Assembly (NCBI GenBank): GCA_020725925.1 | Contig: DYTN01000001.1 | Span: 140,116-204,115, forward strand | Length of the DNA: 64,000 nucleotides | Source: Methanobacteriota archaeon | GTDB lineage: Archaea > Thermoplasmatota > Thermoplasmata > UBA10834 | Reading direction: 5' to 3' | Shown here: piece after piece, positions 1 to 64,000 of the stretch | How positions within the stretch are numbered: position 1 is the first letter of the stretch | Layout of the letters: every line of letters starts with the position of its first letter | The notes under the pieces: generated by a model | What the model was told of the DNA's origin: nothing | The model's input: the letters and a program-made list of their open reading frames with translations, nothing else | Databases searched by the model: none | Program-made: the position numbers and the translations under genes

Positions 1-417
1 CGTGACCCCATCGACCATGACGATCTGTCGAAGCTCGCCTCTCGTCTGGACGATATCTTGGACTTCATCGAGGCGGCCTCGCACAGGATGTGGTCATACG
101 AACTAAAAGCGGTGCCTCCCGAGATGGTCAAGCTGGCCGAGGTCATCCTGAGTTCGGCCAAGGAGGTCAACCACGCTGTGAGGGACCTCAGGAATTTCAA
201 GAAGAAGAACGAGATTCTGAAGCACTGCATCGAGATTAACAGGCTCGAGAACCTGGGGGACGACATCACGCACGTGGCCGTGGCCAGCCTCTTCAAGAAG
301 CACGATGCAGTTGATATCATCAAGCTCAAGGAGGTCTACGAGCACCTGGAGATGGCAACGGACAAGTGCGAGGACGCGGCAGACGTCATCAAGGACGTTT
401 TCATCAAGAACTCGTAG
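1..417 (+). CDS. DUF47/PhoU-like phosphate transport regulator (5' truncated by window)
   Basis: Frame 1 is open from base 1; helical DUF47-like protein followed 9 bp later by a PiT permease, the usual DUF47-PiT pair. Confidence 0.85.
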   Translation, partial: RDPIDHDDLSKLASRLDDILDFIEAASHRMWSYELKAVPPEMVKLAEVILSSAKEVNHAVRDLRNFKKKNEILKHCIEINRLENLGDDITHVAVASLFKKHDAVDIIKLKEVYEHLEMATDKCEDAADVIKDVFIKNS

Positions 418-426
418 GTAGGTCCG

Positions 427-1440
427 ATGGAACTCCTCAGCCTAGCGGCCATCACCATAATGATGACTCTAGGCTTCGATTTTGTCAACGGGTTTCACGA
501 TTCAGCCAATTCGATTGCAACTGTAGTCGCGACCAAGGTACTCTCGCCAATTGCCGCAGTCAGCATGGCTGCGGTCTTCAACTTCGTCGGGATCATCGTG
601 GGTCAGGAAGTGGCTAAGACTGTCGGGAAGGGCATCATCGACACCGACTTGGTGTTCGATTACGGTATCCTCCTCATCTTCTGCGCGGTGGTCGGTGCAA
701 TGGTCTGGGACATCATCACATGGTGGTTCGGGATCCCAACGTCAAGCAGCCACGCACTCGTAGGTGGTCTGATTGATGCCGGCGGGGCGGTTGCTGGATT
801 GAATGCGATCGTATGGGGTGGGACAATCAAGACCGTTTCGTTCATTGTGATCTCTCCGCTGGCAGGACTTACGGCAGCGTTCCTCCTAGCCGTTGTCGTG
901 ATACGTTTGGCGAGGAGGCTCTCCAAGACCATGGTCAACCGATGGTTCAGGAAGCTTCAGCTCGGCTCCTCTGCTTTCTACTCGTTCACCCATGGCACCA
1001 ACGATGCCCAGAAAGGCATGGGAATCATCACGCTCGTCCTTCTCCTCAACACGCCGGGGACATCGAGCATGAGCGAGTTCGTGGTCCCTCTGTGGGTGAT
1101 GGTCGCTTGCCATCTCTCGATCTCTCTGGGCACGTTCTTCGGAGGGTGGAGGATTGTCCGGACCATGGCCTCGAGGATAACCAAACTAGACCCGTACCAG
1201 GGGTTCTGCGCTGAGACGGGTGCTGCCGTGATGCTCTACGCGACCGCGAAGTTCGGCATCCCCGTGAGCACGACGCACACCATATCGGGAGGCATCATGG
1301 GTGTGGGAGCCACGCGCAGGTTGTCAGCAGTGCGATGGGGTGTCGGCAGGAAGATAGTGACTGCCTGGATCCTAACGATTCCTGCATCGGCAACGATCGC
1401 CGGAGCTCTCTTCCTGGCGCTCATCTGGCTAGGTTTCTAG
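427..1440 (+). CDS. PiT family inorganic phosphate permease
   Basis: 337 aa, GFDFVNGFHDSANSIATVVATKVLSP and FTHGTNDAQKGMGII signatures of PiT carriers. Confidence 0.93.
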   Translation: MELLSLAAITIMMTLGFDFVNGFHDSANSIATVVATKVLSPIAAVSMAAVFNFVGIIVGQEVAKTVGKGIIDTDLVFDYGILLIFCAVVGAMVWDIITWWFGIPTSSSHALVGGLIDAGGAVAGLNAIVWGGTIKTVSFIVISPLAGLTAAFLLAVVVIRLARRLSKTMVNRWFRKLQLGSSAFYSFTHGTNDAQKGMGIITLVLLLNTPGTSSMSEFVVPLWVMVACHLSISLGTFFGGWRIVRTMASRITKLDPYQGFCAETGAAVMLYATAKFGIPVSTTHTISGGIMGVGATRRLSAVRWGVGRKIVTAWILTIPASATIAGALFLALIWLGF

Positions 1441-1668
1441 GAGCATCATCTGCCGGAGTGGCCGTCCGTCGCCTTCGCCTCTTCTCGTACAGGTGTATCA
1501 CATAGGTCGTGACCAAGGCAGCGCCCAAGGCACACGCGACAATGGCATATGTTGGCAAGTCGGCGAGCTTTGCCAAAGTCGTCGTCGCCGCCATGACTAC
1601 CCAGGGCAGGAGCAATTCGATGAATAGGACTGCAGGGGACCGAGGGACCTTCCTTAGCTTCTTGGCCA
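1421..1668 (-). CDS. small two-TM membrane protein
   Basis: Two hydrophobic stretches; start revised to a TTG after AGGTGAT; 3' end overlaps the convergent PiT gene slightly. Confidence 0.5.
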
Positions 1669-1673
1669 AGATA

Positions 1674-2675
1674 TCACCTTGGCGCGTCCGGTTTCGCGTT
1701 GCTGCGTATCTCGGATGAGACGTCAGTGCCATCAGGGATGGTCACGCCAGCATCGATGATTGAATCTACAATCCTGCAGCGTGTCCCGACTCTCGCGTCC
1801 TCCAGGATGACGGACTGCTCGACCTTCGACCCGTGTCCCACGACCGCCCTTTCGGAGATGTACGCGGACGGTCCGATGGTCGCTCCCGCAACAACGGCAC
1901 CGCCCCTGACAACGAACGGCTTCTCGAGGACAGTGCCTTCGCGGACAGCACCCCTGTCGAGTGCCCTGGAGTCGTTCCCCATGAGGGTCCAGTATGCCTC
2001 GAGGAGGTCCTCCCGACGCCCGCAGTCCACCCAGTAGCCGTCGAACCTCATGCCGAACATGCCCTTGTCGAGGATCTTCGGGAACACCTCACGCTCCATG
2101 GAGACGAACCCCTTCCCGATGTAGTCGAGGACCTCCCGCTCCAGCGCGTACGCCCCCGCGTTGATCAGGTTCGAGAAGGCCTCCTCCTTCTTCGGCTTCT
2201 CCTGGAACTTCCTGATCCTTTCGTCTTCGTCGATGTCCACGGCGCCGTACGGGGTCGGGTCGTCCACCGGCCAGAGCGATATCGACGCGATGCCTTCTTT
2301 CGCCCTGTGGAATCTGACGAACTTGTCCAGATCCAGGGAGGAGATACTGTCGCCGTTGATCACGAGGAACTGGCCGTCTATGTGGTCCTCGACGTTCTTC
2401 ACAGCACCGCCAGTGCCCATGGGCTCGGGCTCTTCAACGAGAGTGATCTTGCGCCTCGGTCGGTTCTTGCGCAGGTACTGCTCCATCATGTCCTTCTTGT
2501 AGCCGATGGGTATGATGACCTCGTCGACCTCCTTGGGAATAACATCTATTGCGTGCATCATGAGTGGCTTGCCCATGACAGGGACGAGGGGCTTGGGCAG
2601 GCGGTATGTGAGTGGCCTGAGCCTCGTCCCCATGCCTCCGACCAGCAGTACTGCCTTCACGGCCCCGGGCATCAT
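1674..2675 (-). CDS. sugar-phosphate nucleotidyltransferase (glucose-1-phosphate thymidylyl/GlmU-like) with left-handed beta-helix C-terminus
   Basis: KAVLLVGGMGTRLRPLTYRLPKPLVPVMGKPLM signature and hexapeptide-like C-terminus. Confidence 0.9.
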   Translation of the reverse strand: MMPGAVKAVLLVGGMGTRLRPLTYRLPKPLVPVMGKPLMMHAIDVIPKEVDEVIIPIGYKKDMMEQYLRKNRPRRKITLVEEPEPMGTGGAVKNVEDHIDGQFLVINGDSISSLDLDKFVRFHRAKEGIASISLWPVDDPTPYGAVDIDEDERIRKFQEKPKKEEAFSNLINAGAYALEREVLDYIGKGFVSMEREVFPKILDKGMFGMRFDGYWVDCGRREDLLEAYWTLMGNDSRALDRGAVREGTVLEKPFVVRGGAVVAGATIGPSAYISERAVVGHGSKVEQSVILEDARVGTRCRIVDSIIDAGVTIPDGTDVSSEIRSNAKPDAPR

Positions 2676-2744
2676 GTTCGGGCGTATAAAAGCATCTTGC
2701 AGCGCTCCAGCTGGGATTGCAGCTCACAGGAGAGAATCGATCCT

Positions 2745-2960
2745 TCAGAGGGGGGAGATGCTCACGACATTGTTCCCGCGGAGGATCACTGTCCCGAGCC
2801 TCTTGACGGAGTCGGCGTTGGTCTCCTCAGTGTCCTCGAGCACCATGTTCAGGTAGTCGTCAAAACCCGCGAGTGTGCCCACAAGGAGTCTGCTGTCCTT
2901 CAGCAGGAGAGAGACCTTCTTGTTCATGGATTTCTCTAACAGACTTAGAGGCATCACCAT
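2745..2960 (-). CDS. archaeal Sm-like (LSm) RNA-binding protein
   Basis: 71 aa with Sm1/Sm2-like motifs (LVGTLAGFDDYLNMVLEDTEE; GTVILRGNNVVSI). Confidence 0.9.
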   Translation of the reverse strand: MVMPLSLLEKSMNKKVSLLLKDSRLLVGTLAGFDDYLNMVLEDTEETNADSVKRLGTVILRGNNVVSISPL

Positions 2961-2991
2961 CTCAAATCACGCTCTTGTCAATGCCTGAGGC

Positions 2992-4005
2992 TCACTTAAA
3001 GCTTTTCGTGGCGCTCGCGGGAATCAGGGACGCGGCCGTGATGCCCCTCTTCTCCGCTGGCTGCCCCCACGCCACGAGCCTCCCGAGGACGTTGTTGTTC
3101 CTGCCGAAGTATCCGGCTCCGACAGGGAGGAAGAACGAGGCGGCGACCATGGCGAGGGCGATGGCCCCGACGTACACGCCCAGCCCGGTCTCCAGAGACC
3201 AGGTCCTGGAAGCTGCGTGGAAAACGCCGGTGTTCGATGAGATGTCGACATACAGCCAGTAGAACCCGACGAGCTGCACGAGGCTCGCCAGGGGAGTGAC
3301 AAAAGCCGCTGCGGAGCCTATCAGGAAGAGCCACGCGAACAGCTCCACACGGCCCTCGATCAGGTAGCCGTACATCGAGACCTCGACCGGTGACTGAGGC
3401 GTCAGGAAGTGGGTCTCCGTCAGCCAGGGCAGAGATATCGCGACGAACGCCAGCAGTGCGCCCCCGACGCAAAGCATGTTCACCCTCAGTTTCACCGTGG
3501 GCCCGTACGGACATGTGGTGAGGTAACGGCAGGCGGATTTGATGGGCTGGTGCCAGAAGTGAAGCCGCCTCGGGTAGCCGACGCCCGACGGCCTGAAGAA
3601 GCTGAACACGACGATAGCAGCGGAGGCCAGCGCGAGGTACGCCCCCAGCCAAACCTCCTGGCCTCCCGGCATGTCCCTGTAGCCGAGCGGATAGAGGTAG
3701 AGCACGCCCAGGACGCCTGAGAGGAGCAGGAACCCCGCGGACGGGCTGAGGAAAGCGAGCCCCATGCCCAGCAGCATCAGCGTCACGGCGAAGGTGAACG
3801 GCCAGCCGTAGTCGAACGAGTCGGGTAGTATGGTGTAGACGTAGTCGTCCTGCGGAGCCGAGGAGAGGTCTCCGTAGTGCATCAGCGGCAAGAACAGGGA
3901 GACGACGCCCAGCGCGGCGCCTGCGATGCAGAGCAGGTTGACCTTGAGGCCCGTCCGGTTCCCTCCAGGCAGGAATCGGCTGGGCGGCGCCTTAAGCCTT
4001 TCCAT
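2992..4005 (-). CDS. polytopic membrane protein with internal duplication
   Basis: 337 aa, multiple hydrophobic segments; N- and C-halves resemble each other. Confidence 0.7.
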   Translation of the reverse strand: MERLKAPPSRFLPGGNRTGLKVNLLCIAGAALGVVSLFLPLMHYGDLSSAPQDDYVYTILPDSFDYGWPFTFAVTLMLLGMGLAFLSPSAGFLLLSGVLGVLYLYPLGYRDMPGGQEVWLGAYLALASAAIVVFSFFRPSGVGYPRRLHFWHQPIKSACRYLTTCPYGPTVKLRVNMLCVGGALLAFVAISLPWLTETHFLTPQSPVEVSMYGYLIEGRVELFAWLFLIGSAAAFVTPLASLVQLVGFYWLYVDISSNTGVFHAASRTWSLETGLGVYVGAIALAMVAASFFLPVGAGYFGRNNNVLGRLVAWGQPAEKRGITAASLIPASATKSFK

Positions 4006-4061
4006 ACGATTGCTCGAACGGGCTTCTCAGAAGTGATACGATTCGAGACGGGTGCGAGCTG

Positions 4062-4577
4062 TCAAGGGCTCTTTCCCTTCTTCCTGACGAGCTCCCCCTC
4101 GAGCCATGCCTTGACCTCCTGCCTCGAGCGGGCGTCTATTCCGAAGGTCTCGATGAACCTCTTGGTGGTCGTCAGCTCCACGCTCTTCTTCTTCGGCCTG
4201 CCCTTGACCAACCCGAGCTCCGTTAGCTGCCTCACGTCGTCGTAGATCCTGCTCCCGACGAGGTCGAACATCTTGCTCTGCAGCACGGGCTGGTAGTATG
4301 CTATCAGCGAGGCCGTCTTGAGCACGTCCTTCGGTACTTTGAGGTCCGCCAGCCTCCCGGCGGGCTCCGTGAACTCCTTCTTGACCTGCATCGCGTACCT
4401 CGGGCCCATCTTGGCTATCTCTATGGCCCTGTCGGAGTCGTTGTACTCGTCCATCAGCTTCTTCAGCGCGGCTCGTATTGTCCTCGAGTCCAGCGCCGAG
4501 GCCATCTGGAGCTCCGACACGGTCACCGGTTTGGCCGCGGAGAACAGCTCGGCCTCTATGATCCTCTCGCTCCTCAC
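4062..4577 (-). CDS. scpB: segregation and condensation protein ScpB
   Basis: 171 aa from a GTG overlapping the ScpA stop; winged-helix ScpB-like sequence (RIIEAELFSAAKPVTVSEL...VGSRIYDDVRQLTELGLV). Confidence 0.88.
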   Translation of the reverse strand: MRSERIIEAELFSAAKPVTVSELQMASALDSRTIRAALKKLMDEYNDSDRAIEIAKMGPRYAMQVKKEFTEPAGRLADLKVPKDVLKTASLIAYYQPVLQSKMFDLVGSRIYDDVRQLTELGLVKGRPKKKSVELTTTKRFIETFGIDARSRQEVKAWLEGELVRKKGKSP

Positions 4578-5503
4578 TTCACCACCGATGCCTCTTCCAC
4601 CTTGGCTGCGACTGTGACTGTGGCGTCCTCGAGCTGCGCGATGTCCCAAGGCACCTTGACCTCCAGGAATATCTCGCCGAACGGGAGCTTCTCCTGCCAG
4701 ATGTGTATCTTGCCTATCCGGGCGAGGAACAGGAGGGATATGAACACCTTGACCCTGTCCTCCTTGCCTCCCGCGTACAGGTCGCATATGGGCACTGAGC
4801 CGCCGCCGCACTTCTGGATGCGCTCCCAGACCAAGGCGATGTCCTCCTCGAGGTTCTCCTTGTGGGCTTTGTCGTCGAACTCCGGCCTGCGGTACTTCTG
4901 CATGAACTTGGCGAGCTCGAGCCTGATGTCGCTCTCCCTCTTCGCGTCCTCGAACGCGTCCAGCAGGTCTACCAGCGTCACGGGCCGCTCCGACTTGCGC
5001 CTGACCTTCTCCTGGATGGGCTGCTCATCCATATGAAGGAGCATCTCCCCCATGCCCAGCTCGAAAGGCTCCAAGAAGAGGTCGAGGTGGTCGGGGTCCC
5101 AGCCGTCGAACATGAGCTCGACCTGCTCCGGCCTGTCCACCCTCTGCAGGACCTGCTCGCTCTGGAGCCTCAGTATCTCCCAGGCCATGTAGACTATCTT
5201 GCCGGCAATGATCAGGTTGAGCTCGCTCGCCTTCCTAATCCTGCTCAGGTACATCTTCGAGAACTCTATGAGGTTGATGTCCCATGGGTTCATCTGGTTG
5301 TTCACGACCAGCTCGAACACCAGCGCGACGCTCCTCTCGAACGGGTCCTCGGAGGGCACCAGGGTGCCATTCTGCATGTCGCCGACCATGTCCAGGTAGT
5401 GCTGCAGCCTCTCCTCCTTCCCTACGCCGGAATCCTCTTCTATGATCGCCTTGTGGAACATGAGGTGGTTGAGCACGTCCCCGCACTCGGATGTGAAGCT
5501 CAT
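4574..5503 (-). CDS. scpA: segregation and condensation protein ScpA
   Basis: 309 aa kleisin-like (PFERSVALVFELVVNNQMNPWDINLIEFSKMYL), directly downstream of smc. Confidence 0.9.
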   Translation of the reverse strand: MSFTSECGDVLNHLMFHKAIIEEDSGVGKEERLQHYLDMVGDMQNGTLVPSEDPFERSVALVFELVVNNQMNPWDINLIEFSKMYLSRIRKASELNLIIAGKIVYMAWEILRLQSEQVLQRVDRPEQVELMFDGWDPDHLDLFLEPFELGMGEMLLHMDEQPIQEKVRRKSERPVTLVDLLDAFEDAKRESDIRLELAKFMQKYRRPEFDDKAHKENLEEDIALVWERIQKCGGGSVPICDLYAGGKEDRVKVFISLLFLARIGKIHIWQEKLPFGEIFLEVKVPWDIAQLEDATVTVAAKVEEASVVK

Positions 5504-8500
5504 CTACGCGGCCTCCTCGACCTTGTGTTCCGACTCAGGCTCAGCAGGCTCCTCCGCTCCCTCGCCGATGTTCGGCTTCATCACTATCTCCGAGAGCCCC
5601 TCGCGCTGCATCGTGACGCCCAATATGTGGTCCGCCTCCTTGAGCGTCACATTCCTGAGCGAGATCTGTATGAACTGGGCGTTCTTGGAGCTCCTCTTTA
5701 TGGCGTGGGCCACGTTCTCGGCGTTCACTCCGTCGAGGAACATGTCCACCTCGTCCAGCAGATAGAACGGCGAGGGCTCGTAGGCCTGGATAGCGAATAT
5801 GAACGCCAACGCGGTCAGGCTCTTCTGGCCTCCTGACAGGGCTTCCATCCGGACGGCCTTCATGTCCTTCGGCCTCGCCTTCATGATCAGCCCTCCCGCG
5901 AGCGGGTCCTCCTCGTTCTCGAGCAGCAGCTCCGCCTCTCCGCCGTTCGACAGCTCCGCGAACATCTTCTTGAAGTTCTCGTTGATGGCCACGAAGATCT
6001 TGTTGAACCCGAGCTTCTTCTTGTCGTTGAGCTCGGCCACGAGCTTGTTCAGGTTGGACTTCTGTTTCTCAAGCCTGGAGATCTCCTCCTTGAGCCCCTC
6101 GAACCTGGACTTCCTGTCCTCGTACTCGTCAATCGCCTTGAGGTTGACCGCGCCAAGCCCGGCCATCTTCCTCTCGCAGTCCGCAACTGTGAGCCTGAGG
6201 TCCTCCATCGAGGGCATCTCCTTCGGGAGCACCAGATTGGAGTACTGCGCGAACTCCGCCTCTGCCTCCTGGAGCTTCTTCTCGGCCTCCGCGACCTTGC
6301 TCTGGAGGCTGAGCACGAAGTCGCAGCTGGTCTGGACCTTCGTGATGACCTTCTCGATGTTCGCCTCTGTGTCCGTCTTCTTCTTGTAGAGCGTGTCCCG
6401 CTTCGTCCTGAGCGTGTTGAGTTTGTCGCCCATCGACCGCTCCATCTTCTGAAGCGCCTTGAGCTCGGTCTCTTGCTGTGCCTGCTTCGAGACGTTCTCC
6501 TTGCCCTTCAGCTTCTGCTCCTGAATCTTCTCCTCGGTCTGCTGGATGCCCGCGACGAGCTCGTCCCGCCTACTCTGGACGAGCTCTATCTGCTTCGTCA
6601 CAGTCTGCATCTCAGAGTTGAGGTTCGCTACCTCGTTCGCGAGGTCCAGGATCTCCGTCTCGAGCTGCTTCAGCTGCTTGGACAGCTCGTGCGGCGTCGC
6701 CTCGAGGAGCTTCTTGTCCTTTGCCTCCTTCTTCTTCTTGGTCTTCTCGATGTCGCCCTGGAACTTGGACAGGTCCTCCTTGGTCTTCTCCAGCAGGTCG
6801 AGGCACTCCGCCAGCTCCTTGTTCTTCGCCCCGAGTTCGGCCTCAATCGATGCCACCTTCTGCTCGAACTCCTTCTGCTTCGTCTCGAGGGCGCTTATCT
6901 TGACCCCTTCCCCGGAGTCCTTGACAGTGATGTCCCTCAGGCTCGCCTCGAGCTGGGTCAGCTCGGTCTTCAGCTGAGCTAGCTCCGCCTGGGCCTTCTC
7001 TGACTCGTCGATGGCCTTCCTGAGCTCAGCCGCCTTCTTCTCGATCCTGCTCTCCGACGGCGCCCCGAACTTCATCAGGTTCTTCTCGAGCGTGCCACCC
7101 ACCATGGCCCCGCTGGCCTCCGCCAGCTCGCCGTCTAGGGTCACGAGCCTGACACCGCCCATCCACTTCCTCGCCTCGTCCAGGTTCTTGGTGACGACTG
7201 TGTCCCCGAACACGAACCAGAAGGCCGTCTTGTACTTCTCCTCGAACTTGACCAGGTCTATCGCGAACCCGAGGGAACCCTGGGCGGCCATGATGGCCTT
7301 TCCCCTCGGCCTGCCGTCCATCATCTTGTTGAGTGGGAGGAAGGTCGCCCTGCCGATCTTGTTCTTCTTGAGGTATGTTATGCATTCGGAGGCGACGGCG
7401 TCGGTGTCCACGACGATGGCCTGCATCCTCGCGCCGGCGGCGACGTTCATGGCGTTCTCGTAGTCCTCGTCGACCTCTGCCAGCTCCGCGATGGTCCCGT
7501 GGATGCCCTTGATGGCGCCCTTGTCCCTGCACTCGAGTATCGTGCCCACAGCGCTGGCGTAGCCCTTCCTGACCTGGTCTACCGCCTCCGCCTCGGCCTT
7601 GAGCTGGTTGTACTCCCTCGTAAGCGTCTTGACGGCGTTCTCGAGCTCCTGGTACTCCGCGAGCAGCTTCCGCTCCTTGTTCCTCTTGGCCTGGTACTCC
7701 TCCTGTAGCTTCCTGGAGCCCTGGGTGGAGCTCTTCGTCTCGTTCTTGAGCTCCTTGATGGACCACTCGCAGTCCTTGAGCTCGAACTCGTAGGTCTTCT
7801 TGGTCTCCTCGAGGTTCGCGATGTCTATCTTGAGCCTCGAGACCTTGTCGTTGAGCCTGTCCTGCTCCAGTGTAAGGGCGTGGAGCTTCTCCTCCTTGGA
7901 GGTGACCTCGACCGAGAGCCCAAGGGCCTCCTTCTGCAGGCTGCTGAGCTCGGAATCCGACTTGGACAGCTCGTCCTGGTGCCCCTGCAGCTTCGCACGC
8001 TTGCCCTCGAGCAGCTTCGACTTCTTCCCGAACTGGTCCTCGACCGGCTTGAGCCTCTCCTGGAGCTCCCCCAGGTCCTTCTCGACGGCCTTGAGGTCCT
8101 CGCCCTGGGCCCTCTTGACCTCCTTGAGCGACTCGGCCATCTCGTCCGCGTTCTGGGCGGCGTCCTTGGCGCGGGCAATCTCTATCCTGAGGTTGTCGAT
8201 CTTCTCCTTGACCTCCTTCGCCTCCTCGCCCCCGCGCTCAGTAATCTCTTGCTCGACCTGCGTCAGCTGGGCGGAGACGTCCTCCAGCTCCTTGCCCAGC
8301 TCCTCCTTCTTCTTGTCCGCCCTGTCCTTCTCGGCGGTGTAGCTTGTTATCTGCTCGTTGAGGGATGACAGCTCCCGGTCCACGGAGCCCTGCCGCTTGA
8401 CCACGAGGCAGGCCTGGGCGGACGCGAGGCTGTCGTGCAGCTCCTTGTACTTCATCGCGCCCTCCCTGTCCGCGTCGAGCTGCTTCATCTGCTTCTTGAT

Positions 8501-9106
8501 CTCGTCGAGTATGATGCTCAGCCTGGCGATGTTCTCCTCCGCGGCGGCCTTCTCCTTCTCGGCGCTCTGGATCTCCTCGTCGAACCTGGTTATGCCCGAG
8601 ATGTCGTCCAGGATGCGCCTCCTCTCGAGGTTGGTCATCTCCGTTATGCGCGTGATGTCCCCCTGTTGGACGAAGTTGTACCCGTCCGCGCTTATGCGCG
8701 CGTTGGCGAGGAGGTTGTCAAACTCTCCCAAGGAGGATTTCCTGTCGTTGACGTAGAAGTAGGAGTAGTATCCCTCCACGTTGTCGGATACGCGCACGAC
8801 GCGCGTGAGCTTGACCTTGTCAGTGTCTATGGGGATGAGCCGGTCGGAGTTGTCGAAGACGAGGCTGACCGACGTCTCCTTGGCCGGCTTCTTGTCCTTG
8901 CCGCCGTTGAAGATGAGGTCCGTGAGCTTCCCCGCCCTGATGACACGTGAGCTCCTGGGCCCAAGGACGAACAGGATGGCGTCGGAGATGTTCGACTTGC
9001 CAGCGCCGTTCGGCCCCGTGACGGCGCTGAACCCCTGGAGCAGTGGGATTCTGGTCTTTCGTGCGAACGACTTGAAGTTCTCGAGCTCTATCTCCTTCAG
9101 GTACAT
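5504..9106 (-). CDS. smc: chromosome segregation ATPase SMC
   Basis: Walker A GPNGAGKSNISDAI, ABC signature LSGGQKSLTALAFIFAIQ, Walker B FYLLDEVDMFLD, long coiled coils and hinge. Confidence 0.97.
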   Translation of the reverse strand: MYLKEIELENFKSFARKTRIPLLQGFSAVTGPNGAGKSNISDAILFVLGPRSSRVIRAGKLTDLIFNGGKDKKPAKETSVSLVFDNSDRLIPIDTDKVKLTRVVRVSDNVEGYYSYFYVNDRKSSLGEFDNLLANARISADGYNFVQQGDITRITEMTNLERRRILDDISGITRFDEEIQSAEKEKAAAEENIARLSIILDEIKKQMKQLDADREGAMKYKELHDSLASAQACLVVKRQGSVDRELSSLNEQITSYTAEKDRADKKKEELGKELEDVSAQLTQVEQEITERGGEEAKEVKEKIDNLRIEIARAKDAAQNADEMAESLKEVKRAQGEDLKAVEKDLGELQERLKPVEDQFGKKSKLLEGKRAKLQGHQDELSKSDSELSSLQKEALGLSVEVTSKEEKLHALTLEQDRLNDKVSRLKIDIANLEETKKTYEFELKDCEWSIKELKNETKSSTQGSRKLQEEYQAKRNKERKLLAEYQELENAVKTLTREYNQLKAEAEAVDQVRKGYASAVGTILECRDKGAIKGIHGTIAELAEVDEDYENAMNVAAGARMQAIVVDTDAVASECITYLKKNKIGRATFLPLNKMMDGRPRGKAIMAAQGSLGFAIDLVKFEEKYKTAFWFVFGDTVVTKNLDEARKWMGGVRLVTLDGELAEASGAMVGGTLEKNLMKFGAPSESRIEKKAAELRKAIDESEKAQAELAQLKTELTQLEASLRDITVKDSGEGVKISALETKQKEFEQKVASIEAELGAKNKELAECLDLLEKTKEDLSKFQGDIEKTKKKKEAKDKKLLEATPHELSKQLKQLETEILDLANEVANLNSEMQTVTKQIELVQSRRDELVAGIQQTEEKIQEQKLKGKENVSKQAQQETELKALQKMERSMGDKLNTLRTKRDTLYKKKTDTEANIEKVITKVQTSCDFVLSLQSKVAEAEKKLQEAEAEFAQYSNLVLPKEMPSMEDLRLTVADCERKMAGLGAVNLKAIDEYEDRKSRFEGLKEEISRLEKQKSNLNKLVAELNDKKKLGFNKIFVAINENFKKMFAELSNGGEAELLLENEEDPLAGGLIMKARPKDMKAVRMEALSGGQKSLTALAFIFAIQAYEPSPFYLLDEVDMFLDGVNAENVAHAIKRSSKNAQFIQISLRNVTLKEADHILGVTMQREGLSEIVMKPNIGEGAEEPAEPESEHKVEEAA

Positions 9107-9259
9107 CGGATCCCTTCCCAAGAGGGGTGCGAAAACATGGCGTGATTGAAGAGTAGCTCAAGAGCCGTTCTCTGCATCCCATCCCATGAAGTCCGACATG
9201 TGTCGGACGGACAATAAAATGGACTACTGAGTATATAATACTTGTTTGACCAGATAACC

Positions 9260-10393
9260 CTAGGAAGGGGTCAGCAAGGCCTTGTAGGCCTTGAGCAGAC
9301 CTTCCCTGGAACGCTCCCAGGAATACATCTTCTCGTAGTATTCCCTGCCCCTCTGGCCCATCTGTTCAAGGCCCTTGGTGTCCGCCGCCGCCTTGACGAT
9401 GGCCTCCACGAATGCCGCCTTGCTGTAGGGTATGACGATGCCGCACCCGGCCTCCCCGACCTTCTTCGCGATGTCCAGGCCCTTTGTCGTGACGAGGGGC
9501 CTGCCGACGGCCATCGCGTTTATGATCTTCCCTGGGGTGCCCACGACGTTGTTCGGGTTCTTCGGGTCCATCATGGCAAGGACGAGATCACTGGCCCACG
9601 AGATCCTGAGGGCCTCGTCGGCATCCACCGTCCCTATGAATCTCAGGGCGGAGTTGTGGAGCGACTCCTTCGCGACCAAGGGTTGGAGGGTCCCGCTCCC
9701 GCCCACTATGAGCATGGTTTTCTCGCCCGGCCCGAAGGACGATATGAACTCCTCGATGAACCTGCCTGGCTCGAGCGAGCCGAGGTAGGATATCGTGAAG
9801 CCAATCATGCCATACTTGTCCCTGACTGCCTTCCTGTCGGCGCCTCGGAGGATCGAGGGATCCTGGCTCGTGCTCACGACGAGCGCCCTCTCCATCCTTC
9901 TCAGGGAAAGTTCGTCCGCCAGGGCCTCGCTGACGGTAATGACCGTGTCAGCCCTCCTGGCACACCGCCTCTCCCACAGCCACAATGGCCCGGAGAGCGC
10001 CCCAACTTCATTCTCGATCATCTTCGAGTACAGCTCGTGTGCGTCGTAGAGCAAGGGCTTGCCAGAGAGCCTCGCGATGAGCATGCCCAGTGGCAAGGTG
10101 TCGAAGTCGTGCGCATGCACCACATCGAACCTGAGCCCTCTGCTGGCCTTCAATGCCCTCGACCAGAACCTCGGCAGCCGCCTGAGTATCTTGGTCGGAT
10201 ACCGGGCGGGGCACATGGGCCCGAGCCGGATGATGTGGACCCCGTCCTCATCTGCCTCCCGAGGTCTGCTCTGCTCGCGGTCCCACGCGATCAGCGAGAC
10301 CTCGTACCCCGCACCTCGAAGGGCCCGAGCCTCGGTCAGGACCCGCGGGTCTGGCCTGTAGGGGTTCGATAGCAGCATCAATGTCGAAGGCAT
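9260..10393 (-). CDS. glycosyltransferase family 4
   Basis: GT-B fold motifs (DVVHAHDFDTLPLGMLIAR; ISYLGSLEPGRFIEEFI). Confidence 0.88.
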   Translation of the reverse strand: MPSTLMLLSNPYRPDPRVLTEARALRGAGYEVSLIAWDREQSRPREADEDGVHIIRLGPMCPARYPTKILRRLPRFWSRALKASRGLRFDVVHAHDFDTLPLGMLIARLSGKPLLYDAHELYSKMIENEVGALSGPLWLWERRCARRADTVITVSEALADELSLRRMERALVVSTSQDPSILRGADRKAVRDKYGMIGFTISYLGSLEPGRFIEEFISSFGPGEKTMLIVGGSGTLQPLVAKESLHNSALRFIGTVDADEALRISWASDLVLAMMDPKNPNNVVGTPGKIINAMAVGRPLVTTKGLDIAKKVGEAGCGIVIPYSKAAFVEAIVKAAADTKGLEQMGQRGREYYEKMYSWERSREGLLKAYKALLTPS

Positions 10394-10441
10394 CTTCCGT
10401 GAATCCCCGGACGGGCTATAAAATGGCATCCTCGGGCCGCT

Positions 10442-11392
10442 TCAGACCTTGACCACTCGGCCCTCTCTCATGGATCTCTTAGCCGCCTCGATGAGTTCCA
10501 CAGTCCTGACGCCTATCGCGCCGCTGTTCCTTGTCTCGGTCTGCGGACCGCTGAAGGACTTCACGAAATGCACGAGCTCATCTCTTATCGTGTTGTTCGA
10601 GTTGATCAGGATCTCCTTCGTGTACCCGCTCTCGTACACCGTGATCTTCTGGGCAACGGCGTCGATCAGCGCCGACCTCGTCTCCCCCGCGATGAATATC
10701 TGCCTGGTCTTCTTTGGCACGAGCCATGAGATGTTCGCGAGGGAAATCATGCCGTCTTTGAACTTCGAGACGATGTAGGCCGTCTCCTCACCCTCCTTAC
10801 GCCTGAACGGCCCTCCCGTGCAGCTCACCTCTATGGGCCACTGGTCCGTGAGGTAGTTCTGGATGTCGAACATGTGGGGGGCGAGGTCGAACAGCACGTC
10901 CCTGTCAGGGAAGGCCTTCTCGAGGTTGAGCCAGTTGCATTCGATCAGGTAGAGCCTGCCGAAGTAGTTCTCCTTCTTGTTGAGTCGCCGTATCTCTGCC
11001 AAGGCGTTGTTGAACCTGAATATGTGCCCCACGCACAGTGTGAGTCTCTTCTTCTCGGCCAGGCCCACGAGTCCCTTGCCCTCGCGCGAGTCCAGTGTGA
11101 TGGGCTTCTCGATGAGAACGTGCTTGCCCGCTTCGAGGGCGTCCTTACAGACCCTGTAGTGCATCGCGTTCGGGACTGCGATGCACACCGCGTGCAGGTC
11201 CTTCCGTGCCAGGAGCTGTCTGTAGTCGGTGTATCCGTCCTTGATGCCGAATCTCTCGGCGCAGAACTGCAGGTTCTTCTCGTCAAGGTCGGACACCCCC
11301 ACGACGTTGGCATCCTCGACCTTGGTGAACTCGTCCACGAGCTTCTTTCCCCAGTACCCTACGCCTATGACGCCGACATTGTACTTGGCCAT
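10442..11392 (-). CDS. Gfo/Idh/MocA family oxidoreductase (WbpB-like candidate)
   Basis: N-terminal NAD-binding GVIGVGYWGKKLVDEF and EKPITLDSREG motif. Confidence 0.9.
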   Translation of the reverse strand: MAKYNVGVIGVGYWGKKLVDEFTKVEDANVVGVSDLDEKNLQFCAERFGIKDGYTDYRQLLARKDLHAVCIAVPNAMHYRVCKDALEAGKHVLIEKPITLDSREGKGLVGLAEKKRLTLCVGHIFRFNNALAEIRRLNKKENYFGRLYLIECNWLNLEKAFPDRDVLFDLAPHMFDIQNYLTDQWPIEVSCTGGPFRRKEGEETAYIVSKFKDGMISLANISWLVPKKTRQIFIAGETRSALIDAVAQKITVYESGYTKEILINSNNTIRDELVHFVKSFSGPQTETRNSGAIGVRTVELIEAAKRSMREGRVVKV

Positions 11393-11400
11393 GCGAGCAC

Positions 11401-12504
11401 CTACTTCGAGTAGAACTCCTTCACGCAGTCGACCACGTAGCTGATCTGCTCTTGCGTGATGTCAGCGAACATCGGGATGGCGATGACCTCCTTGCAGCAT
11501 TTCTCGGTGATTGGGAGCATCCCCTCCTTGAACCCGAACATCTCCTTGTAGATGGGCTGCAGGTGTATCGGGAGCTCGTAGTTCAAGCCCACACCGACGC
11601 CCTTGCCCTCCAGGAACGCCTTCAGCTCGTAGCGCCTCTTAGTCCTGAGCGTGTAGAGGTGGTAGACCGGGGAGACGTCCTTGGTCGGCCCAGGGGGGAG
11701 CACCAGGTCGCCGACGCCCTTCAGCATCTGATCGTACTGCTTCGCCGCCGCGCGTCTTTTCTCGTTCCACTCGGGCAGCATCTTGAGCTGCTCGAGGCCG
11801 ACTGCCGCATTCGCTGAGTTGAGTCTGTAGGTGTACCCGATGATGTCGTGTTCGTAGTTGCTGCCCTTCTTGCGCCCGCAGTGCCTCATCCTGGTGCAGA
11901 CGTCAACGACCTTATCGTCGTTGGTTGTGATCATGCCGCCGTCGCCGCCGACGTGCATGTTCTTTGTCGGGTAGAACGAGAAGCACCCTGCATGCGCCAG
12001 GTTCCCTGCCTTCCTGCCCTTGTAGACCGCGCCATGTGCCTGGGCTGCATCCTCGACGACCACAAAGTTGTTCTTCTTCGCGATGTCGTTGATCTCGTCC
12101 ATCGCGGCCACGTGGCCATAGAGATGGACCGGTATGACCGCCTTCGTCTTGTTGTCAACGGCAGCCTTCAGCTTCGCTGGGTCGAGGGTGTAGTCCTTCT
12201 CAAGCACGTCCGCGAAGCCCGGAGCCACCCCGAAGGGGACGAACGCGTTCGTGGTCGCGACGAACGACATGGCCGGTGTGACGACCCTGTCCCCCGCCTT
12301 GATGCCGTGGGCCTGCAATGCAAGCTGGAGCGCGGCGGTCCCCGAGTTGACCGCTATCGCATACTTCGATCCGCACATCCTGGCGAAGGCCTCCTCGAAC
12401 TTGAACACGCTCTCTCCGAGCGTGAGCCTCTCGTTCCTCAGGGCGTTCGCAGCGGCCTCGATCATCTTCTCGGTCATGACTGGCGATGCGATTGGAACCT
12501 TCAT
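11401..12504 (-). CDS. DegT/DnrJ/EryC1 family PLP aminotransferase (WbpE-like candidate)
   Basis: 367 aa from ATG 12504; VNSGTAALQLAL, VVEDAAQAHGA, FSFYPTKNMHVGGDGGMI (PLP lysine). Confidence 0.93.
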   Translation of the reverse strand: MKVPIASPVMTEKMIEAAANALRNERLTLGESVFKFEEAFARMCGSKYAIAVNSGTAALQLALQAHGIKAGDRVVTPAMSFVATTNAFVPFGVAPGFADVLEKDYTLDPAKLKAAVDNKTKAVIPVHLYGHVAAMDEINDIAKKNNFVVVEDAAQAHGAVYKGRKAGNLAHAGCFSFYPTKNMHVGGDGGMITTNDDKVVDVCTRMRHCGRKKGSNYEHDIIGYTYRLNSANAAVGLEQLKMLPEWNEKRRAAAKQYDQMLKGVGDLVLPPGPTKDVSPVYHLYTLRTKRRYELKAFLEGKGVGVGLNYELPIHLQPIYKEMFGFKEGMLPITEKCCKEVIAIPMFADITQEQISYVVDCVKEFYSK

Positions 12505-12995
12505 CTCTTGCCCCTCTTGCTCTTCCGCTTCTTCGTGCCGGGTCCTCTCGAGCCTATCCTCTTCGCGGGGATCCCCGCGACGATGGTATTGGCCGGGACG
12601 TCTTTGGTCACCACGGCCCCCGCACCCACCAGGGCGTTCTCCCCTATGGTCACGCCGCAGACTATCGTTGCGTTGGCGCCTATGGACGCTCCCTTCTTGA
12701 CGAATGTCGGGACGACTTCCCATTCGCCAACGGCTTTCGGGATCTTGTCATTGGTGAAGCAGGCATGCGGCCCGATGAACACCTCGTCCTCAACCGTGAC
12801 TCCTGAGGGGATGAATGCGAAGGCCTCGATCTTGCATCTGTCGCCGATCGTCACCCCGCGCTGTATCTCCGCGTACGCGGCGATCTTGCAGTCCTTGCCT
12901 ATCTTGCAGCCGTACAGGTTCACGTAGTCGCGCACGATGGTGTTCTCATCGATTTGCGCGTCCTCTATCCTGTAGTACTTGGCCAACAGCTTCAA
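12501..12995 (-). CDS. hexapeptide-repeat acyltransferase (WbpD-like candidate)
   Basis: Left-handed beta-helix repeats (CKIEAFAFIPSGVTVEDEVFIGPHACFTND...IVAGIPAKRI); start approximate (TTG 12995), TATA-like CATATTATA upstream. Confidence 0.85.
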   Translation of the reverse strand: MKLLAKYYRIEDAQIDENTIVRDYVNLYGCKIGKDCKIAAYAEIQRGVTIGDRCKIEAFAFIPSGVTVEDEVFIGPHACFTNDKIPKAVGEWEVVPTFVKKGASIGANATIVCGVTIGENALVGAGAVVTKDVPANTIVAGIPAKRIGSRGPGTKKRKSKRGKR

Positions 12996-13078
12996 GTCAG
13001 ACGCCTCTGGCAGCAGAATCCCGACGCGGCTATAATATGCTATTGCAGCTGGCGCCTTCGCTGTCAGTCGCGCCTGGC

Positions 13079-13939
13079 TCAGTGCTTCTTGTCCGCAAGC
13101 CCGCCAACGCCCTTGAGCTCGGCCGCGAGGTCCGTTCTCTCCATGCTGAGCGTGATGGTTGCCTTGACCCAATCGGCCTTGCTGCCTATGTCGAACCGTC
13201 TCCCCTTGAACTTCAGGCCGTACAGCCCGTTCTTGCGGCACAGGAGGCGCATCGCGTCGGTGAGCTGGTACTCCCCGCCCTTGCCCGGGCCGATCTTCTC
13301 GAGGAACGAGAATATCTCAGGCCTGAACACGTACCTGCCTATTATCGCGAGGTCCGACGGGGCCTCCTCGGGAGAGGGCTTCTCCACGAGGTCCTCGACC
13401 CTGTAGATCTCGTCCTTGACCCTCTTGCCCCTGATGACACCGTACCTGTGCAGCTTGGACCTCGGGACCTGCTCCACGCCGACGACTGATGTTCCCGTGT
13501 CCTCAAACACTTCGACGAGCTGGCCTATGCATGGCCTGTCGTTCACGACGATGTCATCCCCGAGCATGACCGCGAAGGGCTCGTTCCCCACGTGCTTCTT
13601 GGCGCACAGGATCGCGTGCCCGAGCCCGAGCTGCTCCTTCTGGCGGATGTAGAAGATGTCGGCCATCGAGGCTATCCTCTGCACCTCGGAGAGGGCCTCC
13701 GAGTTGCCGCTCTCCCTGAGCTTGTGCTCAAGCTCGTACGACTTGTCGAAGTGGTCCTCTATGGCCCTCTTGCCCCTGCCTGTGATGATGATGATGTCCG
13801 TCATGCCCGACGCGACGGCCTCCTCGACCACGTACTGTATCGCGGGTTTGTCGACCACGGGCAACATCTCCTTTGGCTGCGCCTTGGTCGCCGGCAGGAA
13901 CCGTAGCCCGAGGCCCGCCGCGGGTATGACGACCTTCAT
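13079..13939 (-). CDS. galU: UTP-glucose-1-phosphate uridylyltransferase
   Basis: MKVVIPAAGLGLRFLPATKAQPKEMLPVVDKPAIQYVVEEA; start ATG 13939. Confidence 0.95.
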   Translation of the reverse strand: MKVVIPAAGLGLRFLPATKAQPKEMLPVVDKPAIQYVVEEAVASGMTDIIIITGRGKRAIEDHFDKSYELEHKLRESGNSEALSEVQRIASMADIFYIRQKEQLGLGHAILCAKKHVGNEPFAVMLGDDIVVNDRPCIGQLVEVFEDTGTSVVGVEQVPRSKLHRYGVIRGKRVKDEIYRVEDLVEKPSPEEAPSDLAIIGRYVFRPEIFSFLEKIGPGKGGEYQLTDAMRLLCRKNGLYGLKFKGRRFDIGSKADWVKATITLSMERTDLAAELKGVGGLADKKH

Positions 13940-14036
13940 CGTCCGATTGAACGGCTGGTGTGGATATAATCCTTTGCTGGCATGCCAGTGCCGATTGACG
14001 GAAGGGTTATTATGGCCCCTGCCAGTTCCGAGGCAT

Positions 14037-15356
14037 ATGAAGGTCTGCGTCATCGGAGCGGGATATGTCGGCCTCGCCACGGGCGTCATGTTCGCCAAGC
14101 TCGGGCACGATGTTGTCTGCGCCGACATAGACAGGGCACGAGTCAAGCTCGTGAACTCGGGAAGGCTGCCCTTCCACGAGCCCCCTCTCGAGAAGGAGCT
14201 CGCAAAAGCCGTCAGGAACGGCTTGCTCTCTGCCACGACAGATGACGTCTCGGCGGCGAGGTCCGCGAAGGTCATCTTCATCTGCGTGCAGACGCCGTCG
14301 CTTCCTTCCGGGAAGATAGATGTCGGGCCGGTGAAGGCGGCCAGCAGGGCCGCAGCAAGGGCCCTCCGATCCGCAGACGACTACAAGGTCGTCGTCGTGA
14401 AGAGCACCGTCGTTCCATCCACCACGGACTCCGTCGTGAAGTCGATCCTTGAGAGACGTTCGGGCAGAATCGCAGGGCGGGACTTCGGCCTCTGCATGAA
14501 CCCCGAGTTCCTGCAGGAGGGCTCCGCGCTCAAGGACAGCATGGAACCTTCCAGGATCGTTGTCGGTTCCGAGGAGAGGCGCGCAGCCGACCTGCTCATG
14601 AAGCTCTATGCTCCTATCAAAGCCCCGAAGGTCCGCACGGACCTTCGCTCAGCGGAGATGATCAAGTACGCCTCCAACACGTTCCTCGCGACGAAGATAT
14701 CCTTCGCCAACGAGGTCGCGAACATGTGCGTGCGATTCGGCATCGACTCGGATGCCGTGCTCCGGGCCGCCGGGCTCGATCCGAGGATAGGCCCATTGTT
14801 CCTCAAGCCCGGCCTTGGCTTCGGAGGCAGCTGTCTGCCGAAAGACGTGAAGGCGCTCAGGGACAAGGCGAAGAGAGAAGGCTACAGCTCGAAGCTGCTC
14901 TCCGCGCTCTTGGCGATCAACGAGCAGCAACCTCTCGAGGGTGTGAGGCTGCTTGAGGAAGCCCTCGGGGGGCTCAAGGGCAAGAGAGTCGCCGTGCTCG
15001 GCCTCGCCTTCAAAGGGGGCGTGGACGACATCAGAGAGACGCGGGCCGTCCCGCTGATAACCCAGCTCCTTGCGAAAGGCGCCAAGGTGGTCGCCTTCGA
15101 CCCGATGGCCATGCCCAACTTCATCAAGGTCATGCCCACGATCGAATACTCCTCCTCCGCAGCCGAGTGCCTCAAGGGGGCCGACGGGTGCATCATACAG
15201 GCGGATTGGCCCGAGTTCAGGAGGCTGGGCAAGAAGGACTTCAGCAGGATGCGCACGCCCGTCGTCGTGGACGGCAGGAGATGCCTCGATCCCGAAGCCG
15301 TGGCGAGAGCAGGGGGAAGGTACCTCGGCATCGGGTACGGCCGCTCGCCCGGATGA
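14037..15356 (+). CDS. UDP-glucose/GDP-mannose dehydrogenase family
   Basis: MKVCVIGAGYVGLATGVMFAKLGHDVVCAD, FGLCMNPEFLQEG, PGLGFGGSCLPKDVKAL motifs. Confidence 0.95.
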   Translation: MKVCVIGAGYVGLATGVMFAKLGHDVVCADIDRARVKLVNSGRLPFHEPPLEKELAKAVRNGLLSATTDDVSAARSAKVIFICVQTPSLPSGKIDVGPVKAASRAAARALRSADDYKVVVVKSTVVPSTTDSVVKSILERRSGRIAGRDFGLCMNPEFLQEGSALKDSMEPSRIVVGSEERRAADLLMKLYAPIKAPKVRTDLRSAEMIKYASNTFLATKISFANEVANMCVRFGIDSDAVLRAAGLDPRIGPLFLKPGLGFGGSCLPKDVKALRDKAKREGYSSKLLSALLAINEQQPLEGVRLLEEALGGLKGKRVAVLGLAFKGGVDDIRETRAVPLITQLLAKGAKVVAFDPMAMPNFIKVMPTIEYSSSAAECLKGADGCIIQADWPEFRRLGKKDFSRMRTPVVVDGRRCLDPEAVARAGGRYLGIGYGRSPG

Positions 15357-15416
15357 CGAGCCAGCAAGGCTGCAAATCATAATATCGTGCAAACGGTCTC
15401 CAGAGGGACAACCGGT

Positions 15417-16250
15417 ATGAAGATCAGCATAGTCCTCAACCTGCTCAACGAGGCGAAGCACATAAGGGACCTCCTGGACAGCCTCGTGGTCCAGGAGCCC
15501 CCGTTCGAGATCATCGTCGTCGATGCCGGCAGCTGGGACGGGACGGTCGAGACCGTGAAGAGGTACATGCAGAAGCACCCTGAGATACAGCTCTTCCACA
15601 AGCCGGGGAGCAGGGGCGAGAGCACCAACTTCGGCATCATAAAGGCGAAGGCAGATGTCATCGCAACGACCGGCGGGGACTGCATAGCCAACCCGTTTTG
15701 GCTCAAGGAGCTCAGGGAGACGCTCAGGAGCTACGACATAGCTGCTGGCAAGACCATAAACATCGGATATCACGCGTTTCAGGAACTCGAGCGCGTGGAG
15801 CTGTACCACAGGGGCATGGACATATCGTACCCGAGCGGGAACATGGCCTGGCACAGGAAGGTTTTGGACGACGTTGTGGGGTTCGACCCCTGGTTCGTCA
15901 CCGCGGAGGACATAGACCTCAACTACAGGGCGGTCGAGAAGGGCTACAGGCTGGGGTACAACGAAGAGGCCATCGTCTACCACCGCATGAAGGAGGGCTT
16001 CATGAAGTTCTTCAAGCAGGCCTTCTGGAACGGGTGGGGTCGGAAGCAGCTGACCATGAAGCACGGCCGGCTCTGGGGGAGCTACAAGCCTCAGAGGCTC
16101 CTGGAGACCAGCAAATCGCTCTGGGCCGTCGCCCGGCTGCTGTTTGCGGTCCTCGGCTATCTGATGTGCAAGTTCTACGAGAAGTCGCCCTATGCCCTGC
16201 CCGCCGAGAAGCGCGTGAAGCGGTTCAGGTTTGTATTCCCGGGGAGGTGA
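15417..16250 (+). CDS. glycosyltransferase family 2
   Basis: GT-A fold (ISIVLNLLNEAKHIRDLLDSL...IIVVDAGSWDGT). Confidence 0.88.
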   Translation: MKISIVLNLLNEAKHIRDLLDSLVVQEPPFEIIVVDAGSWDGTVETVKRYMQKHPEIQLFHKPGSRGESTNFGIIKAKADVIATTGGDCIANPFWLKELRETLRSYDIAAGKTINIGYHAFQELERVELYHRGMDISYPSGNMAWHRKVLDDVVGFDPWFVTAEDIDLNYRAVEKGYRLGYNEEAIVYHRMKEGFMKFFKQAFWNGWGRKQLTMKHGRLWGSYKPQRLLETSKSLWAVARLLFAVLGYLMCKFYEKSPYALPAEKRVKRFRFVFPGR

Positions 16251-16927
16251 TCGCTCTGGCCGGAGGAAGGGTGTCCGTCATCATACCGACGATGAACGAG
16301 GAAGAGAGCATCGGACTCGTGATTGACGAGGTGAAGTCGGCGCTCGGGCCGATGCTGCTCGAGGTGCTCGTGGTCGACACGGACTCGAAGGACCGGACAA
16401 GGGAGATCGCGGCCGGCAAAGGAGCGACTGTCGTCGACGAGCCGAGGCGTGGGTATGGGCGGGCCTACAAGACGGGATTCGAGAAGGCGTCTGGGGAAAT
16501 CATCGCCACGCTCGACGCCGACATGACCTATCCCGCATCTGACATCCCGAAGCTGGTTGGGATGCTCGATGACCAGAAGCTCGACTTCATCACGACGAAC
16601 AGGTTCGCCAACATGGAGAAGGGCGCGATGGGGGCGAAGCACAGGTTCGGTAACTGGGTGCTCTCCGCGACTGCTCGGACCCTCTTCAGGGTCAAGGTCA
16701 GGGACTCTCAGAGCGGGATGTGGGTCTTCAGGCGGGCCATTCTGAAGGATCTGGTGCTAGAGAGCGACCATATGGCCCTCTCCGAGGAGATCAAGATCGA
16801 GGCCTTTAGGAACGTCAGGGCGGCCGAGGTCCCGATCAGATACCGCGCGCGTATGGGGGACGTGAAGCTGAGCAGCTGGCGGGACGGGAGCGGCAATCTC
16901 AAGTATCTCCTCAAGAAGAGGTTCTGA
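16247..16927 (+). CDS. glycosyltransferase family 2 (dolichol-phosphate mannosyltransferase-like)
   Basis: VSVIIPTMNEEESIGLVIDEV...VVDTDSKDRT...ATLDADMTYP; GTG start overlaps previous stop. Confidence 0.9.
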   Translation: MIALAGGRVSVIIPTMNEEESIGLVIDEVKSALGPMLLEVLVVDTDSKDRTREIAAGKGATVVDEPRRGYGRAYKTGFEKASGEIIATLDADMTYPASDIPKLVGMLDDQKLDFITTNRFANMEKGAMGAKHRFGNWVLSATARTLFRVKVRDSQSGMWVFRRAILKDLVLESDHMALSEEIKIEAFRNVRAAEVPIRYRARMGDVKLSSWRDGSGNLKYLLKKRF

Positions 16928-16931
16928 GGGC

Positions 16932-18812
16932 CTACCCGTTCTCCGCGCGCCCTTTCCAGAGCATAAGCGCGAACGCGAGGACTAGCGCACCAGGAAGAAG
17001 GCTGAACAGGAGCAGCACACCCTCGCTCGGCTCGGCCGGATACTGGGCGGACGCGACCAGCATTGTCGTGGCGGAGTTGTTCGCTGGCACAATCGCTGAC
17101 CATGTCGCAAGGACATCCCCAGATCCCCTCTCCAGAAGCTCGACCGAGATCGCCTCCCCGACGGCCGCCTCCTCGGGCACATCGAGAGTTATGGTGAAGT
17201 CGTGCCCGACATCCTCGATGGTCTTCTGAGTCCGGGTGGTTGTGACCCGTACATCGTACATCGGGTCTTCCAGCTGGTCCTCGGGGCCCAGCTCGACATG
17301 GATCCTCGCGACTCCGGGAACAGTCGTGGTCACGGTGGCGTACGATTCAGCGGCTCCTGAGTTGCCAGCGCTAGTCGACAGCACCAACGTGCCTGCGTAC
17401 TCCGGCGAGTAGGGAATCGTAATCGTCTGGCCAGCGCCCGTGGCCCGGTCGATGTACGCGAAGCCGCCCACCTCCTGCCGGAACGTCCACACGCTCAGGT
17501 CCTCGTAGCTTGTCGGCCAGTCGATCTGGATCGCCTCGAGCTCCGCATCGGCGTCGGTGTTCACATGGCTCACTGTCGGTCCCTGTTCGGTCTCGAGGTC
17601 CTGAGCGTCCGCACGGGCAGTCCTGCTGAACTCGTCCCAGAATGAGCCCGAGATGCTCAGCAGGCCGTACTCAACATCCCCGGGTGCAGCGCTTGGCATA
17701 TAGATGGCCGCTCCAGTCGACCTGTTCACCCACACATCGTCGGCAGGATACGGGTGCGAGTACTTCCCGAAGTGTGTCACCATGTCCTTGTAGGAGAGGG
17801 CCGTCCGGATGGCCAGCAGCTTCATCTCGTACGGGATGTCGCTCTCCTGGAGCCTGTCCAAGACATCGCCGAGGTCCGCATACCACTCTGTCTCGTATTG
17901 CTCTGCGCCCGTGAGGGCGGAGTTCGTCCTCGAGTGGAACAGCGGGTCGAACCTGACTCCCTGGGCCGAGAGCTGCTCGAGGTAGGCGCCAACCTGCTCA
18001 AACCCGGACAGGTCGAACAGTGCCATGGTGGCGGAGTACGGCGAGGTCTGCGCTGCCCAGCTGATGTACTCGTCTACGATGATCGTGCCGAGGTCCTCTG
18101 GGGACTGGCTCACGTCATCTGCAAGGCCGTCGAGGATCTCCTTGTACGGCAGCCCCTGGTTGGGTATGTTGGTCTCAGCGGCGACGAAGTAGTCGGCATA
18201 CCCGCGTATCTCATACAGCATCTCCATCGTCGCCTCGGCGCAGGCGTCTATGACAACGAGGTCGAGGCTTCTTCCAAGATGAGACGCGGCGTACGAGAGG
18301 GAAGTCCTAATCTCAGGGAGGGTCAGGAAGTCCACGCCGTCTGGGCATAATCCGCGCCAGCCGGACCCGTGGCCCCACAGGACGAGCACGAACCTGTCCG
18401 CGGGGAATGTGTCCACCGAGAACTCCAGGAACGCGGACAGAGTATCTGACGAGGCCATGTTGACCTCGCCGGTCGCGGGTATCACCGCGCGATCGTCGTC
18501 GATGGGCGTAGAGACGATTTCGTCTTGGGACGCGTTGGTGTCGGGCTGGACCTTGAGGAGCATCGAGTCGCCGAACCCTGCCAGGTCTATGAGCGCGATG
18601 ATGCTCGTTCCTGGTCCCTGCGCTGCGGCCTCCATGGCGTTCAGATTGTCCTGCCACGGCAGCGGGACCGTCGTATCGTCGGCCATGTAGACCATGACGG
18701 TCCACGTTGACTGCTGCGCAGTGTGTTGCTCAGCTGTCATCGATACAGGCGCCTGTGCAGGGAAGAGGACAAGTGCAAGCGCCCAAGCGAGGGCAAGCGA
18801 CGCCCGGTTCAT
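16932..18812 (-). CDS. secreted clostripain-like (C11) cysteine peptidase with C-terminal TM
   Basis: Signal peptide, FVLVLWGHGSGWRG and LVVIDACAEATMEM (His/Cys dyad), hydrophobic C-terminus. Confidence 0.87.
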   Translation of the reverse strand: MNRASLALAWALALVLFPAQAPVSMTAEQHTAQQSTWTVMVYMADDTTVPLPWQDNLNAMEAAAQGPGTSIIALIDLAGFGDSMLLKVQPDTNASQDEIVSTPIDDDRAVIPATGEVNMASSDTLSAFLEFSVDTFPADRFVLVLWGHGSGWRGLCPDGVDFLTLPEIRTSLSYAASHLGRSLDLVVIDACAEATMEMLYEIRGYADYFVAAETNIPNQGLPYKEILDGLADDVSQSPEDLGTIIVDEYISWAAQTSPYSATMALFDLSGFEQVGAYLEQLSAQGVRFDPLFHSRTNSALTGAEQYETEWYADLGDVLDRLQESDIPYEMKLLAIRTALSYKDMVTHFGKYSHPYPADDVWVNRSTGAAIYMPSAAPGDVEYGLLSISGSFWDEFSRTARADAQDLETEQGPTVSHVNTDADAELEAIQIDWPTSYEDLSVWTFRQEVGGFAYIDRATGAGQTITIPYSPEYAGTLVLSTSAGNSGAAESYATVTTTVPGVARIHVELGPEDQLEDPMYDVRVTTTRTQKTIEDVGHDFTITLDVPEEAAVGEAISVELLERGSGDVLATWSAIVPANNSATTMLVASAQYPAEPSEGVLLLFSLLPGALVLAFALMLWKGRAENG

Positions 18813-18862
18813 CTGGGGGGATTAGCGCGGGCTGGGTACAATAAGATTTCATCGCAAATCTG

Positions 18863-19417
18863 TCAGACCATGCCAGCAGCGACCAGGCTGGACCGGACGT
18901 CCTTCTTGAACTTCGATAAGTTCTTTCGCTGGTAGAGGCACGCAGCGGGATGATATGTGACGACGACCTTGGCACGCACATCTCCCAATACGACGGATCG
19001 CTCTGTACCGACGGCCTTCGCCATCTTCACCCTCTTTCCCAGCAGGTGCTCGGCCACCGTCTGGCCAAGGGCGCAGATCACCATCGGGGAGACCTCCCTG
19101 AGCTCGCTGGACAGGTACAGCCCTGTGCAGGTCCTCGTCTCGTCCTTCCTCGGGCGTCTGTTCTTGGGCGGCCTGCACTTCACGAGGTTCGAAATGTACA
19201 CCTGGTCCCTAGCCACGCCTGCATCCCTGAGTGCGTCGTCTAGTACCTTCCCCGCGCGGCCCACAAAGGGCTCACCCTTGATGTCCTCGTCCTTGCCAGG
19301 TGCCTCACCAATGAAGACAACCCTCGCGTCGCACGGGCCAGTCCCTGGCACGACCCTGTTGCGGCCCTTCGATAAGCGGCACCTGGTGCAACCGAGGTCT
19401 ATGTTCCCGCAGCTCAT
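18863..19417 (-). CDS. type-4 uracil-DNA glycosylase
   Basis: Fe-S cysteines (CGNIDLGCTRCRLS) and GEAPGKDED motif. Confidence 0.92.
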   Translation of the reverse strand: MSCGNIDLGCTRCRLSKGRNRVVPGTGPCDARVVFIGEAPGKDEDIKGEPFVGRAGKVLDDALRDAGVARDQVYISNLVKCRPPKNRRPRKDETRTCTGLYLSSELREVSPMVICALGQTVAEHLLGKRVKMAKAVGTERSVVLGDVRAKVVVTYHPAACLYQRKNLSKFKKDVRSSLVAAGMV

Positions 19418-19914
19418 GCAAGGTCCTTTGCCTTGAATATCGAGACAAGCTGGATGCCGTGCTCCGTGAGCATCTCCGTGGCGCCCTCCTCCCTGTCGAC
19501 CACGACCACGGCCTTTGTGACGTTCGCTCCCTTCTCCCTCAGCGCCGTGACGACCTTCATGGTCGACCCGCCCGTCGTGGCAACGTCCTCGACAACAACG
19601 AACTTGTCCCCGGGGTACACCTCGCCCTCGATCAGCTCCTTTGTCCCGTGGTCCTTGGGCTCCTTCCTGACCATCACGAAGGGCCTGTTGGTCTCGAGCG
19701 CCACCGCAACGGCCAGGGGGACCGCCCCGAGCGCCATGCCCGCGATCTTGGCCTCCCCCACGTGAGGGGCCATCGCCTTGCCTATCTCGCGGAGCACCTT
19801 CGGGTCGGTGCTCGCGCGCTTGATGTTCACGAAGTAGTTGCTCTTCCTCCCCGACGCGAGAACGAAGTCCCCTGTCTGTACGACCTTCATGTCCTTGAGC
19901 ATCTGCTTCAGCAT
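19414..19914 (-). CDS. pyrE: orotate phosphoribosyltransferase
   Basis: PRPP-binding motif FVVVEDVATTGGSTMKVV and OPRT-type N-terminus. Confidence 0.92.
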   Translation of the reverse strand: MLKQMLKDMKVVQTGDFVLASGRKSNYFVNIKRASTDPKVLREIGKAMAPHVGEAKIAGMALGAVPLAVAVALETNRPFVMVRKEPKDHGTKELIEGEVYPGDKFVVVEDVATTGGSTMKVVTALREKGANVTKAVVVVDREEGATEMLTEHGIQLVSIFKAKDLA

Positions 19915-19924
19915 GACCTCCACC

Positions 19925-20488
19925 CTACCAGGGCACATCCTTCTTGCCCAACTTATAACCTATGATGTTGACGCCCCTGTGGAGCAGCGGGACAACGACC
20001 AGGAACAGTATCAGGCCGTAGATACTGTTGCCTTCGATGTAGTGGTCCAGGAACCAGCCGGGCTGGAAGACCAGGACCATGACGACCGCTCCCAGGACGA
20101 AGTTGTACTGGTCGAGGACCGGCGCCTTCTTGCCCCTGCTGATGTCCAGCCGTCTCTTGATGAGTGAACCGGCGCTGTCACCGAGCATCGACCCGAAGGC
20201 CAGGGAGAGCACCACGCAGAGTGAGCTCGGCCAAGAGCCGTACCCCCAATCGTCCTGCGCGTCAAGCAGTTCCGCGACGCCCATCAGCACGAGCCCGAGA
20301 ACAACGCCCGATGCAGCGCCCCCGAAGAATCCGCGCCATGTCTTGCCGTCGCCCAGGACCCTCTTGCCCCTCCAGCTCCTGCCGAAGTCCATGGGCTTCC
20401 CGCCCCCGAACAGGACCGCCGCGGAGTTGGGCACAAGCGCTGGGATCATAAGCCACACGCCAGCTAGCGCAGCCTCGAGAGGCGTCAT
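19925..20488 (-). CDS. carS: CDP-archaeol synthase (DUF46)
   Basis: 187 aa membrane protein; KPMDFGRSWRGKRVLGDGKTWRGFFGG is characteristic of CarS. Confidence 0.92.
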   Translation of the reverse strand: MTPLEAALAGVWLMIPALVPNSAAVLFGGGKPMDFGRSWRGKRVLGDGKTWRGFFGGAASGVVLGLVLMGVAELLDAQDDWGYGSWPSSLCVVLSLAFGSMLGDSAGSLIKRRLDISRGKKAPVLDQYNFVLGAVVMVLVFQPGWFLDHYIEGNSIYGLILFLVVVPLLHRGVNIIGYKLGKKDVPW

Positions 20489-20528
20489 CCGCGAGCGTAT
20501 CGGAGAACACGCTAATAATGGGAGCGCA

Positions 20529-20840
20529 TCACGTCCCGCCCCAGAAGCGTCTCTGCCTGGCGAGCCAGGCCTCGGTCCCGACCCGGGTGCGCTCCTTAAG
20601 GTTCTCCAAGTGGTAGCCTGGAGGGCATCCGGGCCTGTCGTCAGGGACGAAGACACGCAGTTTGGCGCACGGGAACTCGTGACAGATGCCGCAGTGCTCA
20701 ATGCCCCGGCCTAGGCAGCACGCGACGAAGTGACATGTACCCCTCTTAGCCGACGTGCACCCCTCGCAGTCCTTCGAATAGTGATTGCACTTGCCGCAGA
20801 AATCCCCGCAGCATGCAGTCTCGGGATGGTCATCGCTCAT
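20529..20840 (-). CDS. DUF3795-type Cys-rich protein
   Basis: CCGDFCGKCNHYSKDCEGCTSAKRG... cysteine spacing. Confidence 0.8.
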   Translation of the reverse strand: MSDDHPETACCGDFCGKCNHYSKDCEGCTSAKRGTCHFVACCLGRGIEHCGICHEFPCAKLRVFVPDDRPGCPPGYHLENLKERTRVGTEAWLARQRRFWGGT

Positions 20841-22789
20841 AGCTCGAGTCCCCGCCTCTTCCCGATCCTGAGCTCCACTGGTGCCGCGGGCAGGGGCGGA
20901 GATTCGAAGAACATTATGACGTCATTGACTGGATCGACCGATTTGCGTGCATGCGTCGAGTCGAGGAAGTGGACCGCGCGCTTGTCCAGAATGACCGCCA
21001 CGCCCCTGTCGGTCTCACTCCTGATGAGCCTGCCGATGGCCTGCTGAAGCTTCCTCGCCGTGGGCGCCTTCACCGCGATGTCCCAGCCCTGGCCGAACTT
21101 GAGCTCGCAGAAGTGCTGGAAGGCCCTCTGCTTGGCAGTCGGCTTCGGGTACGGGACGCCGGCTATGATCGCGAGCTCCATCTCTGCTCCTGGGAAGTCT
21201 ATTCCCTCGCTCACCCTGCCACCGGAAATGGCGTGCAGGAGCGAGTTCCCGGGCGTGAGCTTGAAGTCGTCAACGACCCTCATGAAGTCCCCCTGGTCCA
21301 TGCCGCGGTCCTCGAAGTAGACGTTCCTGCCGAAGGGGGTCGTGCCGGTCCTCGACGAGATCCTCTCCATGAGCGAGTACGATGGGTAGAAGACCATTGT
21401 GCTTCTGCGCACGCTTGACGCGAGCCTGGTGATGTGGTCCGCGATCTTGTTCACGATCGTGCTGTCACGCTCGATGTCCTCGTACTTGGTCGTGACATCG
21501 TCGACGTAGAGCACGAGCTTGTTCTGAGGCGGGAAGGGCGAGGGGATGTCCGCAAGCATCGAGTCCCTGGGCAGGCCGATGGAGTCCCTGTATTCGTCCA
21601 AGGGCTTCAGCGTCCCCGACATGTGCACGCTCGCATGGCACTCGGCGATGGGCCTGCATGCGATCGAGGCGTCTAGGCAGTATGCCTCGAAAGCCTTCGT
21701 CTCGCCGAGGGTCACGAGCTTCACGTACTGCTCCTCGTCGACCCCCTGCCAGACGGCAAGGAACCTGGCTGTGCCGTGAATGTAGGACCTCGGTAGCCTG
21801 CCCGCGAGCCTCCTGTGATCCTTGACCATCTCGCCGAAGTTCAACGCCTGCGTGAGGAGGCCTGCTAGGCCCCTGCTGGTCAGGTGAGTGCGGAACATGA
21901 GCTCTTCCTCGAGATGGGACTGAGGAATGATTCCGTCCTCGTCGATGATGTAGTCCTCGACGGCCTTGTCCAGGACCTCCGCGGTCATCATGAGGAAGTC
22001 CCGGAGGCTGATGCCTTCGGCAATCTCAGGGTCACCGAACTCATCCACCTCCTTCTCTGCCATCTTGAGGCCCACGGAGCTGAGGGTCGCGGACTCGAGC
22101 TCCCTCGCGAAGGAGGGCAAGTTGTGCGCCTCGTCCACTATCAGGACGATGTCCTGCATGGCGCACGCCATCCAGTCCAGGAGCGCGTGCCTGATGAACC
22201 CGTCGAAGAACATGATGTACGGAGCAGTGACGACCTCCGCGGCGGGGATGTGCATCTTGGATATCTCGTACGGGCACAGCCCCCGGTCGATGCAGTGTGC
22301 GGCGAACTCCTCCGCGGTCGGCAGCTCGTCCCTGGCGAAGTGCATCACTGGCTGGAGGTCCTCCGACAGCGTCGCGGCGTAGTACTTGCACGCCTCCTCG
22401 TCTCCTCGGATCACTCTCGCCTTGCGCTCGCTACAGACCTTGGACAGCTCCTCCGGGCTCCCCTGGGCCAGCTCCGAGTCCGTCCTGGCCAGGGGACACA
22501 TGTTCCTCCTGCCCTGGATTGCCACCCCGAAGACCCTGGAGCATTCGGATATCTGCCTCAGCTCGAGCATGACCTGCCGCTGCTGCGAGTTGGTCCTGGT
22601 GAGGTACAGGAGCTTCTTCCCTCGCTCCTTGCAGAACGCGACGCAGGCGGTCAACGCGCACACGGTCTTGCCCGTGCCCGTGCCGCTCTCGAGCACCAGG
22701 TGAGCCCTGTCAGTGCATGCGGAGGCGATGAGCCCGACGAGCCGTTCTTGGCCCTGCCTGGGCTCGTAGGGAAAGCCCTTGGTGAGCAT
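20837..22789 (-). CDS. XPD/DinG family ATP-dependent DNA helicase
   Basis: Walker A ESGTGTGKTVCALTA, DEAH VDEAHNL, Fe-S cysteine region, motif VI AIGRLIRSETDRGV. Confidence 0.92.
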   Translation of the reverse strand: MLTKGFPYEPRQGQERLVGLIASACTDRAHLVLESGTGTGKTVCALTACVAFCKERGKKLLYLTRTNSQQRQVMLELRQISECSRVFGVAIQGRRNMCPLARTDSELAQGSPEELSKVCSERKARVIRGDEEACKYYAATLSEDLQPVMHFARDELPTAEEFAAHCIDRGLCPYEISKMHIPAAEVVTAPYIMFFDGFIRHALLDWMACAMQDIVLIVDEAHNLPSFARELESATLSSVGLKMAEKEVDEFGDPEIAEGISLRDFLMMTAEVLDKAVEDYIIDEDGIIPQSHLEEELMFRTHLTSRGLAGLLTQALNFGEMVKDHRRLAGRLPRSYIHGTARFLAVWQGVDEEQYVKLVTLGETKAFEAYCLDASIACRPIAECHASVHMSGTLKPLDEYRDSIGLPRDSMLADIPSPFPPQNKLVLYVDDVTTKYEDIERDSTIVNKIADHITRLASSVRRSTMVFYPSYSLMERISSRTGTTPFGRNVYFEDRGMDQGDFMRVVDDFKLTPGNSLLHAISGGRVSEGIDFPGAEMELAIIAGVPYPKPTAKQRAFQHFCELKFGQGWDIAVKAPTARKLQQAIGRLIRSETDRGVAVILDKRAVHFLDSTHARKSVDPVNDVIMFFESPPLPAAPVELRIGKRRGLEL

Positions 22790-22997
22790 GGAGCACCAGA
22801 TTACGCACGCAGGGCAATAATGTCTTTCGCTGGGTGATGCGAAAGTAGATTCCGGGCCATCGCATACTTCAGTTCGGGTAGATGGACTGAAGCTCACACT
22901 CCTTCCCGAGAAAAGACAACAGGGTAGGAAAGGCGCATGGGAGTCCCGCAACGTCCCAAATAGCTCGAGATGCCTATGGAAATCCGAAAGTGGAAGA

Positions 22998-23426
22998 ATG
23001 ACCCGCTCTGAAGAGACCCGACACACTGCAAGGCAGAAGCTTGTCGAGTCCTCCGCATTAGAGGAAGATGACCGCCTGTGGCTTCCAGGCAATCCTCTCG
23101 AGGAGGTTTCTCGAGGCTACATGTACACCGCTCCGGACTACTACCAGAGCATTATGGCCGGAAGAACTCCTGAGTGGAAGAGGAGGTACTGGGCGATGAA
23201 TGCATTGCTCCTCATGGTAGGTGTTGGCTTCATCTCGTTGTCCTCCATGTTCATCCTCTACGGACCTAACATCGGCTTGGTTCCAGCTGTGGCATTGTTC
23301 CTGACCGGAGTCGCATTTCTGGGAGTGACAGCTTTCTTGATTGTGCGGTCCTTGACGAATCTGGAGTATGGCCTTCGCATTTCGGCACAAGAAGACTCTC
23401 CCTTGAGACGAAGAAAAGATGTCTAG
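22998..23426 (+). CDS. hypothetical two-TM membrane protein
   Basis: 142 aa with two strong TM segments; divergent from the helicase. Confidence 0.5.
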   Translation: MTRSEETRHTARQKLVESSALEEDDRLWLPGNPLEEVSRGYMYTAPDYYQSIMAGRTPEWKRRYWAMNALLLMVGVGFISLSSMFILYGPNIGLVPAVALFLTGVAFLGVTAFLIVRSLTNLEYGLRISAQEDSPLRRRKDV

Positions 23427-23580
23427 CTCTCCGCTTCGGGAAAATACCCTGAGAAGGGAGAGGCGTTGACGTTCTCTGCCAGTACTGCTCTGATCGGGCT
23501 TGTTCCAGGCCGGTAGTCAAAGCCAAAGGGTCTCGGTCGCCAGCAGATTCCAGGCCAATATCCAGTTCCACACAACGGGC

Positions 23581-24024
23581 TTATTCGCGGCTCCAGATGT
23601 CGTCTGGGACCTCGTCGTAGACGTTGCCGGACTCGCTGCTGCCGTCCTGGGCCCCGCGCTTGCCAGATATGAGCTCGTGGATGCGCTCCTTCCGGAACAT
23701 CCAGTAGTGGATCCTCCACTCCCTGCCGTCGTACAGCGTCGTCTCCTCGCGCTCGGTCATCAGTATGCCCGCGTCCTCGAGCATGTAGAATGCGTCCCTA
23801 TCCTCGGGCTCGAGCACGTTGTCGATTATCCGCTCGCTGTACCCGAAGAAGTTCATCACATGCTGGGCCATCGCCCTCGCCTCTTCCTCCGGCATCCCCT
23901 GCTTGTCTATGCTGTTCTTGATGGCCTTGGTGAGGTGCTCCACCGTGAGCGTCGTGGAGCTGAGGTCTCCCTCGGACTTCTTGAGCTTCGTCAGGATGTT
24001 GACTGACTCCCCGCTTCTCTTCAC
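23581..24024 (-). CDS. archaeal protein of unknown function (possible DUF6015-type)
   Basis: 147 aa from GTG 24024; soluble, acidic; family assignment from memory only. Confidence 0.6.
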   Translation of the reverse strand: MKRSGESVNILTKLKKSEGDLSSTTLTVEHLTKAIKNSIDKQGMPEEEARAMAQHVMNFFGYSERIIDNVLEPEDRDAFYMLEDAGILMTEREETTLYDGREWRIHYWMFRKERIHELISGKRGAQDGSSESGNVYDEVPDDIWSRE

Positions 24025-24186
24025 AATAACACAACCCCTCTCATGCTGGAAACGGCAAGAACCTGCTTCGGAAGATTCATTTAGCTGTCCGATGTATAAA
24101 TAGGTTCGTTTTGTACGAGCGTGGGCTGGCACGAAGCTTCGTTTCCTCTGAAGCCATGCCAGTGCGCTCGGTGGACAGAAACGTAC

Positions 24187-24507
24187 ATGGAGGATGGCAT
24201 CGTGCTCGTGGAGTTCAGCGTGGTTCCCGTGGGCAAGGGGGAGAGCGTAAGCCCCTATGTCGCAGAGTGCCTGAGGATTGTGGAGGCGTCGGGGCTCGCA
24301 TACAGGATCAACCCGATGGGGACGGTCCTGGAGGGCGAGTACGACGACGTGATGGGCGTGATAAGGAAGTGCCACATGCGCGTCATGGAGATGTGCCCCA
24401 GGGTCATAACATCCGTCAAGATAGACGACAGGAAGGGCAGGGGGAGCGCGCTCGAGGAGAAGATAGCATCCGTCGAGAGGCTCGTCGGCAAAGAGCTGAA
24501 GAAGTGA
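24187..24507 (+). CDS. MTH1187/YkoF-type thiamine-binding domain protein
   Basis: VLVEFSVVPVGKGESVSPYVAECLRIVEASGLAYRINPMGTVLEG is typical of this family. Confidence 0.88.
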   Translation: MEDGIVLVEFSVVPVGKGESVSPYVAECLRIVEASGLAYRINPMGTVLEGEYDDVMGVIRKCHMRVMEMCPRVITSVKIDDRKGRGSALEEKIASVERLVGKELKK

Positions 24508-24528
24508 GAAAGGTCGAAAGAAAAGTCA

Positions 24529-24600
24529 TCCGGACGAGGCCCGCTGGCCCCCTCCAGATCAGAGGTTTTCCGTGTGCACCCTCTCAGCCTTAGGTCCGGA
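24529..24600 (-). promoter_or_regulatory. TPP-riboswitch-like sequence (degenerate or variant)
   Basis: Minus strand: TCCGGAC...AAGGCTGAGA...CTGATCTGG-N6-CCAGCG...GTCCGGA, matching thi-box landmarks with a 7-bp closing stem; the canonical UAAUG and 5' GGGGUGC are missing. Confidence 0.33.
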
Positions 24601-24607
24601 CCCAGGC

Positions 24608-25009
24608 CTACGGGAACATATCTGCCCAGTTGATGGTCCAGAACCCGACCAGTATGATCACGAGCGCTGCCGAGAAGATCATCACGACCCTGACCCACTT
24701 CTCAAGGTCGTGCCTCATTAGCCCGCCCACGATCAACGCGCCAGTCAGCATCAGCACGCCGAACCCCTTGAACGCAGCGCCGAGGTCGAGGCCGTCGCTG
24801 GAGTCCGCAGTGCCCCAGATCAGCGATCCCAACCACATCAGGAAGAGGCCCAGCACCACTACCACTGCGAGGACGAAGTCCGACACTAGCGGCCTGAACA
24901 TCTCGCCCAAAGTCTTGTGTGGCGGCTGGTATGCTGGCTGATACATCGGGTATGGCCCCGGTGGCATTTGCCCAGGTGGTTGTCCAGAAACCATTTTTAT
25001 CCCTTCCAT
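24608..25009 (-). CDS. hypothetical multi-TM membrane protein with Pro/Tyr-rich N-terminus
   Basis: PPGQMPPGPYPMYQPAYQPP head followed by 3 TM segments. Confidence 0.65.
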   Translation of the reverse strand: MEGIKMVSGQPPGQMPPGPYPMYQPAYQPPHKTLGEMFRPLVSDFVLAVVVVLGLFLMWLGSLIWGTADSSDGLDLGAAFKGFGVLMLTGALIVGGLMRHDLEKWVRVVMIFSAALVIILVGFWTINWADMFP

Positions 25010-25142
25010 TTCGATAATGGGTTCAATATGTAATATCCTTTTCGGAGCGGGTATATAAAGAGCAGGAGCAGTCAGGCAGGGTCAATGGTTGTGGCTCAGA
25101 ACGATGGTCTAGGGGGCTTTCGGTGGGGGGCGAAAGGGAATG

Positions 25143-25256
25143 CTACTGCTCGGGGGTTTGCTCGGCCCCGTTCTCCTGCGGATGCCGCTTCTTAATCACG
25201 ACCACGCGGCACTTCTTCACGCGGGCAATTACGGGCTTCCCGAAGTGTACTTCCAC
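25143..25256 (-). CDS. small basic ORF (37 aa), not in supplied ORF track
   Basis: GTG start 4 nt after AAGGTGG; MEVHFGKPVIARVKKCRVVVIKKRHPQENGAEQTPEQ; TATA-like TTTAAATAC upstream. Confidence 0.4.
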   Translation of the reverse strand: MEVHFGKPVIARVKKCRVVVIKKRHPQENGAEQTPEQ

Positions 25257-25405
25257 GCTGCCACCTTGTCGAGACGCACATGTTCGCCCCACCCGCGCGA
25301 CCTGTGTTCTCTCGCGGATATCATGTTGTCAATCGTATTTAAAGCAGATGTCTCGCCTTCGTACGTTGACACTGGCCACGGCCGTCTGCTTGAAATACGA
25401 CCAGG

Positions 25406-25918
25406 CTAGCGCTGAGCCATGTAGATCGAAGCCTTGGCCGCCAACGCCTTGAGTTCATCGTTGAGGGTCGCCGTGTCGGCCGACGACGTGCCCCGGACCA
25501 CCTTCGCGGGAGCGCCCATGACGAACGACTCTGCCGGGATCCTCGTCCCTGGCGGGATCAGGCTCCCCGCGGCCACGATCGAGCGCTCGCCCACGGTCGC
25601 GTTGTCAAGGATAATCGCACCGACGCCAACGATGCACTCGGCCGCGATCCTGCACCCGTGCAGCCTCGCCCCGTGCGACACGATGCACTTGTCCCCGACC
25701 ACGACGGGCCTGCCCCGGGGCGCCTCCGCAAAGCCGAGGTCGAGGATGGCCGAGCCCCTGCCTATCTCCACGTAGTCGTCGTCCGCCCTGAGGACCGCTC
25801 CAGGCCAGATGCTGCACCTGTCCTTGAGCCGCACATCCCCGATCACGACAGCGGCTTCGTCGACGTAGACCCCCGAGCCCAGGGAAGGTTTCTTCTCGCC
25901 GAAGTTTCTGAGGACCAT
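25406..25918 (-). CDS. gamma-carbonic anhydrase family / hexapeptide protein
   Basis: Hexapeptide repeats with VVGDKCIVSHGARLHGCRI. Confidence 0.88.
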   Translation of the reverse strand: MVLRNFGEKKPSLGSGVYVDEAAVVIGDVRLKDRCSIWPGAVLRADDDYVEIGRGSAILDLGFAEAPRGRPVVVGDKCIVSHGARLHGCRIAAECIVGVGAIILDNATVGERSIVAAGSLIPPGTRIPAESFVMGAPAKVVRGTSSADTATLNDELKALAAKASIYMAQR

Positions 25919-26037
25919 CCTACCGGCTTCATAATCGCATCGTGCTTCAAAATAGCTTCCGCAGCCGAAGCCGGGGTCGGATGCGCGCTCCCCCGAACAG
26001 CTTATCTACCGCATAGCTCCTTCAAGTCCAAAGGCCC

Positions 26038-27741
26038 TTGCTTGTTGCCGGGCGACTCATCTCTCCCCGGAGGTTAGCCGCATTGGTTCCAGACCCAAAC
26101 AGAGCGGACATCATCCATACCGTGTACAACCTCACTGCAAAGCTGAGGAACGTCAAGGATGCTGCCGAGGCCTTCAAGGTCATCGCCGAGGAGGTCAGGA
26201 GCGCGACGAACGCGGACTTCGCCGCGCTGTTCCTGGTCGAGAAGGGTTCTCCTCATCTGAAGGCGTACGGCGTGTCAGGTGTGGATGTCGACAGCAAGAT
26301 ACCCTTGCCAGCGATCCACATCGACGAGGAGTTCAGGCGTAGGGCCTCGACTGCGGGCGAACCGGTCGTCCTCAGGTTCGATTCGCCGTCGGATGTTCCG
26401 TCCGTGGCGCGTGACCTCGCCAGAACCATCGGGGTGGACCATGCGCTCATATGCTCCATCATTCTAAGGGGCGAGTTCATAGGATACCTGGCCGTCGGAG
26501 CGAAGAAGGGCTCTCCCCCGTTCACGGACGACACGGAAGCATTCATTGGCGCGACTGCGGCGAGCATCGCGATCGCGATAGACGACATCCGGACCCACAT
26601 GCGTCTCAGCAGGGCGAAGGAGGACACGGAGCGGCTGCTGGCCGTGGCTCCCATCGGCATATTCACATGCGACCCGAAGGGGATCTTCACATCGGTCAAC
26701 AGGCAGATGCTGCAGATGCTGGATCGAGAGTCCGAGGAGGAGCTCATAGGCACGAGCGTGTTCGAGCTCCCGCTCATGACCAAGTCCGGGCTCGACGCCC
26801 CGATCATCCAGGCCATGGAGGGACACGAGGCGGAGAAGGCAGACGTGCACCTCGTCCCCAGACAGGACAAGGCCATCTACCTGCACGCCAAGGCCACCCC
26901 GATCAAGTCCGACCGGGGCGACGTCCAGAGCATCTTGCTGGTCGTGATGGACATCTCGTCCAAGGTGAGGCTCCAGAACCAGCTTGAAAGGTCGTACGAG
27001 AAGCTCACCCAGACATACCAGGAGCTCGAGAGGGTCACAAAGATGAAGACCCAGTTCATCGACGTCGTCTCGCACGAGCTGCGGACCCCCCTGACGGTCA
27101 TGCGGGGGTACATCGACCTCGTGGAGTCCGAGTACTCTTCCCAGCTGGACCCCAAGTTCTCGTCCAGGCTGAAGATCATCAAGGCCAACACGGACAAGCT
27201 CTACGCCCTCGTCGAGAGCATGCTCGACGTGAGCAGGCTCGAGAAAAGGTCCCTCCAGATACACCACGAGCCCGTCAGGGTAGACACGATTCTCGAAGAG
27301 ATCATCCAGAACAGGCTCCACGACGCCGAGGAGAAGAGGCAGTCCCTGACCCTCGAGGTCGAGGGCCGGCTCCCGCTCATGATGGCCGACAGGCGGAGGC
27401 TCAAAGACGTCTTCAACAACATCGTGGACAACGCCCTGAAGTACACGCAGGAGGGCGGCAGGGTGCAGGTGAGCGCCCGGGACGAGGGCCGGATGATCCA
27501 TGTCTGGGTCAAGGACAACGGCGTCGGGATACCGCTTGAGAATCTGGGCAAGATCTTCGACAGGTTCCACATAGTCGCCAGCGACGACCTTTCCCACCAG
27601 GTGAACCGGCTCGGGCTGGGGCTACCCATCGCGAAGGGGATAATCGAGGCCCACGGGGGCAGGATCTGGGTCGAGAGCCAGGTGGGCAAGGGGAGCGTGT
27701 TCCACGTGGACCTCCCCAAGGAGCAGCCCAAGAGCGCCTGA
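26038..27741 (+). CDS. GAF-PAS sensor histidine kinase
   Basis: GAF-like N-terminus, PAS, H-box DVVSHELRTPLTVMRGYI, N-box FNNIVDNALKYTQEGG, G-boxes DNGVGIPLENLGKIFDRF / GLGLPIAKGIIEAHGG. Confidence 0.93.
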   Translation: MLVAGRLISPRRLAALVPDPNRADIIHTVYNLTAKLRNVKDAAEAFKVIAEEVRSATNADFAALFLVEKGSPHLKAYGVSGVDVDSKIPLPAIHIDEEFRRRASTAGEPVVLRFDSPSDVPSVARDLARTIGVDHALICSIILRGEFIGYLAVGAKKGSPPFTDDTEAFIGATAASIAIAIDDIRTHMRLSRAKEDTERLLAVAPIGIFTCDPKGIFTSVNRQMLQMLDRESEEELIGTSVFELPLMTKSGLDAPIIQAMEGHEAEKADVHLVPRQDKAIYLHAKATPIKSDRGDVQSILLVVMDISSKVRLQNQLERSYEKLTQTYQELERVTKMKTQFIDVVSHELRTPLTVMRGYIDLVESEYSSQLDPKFSSRLKIIKANTDKLYALVESMLDVSRLEKRSLQIHHEPVRVDTILEEIIQNRLHDAEEKRQSLTLEVEGRLPLMMADRRRLKDVFNNIVDNALKYTQEGGRVQVSARDEGRMIHVWVKDNGVGIPLENLGKIFDRFHIVASDDLSHQVNRLGLGLPIAKGIIEAHGGRIWVESQVGKGSVFHVDLPKEQPKSA

Positions 27742-27786
27742 GACGGTCAGCAGGATTCTAATACCAATGTGCAATCTACGCGTCTG

Positions 27787-28695
27787 ATGGCGTCCAGGGA
27801 GAGGTCCAACGCGGTGATGCTCACCGCGCTCGCAAGCCTCATCTGGGGCACATCGTTCCCCGGGGCCGAGTGGGGCCTCCGCTACGTGGGGAACGACATC
27901 TTCTTCCTGTGGCTCAGGTTCGTCGTCGCGGTCGCGATCACGCTCTCCGTGGTGCTCTACCTGCGGAGGCTCTCACTCTCCATCTTCCGCCAGCCCATCA
28001 TCTGGCTGATCGGCGGGTTCAATGCCGGGGGGTTCATCATGCAGTATGTGGGCCTCACCATCACGACCGCCTCGAAGACGGCCCTGCTGGTGGACATAAA
28101 CGTGGTCGCCGTGGCGATCGTGTCGTACTTCGCGTTCAAGGAGCGTCTCGGGAAGCTGCAGGTCGCGGGCATCGCCAGCGGCATGATAGGCATATTCCTC
28201 ATCACGCTCAACAAGGACCTGGTGTTCGACACCGAGGAGATCGTGGGGGACCTTCTTGTGTACCTGGCAGGCTGGTCGTGGGTGTTCTTCATCGTACTGA
28301 ACAAGAAGATGCTCGACAAGCACGACGGGGTCGAGATAAGCTCGGCAGCGATAGTGACCTGCGGGGCGTGGTTGACCGTGCCTACAGCGTACCTTGGGCT
28401 CACCGGAGCCGACCTGACGATTGAGGGGCCCGCGTGGGGAGCCATCATCTTCCTTGGCCTGTTCTGCACATCGATAGCGACGCTCCTGTGGGCGCTGGGC
28501 CTCGAGGGCGTGTCCGCTACGGCCTCAGCGACTATAATGCTCATCGAGGTCGTGACAGCGCTCGTCCTATCCTTCACTCTGCTGGACGAGACCCTGAGCG
28601 CCGCTGCCGCTGCAGGTGCCGCACTCGTGCTGTTTGCGATATTCATGGTCGCGGGAACAGGCGCCGGGGAGAGGCCGGCCGTGAAGACCACATAG
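27787..28695 (+). CDS. EamA/DMT family transporter
   Basis: ~10 TM segments, two EamA-like repeats (LIWGTSFPGAEWGLRY). Confidence 0.88.
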   Translation: MASRERSNAVMLTALASLIWGTSFPGAEWGLRYVGNDIFFLWLRFVVAVAITLSVVLYLRRLSLSIFRQPIIWLIGGFNAGGFIMQYVGLTITTASKTALLVDINVVAVAIVSYFAFKERLGKLQVAGIASGMIGIFLITLNKDLVFDTEEIVGDLLVYLAGWSWVFFIVLNKKMLDKHDGVEISSAAIVTCGAWLTVPTAYLGLTGADLTIEGPAWGAIIFLGLFCTSIATLLWALGLEGVSATASATIMLIEVVTALVLSFTLLDETLSAAAAAGAALVLFAIFMVAGTGAGERPAVKTT

Positions 28696-28697
28696 CC

Positions 28698-30245
28698 CTA
28701 TCCAGCTGCCTCGGGCTGACGCTCCGGAGGGCCGCCCTCTCCCGAACCGAATCCCGTCTCCTCCTTCCTCGGGTCCTTGCCCTCCTTCATCAGCTCCATC
28801 GGCTCCCTCAGCCTCCGCTGCATGTACCACGCGGCGATCCTGAACAGCCTCACCCTTGTGGAGCTCAGCCGGTTCTGCCTGAAGAGCTCCTCCATCAGGA
28901 CCGGGGCCCAGCGGAAGTCGTGCTCCATGCACTCCGCCAGGAGCACCCAGTGCTCGGGGAGCATCTCCTCGCTCTTGAAGAACTCGTCGTCCTTCATCTC
29001 TCCGAGGGGGACGAAGAACAGGGGGACTATGAGGCACTTGTAGCCCCTGAGGTCCGCTATCAGCTCGGTCGTCTTCTCAACGTCCGCCGCGGTCTCGCCT
29101 GGCATGCCCATCACGAGCGTGCCGCAGGGTATCCAGCCGTTGTCGGAGAGCAGTTTGATCGACTCCTTGACCACCTCTGGCCACTTCTCCGGATCGAACG
29201 GCTTCGCCTTGCCCTTCATGTGCTTGTTGACGAGCGCAACTGAGCCGGTCTCGATGCCGGTCTGGGCGTACATGTGCCTCCTGCCATCGGCCCCCGCAAG
29301 CTCGCTGATGTCCTCGACGAGCTTCGGCTCCGCGAGCGCGGACGAGAGGGCGATGTGGCTTATGCCAAGGTTCTCCGTGAGCTTGAGCACCTCCTCAATG
29401 AGCCTCACGACCTCAGCCCGCTCCGGCCTCATGCCCTTGGCCCTGTACCTCAGAACGTCCTCCGAGTGGAGCGTGATCTTGTTGGAGCCGTTCAGGTTTA
29501 TCTTGACCTCCTCGAGTATGCGCTCCATGGGGATGTGCCTGATCAGCCTCATGTTGGGGTTGCAGAACTCGCACCCTCGGCCGCATCCTCTGCTGATCTC
29601 GACGGTGCCGTTAATCGTTGGGCCTAGTATCCTCGGCATCTTCTCGACCGGCACCGGCCCTCCGGAGACCTTCGACGGCAGCGGCCTTCCCTGGATGGCG
29701 TTCATGAAGAGCTCCGGGGCCAGCAGCTCCCCCTCTCCCTCCACGACGCAGTCGACCCCCAGCCGAGCGCGCTCTGCATCGTCCGAGAGCTGCCACGCGC
29801 CCGGTCCACCCACGATGACCTTCGCGTCCGAGCTGCGGATCGCGGGGTCGGTCACGAGCTTCCTGAAGAAGTAGGTAGTGTATGTCTCCCTTCCGAGCAG
29901 GCTTGAGAAGGTGCTCGACGCGGGCCCTCTGCCCATCGGGTCGGACGAGGTTATGCCGATGGCCTTGGTCTCCGGACCGATCATTGTGCTCAGCCGGTCA
30001 GGGTGCGCGATGCCTATATCACCATCAGGAATCCCCGAGGCCACGAGGGCAGCCTGGACCTTTCTCAGGCCGCAGGGTGCGCGGTCAATCGTGCCCTTCC
30101 GTCTCGGCTGGGGCGGGCAGAAGAGCCTCGTGTAGAGCCACTTGGGCAACACCCTGGGGAAGCATGCCGCGAACCCTATGAACATGCTTCCGTTGTAGCT
30201 CGAGGTGAGGGTCCTGTCTGCTGTCAGAACGACTCTGTAACCCAT
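28698..30245 (-). CDS. B12-binding-domain-type radical SAM protein
   Basis: EISRGCGRGCEFCNPNMR (CX3CX2C) preceded by a Rossmann-like domain (VIVGGPGAWQL). Confidence 0.85.
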   Translation of the reverse strand: MGYRVVLTADRTLTSSYNGSMFIGFAACFPRVLPKWLYTRLFCPPQPRRKGTIDRAPCGLRKVQAALVASGIPDGDIGIAHPDRLSTMIGPETKAIGITSSDPMGRGPASSTFSSLLGRETYTTYFFRKLVTDPAIRSSDAKVIVGGPGAWQLSDDAERARLGVDCVVEGEGELLAPELFMNAIQGRPLPSKVSGGPVPVEKMPRILGPTINGTVEISRGCGRGCEFCNPNMRLIRHIPMERILEEVKINLNGSNKITLHSEDVLRYRAKGMRPERAEVVRLIEEVLKLTENLGISHIALSSALAEPKLVEDISELAGADGRRHMYAQTGIETGSVALVNKHMKGKAKPFDPEKWPEVVKESIKLLSDNGWIPCGTLVMGMPGETAADVEKTTELIADLRGYKCLIVPLFFVPLGEMKDDEFFKSEEMLPEHWVLLAECMEHDFRWAPVLMEELFRQNRLSSTRVRLFRIAAWYMQRRLREPMELMKEGKDPRKEETGFGSGEGGPPERQPEAAG

Positions 30246-30489
30246 GTGGCGTCGCCCCCCAGATCATCCTTGCATGTTCCCGGCTTGGAGAGAAAGCCTT
30301 CTCTCTTGCACACAGTATGACTGCGGCTTCAACTCCAGGTCGAACTAGAGAATAAGAGCGGCCCCACGATATTTAGGCGTTGCGCAGAGCATTCGTTCAA
30401 TCATGCGTCGGGCGTCGAAGATTGGACATCGAGAACGAGCAGTCCCGCAAAGGGCATTACTCCCTTCGCACATCAGCCCCGCCATATCG

Positions 30490-31932
30490 ATGACCGCCAA
30501 ATACCCGTTGGAGTCGGCGTACACCCGCATCGACAGGGACTTGAAGCGCCACATAGCGACCACCAGGAAGCTTCTGATGCAGCCGAGTTCGAGCCAGCAG
30601 GACCTGGGTATACGCGAGTGCGCGGAGCTCGTGGCCGAGATGTACGAGAGCGCTGGATGTGACGATGTGGGGATCATCCCGACGAAGGGAAACCCGGTCG
30701 TCTACGGGTCGTGTAAGGGCGCGTCGGACAAGACCCTCATGGCGTATTTCATGTACGACACGATGCCGTTCAACGAGCCTGGGTGGAGCCACCCGCCGAT
30801 GAAGGCCCAGATGGTCGACATGAAGCTCCCCGCGGGCAAGGTTAAGGCGATCGTCAACAGGGGCGCGGACAACACGAAGGGCCCGCTGGCGGCGTTCCTG
30901 AGTTCCGTCGAGGCATGCAACAAGTCCGTCGGCCGTCCGCCAGTCAACTTGCTGCTCGTCGCCGAGGGGGAGGAGGAGCTGGGCAGCCCCAATCTCCCCG
31001 TGTATGTAAAGAAGGACAAGAAGAGGCTCTCGAAGGCGGACGCGTGCTACTTTCCCTACTTCGGCCAGGACTCCAACGGCCGCTGCAACCTATACCTAGG
31101 TGTCAAGGGGGTCGTGTACTTTGAGCTCGAGTGCTCGGGCAAGCGCTGGGGGAGAGGCCCGCAGGAGTTCGCCATACACAGCTCCAACAAGGCTTGGGTC
31201 GACAGCCCGGTCTGGCGCCTGGTCCACGCCCTCAAGACCATGACCTCGGATGACGGCAACACGGTCCTCATCGACGGGTTTTACGATGACGTCGCGCCCC
31301 CGAGCGCTGAGGACGGGGAGATCATAGCAGAGGCGGCGAAGAGGTTTGACCCTGAGGCGACCAAGGATGCACTCAAGATCCAGAGGTTCGTGATCTCGGA
31401 GGACGACCGCGCCGCGCTCATCAGGGCATTCACGTACACCTCCACGCTGAACATCGACGGCATCTGGGGCGGGTGGATCGAGAAGGGCTCGAAGACCGTC
31501 CTGCCGCACAAGGCGACGTGCAAGATTGACATACGGGTCGTGCCCGACCAGAAGAAGAGCGCGATGATGCCTCTGGTCAGAAAGCACCTGGACAGGCACG
31601 GGTACGGGGACATCAAGATGACAGAGGTGGATACCGGTTATGATTGGTGCAGGTGTAGCGTCAGGGAGCCTGTCGTGCAGGCCGTCATCCGTTCGTTCGA
31701 GGATTTCATGGAGAGGCCCATCGTCTGGCCCACGAGCGGAGGGTCAGTTCCGTTCTATGTGTTCAAACGGTTCATGGGCCTGCCCTTCACGATGGGCGGC
31801 ATCGGGCACGGCGGTCTCGCGCACAGCCCGAACGAGTACATGGTCGTCGAAGGGAACAAGAAGATCGCTGGGCTGGCGCAGATTGAGAAGTTCATGGTCC
31901 ACTTCATGAACGAGTTCGCTCAGACGGCTTGA
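30490..31932 (+). CDS. M20-family metallopeptidase/amidohydrolase
   Basis: YFMYDTMPF, NRGADNTKGPLAAFL, VAEGEEELGSPNLP metal-site motifs. Confidence 0.88.
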   Translation: MTAKYPLESAYTRIDRDLKRHIATTRKLLMQPSSSQQDLGIRECAELVAEMYESAGCDDVGIIPTKGNPVVYGSCKGASDKTLMAYFMYDTMPFNEPGWSHPPMKAQMVDMKLPAGKVKAIVNRGADNTKGPLAAFLSSVEACNKSVGRPPVNLLLVAEGEEELGSPNLPVYVKKDKKRLSKADACYFPYFGQDSNGRCNLYLGVKGVVYFELECSGKRWGRGPQEFAIHSSNKAWVDSPVWRLVHALKTMTSDDGNTVLIDGFYDDVAPPSAEDGEIIAEAAKRFDPEATKDALKIQRFVISEDDRAALIRAFTYTSTLNIDGIWGGWIEKGSKTVLPHKATCKIDIRVVPDQKKSAMMPLVRKHLDRHGYGDIKMTEVDTGYDWCRCSVREPVVQAVIRSFEDFMERPIVWPTSGGSVPFYVFKRFMGLPFTMGGIGHGGLAHSPNEYMVVEGNKKIAGLAQIEKFMVHFMNEFAQTA

Positions 31933-33032
31933 AGCGCCTTCTCGTACTCGCCGAGCACAACCCTAGCGGTGGAGTCCCAGGAGAACCCGCTCACCCTTCG
32001 CCTTCCGTTCGTGCCGAGCCGTTCTCTCAGCCCGCGGTCCTTGAGCAGACCGACCACGGCCTCAGCCAGACCATCCACGTCACCGGGCTCGACAAGGATG
32101 CCATCGGTTCCGTCGCGCACGAGCTCCGGAATCCCTCCCACGCGCGTCGCCACGACCGGCTTCTCGCAAGCCATCGCCTCCATCAGCGCGAGTCCCCAGC
32201 CCTCCGTCTTCGACGGCAGCACGAGGAGGTCGCAGTCGGAGTACATTTGGAGGAGGTCCCCTTGGCTGAGAGATTCGTGGAACTCAATCGAGCCGCCCAG
32301 CCCCAGCGCTTCAGTCTGGGCCCTGAACGTACCGACTTCGTCGGTTCCCCGGAACCCAGTCTTCGCCACGGCGACCAGCTTCGCGTCAGGCACTTCCCTC
32401 AGGACGAGCGCGAATGCGGCGATCAGGCTCGTCAAACCCTTTCTCGGCTCCAGCCCGCCCACAAACAGGACCGTGGGATTCTGCGAGCGTCTCGGTGGCC
32501 GGCCATCGAAGTCCGAGAGATCGAGGCCGTTGAATGTCACCACCGATTCGTGCCCGTAGTCCCTCTTCAGCGCCTCCTTCCAGTAGTCCGACACCACGAA
32601 CCTGTGGTCCGCGAGTGCTACGGCCTTCTTCTCGAATTCAAACAGCCGCGGCTCCGCGAAGTCGTCTACATGGTGGATCGTGCGGAAGACCGGGGCAGTG
32701 ATCATTCCGCGTCGCTTCATGGACGCGAGTGAGGTCCCGCCGACGCAGTCCTGAGCGTGGTACACGTCGCAGTCCCTCGGCAGCTTGTCCGCATAGGCAT
32801 CGATCATGCGCTCGAGCCGCGTGATGAGCTCAGGGTGCCACTCGTATGGGAAGATCCTGAACGGTGCCGCGATCTCACGGAAGTACCCTGCGAGGGAGGT
32901 CGCATCATCGGAGCGGGCAAGGGAATAGAGCGTCACGTCCGCGCCCAACGTGCAGAGCCTCTCCGCGAGCTTGAGCGCGTGCACGACCCCTCCTCGGGGT
33001 CTGGTGCTGTATGTGAGCATCGCGACCCTCAA
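31920..33032 (-). CDS. glycosyltransferase family 4
   Basis: GGVVHALKLAERL, VLFVGGLEPRKGLTSLI, LLVLPSKTEGWGLALMEAMACEKPVVAT. Confidence 0.92.
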   Translation of the reverse strand: MRVAMLTYSTRPRGGVVHALKLAERLCTLGADVTLYSLARSDDATSLAGYFREIAAPFRIFPYEWHPELITRLERMIDAYADKLPRDCDVYHAQDCVGGTSLASMKRRGMITAPVFRTIHHVDDFAEPRLFEFEKKAVALADHRFVVSDYWKEALKRDYGHESVVTFNGLDLSDFDGRPPRRSQNPTVLFVGGLEPRKGLTSLIAAFALVLREVPDAKLVAVAKTGFRGTDEVGTFRAQTEALGLGGSIEFHESLSQGDLLQMYSDCDLLVLPSKTEGWGLALMEAMACEKPVVATRVGGIPELVRDGTDGILVEPGDVDGLAEAVVGLLKDRGLRERLGTNGRRRVSGFSWDSTARVVLGEYEKALQAV

Positions 33033-33372
33033 TCTGTTCGACCGCGCAGAACATCGCGTACTCCGGATAATTCCTTTCCCATGACGACGCGAGTCCTGAG
33101 ACGCTGTCACGTTGCCCATAATTGGGCATGTCGGCCGTGTCGGTTGCTGGCGCCCAGAGGTCTCGAAATGTAGTTGGGAAATGTTATTAAGTCACGGACA
33201 TTTATCCCGGTGATGTCAGGCGCAGTCAGTCCGCCCTCTCAGCTGCCTGGAAGGAAGTGTCAGGCGGACCTATGTGCGCCATGCCGCTCGTTTGGGATCG
33301 CAGGGAGAACCTGGGCTTCGGGCGTTCGGTCGAGCAAGACGCAGCGTCAACATGCTTCGGGCGGGGCGAATA

Positions 33373-35817
33373 ATGCTCAAGGGGGCGAACACCTCACGGA
33401 AGGCCAACAACGAGCTGCTGCTATGGTTTGACCAGCTCGGACTGAAGGACATCGCCAAGGTCGGGGGCAAGAACGCATCGCTCGGGGAGATGATCGGACA
33501 CCTGACGGGCATGGGCATACGCGTCCCTGAGGGCTTCGCCATCACCACGAACGCGTTCAAGGCCTTCGTAGAGCGCGCGGACCTCGAGCGGAAAATCGCC
33601 TCGGCCATGGAAGGGCTCGACCCGGACAACCCCTCGGACGTGGCCGCCCGAGGCAAAGCCATCAGGAAGATGTTTCTGGACGCCGAGTTCCCGGACGACC
33701 TGAGGCGGGAGATCGAGTACGGCTACTGGGAGCTCGGGCGTAGGCTGAACATGCCCAATCCAAGCGTCGCTATCCGGTCGAGCGCGACATCGGAGGACCT
33801 CGACGGCGCGTCTTTCGCAGGCCAGCACGAGACCATACTCAACGTGAGGGGCGAGGCGGCCGTGCTCAAGGCCATCAGGCAGTGCTTCGCGTCGCTGTTC
33901 ACGGACAGGGCCATCGCGTACAGGGCGCACAAGGGGTTCGACCACATCGGAAACGCGCTCTCGGTGGGCGTGCAGCGCATGGTCAGGAGCGACCTCGCGT
34001 GCTCGGGCGTGATGTTCACGCTGGACACTGAGAGCGGGTTCGACAACGTCGTCTACATCACTGGCTCGTGGGGCCTCGGGGAGATGATCGTCCAGGGCGC
34101 GGTGAACCCGGACCAGTTCTACGTGTTCAAGCCGGCCATAGGGAGGTCGGAGGACCCCATCATCGAGAAGAAGCTCGGGAGCAAGCAGCACAAGCTCGTG
34201 TACGCGTCCAAGGGGCCGGGGATGGAGGACAAGGAGGTCCTGGAGTCCGACAGGGCCAGGTTCATCCTGGAGGACAAGGAGATAGTCACGCTGGCCGAAT
34301 GGGCGTGCGTGATCGAGGAGCACTACAAGAAGCCCATGGACATCGAGTGGGCCAAGGACGGCGTCTCTGGCGGCCTTTACATCCTCCAGGCGAGGCCAGA
34401 GACAGTGCACTCGATGAGGTCGGGGAACGTCCTGGAGACCTACGTGCTCGAGGAGAGGAGCGAGGTCCTCGTCAGAGGAGAGGCTGTCGGGAGCAAGATC
34501 GGCCAGGGCAAGGTCAAAGTGCTCGTGAGCGCATACGAGATCTCGGAGTTCAAGAAGGGCGAGGTGCTCGTCACCGACAAGACCGACCCCGATTGGGAGC
34601 CCATCATGAGGATAGCCTCCGCGATAATCACCGACAGGGGCGGGAGGACATGCCACGCCGCGATCGTATCGAGGGAGCTCGGCATACCGTGCATCATCGG
34701 CACCGTGGACGGCACGAAGAAGCTCCGGACCGACCAGGACGTCACGGTCGACACTTCAGAGGGGCAGGGGCTAGTGTACGCCGGCCTGCTCAAGTACCGC
34801 GTGGACAAGACCAACCTCGCGAGCATCCCAGCCACGAGGACGAAGATCATGATGAACGTCGGGGTCCCTGAACATGTCTTCACCCAGGGGCAGATCCCGT
34901 GCGACGGCGTCGGCCTCGCGAGGCTCGAGTTCATCATCGCTTCGCACATAGGCATCCACCCGCTCGCGCTCATCGAGTTCGAGAAGCTCAAGAAGAAGGC
35001 CGAGACAGACCCCAAGGTCGCCAAGATTGTGGACGAGATCGAGGACCGCACGCACGGATATGGGAACAAGGAGGACTTCTTCGTGGAGAAACTCGCCTGG
35101 GGCGTGGGCAAGATCGCGGCCACGTTCTTCCCCCGGGAAGTCATAGTCAGGCTCTCGGACTTCAAGACGAACGAGTACGCCAGTCTCCTCGGGGGGGTGC
35201 TGTACGAGCCCACGGAGGAGAACCCGATGCTCGGCTGGAGGGGGGCGTCCAGGTACTACGCGGGCCACTTCAGGGAGGCTTTCAAGCTCGAGTGCCAGGC
35301 GCTCAAGCGCGTCAGGGACAGCAAGGGCCTCATCAACGTCAAGGTGATGGTGCCGTTCTGCAGGACGCCCGAGGAAGGCAGGAAGGTCATACACACCATG
35401 AACGAGTTCGGGCTGAAGCAGGGCGAGAACGGCCTCGAGGTCTACATGATGGCCGAGATCCCGAGCAATGTCGTGCTAGCAGAGGAGTTCGCGGAGGTCT
35501 TCGACGGGTTCTCGATAGGCTCCAACGACCTGACCCAGCTCATGCTCGGGCTGGACAGGGACTCCGAGCTCGTCTCGCACCTCTACAATGAGAGGAATCC
35601 CGCCGTGAAGCACATGATCTCAGTCGTGATCGAGCGCGTCAAGAAGAAGGGCAGGAAGATAGGCATCTGCGGCCAAGCGCCATCCGATTTCCCCGACTTC
35701 GCCGAGTTCCTAGTCGAATGCGGCATTGACAGCATCTCGCTCAACCCGGACAGCGTGATTAAGATGAGGCTGCTGGTCGCGGAGAAGGAGAAGGCCCTCG
35801 GGACTGCGCCAGTATAG
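33373..35817 (+). CDS. ppsA: phosphoenolpyruvate synthase
   Basis: KVGGKNASLGEMI, GGRTCHAAIVSRELGIPCIIGT, SIGSNDLTQLMLGLDRDS; start approximate. Confidence 0.95.
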   Translation: MLKGANTSRKANNELLLWFDQLGLKDIAKVGGKNASLGEMIGHLTGMGIRVPEGFAITTNAFKAFVERADLERKIASAMEGLDPDNPSDVAARGKAIRKMFLDAEFPDDLRREIEYGYWELGRRLNMPNPSVAIRSSATSEDLDGASFAGQHETILNVRGEAAVLKAIRQCFASLFTDRAIAYRAHKGFDHIGNALSVGVQRMVRSDLACSGVMFTLDTESGFDNVVYITGSWGLGEMIVQGAVNPDQFYVFKPAIGRSEDPIIEKKLGSKQHKLVYASKGPGMEDKEVLESDRARFILEDKEIVTLAEWACVIEEHYKKPMDIEWAKDGVSGGLYILQARPETVHSMRSGNVLETYVLEERSEVLVRGEAVGSKIGQGKVKVLVSAYEISEFKKGEVLVTDKTDPDWEPIMRIASAIITDRGGRTCHAAIVSRELGIPCIIGTVDGTKKLRTDQDVTVDTSEGQGLVYAGLLKYRVDKTNLASIPATRTKIMMNVGVPEHVFTQGQIPCDGVGLARLEFIIASHIGIHPLALIEFEKLKKKAETDPKVAKIVDEIEDRTHGYGNKEDFFVEKLAWGVGKIAATFFPREVIVRLSDFKTNEYASLLGGVLYEPTEENPMLGWRGASRYYAGHFREAFKLECQALKRVRDSKGLINVKVMVPFCRTPEEGRKVIHTMNEFGLKQGENGLEVYMMAEIPSNVVLAEEFAEVFDGFSIGSNDLTQLMLGLDRDSELVSHLYNERNPAVKHMISVVIERVKKKGRKIGICGQAPSDFPDFAEFLVECGIDSISLNPDSVIKMRLLVAEKEKALGTAPV

Positions 35818-35888
35818 CCTTCGTCAGATGGTGGATTATCAATTGTGATAACGTTTATTAGCCCAGGTACCCATTTGGCACACCAATC

Positions 35889-35921
35889 CTCCCCCCTTTT
35901 TCTGTTATGCTGTTTGGGGGA
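35889..35921. terminator. candidate bidirectional terminator hairpin between convergent genes
   Basis: CCCCCCTTTTTCTG...GGGGG inverted repeat with internal T tract between the pps and MFS 3' ends. Confidence 0.35.
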
Positions 35922-35959
35922 CCCACGCGTGCGCTCATTGTAGAACTTGGCCAGAGGGT

Positions 35960-37183
35960 TCACAACTGCTTGAGCGTCCTGACCCGCTTCGACCTGCGCG
36001 ATATGTCGACCTCCTTGTTCCATACCGTCAGCAGGTACAGGCCGACAGGCGCGAGGGCCGCGGCCAGGACTAACAGGCTCTCCCGGGTCCCCCATTCCGT
36101 GGCGATGAATCCGAAGCCGATCTCGATGGGCGCCAGGACGAACGTGAACAGGAACGCCGCTATTGACACGACGGTCGACCTGTGCTGCGAGTCGACCCGC
36201 TTGTTGATGTATCCGTTCGTGATGGGGCTGACCAAGAACGAGACGATATAGATCGGGAACTGGACGAGGATGGCCTCGGCCGACTTCACCAGGAAGACGA
36301 TCGTGAATGAACCCAGGAGCGTGAGCAGCAGGAACCAGAGCGACCTCTTCTCCCCCAGGGAGAGTTCGACCTTGCCGGCCTGGGTCGCGGCGAGGCCCCC
36401 CACTATCAGGAACCCCGCATAGAACACCCCGACTGAGATGTAGTTCAGCTCGAGGTCGTAGTTCATGTACACCGACCTGAACACCGCCATGACATAGAGT
36501 CCGAGCTCGACCACGATCTGGAAGCTTATCAGCACGAGGATCGCGCGCGACGTCCGCACATGGTTCCATCCGTCCCTGAGCTGTATCCTGAAAGACCCGA
36601 ACTTGACCCGCTCGACCTGCGGCTCATGCAGGAGCAGAACGACCAGGGACCCCGCGAGGCCGATGCCCGCGCTGATGATCAGCGTGAGGTCGAGACGCTC
36701 CGGGAACATCCACTGGACGAGGACGCCGCCGACCACACACGCGACGGCGTTCATCACCGCCATGACCGCCCAGCTCTTCGCCTGTATGGTTATGAACTCC
36801 TTCGCCCTGTTGAGCTCGAGGAGCGTGTCGTACAGGAAGGGTGTGTCCCCGCTCACGATGAAGCAGACGCCCATCGCCCACACGACGTTCGACACGAGGA
36901 ACTGCCAGAACTCGGTGCTGAGCCCGAAGACAAGGAGTCCGGCTGCGAAGAGGACCTCTCCTATCAGGAGCATCGGCTTTCTCCCGTATTTGTCCCCCAT
37001 GAGGCCCGCGGGCACCTGGAACACTATCATCGTGGTCCAGAACGCCGCGTCCACGACCGTCAGAAGGAAGAGGCTGTCCAGGTGCTCGTTCGCCCACAGG
37101 GTCCAGAATGGAAGCCAAAGGGTGAACGAGGTCACCGCCCTGAACAGGAAATACCTATTTATCCGGTCGTCTCCCCGCGCCAT
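35960..37183 (-). CDS. MFS transporter
   Basis: 12 TM-like; AGLMGDKYGRKPMLLIGEV motif. Confidence 0.9.
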   Translation of the reverse strand: MARGDDRINRYFLFRAVTSFTLWLPFWTLWANEHLDSLFLLTVVDAAFWTTMIVFQVPAGLMGDKYGRKPMLLIGEVLFAAGLLVFGLSTEFWQFLVSNVVWAMGVCFIVSGDTPFLYDTLLELNRAKEFITIQAKSWAVMAVMNAVACVVGGVLVQWMFPERLDLTLIISAGIGLAGSLVVLLLHEPQVERVKFGSFRIQLRDGWNHVRTSRAILVLISFQIVVELGLYVMAVFRSVYMNYDLELNYISVGVFYAGFLIVGGLAATQAGKVELSLGEKRSLWFLLLTLLGSFTIVFLVKSAEAILVQFPIYIVSFLVSPITNGYINKRVDSQHRSTVVSIAAFLFTFVLAPIEIGFGFIATEWGTRESLLVLAAALAPVGLYLLTVWNKEVDISRRSKRVRTLKQL

Positions 37184-37305
37184 CGAGGGGCGTATGCGCC
37201 GTTCCCTATTTGCAGATGATGGCCCTAGCTGGCTGCTTTCGGAACAGAGCTGCGAAAGAGGAAACTGAGCCGGAGGAATCGTCCCTCCGCTCGGTCAGGG
37301 CGTTT

Positions 37306-38499
37306 TCAGAGCTTCTTCTCCTTGTAGTACATGTCGTACTTCGGGAGCATCTCCACGAACGGCTCCGAGTCCATCATCTCCGGCGGGAAGACCCCCTTCT
37401 GGGTGATCTTGCCCTGGGCGAACAGCCTCGCAGCTATCGCGAGCGGTATGCCCACGGTCCACGCGGTCGCGCTGTTGTTGTGCTCGGTGAAGCACTTTTG
37501 GTGGTTCATGCCGGTCCACATGTAGTACCCGAGTTCCCTGCCGTCCTTCTCCCCCTTCGTGATGGTGCCGATGGCGCAGTCGCCCCTGGCCTTGTCTCCC
37601 AGCGTGGACGGGTCAGGCAGCACGGCGTTCACGACGTCCCTCGGGGCCACCTTGACGCCCTTCACATCGATCTTGTTCGGGTTCGACAGGCCGAGCTTGC
37701 CGATCATCTTGATGGCGTCCACGTATTCGTCCCCGAGGGCGATCTTGAAGTTGCATGTCTCGCAGCCCTTGCCGATGTATGTCGGGAGCGTCTCCTGCTC
37801 CTCGTGGTCGACATTGTATATCGGCAGCTTGCCGACCGGATCGGGGAAGTCGAACAGCTCTTTGCCATCGAACGACCCGAGCTTCCTGTAGTGCCCGTCG
37901 AAGTAGGCGGTCGCCGGCATGAGGACCTCCTCTATGAGCGTCTCTGGAGACCACATGGGGGCGAACTCGTACCCCTCCACATACCCGTTGTCGCCGTCCC
38001 TGACCAGGATGTCCCTCACCTTGTCCAACCTGTCTGCCGCCCTCCTGGCGAACAGGTTGGTCAGGCCGGGGTCGCACCCGATGCCCAGCATGCCCGTGAG
38101 CCCGAGCTTCTTCCAGGCCTTGTCCTTGTTGAGGTACAGGAACGCGGGCGTCTGATTGATTATCTGCCCCGGCTTGGTCTTGTCCAGGGCGATGTCCCAG
38201 GCGGTGTCCGCGTAGTTCACCTTCGCCTTCTCGCACGCCTCCATGATGGCGAAGTTGTATCTCGGGATCACCACGTTGAGCACGAGGTCCAGGCCCTTGA
38301 ATGCCTTGGTCATGGCGCCCACATCGGACGCGTCCACCTTCTTCACAGTCACCTTGTCGCTTGAGATCTTCTTCTCGAGCCTCTTCCCCTTCTCAAGGTT
38401 GCGCGCACCCAAGATGACCTTGTCGAACTCCTCCGAGTGGGCCAGCACGTCCGCAGTCACAGATCCGATCGCTCCGACTCCCAAAACCATGGCTTTCAT
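37306..38499 (-). CDS. saccharopine dehydrogenase-like protein (paralog 1)
   Basis: Rossmann VLGVGAIGSVTADVLAHS, conserved GIGCDPGLTNLFARRAAD. Confidence 0.9.
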   Translation of the reverse strand: MKAMVLGVGAIGSVTADVLAHSEEFDKVILGARNLEKGKRLEKKISSDKVTVKKVDASDVGAMTKAFKGLDLVLNVVIPRYNFAIMEACEKAKVNYADTAWDIALDKTKPGQIINQTPAFLYLNKDKAWKKLGLTGMLGIGCDPGLTNLFARRAADRLDKVRDILVRDGDNGYVEGYEFAPMWSPETLIEEVLMPATAYFDGHYRKLGSFDGKELFDFPDPVGKLPIYNVDHEEQETLPTYIGKGCETCNFKIALGDEYVDAIKMIGKLGLSNPNKIDVKGVKVAPRDVVNAVLPDPSTLGDKARGDCAIGTITKGEKDGRELGYYMWTGMNHQKCFTEHNNSATAWTVGIPLAIAARLFAQGKITQKGVFPPEMMDSEPFVEMLPKYDMYYKEKKL

Positions 38500-38697
38500 T
38501 ATTTCACATACACCCCAGGAGGCCGGCGCACATCGCCCAGCCTCCCTCCGGCAACGGCAATGCGCCTAGCGTATATAAGGTTCGCGCGGGGTACTGGCTC
38601 TGGCCAATCATCCGGAGATCGAGCCTCCGAGGTAGGCATTGCTGACGGGTTTCGTCTCCCGGGAAGATCCCCGCAGAGACCCGTATCCGGTCGTCCC

Positions 38698-39903
38698 TCA
38701 GAGCTTCTTCTCGACGCAGTTCATGCCGTACTTGGGCAGCATCTTGACGAATGGCTCGGGGTCGAGCATCTCGGGCGGGAACACGCCCTTCTGCTTGACC
38801 TTGCCCTGGGCGAAGAGGACCGCGGCAATGGCGAACGGCACGCCGACCGAGTACGCCGTGGCGCTGTAGCCGTACTTCTTGTGGCACTGCTCGTGGTCCA
38901 GCTCGGTCCAGATGTAGTATCCGACCTCCTTGCCGTCCTTGACACCCTTCGTGATCGTGCCGATGGCGCAGGCGCCCTTGGCCCTGTCTGCGAGGGTCGC
39001 GGGGTCGGGCAGCACAGCAGAAACGACGTCCCTCGGCGACACCTTGACGCCCTTCACATCGACCTTCTTCGTGCTGGCCAGGCCGAGCTTGCCGAGGACG
39101 TTGATCACCTCGACGTACTCACCTCCCAGCGCTATCTTGAAGTCGCAGTAGTCGCACCCCTTGCCTAGCACCTTGCCGATGTATGTCGGGAGCGTCTCCT
39201 GCTCCTCGTGGTCCACGTTGTAGATCGGGAGCGACCCGACCGGATCTGGAAACTCAAACATCTCCCTGCCGCTGAACGGCGGGAGCTTCCGGAACGCTCC
39301 GTCCGTGTACACCGTAGCCGGCATCAGGACCTCCTCTATGAGCGTCTCGGGGGACCAGAGCGGGGCGAAGTGGTGTCCCGCGACGGTCCCGTTGTCCCCG
39401 TCCCTGACCAGGATCTCCTTGACCCTATCCATCCTGTCGGCGGCCATCCTCGCGAACAGGTTCGAGAGCCCGGGGTCGCACCCGAGGCCTATCATGCCGG
39501 TGATGCCCGCCTTCCTGTAGGCATCGTCGTACTTCAGGAAATTCGTAGCCGGGACCTCCTTGATGATCTCCCCCGGCCTGGTCCTGTCGGTGGCGATGTC
39601 CCATGCCATGTCGCCATAGCTGACCCTCGCCTTGAGGCATGTCTCCATGATGGCCGCGTTGAACCTCGGGATGACTGCGTTGAGCACAATGTCGACGCCC
39701 TTGATTGCCGCCGCGAGCGCTGCGTCGTCGGCCGCGTCGACCTTCACTACCGTCACTGCATCGCTCGAAATCTTCTTCTCCGTCCTTCTGGCCCTCTCGA
39801 GGTTCACATCGGCGAGGACGACTTTGTCGTACTCCCCGGACTTCGCGAGGACCTCCGCAGTAACGGACCCGACCGCGCCCGTTCCCAACACCATGGCCTT
39901 CAT
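38698..39903 (-). CDS. saccharopine dehydrogenase-like protein (paralog 2)
   Basis: Close paralog of 37306-38499 throughout. Confidence 0.9.
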   Translation of the reverse strand: MKAMVLGTGAVGSVTAEVLAKSGEYDKVVLADVNLERARRTEKKISSDAVTVVKVDAADDAALAAAIKGVDIVLNAVIPRFNAAIMETCLKARVSYGDMAWDIATDRTRPGEIIKEVPATNFLKYDDAYRKAGITGMIGLGCDPGLSNLFARMAADRMDRVKEILVRDGDNGTVAGHHFAPLWSPETLIEEVLMPATVYTDGAFRKLPPFSGREMFEFPDPVGSLPIYNVDHEEQETLPTYIGKVLGKGCDYCDFKIALGGEYVEVINVLGKLGLASTKKVDVKGVKVSPRDVVSAVLPDPATLADRAKGACAIGTITKGVKDGKEVGYYIWTELDHEQCHKKYGYSATAYSVGVPFAIAAVLFAQGKVKQKGVFPPEMLDPEPFVKMLPKYGMNCVEKKL

Positions 39904-40100
39904 TCTTTCACATGCACCCCGGATGCCAGTGCCTCGGACTGGTGTCCGCCAGGCTAACGAATGCCAGGACCCTATTTAATCCTCGCGGGTCCTCTTCGAA
40001 AGCGGTACGATTCCGCCACGGTATTGTGACGTGATTTCGAAGCCGGGGCCTCACGGTAGAAGCAGGTTCTATATGGCATCTAGGAGCTCTGAACGCTGCC

Positions 40101-41276
40101 TCAGGCGAGCTCCATGATCTCGACCGGCATGCCGTGCCTCTTGAGCTCCTCAGGCCAGGGCTCTGGGTCCAGCAGCTCCGGCGTGAATGTGCCCTTGCGG
40201 CTGATCTCGCCCCTGGCCATCATCTCGACACCGATAGCCGGTGGGACGCCCGTCTGGAAGGCCGTGCCGGTGACGCCGTACTTCTCGTAGCACTCCTGGT
40301 GGTTCGCCATCGTGTACATGTACAGGCGCCGGAACCTCCCATCCTGGATGCCCGCGACCTCCGTGCCGACGCAGGTGTATCCCTTGACCCGCGGGCCCAG
40401 GTCCTTCGGGTCTGGGAGCAGGGACACGAGCACGTCCTTTGGCGAAACCCTCTTGTTGCCCACCCTCACAGGCTTGTCCTTGGTCAGTCCGAGCGCGCGG
40501 AGCGTCTTCAGCGTGTCGACGAACTCCTGGCCGAGCGCATACCTGAAGTCGCACCTCTTAATCCCCTTGATGTTGACCGGGAGCGTCTCGACCTCCTCGT
40601 GGTCCACCAGGAAGGTCGTGAGCGGGCCGATTGGCTGCGGGAAGACGTAAGTCTCCTTCGAGCTCAAAGGCTCGGTTCTCTCGAACCTGCCGTCCCGATA
40701 GACCATCGGCGGCAGGAGGCACTCCTCAATGAGAGTCGCAGGCGAGAACAGCGCAGCGAAGCTGTGGCCGTCAACCGTCGAGTTGTCCCCGTCCCTGATA
40801 AGGATCTCGTCCACTCGCTCCATGCGGTTTGCCAGGTACCTCGCGAAAATGTTGCTGGCGCCCGGGTCGACGCCCATGCTGAGCATCGCTGTGAGCCCCG
40901 CTGCCTTGAACTTCTCGTCATAGGCCATCTGCTCCGCAAGTTCCGGCGAGTCAGTCACGTCCTTGGGGCCGCCCGTGGCCATATCCATGTAGTGGCACTT
41001 GGCCCTGAGGCACGCCTCCATGATGACGAGGTTGAATCTCGGGATCGTCGCGTTCACCACCATATCGTTCCCCTTGAACACCCGCACGAGAGACGACACC
41101 TTGCTCGCGTCCGCCTTTCTGGTGACGATCTTCGTGCCGCCGATTTTCCTCTTCAGCGCGCGGGTCTTCTTCGGGTCTATGTCCGCGACGACTATGCGCT
41201 CGACTTCCTTGCTCCTGCTAAGCTGGTCCACAATCACGGTGCCGACTGCCCCGGCACCCAGAACCAAGACTCTCAT
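40101..41276 (-). CDS. saccharopine dehydrogenase-like protein (paralog 3, more divergent)
   Basis: VLGAGAVGTVIVDQLSRS, SMGVDPGASNIFARYLAN. Confidence 0.9.
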   Translation of the reverse strand: MRVLVLGAGAVGTVIVDQLSRSKEVERIVVADIDPKKTRALKRKIGGTKIVTRKADASKVSSLVRVFKGNDMVVNATIPRFNLVIMEACLRAKCHYMDMATGGPKDVTDSPELAEQMAYDEKFKAAGLTAMLSMGVDPGASNIFARYLANRMERVDEILIRDGDNSTVDGHSFAALFSPATLIEECLLPPMVYRDGRFERTEPLSSKETYVFPQPIGPLTTFLVDHEEVETLPVNIKGIKRCDFRYALGQEFVDTLKTLRALGLTKDKPVRVGNKRVSPKDVLVSLLPDPKDLGPRVKGYTCVGTEVAGIQDGRFRRLYMYTMANHQECYEKYGVTGTAFQTGVPPAIGVEMMARGEISRKGTFTPELLDPEPWPEELKRHGMPVEIMELA

Positions 41277-41419
41277 CCCTTCTCGATACCTCCGAACCCT
41301 CGTCGGATGGAACGTACAAGACGGGAGGGGGTGGATAATACTATGTCCAGCACCCGAATCTGGATGTCCTCCAAGACCCCTATTTAAGGGGGTCCATCAA
41401 CAACGGGGGGACGCTTAAA

Positions 41420-41436
41420 GGCCCCCTCCCGGGGGG
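41420..41436 (-). terminator. candidate GC-rich terminator hairpin downstream of the RACo-like gene
   Basis: GCCCCC-TCCC-GGGGGGC inverted repeat. Confidence 0.4.
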
Positions 41437-41461
41437 CTCGTCAATTGAGGGGATGCTTCAT

Positions 41462-43366
41462 CTACCCGTCGATTCTCGACACGCGGACATTGACAAACCT
41501 TGACACGTCACGGTGTGGCAGGAACATCGCCTGAGCGAACTCGTTCTGGAAGTCCCTCTCCGCCGCGAGCTCGACGTACTCGACCTGCCTGGAGAGCCGC
41601 TCGGCCAGATCCCTCATCTCGGTGGACCTCAGACTCATCCGGGCGCCCGATCCGGCAGCGTTCCCGATGAACCTGATCCTCTGGACTGGCACGTCCGGGT
41701 ACATGCCAATCGCTATCGCGCTCGTCGCATCGACATAGGTCCCGAACGCGCCCGCGGCGTATATGCGCTTGATGTCTGCGCACTTCAACCCCAGCCTCCT
41801 CATCAGGATCGATACGCCGGTGAATATCGCCGCCTTGGCGAGCTGGATTTCCTGGACATCGTGCTGTGTGACCACGATGTCCTCCCCTCCGGCTGCTTCC
41901 CTCCCCTCCACCAGCACGAACTCAGGGAGCCCGCCAGCGCCCTTCCGCGTCCCCTTGTTGCCGTCGTTGACCAGTATCTTCCCCGATGCGTCCAGGATGC
42001 CAGTCCCGAACATCTCCGAGACGGCGTCGACTATCCCTGAGCCGCAGATGCCCTTCGGTGCAGCGTCGTCTATGGTCCTCACGACGACCTCCTTAGTCCC
42101 CCCTTCAATCCAGACGCGCTCGATGGCACCGGTGGACGCCCGCATGCCGAACTTGATGTGCGCCCCCTCGAAGGCGGGCCCGGAGGCACACGAGCAGCTC
42201 ACGAGCCTGTCTTTGTTGCCCGCGATGATCTCCGTGTTCGTCCCGATGTCGATCATCATGCCCGTGTCCCTGTCGTCATAGAGCCCGCTGGCTATCAGGT
42301 CCGCCACGGCATCCGCCCCGACGAAGCCGGCGATGTTCGGCAGGGACGAGACCTTCCCGAAGGGGTACATGTCCAGGCCCACATGTGCCGGGCTCACCGA
42401 CAGCGAGGTCCTCACCGCGGGAGCGTACGGGGCCGCCGCCAGATGGTTGGCCGGGATGCCGAAGAAGATGTGGTGCATAGCGGTGTTGCCCACGACCATC
42501 ACCTCGAGGACCTCCTCGGGCGCGATTCCTTTCGCTCCGCAAAGCTTGGAAATCAGGGAGTTGATCCCGCCGACGACAGCCTCTCTGAGCCTCTCGAGGC
42601 CGTCCGGCTCCTTCGTGGTAAACGTGATCCTGGACATCAGGTCCTCGCCGTACGGTATCTGGGGATTCGGCATGCTCTCGGTCCCGACGATGTCACCCGA
42701 GCCCAGGTCGAGCAGGTACGCGACGACCTTGGTGGTCCCGATGTCGACCGCGACACCGTAGAGCTGGTCGGATGTGTCCCCAGGCTCGACCCTTATGATC
42801 TCACAGTCCCTGAAGGTCGTCACGGTGGTGGTCCACGAGCGCTTCCTGAGGGCCTGGGGCAGGTCTTTGTGGACCCCATCAGCGATCACTGGCCTCGCCC
42901 TGATCTTCCTCTCCAGCAGGTCCATCAGCCTGTCATCGTCCGCCCGAAGGTCCTTCAGCGTGGCGGGTGGGATCTTGAGAACGGTCTTTCGGACCGCCGG
43001 CCTCAGCCTCACTTTCCTTTCAGTGCCCGCTGCCAACAGCCTGTGGTGCCCCCGCTGGCTGTCCTCGGGCACCTCGACCACCACCCTTCCCTTCGACACG
43101 ATCCTCGCCTGGCACGCGAGGCGCATCCCAGGCACGCGCGGGTCGACCAGCCGGCGCTCGCTCCCCGTCAGCGGAGAGAGGCTAGAGGTGCCGGACCTGA
43201 CGATCACCTTGCACTTGCCGCACTTGCCCACGGAGCCGCAGATCGACTCGATCGAGACCCCGGCCTGACTGGCGAGATCGAGAAGCGTCCCGCCCTTCTT
43301 CGGCTCGGTCTTTCGGCCGAGCGGCTGGAAGTGGACTGCCGTATCGGGCATGGTGATCGATGTCAT
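41462..43366 (-). CDS. ASKHA-domain protein with N-terminal 2Fe-2S ferredoxin domain (RACo-like, DUF4445)
   Basis: ICGSVGKCGKCKVIV...LACQ Fe-S cysteines; YGVAVDIGTTKVVAYLLDL; DIGTNTEIIAGNKDRLVSCSCASGPAFEGAHI. Confidence 0.92.
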   Translation of the reverse strand: MTSITMPDTAVHFQPLGRKTEPKKGGTLLDLASQAGVSIESICGSVGKCGKCKVIVRSGTSSLSPLTGSERRLVDPRVPGMRLACQARIVSKGRVVVEVPEDSQRGHHRLLAAGTERKVRLRPAVRKTVLKIPPATLKDLRADDDRLMDLLERKIRARPVIADGVHKDLPQALRKRSWTTTVTTFRDCEIIRVEPGDTSDQLYGVAVDIGTTKVVAYLLDLGSGDIVGTESMPNPQIPYGEDLMSRITFTTKEPDGLERLREAVVGGINSLISKLCGAKGIAPEEVLEVMVVGNTAMHHIFFGIPANHLAAAPYAPAVRTSLSVSPAHVGLDMYPFGKVSSLPNIAGFVGADAVADLIASGLYDDRDTGMMIDIGTNTEIIAGNKDRLVSCSCASGPAFEGAHIKFGMRASTGAIERVWIEGGTKEVVVRTIDDAAPKGICGSGIVDAVSEMFGTGILDASGKILVNDGNKGTRKGAGGLPEFVLVEGREAAGGEDIVVTQHDVQEIQLAKAAIFTGVSILMRRLGLKCADIKRIYAAGAFGTYVDATSAIAIGMYPDVPVQRIRFIGNAAGSGARMSLRSTEMRDLAERLSRQVEYVELAAERDFQNEFAQAMFLPHRDVSRFVNVRVSRIDG

Positions 43367-43517
43367 CTGGGATGCCGAGCGACGATTTAATGCTCTCGCC
43401 AGATGAGTCCAGATAGGCCGTCCCTTCTCCCTCTGCCGTCTGGAATGTAGGGTCAGCAACTCTTTTATACGACCAGCGACTACTCATTCTGCTCTTTTCA
43501 TGGGAAAGGGCCTGTGA

Positions 43518-43550
43518 ATGATGACGGTGCCAAAAGCACCTGAAGGAGGT
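43518..43550 (+). promoter_or_regulatory. box C/D (K-turn)-like hairpin overlapping the L7Ae Shine-Dalgarno
   Basis: ATGATGA-C-GGTGC-CAAAA-GCACCTGA-AGGAGGT: C-box and D-box consensus flanking a 5-bp stem. Confidence 0.5.
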
Positions 43551-43556
43551 ATCAAC

Positions 43557-43928
43557 TTGGTAAAGCCAGTATACGTCAAATTCGAGATGCCGAAGGAACT
43601 AGCCGACAAGGCCTACGAGCTGGTGGAGCTCGCGAGGGACACGGGCAAGATACGCAAGGGCACGAACGAGGTCACGAAGCTCGTGGAGCGCGGCGAGACG
43701 CAGATGGTCGTCATGGCGGAGGATGTGTCCCCGCCAGAGATACTGATGCACATGCCGGCGTTGTGCGACGAGAGGAACGTGCCGTACGCGTTCGTCCCGA
43801 GCAAGTCCGAGCTCGGTAACGCGTGCGGGCTCGAGAAGCCCACGGCCGCTGTTGCCATCTTGGACGCCGCCAAGGGCAAGCCCGCCCTGGACGACCTTGC
43901 GGAGAAGCTGAGGGCGCTCAGGAAGTAG
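43557..43928 (+). CDS. rpl7ae: 50S ribosomal protein L7Ae
   Basis: VKPVYVKFEMPKELADKAYELVELARDTGKIRKGTNEVTKLVERG; TTG start after AAGGAGGT. Confidence 0.96.
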   Translation: MVKPVYVKFEMPKELADKAYELVELARDTGKIRKGTNEVTKLVERGETQMVVMAEDVSPPEILMHMPALCDERNVPYAFVPSKSELGNACGLEKPTAAVAILDAAKGKPALDDLAEKLRALRK

Positions 43929-43937
43929 GTGGCATAG

Positions 43938-44150
43938 ATGCCGGAAGACGAAAGCATCCCATCAACCGTCGTCGAGGTCATCGGCAGGACCGGCATGACC
44001 GGCGAGGCGACCCAGGTCAAGGTCAGGGTGATGGACGGCAGGGACAAGGGCCGGATCATCACCAGGAACGTCATGGGGCCCATCAGGGTCGGCGACGTGC
44101 TGATGCTGAAGGAGACCTCGAGAGAGGCCAGGAAGCTCAGCGTGCGCTGA
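43938..44150 (+). CDS. rps28e: 30S ribosomal protein S28e
   Basis: [57 protein letters not shown]. Confidence 0.97.
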
Positions 44151-44178
44151 GCCGATCATCCGTTTGAGGTGATGTCCG

Positions 44179-44643
44179 ATGGTCGAGCGGAGAGTGTGCA
44201 CGTTCTGCGGCGTCGAGATCGAGCCGGGGACGGGCAGGATGTACATCAAGAAGGACGGAGTGGTCTTCAACTTCTGCAGCTCCAAATGCTACAAGAACAT
44301 GATAGACCTCGGGCGCGTGCCCAGGCGCACCACTTGGACGCGCTACTACGCCCGGGAGAAGCAGGTCCGCATGAAGGTCATGCCCGAGGTCGAGGAAAAG
44401 CCGAAGGCCAGGAAGCTCAGGAAGGGCGAGGAGAGGCCGGCTGAGGAGAAGGCGGAGGCGAAGCCTCCGAAGGAGCCCGCTCCCGAGGCCAAGGAGGAGA
44501 AGCCGAAGGCCGCGGAGGAGAAGAAGCCGGCCCACAAGGAGCCGGCGAAGAAGGCGCCCGCGAAGAAGCCAGAGCCTTCCAAGGCCGAGAAGCCCAAACC
44601 GAAGCCGGAGCACAAGGAGAAGTCCGAGAAGGGAGAGGCATGA
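44179..44643 (+). CDS. rpl24e: 50S ribosomal protein L24e with long Lys/Glu/Pro/Ala-rich C-terminal extension
   Basis: [35 protein letters not shown] zinc finger; low-complexity tail of roughly 80 residues. Confidence 0.95.
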
Positions 44644-45095
44644 TCGAGAAGACCTTCGTGATGATCAAGCCCGACGGAGTCCAGCGGGGGCTCGTCGGCA
44701 GGATACTGACCAGGTTCGAGGAGAGGGGGCTCAAGGTCTGTGCCATGAAGATGATGCGGATTCAGAAGGAGCTCGCCGAGAGGCACTACGCGGAGCACAA
44801 GGGCAAGAGCTTCTTCGAGCCCACGGTGTCGCACGTGACCTCCGGGCCGGTCGTCTGCATGGTGCTCGAGGGCGAGAACGCCATCGCGGCCGTGCGGGCG
44901 ATGATGGGCAAGACGAACCCTCAGGACGCTGCCCCGGGGACCATCAGGGGCGACTTCTGTCAGGTGACCGGCAGGAACATCGTCCACGGGTCCGACTCCT
45001 CGGAGAGCGCTAAGCGCGAGATCGGCCTGTTCTTCAACGACTACGAGCTCCAGAATTACGAGAAGATCGACGAGGCCTGGCTGTTCGAGCAATAG
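44640..45095 (+). CDS. ndk: nucleoside diphosphate kinase
   Basis: [37 protein letters not shown] active site. Confidence 0.97.
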
Positions 45096-45097
45096 AA

Positions 45098-45111
45098 CCC
45101 CTTCGGTCCAT
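45098..45111 (+). repeat. 14-bp direct-repeat copy CCCCTTCGGTCCAT (tRNA 3'-end-like core), copy 1
   Basis: Identical 14-mer at 46082-46095; lies 2 bp after the ndk stop. Confidence 0.7.
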
Positions 45112-45205
45112 TTTCCTTTTCAAGAAGACATCTCGGTGTCCAGCGCTCGGAAAAGACTATGGAGAGGGAAGGTCATGGAACTACTGAGGAATTCTGAACG
45201 GCGAG

Positions 45206-45937
45206 GTGAGATATGTGGGTTTGAGTGATGCCGATTTGCCAGCTCATATTGAGTGTCCGAAATGCGGTGCAAAGAACATGCGCACCGAAAGCTTCTGCTC
45301 GAACTGCGACGCGAGCCTTGTTGAGACAAAGGAAGAGATACTGACAGAAATCGCGAAATCGCGCGGTAAGGACTATGAATCCAATCCTTTTGCCGGAGAG
45401 AAGCGTGAGGGATTGATACTAAGAGCAAGAACTATCCAGTTTGCGGCCATTGGCCACAGAGTGATGGAAGGCACGTTAGTCCTCACCACCAAGAGAATGC
45501 TCTTTGCGGCCAACAAGGCTGGCTACGTGAAATCGATTTGGGGGATTGCGGGCTCAAAGGGCGGGATCCTGGGCACGATTGCATCTGCCGGTTCGATGAA
45601 GACTCGAGTCGGCGGTCCAAATGACTTCTACCTTCTGCCGGATCAGCTGCTGAGAGCATACGATGGCAACTTTCAGGTGCCTTATGAGGCCGTCACAAAG
45701 GTTGAGGGAGAAAACAAGCGCGACTCACTTGTGCTGAGCCTCTCCACCAAAGGGGTATATCCGTTCACGCCGGAGAAGGTTGACTTCACATTCCTTCCAC
45801 CGGATGAAATGGTCAGAGAGTATTCCTCAAAGGGGCTTGGCAAGGACCAGGCATTCCAGGACTACAGTCAGAGATCTAGGAGCGCCATTGAGAAGATTCT
45901 GCTTGGTGCGAAAGTCGAGATAGTCTGGAAATCGTAA
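45206..45937 (+). CDS. zinc-ribbon plus PH-like (bPH/GRAM-type) domain protein
   Basis: CPKCGAKNMRTESFCSNCDASL ribbon followed by a beta-rich domain (VMEGTLVLTTKRMLFAA). Confidence 0.65.
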   Translation: MRYVGLSDADLPAHIECPKCGAKNMRTESFCSNCDASLVETKEEILTEIAKSRGKDYESNPFAGEKREGLILRARTIQFAAIGHRVMEGTLVLTTKRMLFAANKAGYVKSIWGIAGSKGGILGTIASAGSMKTRVGGPNDFYLLPDQLLRAYDGNFQVPYEAVTKVEGENKRDSLVLSLSTKGVYPFTPEKVDFTFLPPDEMVREYSSKGLGKDQAFQDYSQRSRSAIEKILLGAKVEIVWKS

Positions 45938-45979
45938 TGGATATCGGACAGGCAATGGATAGGTAGGCAAGAGGTGTGC

Positions 45980-46095
45980 GAGGAGCTACCAATCCCTCTT
46001 CTTCGAACCCTTCCCGAGATGCCTTTCTGGAAGGATCTTGTGCCTTTTCGAGTCGAGCCATTCGAAGATGTGGGTTCAAATCCCCTTCGGTCCAT
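45980..46095 (+). repeat. tRNA-3'-end-like structured element E1
   Basis: Last 89 nt are about 89% identical, gap-free, to 48755-48843; contains GTGGGTTCAAATCCC T-arm-like sequence ending in CCA. Confidence 0.7.
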
Positions 46096-46452
46096 ATAGA
46101 CTTTTTAATAAAAATATCAAAATCTTTTCGTCGATGTTTGGTTTCGTCTCGCAAGAACTCATAGAAGAACAAAAGCGAACCATCTCTAGTCCTTGTCTCA
46201 GCGGCATTGCCGGACCAGTGCACAATGTGCACGATCCAACACTGAGGACGACCGTGATGGCAAACATCAAATACTCAGATTCAAATTCGCGTACAACCAA
46301 AAAGGTACTTGGGTACGTTCGCCGGGGGAACGTCGTAGTGCGTGACGCGCTGCGACTTTGGCTGCAATCGAAGATGCCTTCTCCCCCGATTCTTCTCCGT
46401 ACATAATGCAAGTCTGTGGGTCACTTGATCGCGCACAGGAGGAAATGAGGAG

Positions 46453-47352
46453 ATGGCAACGAGGGTTGGTGCAGTAGGCGATAGACGGATCCATCCTGGG
46501 GGTTCTGGAATAGAACTGCGAGCACGAGGTCTCGGCAAGAAGCGCAGCCGTCTAAAGCTTCTCGCGGCGGCGGCATCGGGCTTGGTCGTCATCGTCGCGG
46601 CTGTCGCTTGCTTCGCGTCTCCGTCTGGTACACCGATACCAGCTAGAGCGTACGCGATATCCTGGACAATTTCCACGATTGACAGCGTCGGGGATGTGTA
46701 CGGCTGGACCTCGCTCGCCCTCGATTCCGAGGATTGCGTCCATATCAGCTACTACGACGAGACGAACGCCAATCTCAAATACGCCACGAATGCAGATGGC
46801 GTATGGGTGACTTCCACGATTGACCAAGTGGGGAGTGTCGTCCGGGGTGGTGATACATCCCTCGCAGTTGACTCCCACAACAGGATCCACATCAGCTACT
46901 ATGACAGCACGAACGGAGATCTCAAGTACGCCACCAATGCTGGTGGCACCTGGACGTTCTACAGAATCGACCGTCCCGAAGTGTATGGTAGCGCCTCTTC
47001 GCTTGCGCTCGACTCAGGGAACAACGTCCACATCAGCTGCGTGGAGCCTGGGGCTAGCCTCAAGTACGTCACGAATGGGGAATATGATTGGGAGATATCA
47101 GCAGTCGACGACCCTGTCCCTGGAGGCTACCCGTCGCTAGCGGTCGACTCCCGCGACATGGTTCACATTTCCTATATGGACGCCGATAACAAGGACCTCA
47201 AGTACGCCGTCTCAAATGAACCAGTCATCCCCGAGTTCGGGCAGGATACGGTCTTCCTCGTCGTCACTGCAACGCTGGTCCTTTTCGTCGCACTCGCCCG
47301 GAGAAGTGAGTTGAGACATGGAAAACAGCAAGCCCGAGGGTGGAAGAAATGA
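46453..47352 (+). CDS. surface-type propeller-repeat protein, 4 repeats, PEFG-TM-Arg C-terminus
   Basis: Repeats SLALDS..HISYYD.TN..LKYATN.GG.W; N-terminal TM; C-term PVIPEFGQDTVFLVVTATLVLFVALARR. Confidence 0.8.
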   Translation: MATRVGAVGDRRIHPGGSGIELRARGLGKKRSRLKLLAAAASGLVVIVAAVACFASPSGTPIPARAYAISWTISTIDSVGDVYGWTSLALDSEDCVHISYYDETNANLKYATNADGVWVTSTIDQVGSVVRGGDTSLAVDSHNRIHISYYDSTNGDLKYATNAGGTWTFYRIDRPEVYGSASSLALDSGNNVHISCVEPGASLKYVTNGEYDWEISAVDDPVPGGYPSLAVDSRDMVHISYMDADNKDLKYAVSNEPVIPEFGQDTVFLVVTATLVLFVALARRSELRHGKQQARGWKK

Positions 47353-48686
47353 CAACAACTGGTAGGACAGTGCCTCCGAGAGATTCGGCCTCGGACCGAA
47401 TCGCCAATCCTGGCGCGGTGGGAGACAGGGGATTTGGCCCGGGCGGTTCCAAGACAGTATTCAAAGTAGGAGTCACAGGGAGACGTAGGGCACGTCTCAA
47501 GATGCTGGCTGCGCTGGCATCGGGTTTGGTTGTAGTCGTGGCGGCCGTGGCCTACTTCGCGTCGTCGTCCGGCACACCGATACCAGGCAAGACGTACGCA
47601 ATCTCTTGGACGATATCCACGATTGATGGCGACGGTAGTGTGGGCCCGTTCCCCTCGCTTGCGCTCGATTCCGTGGGCAACGCCCACATCAGCTACCGCG
47701 ACGCAACTAACCTTGACTTGAAGTATGCCACAAATTCTGGTGGTTCGTGGACGACTTTCACCATTGACAGCGACGGCGACTTGGGGATTGGCACTTCCGT
47801 TGCGCTCGATTCTCACGACAAGGTCCATATCAGCTACACGGGCTTCAGGGAGGACTTCGGGAACCAGTCTCTTATGTACGCCACGAATACCGATGGCTCG
47901 TGGGCGACTTCCACGATTCACAGCGAGATCCAAGGAGGTTTTACCTCTCTCGCTCTCTCCTCCGACGATGAAGTCCACATTGGCTATGTGGTGTCAGAGT
48001 CATACAGCTATTACAGGGGTATCTGGTACGCCACGAATGCCGGCGGTTCCTGGGCAATCACTTGTGTCGAAATGGGAGACCACTCACACGCCGATTCGCT
48101 CGCACTTGACTCCAGCGACAATGTCTACATAAGCTTCTGTGGCGGCTACGGGACTCTCAAGTATGCCACAAATGCCGGGGGCTCGTGGGTGACTTCCATA
48201 ATCGATAGCGGGACTTTCCCCTCACTTGCATTCGACGCTAGCGACAAGGCCCATGTAAGCTACACAGAGAGCACGTATACCGGACTCAAGTACGCTTCGA
48301 ATGTTGATGGATCATGGGTAACCTCCACGGTCGACAGTGAAGCTCGCGCATACTCTTCACTTGCACTCGATGCTAGCGATATTGCTCACATCAGCTACAA
48401 GGACGATACGAATCACTGTCTCAAGTACGCCACAAATGCTGGCGGCTCCTGGGCAATCTCCACGATTGAAGACGGGTCCTTTGGAGGGACTTCAATCGCC
48501 CTAGATTCCGAAGGCTATATCCACGTTGCATACTACGACAGCACGAACCAAGATCTCAAGTACGCCGTCTCCGCACAGCCTATCATCCCGGAGTTTGGGG
48601 CATCAGGTATGGTTTTGGTAATCATCGCGATGGTGTGTATCTTCGTGGCTGTTCGCCGGACAACGCTATCATCGATAAGAGAATAG
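47349..48686 (+). CDS. paralogous propeller-repeat protein, 7 repeats, PEFG-TM-Arg C-terminus
   Basis: Same N-terminus and repeats; ATG overlaps upstream TGA; C-term PIIPEFGASGMVLVIIAMVCIFVAVRR. Confidence 0.8.
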   Translation: MTTTGRTVPPRDSASDRIANPGAVGDRGFGPGGSKTVFKVGVTGRRRARLKMLAALASGLVVVVAAVAYFASSSGTPIPGKTYAISWTISTIDGDGSVGPFPSLALDSVGNAHISYRDATNLDLKYATNSGGSWTTFTIDSDGDLGIGTSVALDSHDKVHISYTGFREDFGNQSLMYATNTDGSWATSTIHSEIQGGFTSLALSSDDEVHIGYVVSESYSYYRGIWYATNAGGSWAITCVEMGDHSHADSLALDSSDNVYISFCGGYGTLKYATNAGGSWVTSIIDSGTFPSLAFDASDKAHVSYTESTYTGLKYASNVDGSWVTSTVDSEARAYSSLALDASDIAHISYKDDTNHCLKYATNAGGSWAISTIEDGSFGGTSIALDSEGYIHVAYYDSTNQDLKYAVSAQPIIPEFGASGMVLVIIAMVCIFVAVRRTTLSSIRE

Positions 48687-48726
48687 AACGAGCCGATCCT
48701 CTGCTGATTGAAGAGAAATGGTTTGT

Positions 48727-48843
48727 GAGGGGCTGCTAACCCCTCCTTTTGTATACCCTTCCCGAGATGCCTTTCCGGAAGGACTTTGTACCTTTTCGAG
48801 TCGAGCCAGTCGAAAAAGTGGGTTCAAATCCCCTTTGACCCAT
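48727..48843 (+). repeat. tRNA-3'-end-like structured element E2
   Basis: Homologous to E1; hairpins GAGGGG/CCCCTC, CCTTCC/GGAAGG, TTTTCGA/TCGAAAA, then GTGGGTTCAAATCCC. Confidence 0.7.
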
Positions 48844-48910
48844 CCCCATTCTTGATGGCCAGTCCGCGCCGTCGGTTAACTTGATATAAGACCCATCCTT
48901 TCTTCGTGGC

Positions 48911-50665
48911 ATGGCCGTCAGGCACCCCATTGTCTCAGTCATGGGCCACGTCGACCACGGCAAGTCGACGATCCTGGACATGATCAGGGGGACCGAGGTC
49001 GTGAGCCGCGAGGCAGGCGGCATAACGCAGCACATAGGCGCGACAGATGTGCCCATAGACACCATATACAAGCTCTGCGGGCCGCTGATCGGGGACAGGA
49101 AGTTCACCGTTCCCGGCCTGCTCTTCATAGACACCCCGGGCCACTACTCCTTCGTCACTCTCCGGACCAGGGGCGGCGCCCTCGCGGACCTCGCAGTGCT
49201 CGTAGTAGACATCAACGAGGGCCTGAAGCCGCAGACGATAGAGTCAATCAACATCCTCAAGAAGTTCCGCACGCCCTTCGTCATCGCTGCCAACAAGATA
49301 GACCTCATACCTGGCTGGCGGCACGAGAAGTGGAAGACCTTCGGCCAGGCGATGGAGGCACAGGACCCGCGGGTGGCGGCAGAGCTGGACTCGAAGCTGT
49401 ACAACCTGACGGGGAAGATATTCGACAAGGCTGGGTTCAGCGCGGACAGGTTCGACAAGATATCCGACTTCACGAAAACAGTCGCGATAGTGCCCATCAG
49501 CGGCAAGTACGGCGAAGGGCTGCCCGACCTGTTGCTCATGCTTGTGGGGCTCGCGCAGAGGTTCCTCGAGGAGGAGCTTCGGACCGAGGAAGGGCCTGGC
49601 GAGGGCACGGTCCTCGAGGTGAAGGAGGAGCGGGGGATTGGGACCGCCGTCGACACGATCATCTACAAGGGCACGGTCAGGGTGGGTGACCAGATTGTGG
49701 TGTCGTCCGTCAAGGACGAGCTCATCGTGACCAAGGTCAAGGGGCTCCAGCGGCCGAAGCCGCTGGACGAGATAAGGGACCCGACGCAGAGGTTCGACAG
49801 GGTGAAGGAAGCCACCGCAGCTGCCGGCATACGCATCATCGCGCAGAACCTCGAGAACGCCATGGCCGGAGGGACCGTCAGGGTGGTGAGCGGGGACCTC
49901 GAGCAGCTGAAGGAAGAGGTGCAGAAGGAGAGCAAGATCAAGGCGGAGCTCGCCGAGCAGGGGATAATCGTGCGCGGGGACGCGATCGGCTCCCTCGAGG
50001 CCTTCGCCTTCGAGGCGAAGAAGACCGAGCTTCCGATACGCAAGATAGACATCGGGAACGTCACGCGCAAGGATGTGATCGAGGCATCCAACTTCGACAA
50101 CCCCCTGCACCGCGCCATATTCGCGTTCAACGTCGCGATCAACGATGACGCCAAGTCGGAGGCCAACTCCCTCGGCGTCAGGATATTCGAGAACGACGTC
50201 ATGTACCGCCTGCTGGAGGACTATCGCAACTGGTGCGACGAGCGCAAGAAGGAGCTCGAGGTCGAGAAGCGCCTCCAGATCGTCTTCCCTGGCAAGATCA
50301 TGATCCTGCGGGACCACGTGTTCCGGGTGAGCAAGCCCGCCATCGTCGGCGTCAGGGTGCTCGCGGGCAGGATAAGGCCTGGCCAGGGGCTGATTCGGGA
50401 GGACGGTCGGTCGATCGGCAAGATCAAGAGCATCAGGAGCGGAGACGAGTCCCTGAAGGAGGCGATCGCGGGTGCGGAGGTCGCCATCGCGATAGACGAC
50501 GCTGTCGTGGGCAGGCAGATCGAGGTCGAGGATGTGCTCCTCATAGACGTCCCCGAGGGGCATGCCCACGAGCTCCTCAACTACCAGCTCAAGCCCGACG
50601 AGCTGGAGGTCTTGGAGCAGCTCAAGGCGATCAAGAGGAAGGAGAAGCCCTTCTGGGGTGCGTAG
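48911..50665 (+). CDS. infB: translation initiation factor aIF5B
   Basis: PIVSVMGHVDHGKSTILDMIRG, IDTPGHYSF, NKIDLIPGW. Confidence 0.97.
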   Translation: MAVRHPIVSVMGHVDHGKSTILDMIRGTEVVSREAGGITQHIGATDVPIDTIYKLCGPLIGDRKFTVPGLLFIDTPGHYSFVTLRTRGGALADLAVLVVDINEGLKPQTIESINILKKFRTPFVIAANKIDLIPGWRHEKWKTFGQAMEAQDPRVAAELDSKLYNLTGKIFDKAGFSADRFDKISDFTKTVAIVPISGKYGEGLPDLLLMLVGLAQRFLEEELRTEEGPGEGTVLEVKEERGIGTAVDTIIYKGTVRVGDQIVVSSVKDELIVTKVKGLQRPKPLDEIRDPTQRFDRVKEATAAAGIRIIAQNLENAMAGGTVRVVSGDLEQLKEEVQKESKIKAELAEQGIIVRGDAIGSLEAFAFEAKKTELPIRKIDIGNVTRKDVIEASNFDNPLHRAIFAFNVAINDDAKSEANSLGVRIFENDVMYRLLEDYRNWCDERKKELEVEKRLQIVFPGKIMILRDHVFRVSKPAIVGVRVLAGRIRPGQGLIREDGRSIGKIKSIRSGDESLKEAIAGAEVAIAIDDAVVGRQIEVEDVLLIDVPEGHAHELLNYQLKPDELEVLEQLKAIKRKEKPFWGA

Positions 50666-50807
50666 GCTCGTCCATCGGCCGGATTTCCGTGCGGGGAAAC
50701 CGGGCCATCCCAGGCGTGCGAAATGATGCGACCAGCATCCCTCCCCAACTCCGAAACGCTTATAACTCCTCTCGCATTAGGCCCTCCCGCACACCGGAGT
50801 GGATTGT

Positions 50808-51203
50808 TTGGCAGAGTTCAGGGCCGTAGTAAGCGATCCCAAGGACGGGAAGTCATACCAGGTCGCGGTCTCGGGGCATCACGCCAACTCGCTGATAGGC
50901 AAGAAGATAGGCGATGTCGTCGACGGCATATTCGTCGGGCTCCCGGGGTTCAAGCTCCAGATCACGGGCGGGAGCGACAAGGACGGGTTCCCCATGCGCA
51001 AGGACCTCCCCGGGCCTCGGAGGAAGAGGCTCCTGATGTCCAAGAGCATCGGGTTCAACGCGAAGGAGGGAGGGCTGAGGCGCAGGAAGAACGTCCGCGG
51101 GAACACCGTCGCACCAGACACCTTGCAAATCAACATGAAGGTCACGCAGCACGGCGTGAAGCCCATCTCTGAGATCGTCAAGAAAGAGGAGAAGAAGCAA
51201 TAA
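50808..51203 (+). CDS. rps6e: 30S ribosomal protein S6e
   Basis: [42 protein letters not shown] start after GGAGTG. Confidence 0.95.
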
Positions 51204-52435
51204 TGAAGGTCCCCACCCAGCCAGAGACCAACATCGGCATGGTCGGCCATGTCGACCATGGGAAGACCATGCTGACGAAGGCTCTGACGGGTGAGATGAC
51301 CGACAGGCACTCCGAGGAGGTCAAGAGGGGCATATCCATCCGCCTCGGGTACGCCGATGTCGCATTCTACAAGTGCAAGGACTGCGAAGGGCCCGAGTGC
51401 TACACGAACCAGCCGTCGTGCCCGAACTGCAAGGGCGAGTGCGAGCTGCTCAGGTCGGTGTCCTTCGTCGATGCGCCCGGCCACGAGACGCTCATGGCAA
51501 CGATGCTCTCGGGCGCCGCCATCATGAACGGCGCGCTCCTGCTCGTGGCCGCGAACGAGAAGTGTCCCCAGCCGCAGACCAGGGAGCACCTGATGGCGCT
51601 GTCCATCATAGGTGTGGACAAGATCATCGTGGTCCAGAACAAGATCGACATCGTCTCCGCGGAGGAGGCGAGGGAGAACTACAAGGAGATACAGGGCTTC
51701 GTCAAGGGGACCATCGCTGACAAGGCCCCCATCATTCCGATATCCGCCCACCACGACGTCAACATTGACATGCTCATCGAGGCCATCGAGCTCAAGATAC
51801 CGACCCCGAAGTGGGACAAGTCGAAGCCCGCGAGAATGTGCATCGCGAGGTCTTTCGACATCAACGTGCCAGGTACGAAGATAGAGAAGCTCAAGGGCGG
51901 GGTCGTGGGCGGCTCGCTCACCCAGGGAAGGCTCAGCATCGGGGACGAGGTGGAGATCAAGCCCGGGAGAAAGGTGGAGTCGGGCAGCAAATCCTCATGG
52001 GAGCCGATCCAAACCAAGGTCAGGTCGCTGTACGCTGGCGGGCTCTCGCTCGAGCATGCCGGCCCAGGCGGGCTGATCGCCATAGGCACGGGCCTAGATC
52101 CCGCGTTCACCAAGTCAGATTCCCTGGTCGGGAGGATCGCAGGCGTCCCAGACACGCTCCCACCTGTCGTGAACGAACTCACCATCGAGACGACCCTCAT
52201 GAAGAGGGTCGTGGGCGTCTCGTCGGAGCTTGCCGTGGAGAACCTGAAGACGAACGAGCCCCTGATGCTCAGCGTCGGCACCGCGACGACCGTCGGTGTG
52301 GTCACGAGCGGCAGGTCGGACTCCGCCGAGGTCTCGCTCAAGATACCGGTATGCATCGAGAAAGGCCAGAGGATCGCCATCTCGAGGCGGATAGCCGGCA
52401 AGTGGCGCCTGATCGGCTACGGCTCCGTGAAGTAG
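51203..52435 (+). CDS. eif2g: translation initiation factor aIF2 gamma
   Basis: [21 protein letters not shown], zinc knuckle [26 protein letters not shown]. Confidence 0.97.
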
Positions 52436-52446
52436 GGGCGCTCCTC

Positions 52447-52806
52447 ATGCCCAAGGCCGTCGTCCTGGACTCGAACGCCCTTCTCATGCCGTTCCAGTTC
52501 AAGCTCAATCTCGACAAAGAGCTGAAGCGTCTGTTCGGCGACCTTCCTGTGTTTGTCCCCAGCTCAGTTCTTGGCGAGCTTGCGAATTCCTTGGACAAGA
52601 ACTCGAAGGCGGCCCTCGCATTGGCCCGGAAGTTCAGCATTGTCGAGACGGAGTTCAGCGGGGACGACGCTGTCATGGCCATCGCAGAGCAGCGGGACGC
52701 CGCCGTCCTGACGAACGACAAGGAGCTCATCGGACGCCTCAGGGAGAGGCGCATACCGGTGATTCGGTTGCGGGGCGAGCGCTATCTAGTCGCCGACGAA
52801 TTCTAG
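52447..52806 (+). CDS. PIN-domain nuclease-like protein
   Basis: VVLDSNALLMPFQF...FVPSSVLGEL...VLTNDKELIGRL. Confidence 0.85.
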   Translation: MPKAVVLDSNALLMPFQFKLNLDKELKRLFGDLPVFVPSSVLGELANSLDKNSKAALALARKFSIVETEFSGDDAVMAIAEQRDAAVLTNDKELIGRLRERRIPVIRLRGERYLVADEF

Positions 52807-52854
52807 CACGAACGCGACGAAAACATATTATGACGGCTAGGTAATCCGAGCCAT

Positions 52855-53514
52855 GCCATGCATGAGAAGCAGATTGCCACCCTCAAGCACATCGCGCTCA
52901 TGGGCGGGGTGCATGACTACATAGCGATCTCCTCCCGGGAGCTCGGGAACGTTCTCGAGATCAGCCAACAGTCCGCATCGAAGAAGATCCTTGAGCTCCT
53001 CGGCGACGCCCTGATAGAAAGGGACCTGGGGGCGAGGAGGCAGAGGATCAAGCTTACGGACAAGGGGTTCGACCTTCTCCGCAAAGAGTACTCCGACTAC
53101 CAGCGCATATTCGAGATGAAGGACCATCTCGTGATCATCGGCAGTGTCACGTCCGGCCTCGGGGAGGGGCAGTACTATGTCAATCAAGAGGCGTACGCCG
53201 AGCAGTTCCAGAAGAAGCTCTGGTTCAAGCCGTACGAGGGCACCCTGAACCTGCGGCTCGCCGACCCCGAGCTTCCGAAGCTCGACATCCTGAGAAAGTC
53301 GGAGGGCATCCTGATCAAGGGGTTCGAGAAGGAAGGCAGGACCTTCGGCGATGTCAAGTGCTTCCTCGCAACAATCCACAACATGGAGTGCGCAGTCGTG
53401 TTGCCAGTGAGGTCCCACCACACGGACATCATCGAGGTAATCTGCAAGTTCCACCTGAGGCGCTCGCTCGGTATCAAGGATGGTGACCAGGTCGAGCTGA
53501 TTGTCTCCTTGTGA
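52855..53514 (+). CDS. HTH + CTP-dependent riboflavin kinase (RbkR/DUF120)
   Basis: N-terminal winged HTH; kinase domain GSVTSGLGEGQYYV...FKPYEGTLNLRL. Confidence 0.9.
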   Translation, partial: AMHEKQIATLKHIALMGGVHDYIAISSRELGNVLEISQQSASKKILELLGDALIERDLGARRQRIKLTDKGFDLLRKEYSDYQRIFEMKDHLVIIGSVTSGLGEGQYYVNQEAYAEQFQKKLWFKPYEGTLNLRLADPELPKLDILRKSEGILIKGFEKEGRTFGDVKCFLATIHNMECAVVLPVRSHHTDIIEVICKFHLRRSLGIKDGDQVELIVSL

Positions 53515-53796
53515 GGGAGTCCACTGACCTAGCTCCGACGGAAGCCCCAACTTGGAGCTTGCCGTTCGGTGACAGCAGATCTGGCGTTCAAATGCGGGCT
53601 TGGGGGTCTTGGCGTCGAACGCCACGGCTGCCTTGGGTTCTCTCGACATCTGAGATGACCTTGGCACACTTGGGCATACGCACACAAGTCATCGTTGATT
53701 TCTGCTTCCTCATGATTTGCGTGCTCGCCGTCAAGCTTGAACACAGTAGAAAGAGATAAGTGGAATGGAGTGCATCGGATGATGTTGGGGGATGAA

Positions 53797-54090
53797 ATGG
53801 CAACATATGTCGTACTATCGAAGCTGACGGACGAGGGACGCAAGACTCTGAAGTCTAAACCAGAGAGGGTCAAGGAAGTGAACGCGGAGATCTCCAAGAT
53901 GGGCGCAAAGGTCCTGCATCAGTTCGCTCTTTTGGGCAAGTATGATTTCCTGACAGTCCTCGAGGCGAAAGACAATGTCTCGATTGCCAAGATCATGGTT
54001 GAGCTTGGCTCACGCGGGACTCTCGAAACGATGACACTGTCGGCAATACCTGTGGATGAGTTCCTAGCTAGCTTGGAGAAATCGGGCTGA
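53797..54090 (+). CDS. GYD-domain protein
   Basis: ATYVVLSKLTDEGRKTLKSKPERVKEVNAEISKMGAKV...LGKYDFLTVLEAKD. Confidence 0.85.
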   Translation: MATYVVLSKLTDEGRKTLKSKPERVKEVNAEISKMGAKVLHQFALLGKYDFLTVLEAKDNVSIAKIMVELGSRGTLETMTLSAIPVDEFLASLEKSG

Positions 54091-54336
54091 CGATCGAATT
54101 CGGCATCTTCTGATTTGCGCGACGCAGACAGGCGATTCCCTGCACTCAGGGCACACACATCACTCACATTGCCATCCTTCATTCTGAGAAAGCCTCCAGA
54201 GCTTGCCTGAGATCCCCTGTCCGGCAATCGTCGATGTCTCGGAGTATTTGTCCCAATCTGTGCGTGGAAAGGCCTAACTAGAAGACACCCCGATTCCGGG
54301 CATGCCTCGAGGGTGGTTCGAGGAGGGGGTGAATAA

Positions 54337-54639
54337 CTGGCGATATCAGTTACGTTTTGGAGACTCGGCCCGAATGTGTCTCCACAAGAGGCTGCGAAGG
54401 TCGCAGTCAAGCTCATGGAGAGTGGATCATTCCCACCAAAGGGGGTGGAGATACTCGGATGGTACATCTGTCCTGGTGGCAGGGGCGTGACGATAACCGA
54501 GTCGAAGTCCATAGAATCTGCTGACGCCTTCAAGAACTGGCTTGTGTGGGTACAGGAGAGAAAGGACTTCTTTGAGTGTTACGAAGTCCACCCAGCTGTA
54601 TCCGCACAGGATGCCATCAAGATGGCTCTCGGCAAGTAG
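54337..54639 (+). CDS. small alpha/beta-barrel-like protein (DUF3303-like), possible non-ATG start
   Basis: Frame open upstream of the called GTG (54376) to CTG 54337, directly after GGAGGGGGTG; ISVTFWRLGPNVSPQEAAKV gives a sensible first strand. Confidence 0.5.
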   Translation: MAISVTFWRLGPNVSPQEAAKVAVKLMESGSFPPKGVEILGWYICPGGRGVTITESKSIESADAFKNWLVWVQERKDFFECYEVHPAVSAQDAIKMALGK

Positions 54640-55161
54640 AAGAACCAGACGTCATGAAACACTTTTCCCTTTTTGGTTTTCCCGGTGGAATGCGTGTTAT
54701 GACAGAACATGGAATTCCCCTTTCAGTCGAGGACTGATGCACCTAGCCGCACTCACGCCGACCAGAAGGGCGTGTTCTCCATATGTCAGAAAGCGAGATC
54801 CACCCCTTCTTCCGTACCGGCAACTGAAGTATCCAGCTTCGCTCGCCGTTAGATCCCCGGCCATAGTTCAAACTAGCGAGCCTTTCTTGCCACTATGACA
54901 GAGCCGGGCATTCGCTCTGGACAGGATATGAGAATTGTTGCGTCCAGCCTTGACTGCTGGCGGATTCCGTGCAGAAATCCGGGGGCCGCACCAGACATGA
55001 ATCCACAGAGTGGGTCGATGTTCAATCAAGAGCCCTCGTCTTCTTGCCATTTGGATGCTCAATGCGCTCACTCGAGAAGAAATCGATGGGACCCTGCATT
55101 ATAGGCCATTACAGGAGAAGATGCGCCTTCATCGTATGGCGTTCTCAGGCACAGAATCGGG

Positions 55162-55518
55162 TCAGCTTCTCCGTAGCTTGGACCTCACCCTTTCGTACTC
55201 ATCGTGGTCAATCTCGCCGCTCGCATATCGCTGATCGAGTATGTCGAATGGGCTAGGCTGCGGCGGGGCATATACTGGGTAAGCGTTGTACGCTGGCCTC
55301 TCCTCCAATCCGCCTACAGCGACCACGATGATCAGGATCAGTATGATTGCCGGCACGGCCATGAAGGCCATACTCCAGCCCCAGCCACCTCCTCCCATCA
55401 TTCCGTAGTCGTTGTCAGTTCCCGAGAATGTCAGTGCGCCTATGGTCGCCACAGCCACTGCAGATATCACAAGTACGATCACGAGCCATAGCAGTGTGCT
55501 TGTCTTTCTGTTTGTCAT
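55162..55518 (-). CDS. SHOCT-domain membrane protein
   Basis: 2 TM segments and C-terminal DILDQRYASGEIDHDEYERVRSKL. Confidence 0.82.
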   Translation of the reverse strand: MTNRKTSTLLWLVIVLVISAVAVATIGALTFSGTDNDYGMMGGGGWGWSMAFMAVPAIILILIIVVAVGGLEERPAYNAYPVYAPPQPSPFDILDQRYASGEIDHDEYERVRSKLRRS

Positions 55519-55618
55519 GTTATCACCTCCTCTGTCTTCGTCGTCTCTTGGGTCCTCAAAATGTACTGGCATGATCCCATACCGCTGCATCCGCCATTTC
55601 TTCCCTTCATTCCTGTTG

Positions 55619-58150
55619 TCATGTCTCAGCTGGCACTGGATAGACTTCTTCGATTCCACCAGCCAGCGATCTCGCCTTCTTGGCAACTCTCTGAGCCTTT
55701 GGCTCCAGGCGGGTCTTCTTTAGAGTGGCGGCGTTGGTGACGACCGAGAGCGAACTCAGCGACATTGCCGCGGCTGCGATTATCGGGTTCAGCAGGCCCA
55801 GCGCAGCGATCGGGATTGCCGCGGTGTTGTAGCCCAGCGCCCATGCGAGATTCTGCCTGATCTTCCTCATGGTCGCTCTGCTAAGCCAGATCCCTCGTAC
55901 GACATCTTCCAGGTCATCTCGGATCAGGACGATTCCACCTGTCTCCTTTGCGATATCGGACCCGCTGCCAAGGGCAATGCCAACGTCTGCTTGAGCAAGC
56001 GCCGGGGAATCGTTGATGCCGTCACCCACCATGCTCACGACCTTCCCCTCCTGCTGCATCTTCTTGATGACCCCTGCCTTCTCCCACGGGCGCACGCCTG
56101 CGATCACGCGCTCGATGCCGACCTGCTTTGCGATGGCCATTGCCGTCCTCTCGTTGTCTCCCGTCAGCATGATGACCTCAAGCCCCATCGATTTCAGTTG
56201 CTCAATCGCATGAGCCGAGTTCGGCTTCGGAGTATCGGCAAGAGCGAGCAGGCCAAGCAGTCTCCCGTCGACAGTCAGGAACATTACCGTCTTGCCCTCG
56301 GACTCAAGTCCAGCGGCGTTGTTGTCCAGGTGGTGGTATTGAACCCCTTCGCCTTCAAGGAAAGCTCTGTTGCCAAGGAGAACCTTGCGGCCTTTGACGG
56401 TTCCTCTGACTCCACTTCCCGACACGGCTTCGAATTCCTCTGCAGGTCCGACCCCGACCCCTCTCGATTTGGCCGCCTCTATGACCGCTGCGGCCAACGG
56501 GTGTTCTGAGCCCTGCTCTATGGCGGCCGCGTAGGAAATCAGCTCGTTCTCCGTCGCCTCGACTGCCACGACATCCGTCACCTTGGGCTCGCCTCGAGTG
56601 ATAGTCCCAGTCTTGTCCAGAACTATCACCTGGAGCTTCCTTGCCCTCTCCAAGTACTCTCCGCCACGGATCAGGATGCCCATCTCAGCCCCTCTGCCCA
56701 CACCTACCATGAGGGCCGTAGGAGTAGCAATGCCCAGCGCGCACGGGCAGGATATGATCAGGACCGCCACGAAGCTCAAGACCGCGATGGTCAAGTCTCC
56801 TGTGAGCGTCCAGACGATGAATGTTGCAACCGCGGACAACAGCACAGCAGGCACAAAGACCGCGCTCACCCTGTCCACCAGTCGTTGAATGGGAGCGTTG
56901 TTTGCCTGGGCCTCCTCGACCATCTTGATGATCTGGCTAAGCGCTGTGTCGGAACCAACGCGGCTCGCCCTGAACACCAGCCGGCCATTGAGATTAGTCG
57001 TGGCACCTACCAGCTCGCTGCTCGCGGACTTCTCCACCGGCAAGCTCTCACCGGTGATCATCTTCTCGTCAACGGTGGACTGGCCTTCGATCACCACGCC
57101 GTCCGTCGGGATCTTCTCGCCGGGCTTCACGACCAAGGTGTCGCCGACCATGACCTGGTCGGCTGGCACCGTAGTCTCGACCCCGTCTCGCAGAAGAGTG
57201 GCCGTCAAGGGTCTCAGGTCCATCAGCTTGCGGACAGCTGCCGAGCTGCGCTGTCTTATGTAGTCCTCCATGAACCTGCCCAACAGCACGAACGCGATGA
57301 TGATCGCAGAGACCTCGAAGTACACGTTCTTCTCGTCGACGGGCACGAGAGAAGGCGCGAATACCACTACTACGCTGTAGAAGTAGGCGGTCAGTGTGCC
57401 CATGCTGATCAAGAGGTCCATGTTTGCACGTCTGCTCTTCAGGGCTCGATAGGCTCCAACATAGAATGGCCAACCGCCGACGAACTGGATTGGAGTGACC
57501 AGAAGGAACAGCCACATTCCCCATGTGAACCACGGGAGTGAGGGAATGGGCGCCCATGTGACCAGAGTCGCCCCGGCCGCCAGCCCGAGGAAGACAGCCA
57601 CCCTTAGGACTGCAAGAATCAGTACCCCGGAGATGGCGACGGTCACCCTCCTCTTCAACGCCTTGAGCTCCTTCTCGGGGTTCTCGAATGTGCGCGCGCA
57701 CGAATCCATGCAGAAGTAGTAGTCCCTTCCTCCAATCTGCCTATGGATAGCTGTGCGCTTGTCCACGGTCATGCCACAGACCGGATCGCGGGCCAGCATG
57801 CTCGGGTCCGAGTCGCTGGGGGGTGGATGTGAGGTATTGCGGGACCCGGCATGCGTCATCTGAGCATTCGATCTTCCATGGACACGACGATCTCTCGAAA
57901 GGAAGGCGAAGAGCTTGGGAGGGCTCCTTTTTTCCTCCGAGTCAGGGGCTTCGTAGCCCGCATCCCTGATCTTGCTTCTGATCGCATCCAAGGTCACGAT
58001 CGCATCGTCGAAGGCCACTTGGGCCTCGCCCTTCGTGCCATCAACAGAGACTGATCTTACTCCGGGAACGGTCCTCAGGGCCGCCTCTATGTTGATCTCG
58101 CACGAATGGCAGCTCATTCCCTCGATCCGGACTGTGACATCGGTAATCAT
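55619..58150 (-). CDS. copA: copper-type P1B ATPase with HMA and YHS domains
   Basis: [69 protein letters not shown]. Confidence 0.95.
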
Positions 58151-58171
58151 GCTTCCAAACGCCTGTTCTGC

Positions 58172-58405
58172 CTATCTCAGCAGGTAGCCGAGAACGATGA
58201 CACCTAGAAGCACACCAACCATCGCCAGGAACATCCAGCTCCCGCCTGCGCCACAGCCGCACGATGTGTGGGAGTCCTGGGATCGGACACCCTGCGTCGG
58301 TGGAGCGCGGATGTGCTGATGGTTCTCGTGGCTGCTGTCATAGGGGCTATCTCCCCTCTCATCGTTCGTGGCTTGCTCATGCCCGTGTGATCCGCAACAG
58401 GACAT
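58172..58405 (-). CDS. small Cys/His-rich tail-anchored protein
   Basis: MSCCGSHGHEQ...SHENHQHI...HTSCGCGAGGSW + single C-terminal TM; abuts copA. Confidence 0.6.
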   Translation of the reverse strand: MSCCGSHGHEQATNDERGDSPYDSSHENHQHIRAPPTQGVRSQDSHTSCGCGAGGSWMFLAMVGVLLGVIVLGYLLR

Positions 58406-58497
58406 TCTCGTTCACCTCAGTGGTAGCAGCATCGAGGCCATTGAACCACCTAGTGCTTTCTTTTCCTCGATTGAGCGACCTTCCTTTTCGAAGAAAA

Positions 58498-58527
58498 CAA
58501 GTATTTGGACTAGATTGGCAATACTTG
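58498..58527. promoter_or_regulatory. inverted repeat CAAGTATT-N14-AATACTTG, candidate operator
   Basis: Perfect 8-bp arms ending 5 bp before the Lrp-TRASH ATG, in the shared divergent promoter region. Confidence 0.55.
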
Positions 58528-58532
58528 CTCTC

Positions 58533-59156
58533 ATGAAGTTAGACGTCCACGATGCCAAGATATTGGAAATCATGCAGAAGGACGCCCGGACCTCGCTTAA
58601 GGCTCTCGCCGAGGCGTCGAAGTTGACGCCGCCAACGGTCAGCGCCCGCATCAAGTCCCTCGAGGAAATGGGAATAATCAGGGGATATCGCGTCGACATA
58701 CCTCCAGATGCCCTTGGTCAGAGGGTGATGTTCTTCATGCTCAAGGCAAAACCATCTGATCTCGAAGAGGCAGGCGAAGCGTTGGCCAAGATTCCGCTTG
58801 TAAGGGAGGTTCACCTCGCGAGTGGAGGGAGGATCATCGCGGTCGCCGTGGTCAGAAGCCCCTCCGATCAGGAACGGCTGACGAATGATATCGCAGGGAT
58901 TCCGACCATCCTGGAATACGACAACTACTCCGTAGTGAAGAGCAAGAAGAGTGACAGCTGGGCGATCGTCGCCGAGGGGACGGAGGTTTCCTTGAACTGC
59001 TTCTATTGTGGGAAACCGATTCAAGGCACACCCTACAAGATCCGTCTGGGCGGCCGCGACCACTACCTGTGCTGCCCTGTCTGCGAGAAGGCGTACAGGG
59101 AGAAGTATGCGAAGCTGGAGGCCGGGGCCAAGAAGGCTCCCTTCAAGGGACGATGA
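58533..59156 (+). CDS. Lrp/AsnC-type regulator with C-terminal TRASH metal-binding domain
   Basis: HTH (DAKILEIMQKDARTSLKALAEASKLTPPTVSARIKSLEEMGII), RAM-like domain, then CFYCGKPIQGTPYKIRLGGRDHYLCCPVCEKAY. Confidence 0.92.
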   Translation: MKLDVHDAKILEIMQKDARTSLKALAEASKLTPPTVSARIKSLEEMGIIRGYRVDIPPDALGQRVMFFMLKAKPSDLEEAGEALAKIPLVREVHLASGGRIIAVAVVRSPSDQERLTNDIAGIPTILEYDNYSVVKSKKSDSWAIVAEGTEVSLNCFYCGKPIQGTPYKIRLGGRDHYLCCPVCEKAYREKYAKLEAGAKKAPFKGR

Positions 59157-59330
59157 CCCTGTCAAGGACTGGTCAGGCCATCGGCTTCTCAACGAATAGG
59201 CGCTGGCGGCTCCCTTCACTTTTGCTCAGCTCCGACGCCTAGCGAGGGTTCATTCCTTCAAGGCAGAGGCCCCCTTAACCGCTGAAAACAAAGCAACAGG
59301 CGGTTGAATTCGGGCGCCGATGATAGTCAC

Positions 59331-60023
59331 ATGCAGGTGAGAACAGCGAACCGCTCAGCGGCATCGGAAGGGCGTGAAGCTGCGAGAAGCGCGGTTCCAC
59401 GCTCGGACGATCCTCACAAAGAACGTTCCAAAAGCTACTTCGACAAGCTCGCGGAGAGATACGACCTCAGCTACGCGGGAAGGCACTCCGCGCATCTTGT
59501 TGAGGTCGTATTGACCTGGCTTTCGCAGGAATCGTTCGATTCCCTCCTGGATGTTGGCTGCGGAACCGGAAACCTCCTTGCAGCGATTTCGGAGACCGAT
59601 GAGACGGTCAGGCTATCAGGAATCGACATCTCTCTTGGAATGGTTTCCACGGCCAAGAGGAGACTCGATGGTATGGCCGATCTGAGGGTAGGCGATTCAG
59701 AGAAGCTGCCGTGGGCAGAGGGCGCGTTCGACGTTGTCGTCACGACGGATTCCTTCCATCACTATCCTCGCCCAGCCAGAGTCTTGAGTGAAATCAAGAG
59801 GGTCCTCAAGTCAAAGGGATTGCTGATCATAGCCGATCCATGGTGGCCAACGCCAATCAGGCAACTGGTGAATCTGTCCCTGCCCTTCGTGCGTCGCGGC
59901 GACGTGAGGGTCTATTCAGAGAAGGCCATCCAAAAGATGTTAGCGCAATCCGGTTTCAGCGTCATCAGGTGGGAAAGGGTAGGATACAGCGGGTACATCG
60001 TGACTGCGTCGGCTACCCAGTAG
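59331..60023 (+). CDS. class I SAM-dependent methyltransferase
   Basis: LLDVGCGTGNLLAAI motif I; start approximate. Confidence 0.88.
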   Translation: MQVRTANRSAASEGREAARSAVPRSDDPHKERSKSYFDKLAERYDLSYAGRHSAHLVEVVLTWLSQESFDSLLDVGCGTGNLLAAISETDETVRLSGIDISLGMVSTAKRRLDGMADLRVGDSEKLPWAEGAFDVVVTTDSFHHYPRPARVLSEIKRVLKSKGLLIIADPWWPTPIRQLVNLSLPFVRRGDVRVYSEKAIQKMLAQSGFSVIRWERVGYSGYIVTASATQ

Positions 60024-60144
60024 CTTCAGGTAGACGGTGGCGAGTGCCCTCGCCACGCCCGATACACTCAGAGAATTAACGCCGTTATGCTATTATACAG
60101 CTACGGACTGTGGTGCGGTGAAAGCAACGGTCGGAGGCGATCCG

Positions 60145-61149
60145 ATGAGCTTTGGGAACAACCAGGTCGAGGACATCAGAGGCGGCATAGCAGAGACGAT
60201 TGGAAACACGCCAGTTGTCAGGCTGACGAACATCGCCAGAGATGTGGATGCAGAGGTGCTTGCAAAGATTGAGTCCTTCAACCCAGGTGGAAGTGTCAAG
60301 GACCGAGTCGGGCTCGCGATGATAGAAGATGCTGAGTCAAGGGGTGTCCTGAAACCGGGCGGCACAATCGTTGAGGCCACTGCCGGAAACACTGGGCTGG
60401 GCCTTGCCGTTGCAGCGGCCTCGAGAGGATATCGCATGATATTCGTGGTCCCAGACAAGATGAGCCGGGAGAAGATAGATTTGCTGAAGGCGTATGGTGC
60501 GGAGGTGGTGCTCACGGCGACGGCAGTACCACCGAGCCATCCAGACTACTACGTCAACAGAGCGAAGGCGATCGCCAAGGATACCGCGAATTCGTTCGTT
60601 CCCGACCAGTTTTCCAATGCGGCCAACCCGGGCGCTCACTACAGGACGACGGGCCCCGAACTGTGGCGACAAACTGGAGGCAGATTGGACTTCTTCGTCG
60701 CGGGTATGGGAACAGGGGGAACCATCACCGGTGTCGCAAGGTTCCTGAAGGAGAGGGACGCACGAATCAAGGTCATCGGCGTCGACCCGCAAGGATCAGT
60801 ATACGCTGGGTTCAAGAATCAGGGGACAATCGGGATTGCTGCGCCTTACAAGGTCGAAGGAATAGGGGAGGAGTTCATCCCAAAGACCATGGACATGGAC
60901 CATGTGGACGAAATCATAACTGTGGCGGACGGGGACGCCTTCCACACAGCCCGGGCGTTGGCGAGGACCGAAGGCATCCTAGCTGGCGGGTCGAGTGGAG
61001 CAGCGGTCTTCGCTGCCTTGCAGGTCGCGCGTGGATTGGGGAGCAAAGGGAAGGGCAGGAGGGTTGTGGTCCTGCTTCCCGATACTGGGCGCAATTACCT
61101 GACGAAGATCTACTCTGACGATTGGATGAGAGGAAACGGCTTCATTTGA
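60145..61149 (+). CDS. cysK: cysteine synthase family PLP enzyme
   Basis: IGNTPVVRL, NPGGSVKDRVGLAMI (PLP lysine), TAGNTGLGLA. Confidence 0.94.
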   Translation: MSFGNNQVEDIRGGIAETIGNTPVVRLTNIARDVDAEVLAKIESFNPGGSVKDRVGLAMIEDAESRGVLKPGGTIVEATAGNTGLGLAVAAASRGYRMIFVVPDKMSREKIDLLKAYGAEVVLTATAVPPSHPDYYVNRAKAIAKDTANSFVPDQFSNAANPGAHYRTTGPELWRQTGGRLDFFVAGMGTGGTITGVARFLKERDARIKVIGVDPQGSVYAGFKNQGTIGIAAPYKVEGIGEEFIPKTMDMDHVDEIITVADGDAFHTARALARTEGILAGGSSGAAVFAALQVARGLGSKGKGRRVVVLLPDTGRNYLTKIYSDDWMRGNGFI

Positions 61150-61158
61150 GGTGTCTGA

Positions 61159-62301
61159 ATGAGATTCGCAACGAGGGCCATTCATGCTGGTCAGGAACCG
61201 GACAAGTCGACAGGCGCGGTCACTGTGCCCATCTTCCAGACATCGACCTATGCGCAAGATGACGTCGGGAAGACGAAAGGCTACGAATACTCCAGAACCG
61301 GCAATCCGACAAGGACAGCGCTCGAGACTGTCATTGCCAGTCTCGAGAACGGCAGACACGGCCTCGCATTCTCCTCTGGTATGAGTGCGGTGGATGGCGT
61401 TGTCCGACTTCTGGGCAAGGGCAATCACGTCGTCGTATCTGAGGGCGTCTACGGAGGCGTCTATCGGCTGTTCGCGAAGGTATTTGAGAAGTCCGGACTG
61501 GAGTTCTCCTTCGTGGACACGAGCGACCCTGACGGTATTGAGCGTGCTGTCAAGCCAAACACGAAGATGTTGTGGATTGAATCCCCCAGCAATCCGCTGC
61601 TCAAGTTGACTGATATCAGATCGGCCTCGAAGATGGCCAGGAGCAGGGGAATCCTCACGGTTGTGGACAACACATTCATGAGCCCCTACTTTCAGCGTCC
61701 TCTGGAGCTGGGCTGTGACATAGTCGTCCATAGCACCACGAAGTACCTCGGTGGTCACTCTGATGTCGTTGGTGGGGCTGTCGTCGCGAATGACGATGAG
61801 GTCAGTGAGCGGTTGAAGTTCATCCAGAATTCCGTGGGAGCCATTCCCGGGCCTTTCGACTGCTGGCTGGTTCTTCGAGGGATTAAGACGTTGGCGCTGA
61901 GGATGGAGCGCCACAACGTGAACGCTCAGGCCGTTGCGCAATTCCTGGAGAATCATCCCAAAGTCGAGCGAGTGCTCTATCCTGGGCTGAGATCGCACCC
62001 GCAGCATGATCTTGCGCAGCGCCAAATGACAGGGTTCGGCGGAATGGTCACATTCTGGCCGAAAGGAGGTGTCGGTGCATCGCGCACGATTCTTAAGGCC
62101 ACGAGACTGTTCATTCTTGCTGAGAGTCTCGGCGGCGTCGAGTCGCTGATATCGAGCCCCGCGGCCATGACTCATGCGTCAATTCCGACCGAGTCAAGAA
62201 TGAGAACTGGCATACGGGATGACCTCGTCCGACTCTCAGTCGGTGTGGAGGACGTGGAAGACCTCATAGAAGACCTCAGCCGGTCACTAGACGTGTCCTA
62301 G
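61159..62301 (+). CDS. cystathionine gamma-synthase/lyase family
   Basis: YEYSRTGNPTRTALE, FSSGMSAV, HSTTKYLGGHSDVVGG (PLP lysine). Confidence 0.94.
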   Translation: MRFATRAIHAGQEPDKSTGAVTVPIFQTSTYAQDDVGKTKGYEYSRTGNPTRTALETVIASLENGRHGLAFSSGMSAVDGVVRLLGKGNHVVVSEGVYGGVYRLFAKVFEKSGLEFSFVDTSDPDGIERAVKPNTKMLWIESPSNPLLKLTDIRSASKMARSRGILTVVDNTFMSPYFQRPLELGCDIVVHSTTKYLGGHSDVVGGAVVANDDEVSERLKFIQNSVGAIPGPFDCWLVLRGIKTLALRMERHNVNAQAVAQFLENHPKVERVLYPGLRSHPQHDLAQRQMTGFGGMVTFWPKGGVGASRTILKATRLFILAESLGGVESLISSPAAMTHASIPTESRMRTGIRDDLVRLSVGVEDVEDLIEDLSRSLDVS

Positions 62302-62702
62302 ATTCGCATAGATTTCCCGGGCAGACCCCCTCGATGGCATTCGCATCTTCACGCTTTCTTTAGGACCTAGCCCAGGACCGATTCGAAAGCCGCTCCACCA
62401 TCGTCCAATCCAACGGGAGCAATTGTCCAGTCCGGGTGTGCGAGACGTCCGCGCACACCCCGACTCTCCGTGTCAACCACTCGCCTAATAAGGACGACTC
62501 ATTCTCGGTCGACGAGATCCATGCAAGCTGGCTGTGCTTTGTGTTGACCGAAAGCCTTCATCGGTTCTTCTCGAAGGTGGTACCTTGCGCTTTCCAGTTG
62601 ACAATGATGGCATATCTATGTAACGCCGTTATACTTGTTGGACGCTTGAGCATCAGCGAAACGCGCGTCAGGACCAAATGCCCAAGGGATTGAGGGGAGG
62701 AG

Positions 62703-63941
62703 ATGTTTCTCAGGATAATCAGCAAGTCGTTCTCCAAGAGAAAGGGGAAGATGGCCATCGCAGTCGTCGCGGTCATGATGGGCGCTTCAATCACCTCCGC
62801 CCTCTTGACCGTCTCATTCGACATCAACGAGAAGATGAACTACGAGTTCAGGAGGTTCGGCGCGAACCTGCTGGTCGTGCCCAGCTCTGACACGATAGAC
62901 ATCGGGATTGGCGGATTCGGCTTTGGAGCTGTGACCGAACAGAAGTACATCAACGAGAGCGACCTCTACAAGATCAAGACCATCTACTGGGCGAAGAACG
63001 TCCTCGGCTATGCCCCGTTCCTCTACCAGGTCGTGACTGTCGGCTCCGGCAGCCTGGAACAGGCAGCGGTTCTCACGGGGACATGGTTCGAGAAGGATAC
63101 GACGCTCGACGACGGAACGGAGTTCCCGACGGGCGTGAAGATCATCAACACATGGTGGGAGGTTGAGGGCGGCTGGATTGACGATGAGAACGACACGACG
63201 GGCGCCCTGATAGGAGCGAACGTCGCAGACAAGCTCGGGCTGAAGGTAGGCGACCAGATGACGGTCAAGTACCGTCAGAGGCCCGATGACGCCACGAATG
63301 AAACTTCCTTCGAACTCACCGTGTTGGGAGTCGTATGCGGTGGCGGGCCCGAAGACGACCAGATATTCGTGACCCTGGACACTGCTCAGGGGCTGACGGG
63401 CCGGCAGGGAAGGGTTCACACGGTCCAGGTGAGTGCCCTTTGCACTGCCTGCCCAGTCGAGGAGTTCGCGGTTGAGATAGAGGAGAAGATACCGTACGTC
63501 GAGGCTCGGACGGTCAAGCAGCTTGCCAGCGCGGAGATGGTCGTGCTCGCCAAGATAGAGGGCATGATGCTCCTGATCTCGTTGGTTGCGCTGGTCGCGT
63601 CGGCGTTGGGGGTCGCCGCCGTCATGACCACTTCCGTGATCGAGAGGCGGAAGGAGATCGGGCTGATGAAGAGCATGGGTGCGGAGAACAAGCGGATAGC
63701 CTATCTGTTCCTGACCGAGGCGGCCGTCCTGGGCGCGATTGGCGGTGCCCTCGGATATGCGGTAGGACTTGTCCTTTCATACATCATTGGTCTGACAATC
63801 TTCGAGTCGCTCGTCTCGCCCAAGGTCATCGTCATACCGATGATCATCGGCATATCCCTGGGCGTGTCGCTTCTGGCCTCGTCGCTGCCTGTCAGGCGGG
63901 CCACCAAAATCGAACCCGTCGTCGTGCTGAGAGGTGAGTGA
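62703..63941 (+). CDS. FtsX/MacB-type ABC transporter permease
   Basis: N-terminal TM, periplasmic-like domain, C-terminal TMs with VIERRKEIGLMKSMGAENKRIAYLFLTEA. Confidence 0.92.
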   Translation: MFLRIISKSFSKRKGKMAIAVVAVMMGASITSALLTVSFDINEKMNYEFRRFGANLLVVPSSDTIDIGIGGFGFGAVTEQKYINESDLYKIKTIYWAKNVLGYAPFLYQVVTVGSGSLEQAAVLTGTWFEKDTTLDDGTEFPTGVKIINTWWEVEGGWIDDENDTTGALIGANVADKLGLKVGDQMTVKYRQRPDDATNETSFELTVLGVVCGGGPEDDQIFVTLDTAQGLTGRQGRVHTVQVSALCTACPVEEFAVEIEEKIPYVEARTVKQLASAEMVVLAKIEGMMLLISLVALVASALGVAAVMTTSVIERRKEIGLMKSMGAENKRIAYLFLTEAAVLGAIGGALGYAVGLVLSYIIGLTIFESLVSPKVIVIPMIIGISLGVSLLASSLPVRRATKIEPVVVLRGE

Positions 63942-63942
63942 G

Positions 63943-64000
63943 ATGGGCGGGACGATCGTGAGGGCCGAGGGCCTTTCGAAGTTCTACGAACCTGATACAT
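63943..64000 (+). CDS. ABC transporter ATP-binding protein (truncated by window end)
   Basis: MGGTIVRAEGLSKFYEPDT..., coupled to the permease. Confidence 0.75.
   Translation, partial: MGGTIVRAEGLSKFYEPDT

Follow-up and report, generated by a model that had tools for sequence, protein, structure and literature searches.

The window, a stretch of 64,000 nucleotides, covers positions 140116–204115 of contig C58 in the genome designated G000 (2.04 Mb, 73 contigs, 92.9% complete). Between ndk and infB it carries an insert of 3.75 kb (45096–48844) that contains three genes and two related tracts of about 125 bp, named E1 and E2 (Table 1). The 14-mer CCCCTTCGGTCCAT, which has a chance expectation of 0.015 occurrences per 2.04 Mb genome, was found at 45098 and again at 46082 within E1, and E1 and E2 were 89% identical over 89 bp and 83% identical over about 124 bp. 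The three genes, the two 14-mer copies and the related E2 were all located where the original prediction had placed them. Its impression by eye that the insert is lower in G+C was confirmed by calculation, as the GC content was 0.535 in the insert vs. 0.6245 in the upstream and 0.615 in the downstream flank, and the GC3 of the cargo genes was lower as well (0.60–0.65 vs. 0.84–0.93 in neighbouring genes). Also as predicted, neither the ORFs nor a protein-family search revealed an integrase gene within the insert. The 3.75 kb insert is foreign DNA. Elsewhere in the window, at about 52251–57000, another low-G+C region was observed (3.7-kb windows below 0.56).

Table 1. Features of the ndk–infB region, in window coordinates.
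Feature	Position	Strand	Evidence
ndk, left host flank	44640..45095	+	PF00334, 1.5e-60; infB directly next in 18 relatives
attL-like 14-mer CCCCTTCGGTCCAT	45098..45111	+	Equals the tRNA-Ala(TGC) 3′ end up to its last base; tRNA-Ala at C50
Left-end arm-like motif, type B, GGAAAAGACTATGGAGA	45149..45165	+	5 mismatches to GGAAAAGGCCATAGGGG
Cargo 1, 243-aa zinc-ribbon protein (probable)	45206..45937	+	Zinc-ribbon matches below cut-off
E1, putative right end of cassette 1	45969..46095	+	Profile matches; att core (tRNA-Ala 3′ end) at 46070–46095
Cargo 2, secreted beta-propeller-repeat protein	46453..47352	+	Repeats; homologue of cargo 3
Cargo 3, secreted beta-propeller-repeat protein	47340..48686	+	BNR_4, 1e-07
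E2, putative right end of cassette 2	48716..48843	+	Profile matches; tail CCCCTTTGACCCAT read as hybrid attR at the host site
Ancestral infB promoter-like sequence GGTTAACTTGATATAAG	48872..48890	+	Aligns with GGTTAA..TTGATATA of insert-free relatives
infB (aIF5B), right host flank	48911..50665	+	Protein-family match; located in relatives

The ndk–infB Junction in Relatives

The comparison of relatives proposed by the original prediction returned empty sites throughout: ndk adjoins infB in 18/18 other genomes of the family, which represent three genera, with a gap of about 70–165 bp. At the empty sites of the same genus, the sequences after the ndk stop, e.g. AAACCCCTTCCATCC (G005) and GAAACCCATTCGTC (G001), are near in kind to CCCCTTCGGTCCAT. 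When the flanks of the window were joined at CCCCTT, an ndk–infB junction of normal length was obtained, and its infB-proximal part, GGTTAA..TTGATATA, aligned with the insert-free relatives. The TATA-like sequence that the original prediction noted ahead of infB, which starts after E2, is present there (TTGATATAAG). Since the infB-proximal part aligns with insert-free relatives, the infB promoter-like sequence is ancestral, which places the insert between two transcription units, with neither being split. Thus, no operon is split by the insert, contrary to what had been proposed; infB has a promoter-like sequence of its own that is conserved in insert-free relatives.

Distribution and Nature of E

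An initial search of the family found E in 15 of 19 genomes, with identities of up to 88% between genera. With a sequence profile built from 21 copies, 52 copies at many loci were detected in 16 of the 21 genomes of the order, and when a 300-genome draw of the class was searched with stricter filters, the same 16 genomes were recovered vs. none of the 279 others. The genomes sharing the E core were deposited as Thermoplasmata or euryarchaeal MAGs, and on this basis the uncultured archaeon represented by G000 is presumed to belong to Thermoplasmata. The exact core pattern had no match in IMG/VR. It did match GTDB contigs beyond Thermoplasmata (Rhizobium, Actinoplanes and others), but these matches to a 19-base pattern were attributed to chance. 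Within G000, the E copies differ by 11–20%; a very degenerate E-like stretch, on which the profile is silent, was noticed by eye after a 131-aa gene (G000:C50, L039:5740–5830).

The two possible hairpins of E showed no covariation across the 21 copies, and only one of three copies folded better than shuffles, so E was rejected as a structured RNA; an Rfam search of the insert yielded no RNA family, just chance snoRNA matches. E contains an arm-like sequence, TGTACCTTTT..GAGCCAG, and its conservation lies in the DNA sequence rather than in structure, which fits protein-binding sites.

tRNA-Derived Tails and Left Ends

The final base of E1 is preceded by 23 bases that match the 3′ end of the G000 tRNA-Ala(TGC) gene (C50:32651) without a mismatch. 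This tRNA is followed by a gene for a 1121-aa protein, a truncated E, a glyoxalase gene and a further E, this one full. In the same orientation as the tRNA, E was found downstream of tRNA-Ala(TGC) in five genomes (G000, G004, G012, G014 and G018), of tRNA-Val(TAC) in G002 and of tRNA-Ile(GAT) in G017. With the exception of G000, the E tails share 17–25 nt with the upstream tRNA at its 3′ end, with zero to three mismatches. Because the tail matches the 3′ end of whichever tRNA lies upstream, Ala, Val or Ile, E is the right end, together with attR, of an integrative element that targets tRNAs and not, as first thought, a free-standing boundary repeat. Its expected tie to junctions did hold, since E copies elsewhere are located at element–target junctions.

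Direct repeats that include the tRNA 3′ end flank the elements in G011:C63, G002, G004, G014, G017 and G018. In the window insert, the direct repeats are the 14-mers at 45098 and 46082 together with a derived copy in E2, and what was targeted is an intergenic stretch similar to the tRNA-Ala 3′ end, not a tRNA gene, while many relatives sit at tRNA genes. Perfect tRNA-Ala tails also occur on some E copies that have no tRNA-Ala gene nearby in the regions read, and the simple model leaves these unexplained.

On the opposite side of the elements, the type A left end, present in some stretches behind tRNAs, reads CTGGCACGGCTACAAAAGGTACA, an inverted match of TGTACCTTTTTCAGCCGAGCCAG of E, and is formed by the int gene's 3′ end. 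The type B left-end motif GGAAAAGGCCATAGGGG occurred within 70 nt after 10 of 33 E copies vs. 0.45% of random stretches. The left end of the window insert could be aligned with the region that follows tRNA-Ala in G011, and only 1 of 2000 shuffles did as well; in cassette 2 of the window, no left arm was recognised.

A partial tRNA at C12 was considered as an att copy and dismissed, as it looks like an intron-bearing tRNA instead. It is a tRNA-like gene with a TCT anticodon (G000:C12, L041:2423–2520), whose T-arm is apparently interrupted by a short hairpin insert, AGGCGCTTTGAGCGCC; this insert resembles non-canonical archaeal tRNA introns.

The Integrase IntE and a Complete Element

At G011:C33, E is adjoined by a gene that reads toward the att site and encodes IntE, a tyrosine recombinase of 348 aa (PF00589, 2.4e-12). 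Among the models tested, XerA/XerC scored best (2.6e-13), vs. 1.6e-4 for the integron integrase TIGR02249. A full-length relative is encoded in G011:C63, another, partly masked, lies next to tRNA-Ala(CGC) in G008, and several more are C-terminal remnants abutting tRNA 3′ ends in several genomes; the aligned copies retain the residues R..K..HxxR..H..Y.

At the locus G011:C63, an element of about 5.3 kb is complete, comprising tRNA-Ile, IntE, a serine resolvase, a methyltransferase, small genes and E, with identical att copies, AAATCCGGTTGGGCCCACCAC, at either end. The final integrase codons (GGPNRI and the stop) are coded inside the 3′ end of tRNA-Ile on the opposite strand. In this element, the serine resolvase (PF00239, 2e-42) directly adjoins the tyrosine integrase (L230:9502–11268).

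This was the one complete autonomous copy found, and most E elements have integrase remnants or no integrase. The IntE protein had no match in G000 (92.9% complete), and a trace of the int 3′ end behind the tRNA-Ala of this genome reads RFQMREIARIVPLVAVPVV*. No IntE was found in IMG/VR, and phage records gave distant integrases only, at about 26% identity. Other tyrosine recombinases of G000 are encoded in C18 (L141:5323–6267), adjoining tRNA-Pro(CGG), and in C28 (L142:4216–5241); they were discarded as candidates, having no homology to IntE and no E in the surrounding regions examined.

Cargo of the Elements

Cargo at the tRNA-Ala(TGC) site differs between species, being the 1121-aa protein, which has no family match, and the glyoxalase in G000, an FMN reductase and a ferredoxin-like protein in G014, and an EamA transporter and an M14 peptidase in G012. 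Propeller genes like those of the window recur in four other genomes: G005 and G016 have them next to E, while in G004 and G008 they lie behind tRNA-Ala(CGC), with an E following in G004. For cargo 1, no full-length relative was found in the family, only zinc-ribbon or weak partial matches. It had been described as a zinc-ribbon/PH-like protein; the zinc ribbon was matched below the cut-off, while the PH-like part was unconfirmed and the remainder has no family match.

Both propeller proteins of the window have an N-terminal transmembrane stretch, and their C-termini carry PEFG followed by a hydrophobic stretch and basic residues (47188–47352 and 48546–48686). In these ends we see a resemblance to archaeal surface proteins that have a tail of the sortase type; a search of NCBIfam gave no match.

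Discussion

The insert very probably consists of two tandem, integrase-less mobile cassettes that belong to a family of tRNA-targeting integrative elements of this order of Thermoplasmata. The sequence directly shows the empty sites and the E family with its tRNA-derived tails, as well as one autonomous copy, remnants of integrases and the enrichment of the left-end motif. Arguing for this reading are the 18/18 empty sites, the normal joined junction, the foreign composition and the occurrence of E in 16/21 genomes of the order vs. 0/279 others, as well as the IntE remnants at tRNAs, the int trace behind the genome's own tRNA-Ala, the inverted end motifs, the varied cargo and the recurrent propellers. 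Weighed against these are the lack of IntE in G000, the five mismatches in the left arm of the window, the missing left arm of cassette 2 and the tRNA-Ala-tailed E copies apart from tRNA-Ala genes; neither an excised form nor polymorphism at a junction was observed. Since the window cassettes carry no tyrosine recombinase, they were filed as non-autonomous derivatives.

The spread of cassettes by homologous recombination between E copies, which would then be passive repeats operating without an integrase, is improbable. E copies are indeed 83–89% similar in places and no integrase lies near the window insert, but in the window the left boundary consists of no more than the 14-mer and is hence too short for homologous recombination, the E tails track the identity of the target tRNA, and the same ends are seen on the complete element that carries an integrase. 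Misjoining of contigs at E repeats might be suspected in a 73-contig draft; it is scarcely credible for an insert that lies inside a 228-kb contig, in a genome whose E copies are as divergent as given above, and whose joined flanks restore a normal junction. The probability that the three genes already stood between ndk and infB in the ancestor and that the relatives lost them is close to nil, as nothing beyond their presence in the window genome speaks for it, whereas they are absent in all 18 relatives from three genera, differ in composition, and are accompanied by an E that is mobile elsewhere.

The alternation of single genes with a site of ~125 bp, in arrays, recalls an integron, in which E would be an attC-like site and the genes would be integron cassettes, and archaeal integrons have been reported (PMC9668308). 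However, the hairpins of E lack covariation, E ends in tRNA 3′ ends, IntE scores 2.6e-13 with XerA/XerC vs. 1.6e-4 with the integron integrase model, and many single insertions are found at tRNAs, not at one platform, which together make an archaeal integron highly improbable.

For the preferred reading as tRNA-targeting cassettes, the following mechanism is proposed. An intact member would enter a tRNA gene at its 3′ end via the tyrosine recombinase IntE, after which the left end (attL) would keep the tRNA whole. The right end would comprise the ~125 bp E, in which the arm-like motifs are in the opposite orientation to those of the left end, and behind it a duplicate of the tRNA 3′ end (attR). 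As the integrase gene has been lost from most copies, whose ends persist, they would be movable only by an enzyme supplied in trans, and IntE or a close relative may have moved the window cassettes in this way. The sequence CCCCTTCGGTCCAT after ndk, or its ancestor, may have served as a secondary attB, being a 14-bp non-tRNA match to the tRNA-Ala 3′ end, and this tRNA-Ala-like sequence is most likely the secondary site for both cassettes. One cassette would have arrived first and the second at an att copy so made, giving the arrangement attL-cargo1-E1-cargo2/3-E2, in which the E2 tail, CCCCTT then TGACCCAT, would be a hybrid attR at the host site. The suggestion of the original prediction that cassettes accreted stepwise at an attachment-like site fits this scheme, with the tRNA-Ala 3′ end as the att core, while the order of insertion is unproven.

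A broader possibility, which we put forward only tentatively, is that E is the dedicated tag of a dispersed archaeal cassette system, in which few IntE copies move many unrelated cassettes of 1–3 genes in trans. By the same tentative reading, the cassettes might move between the ends of tRNAs and sites that resemble these by chance, and stack into arrays, an integron-like outcome reached by a tRNA-end mechanism.

The tRNA-targeting cassettes described here would show in concrete terms how uncultured Thermoplasmata gain accessory genes, such as those for propeller proteins, redox proteins, a transporter and a peptidase, and they can apparently settle outside tRNA genes, here in the gap between translation genes. 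With the conserved E tag, the elements are easily recognised even after loss of the integrase, and they offer a testable archaeal att site with apparent arm motifs.

Archaeal tRNA-targeting elements with a tyrosine integrase are known as a general kind. Archaeal tyrosine recombinases favour tRNA 3′ ends and take related sequences at lower efficiency (reviewed in PMC8371274), tandem insertion at one site was reported for archaeal integrative elements (PMC8371274; PMC6563490), and the cryptic integrated elements of thaumarchaea are tyrosine-recombinase elements at tRNA genes (PMC6563490). The E family is alike in its tyrosine recombinase, att core in the tRNA 3′ end, short direct repeats and tandem insertion, but shares a right end of ~125 bp with inverted arm-like motifs, includes many integrase-less units of one to few genes, and uses a non-tRNA look-alike site. 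By this long conserved end, the prevalence of integrase-less units and the non-tRNA site, it differs from the known archaeal elements. A literature search limited to open-access sources and narrow terms found no description of the E family, and these conserved-end, mostly integrase-less cassettes seem to be undescribed in the literature searched.

Integron cassettes are similar in forming units of gene plus site in arrays, while the E site is a tRNA end, with neither an attC-like folded site nor an integron integrase. The lambda-type attP with arm sites is comparable in that the core equals the target and more distant conserved motifs lie on the element side, although arm binding by IntE is predicted solely from sequence. 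Tycheposons of marine bacteria are small tRNA-targeting elements with varied accessory cargo and often reduced mobility genes. The E elements, likewise small, tRNA-targeting and varied in cargo, may be regarded as a functional analogue only of the tycheposons (named in PMC10872708), from which they differ in the domain of life and in the recombinase.
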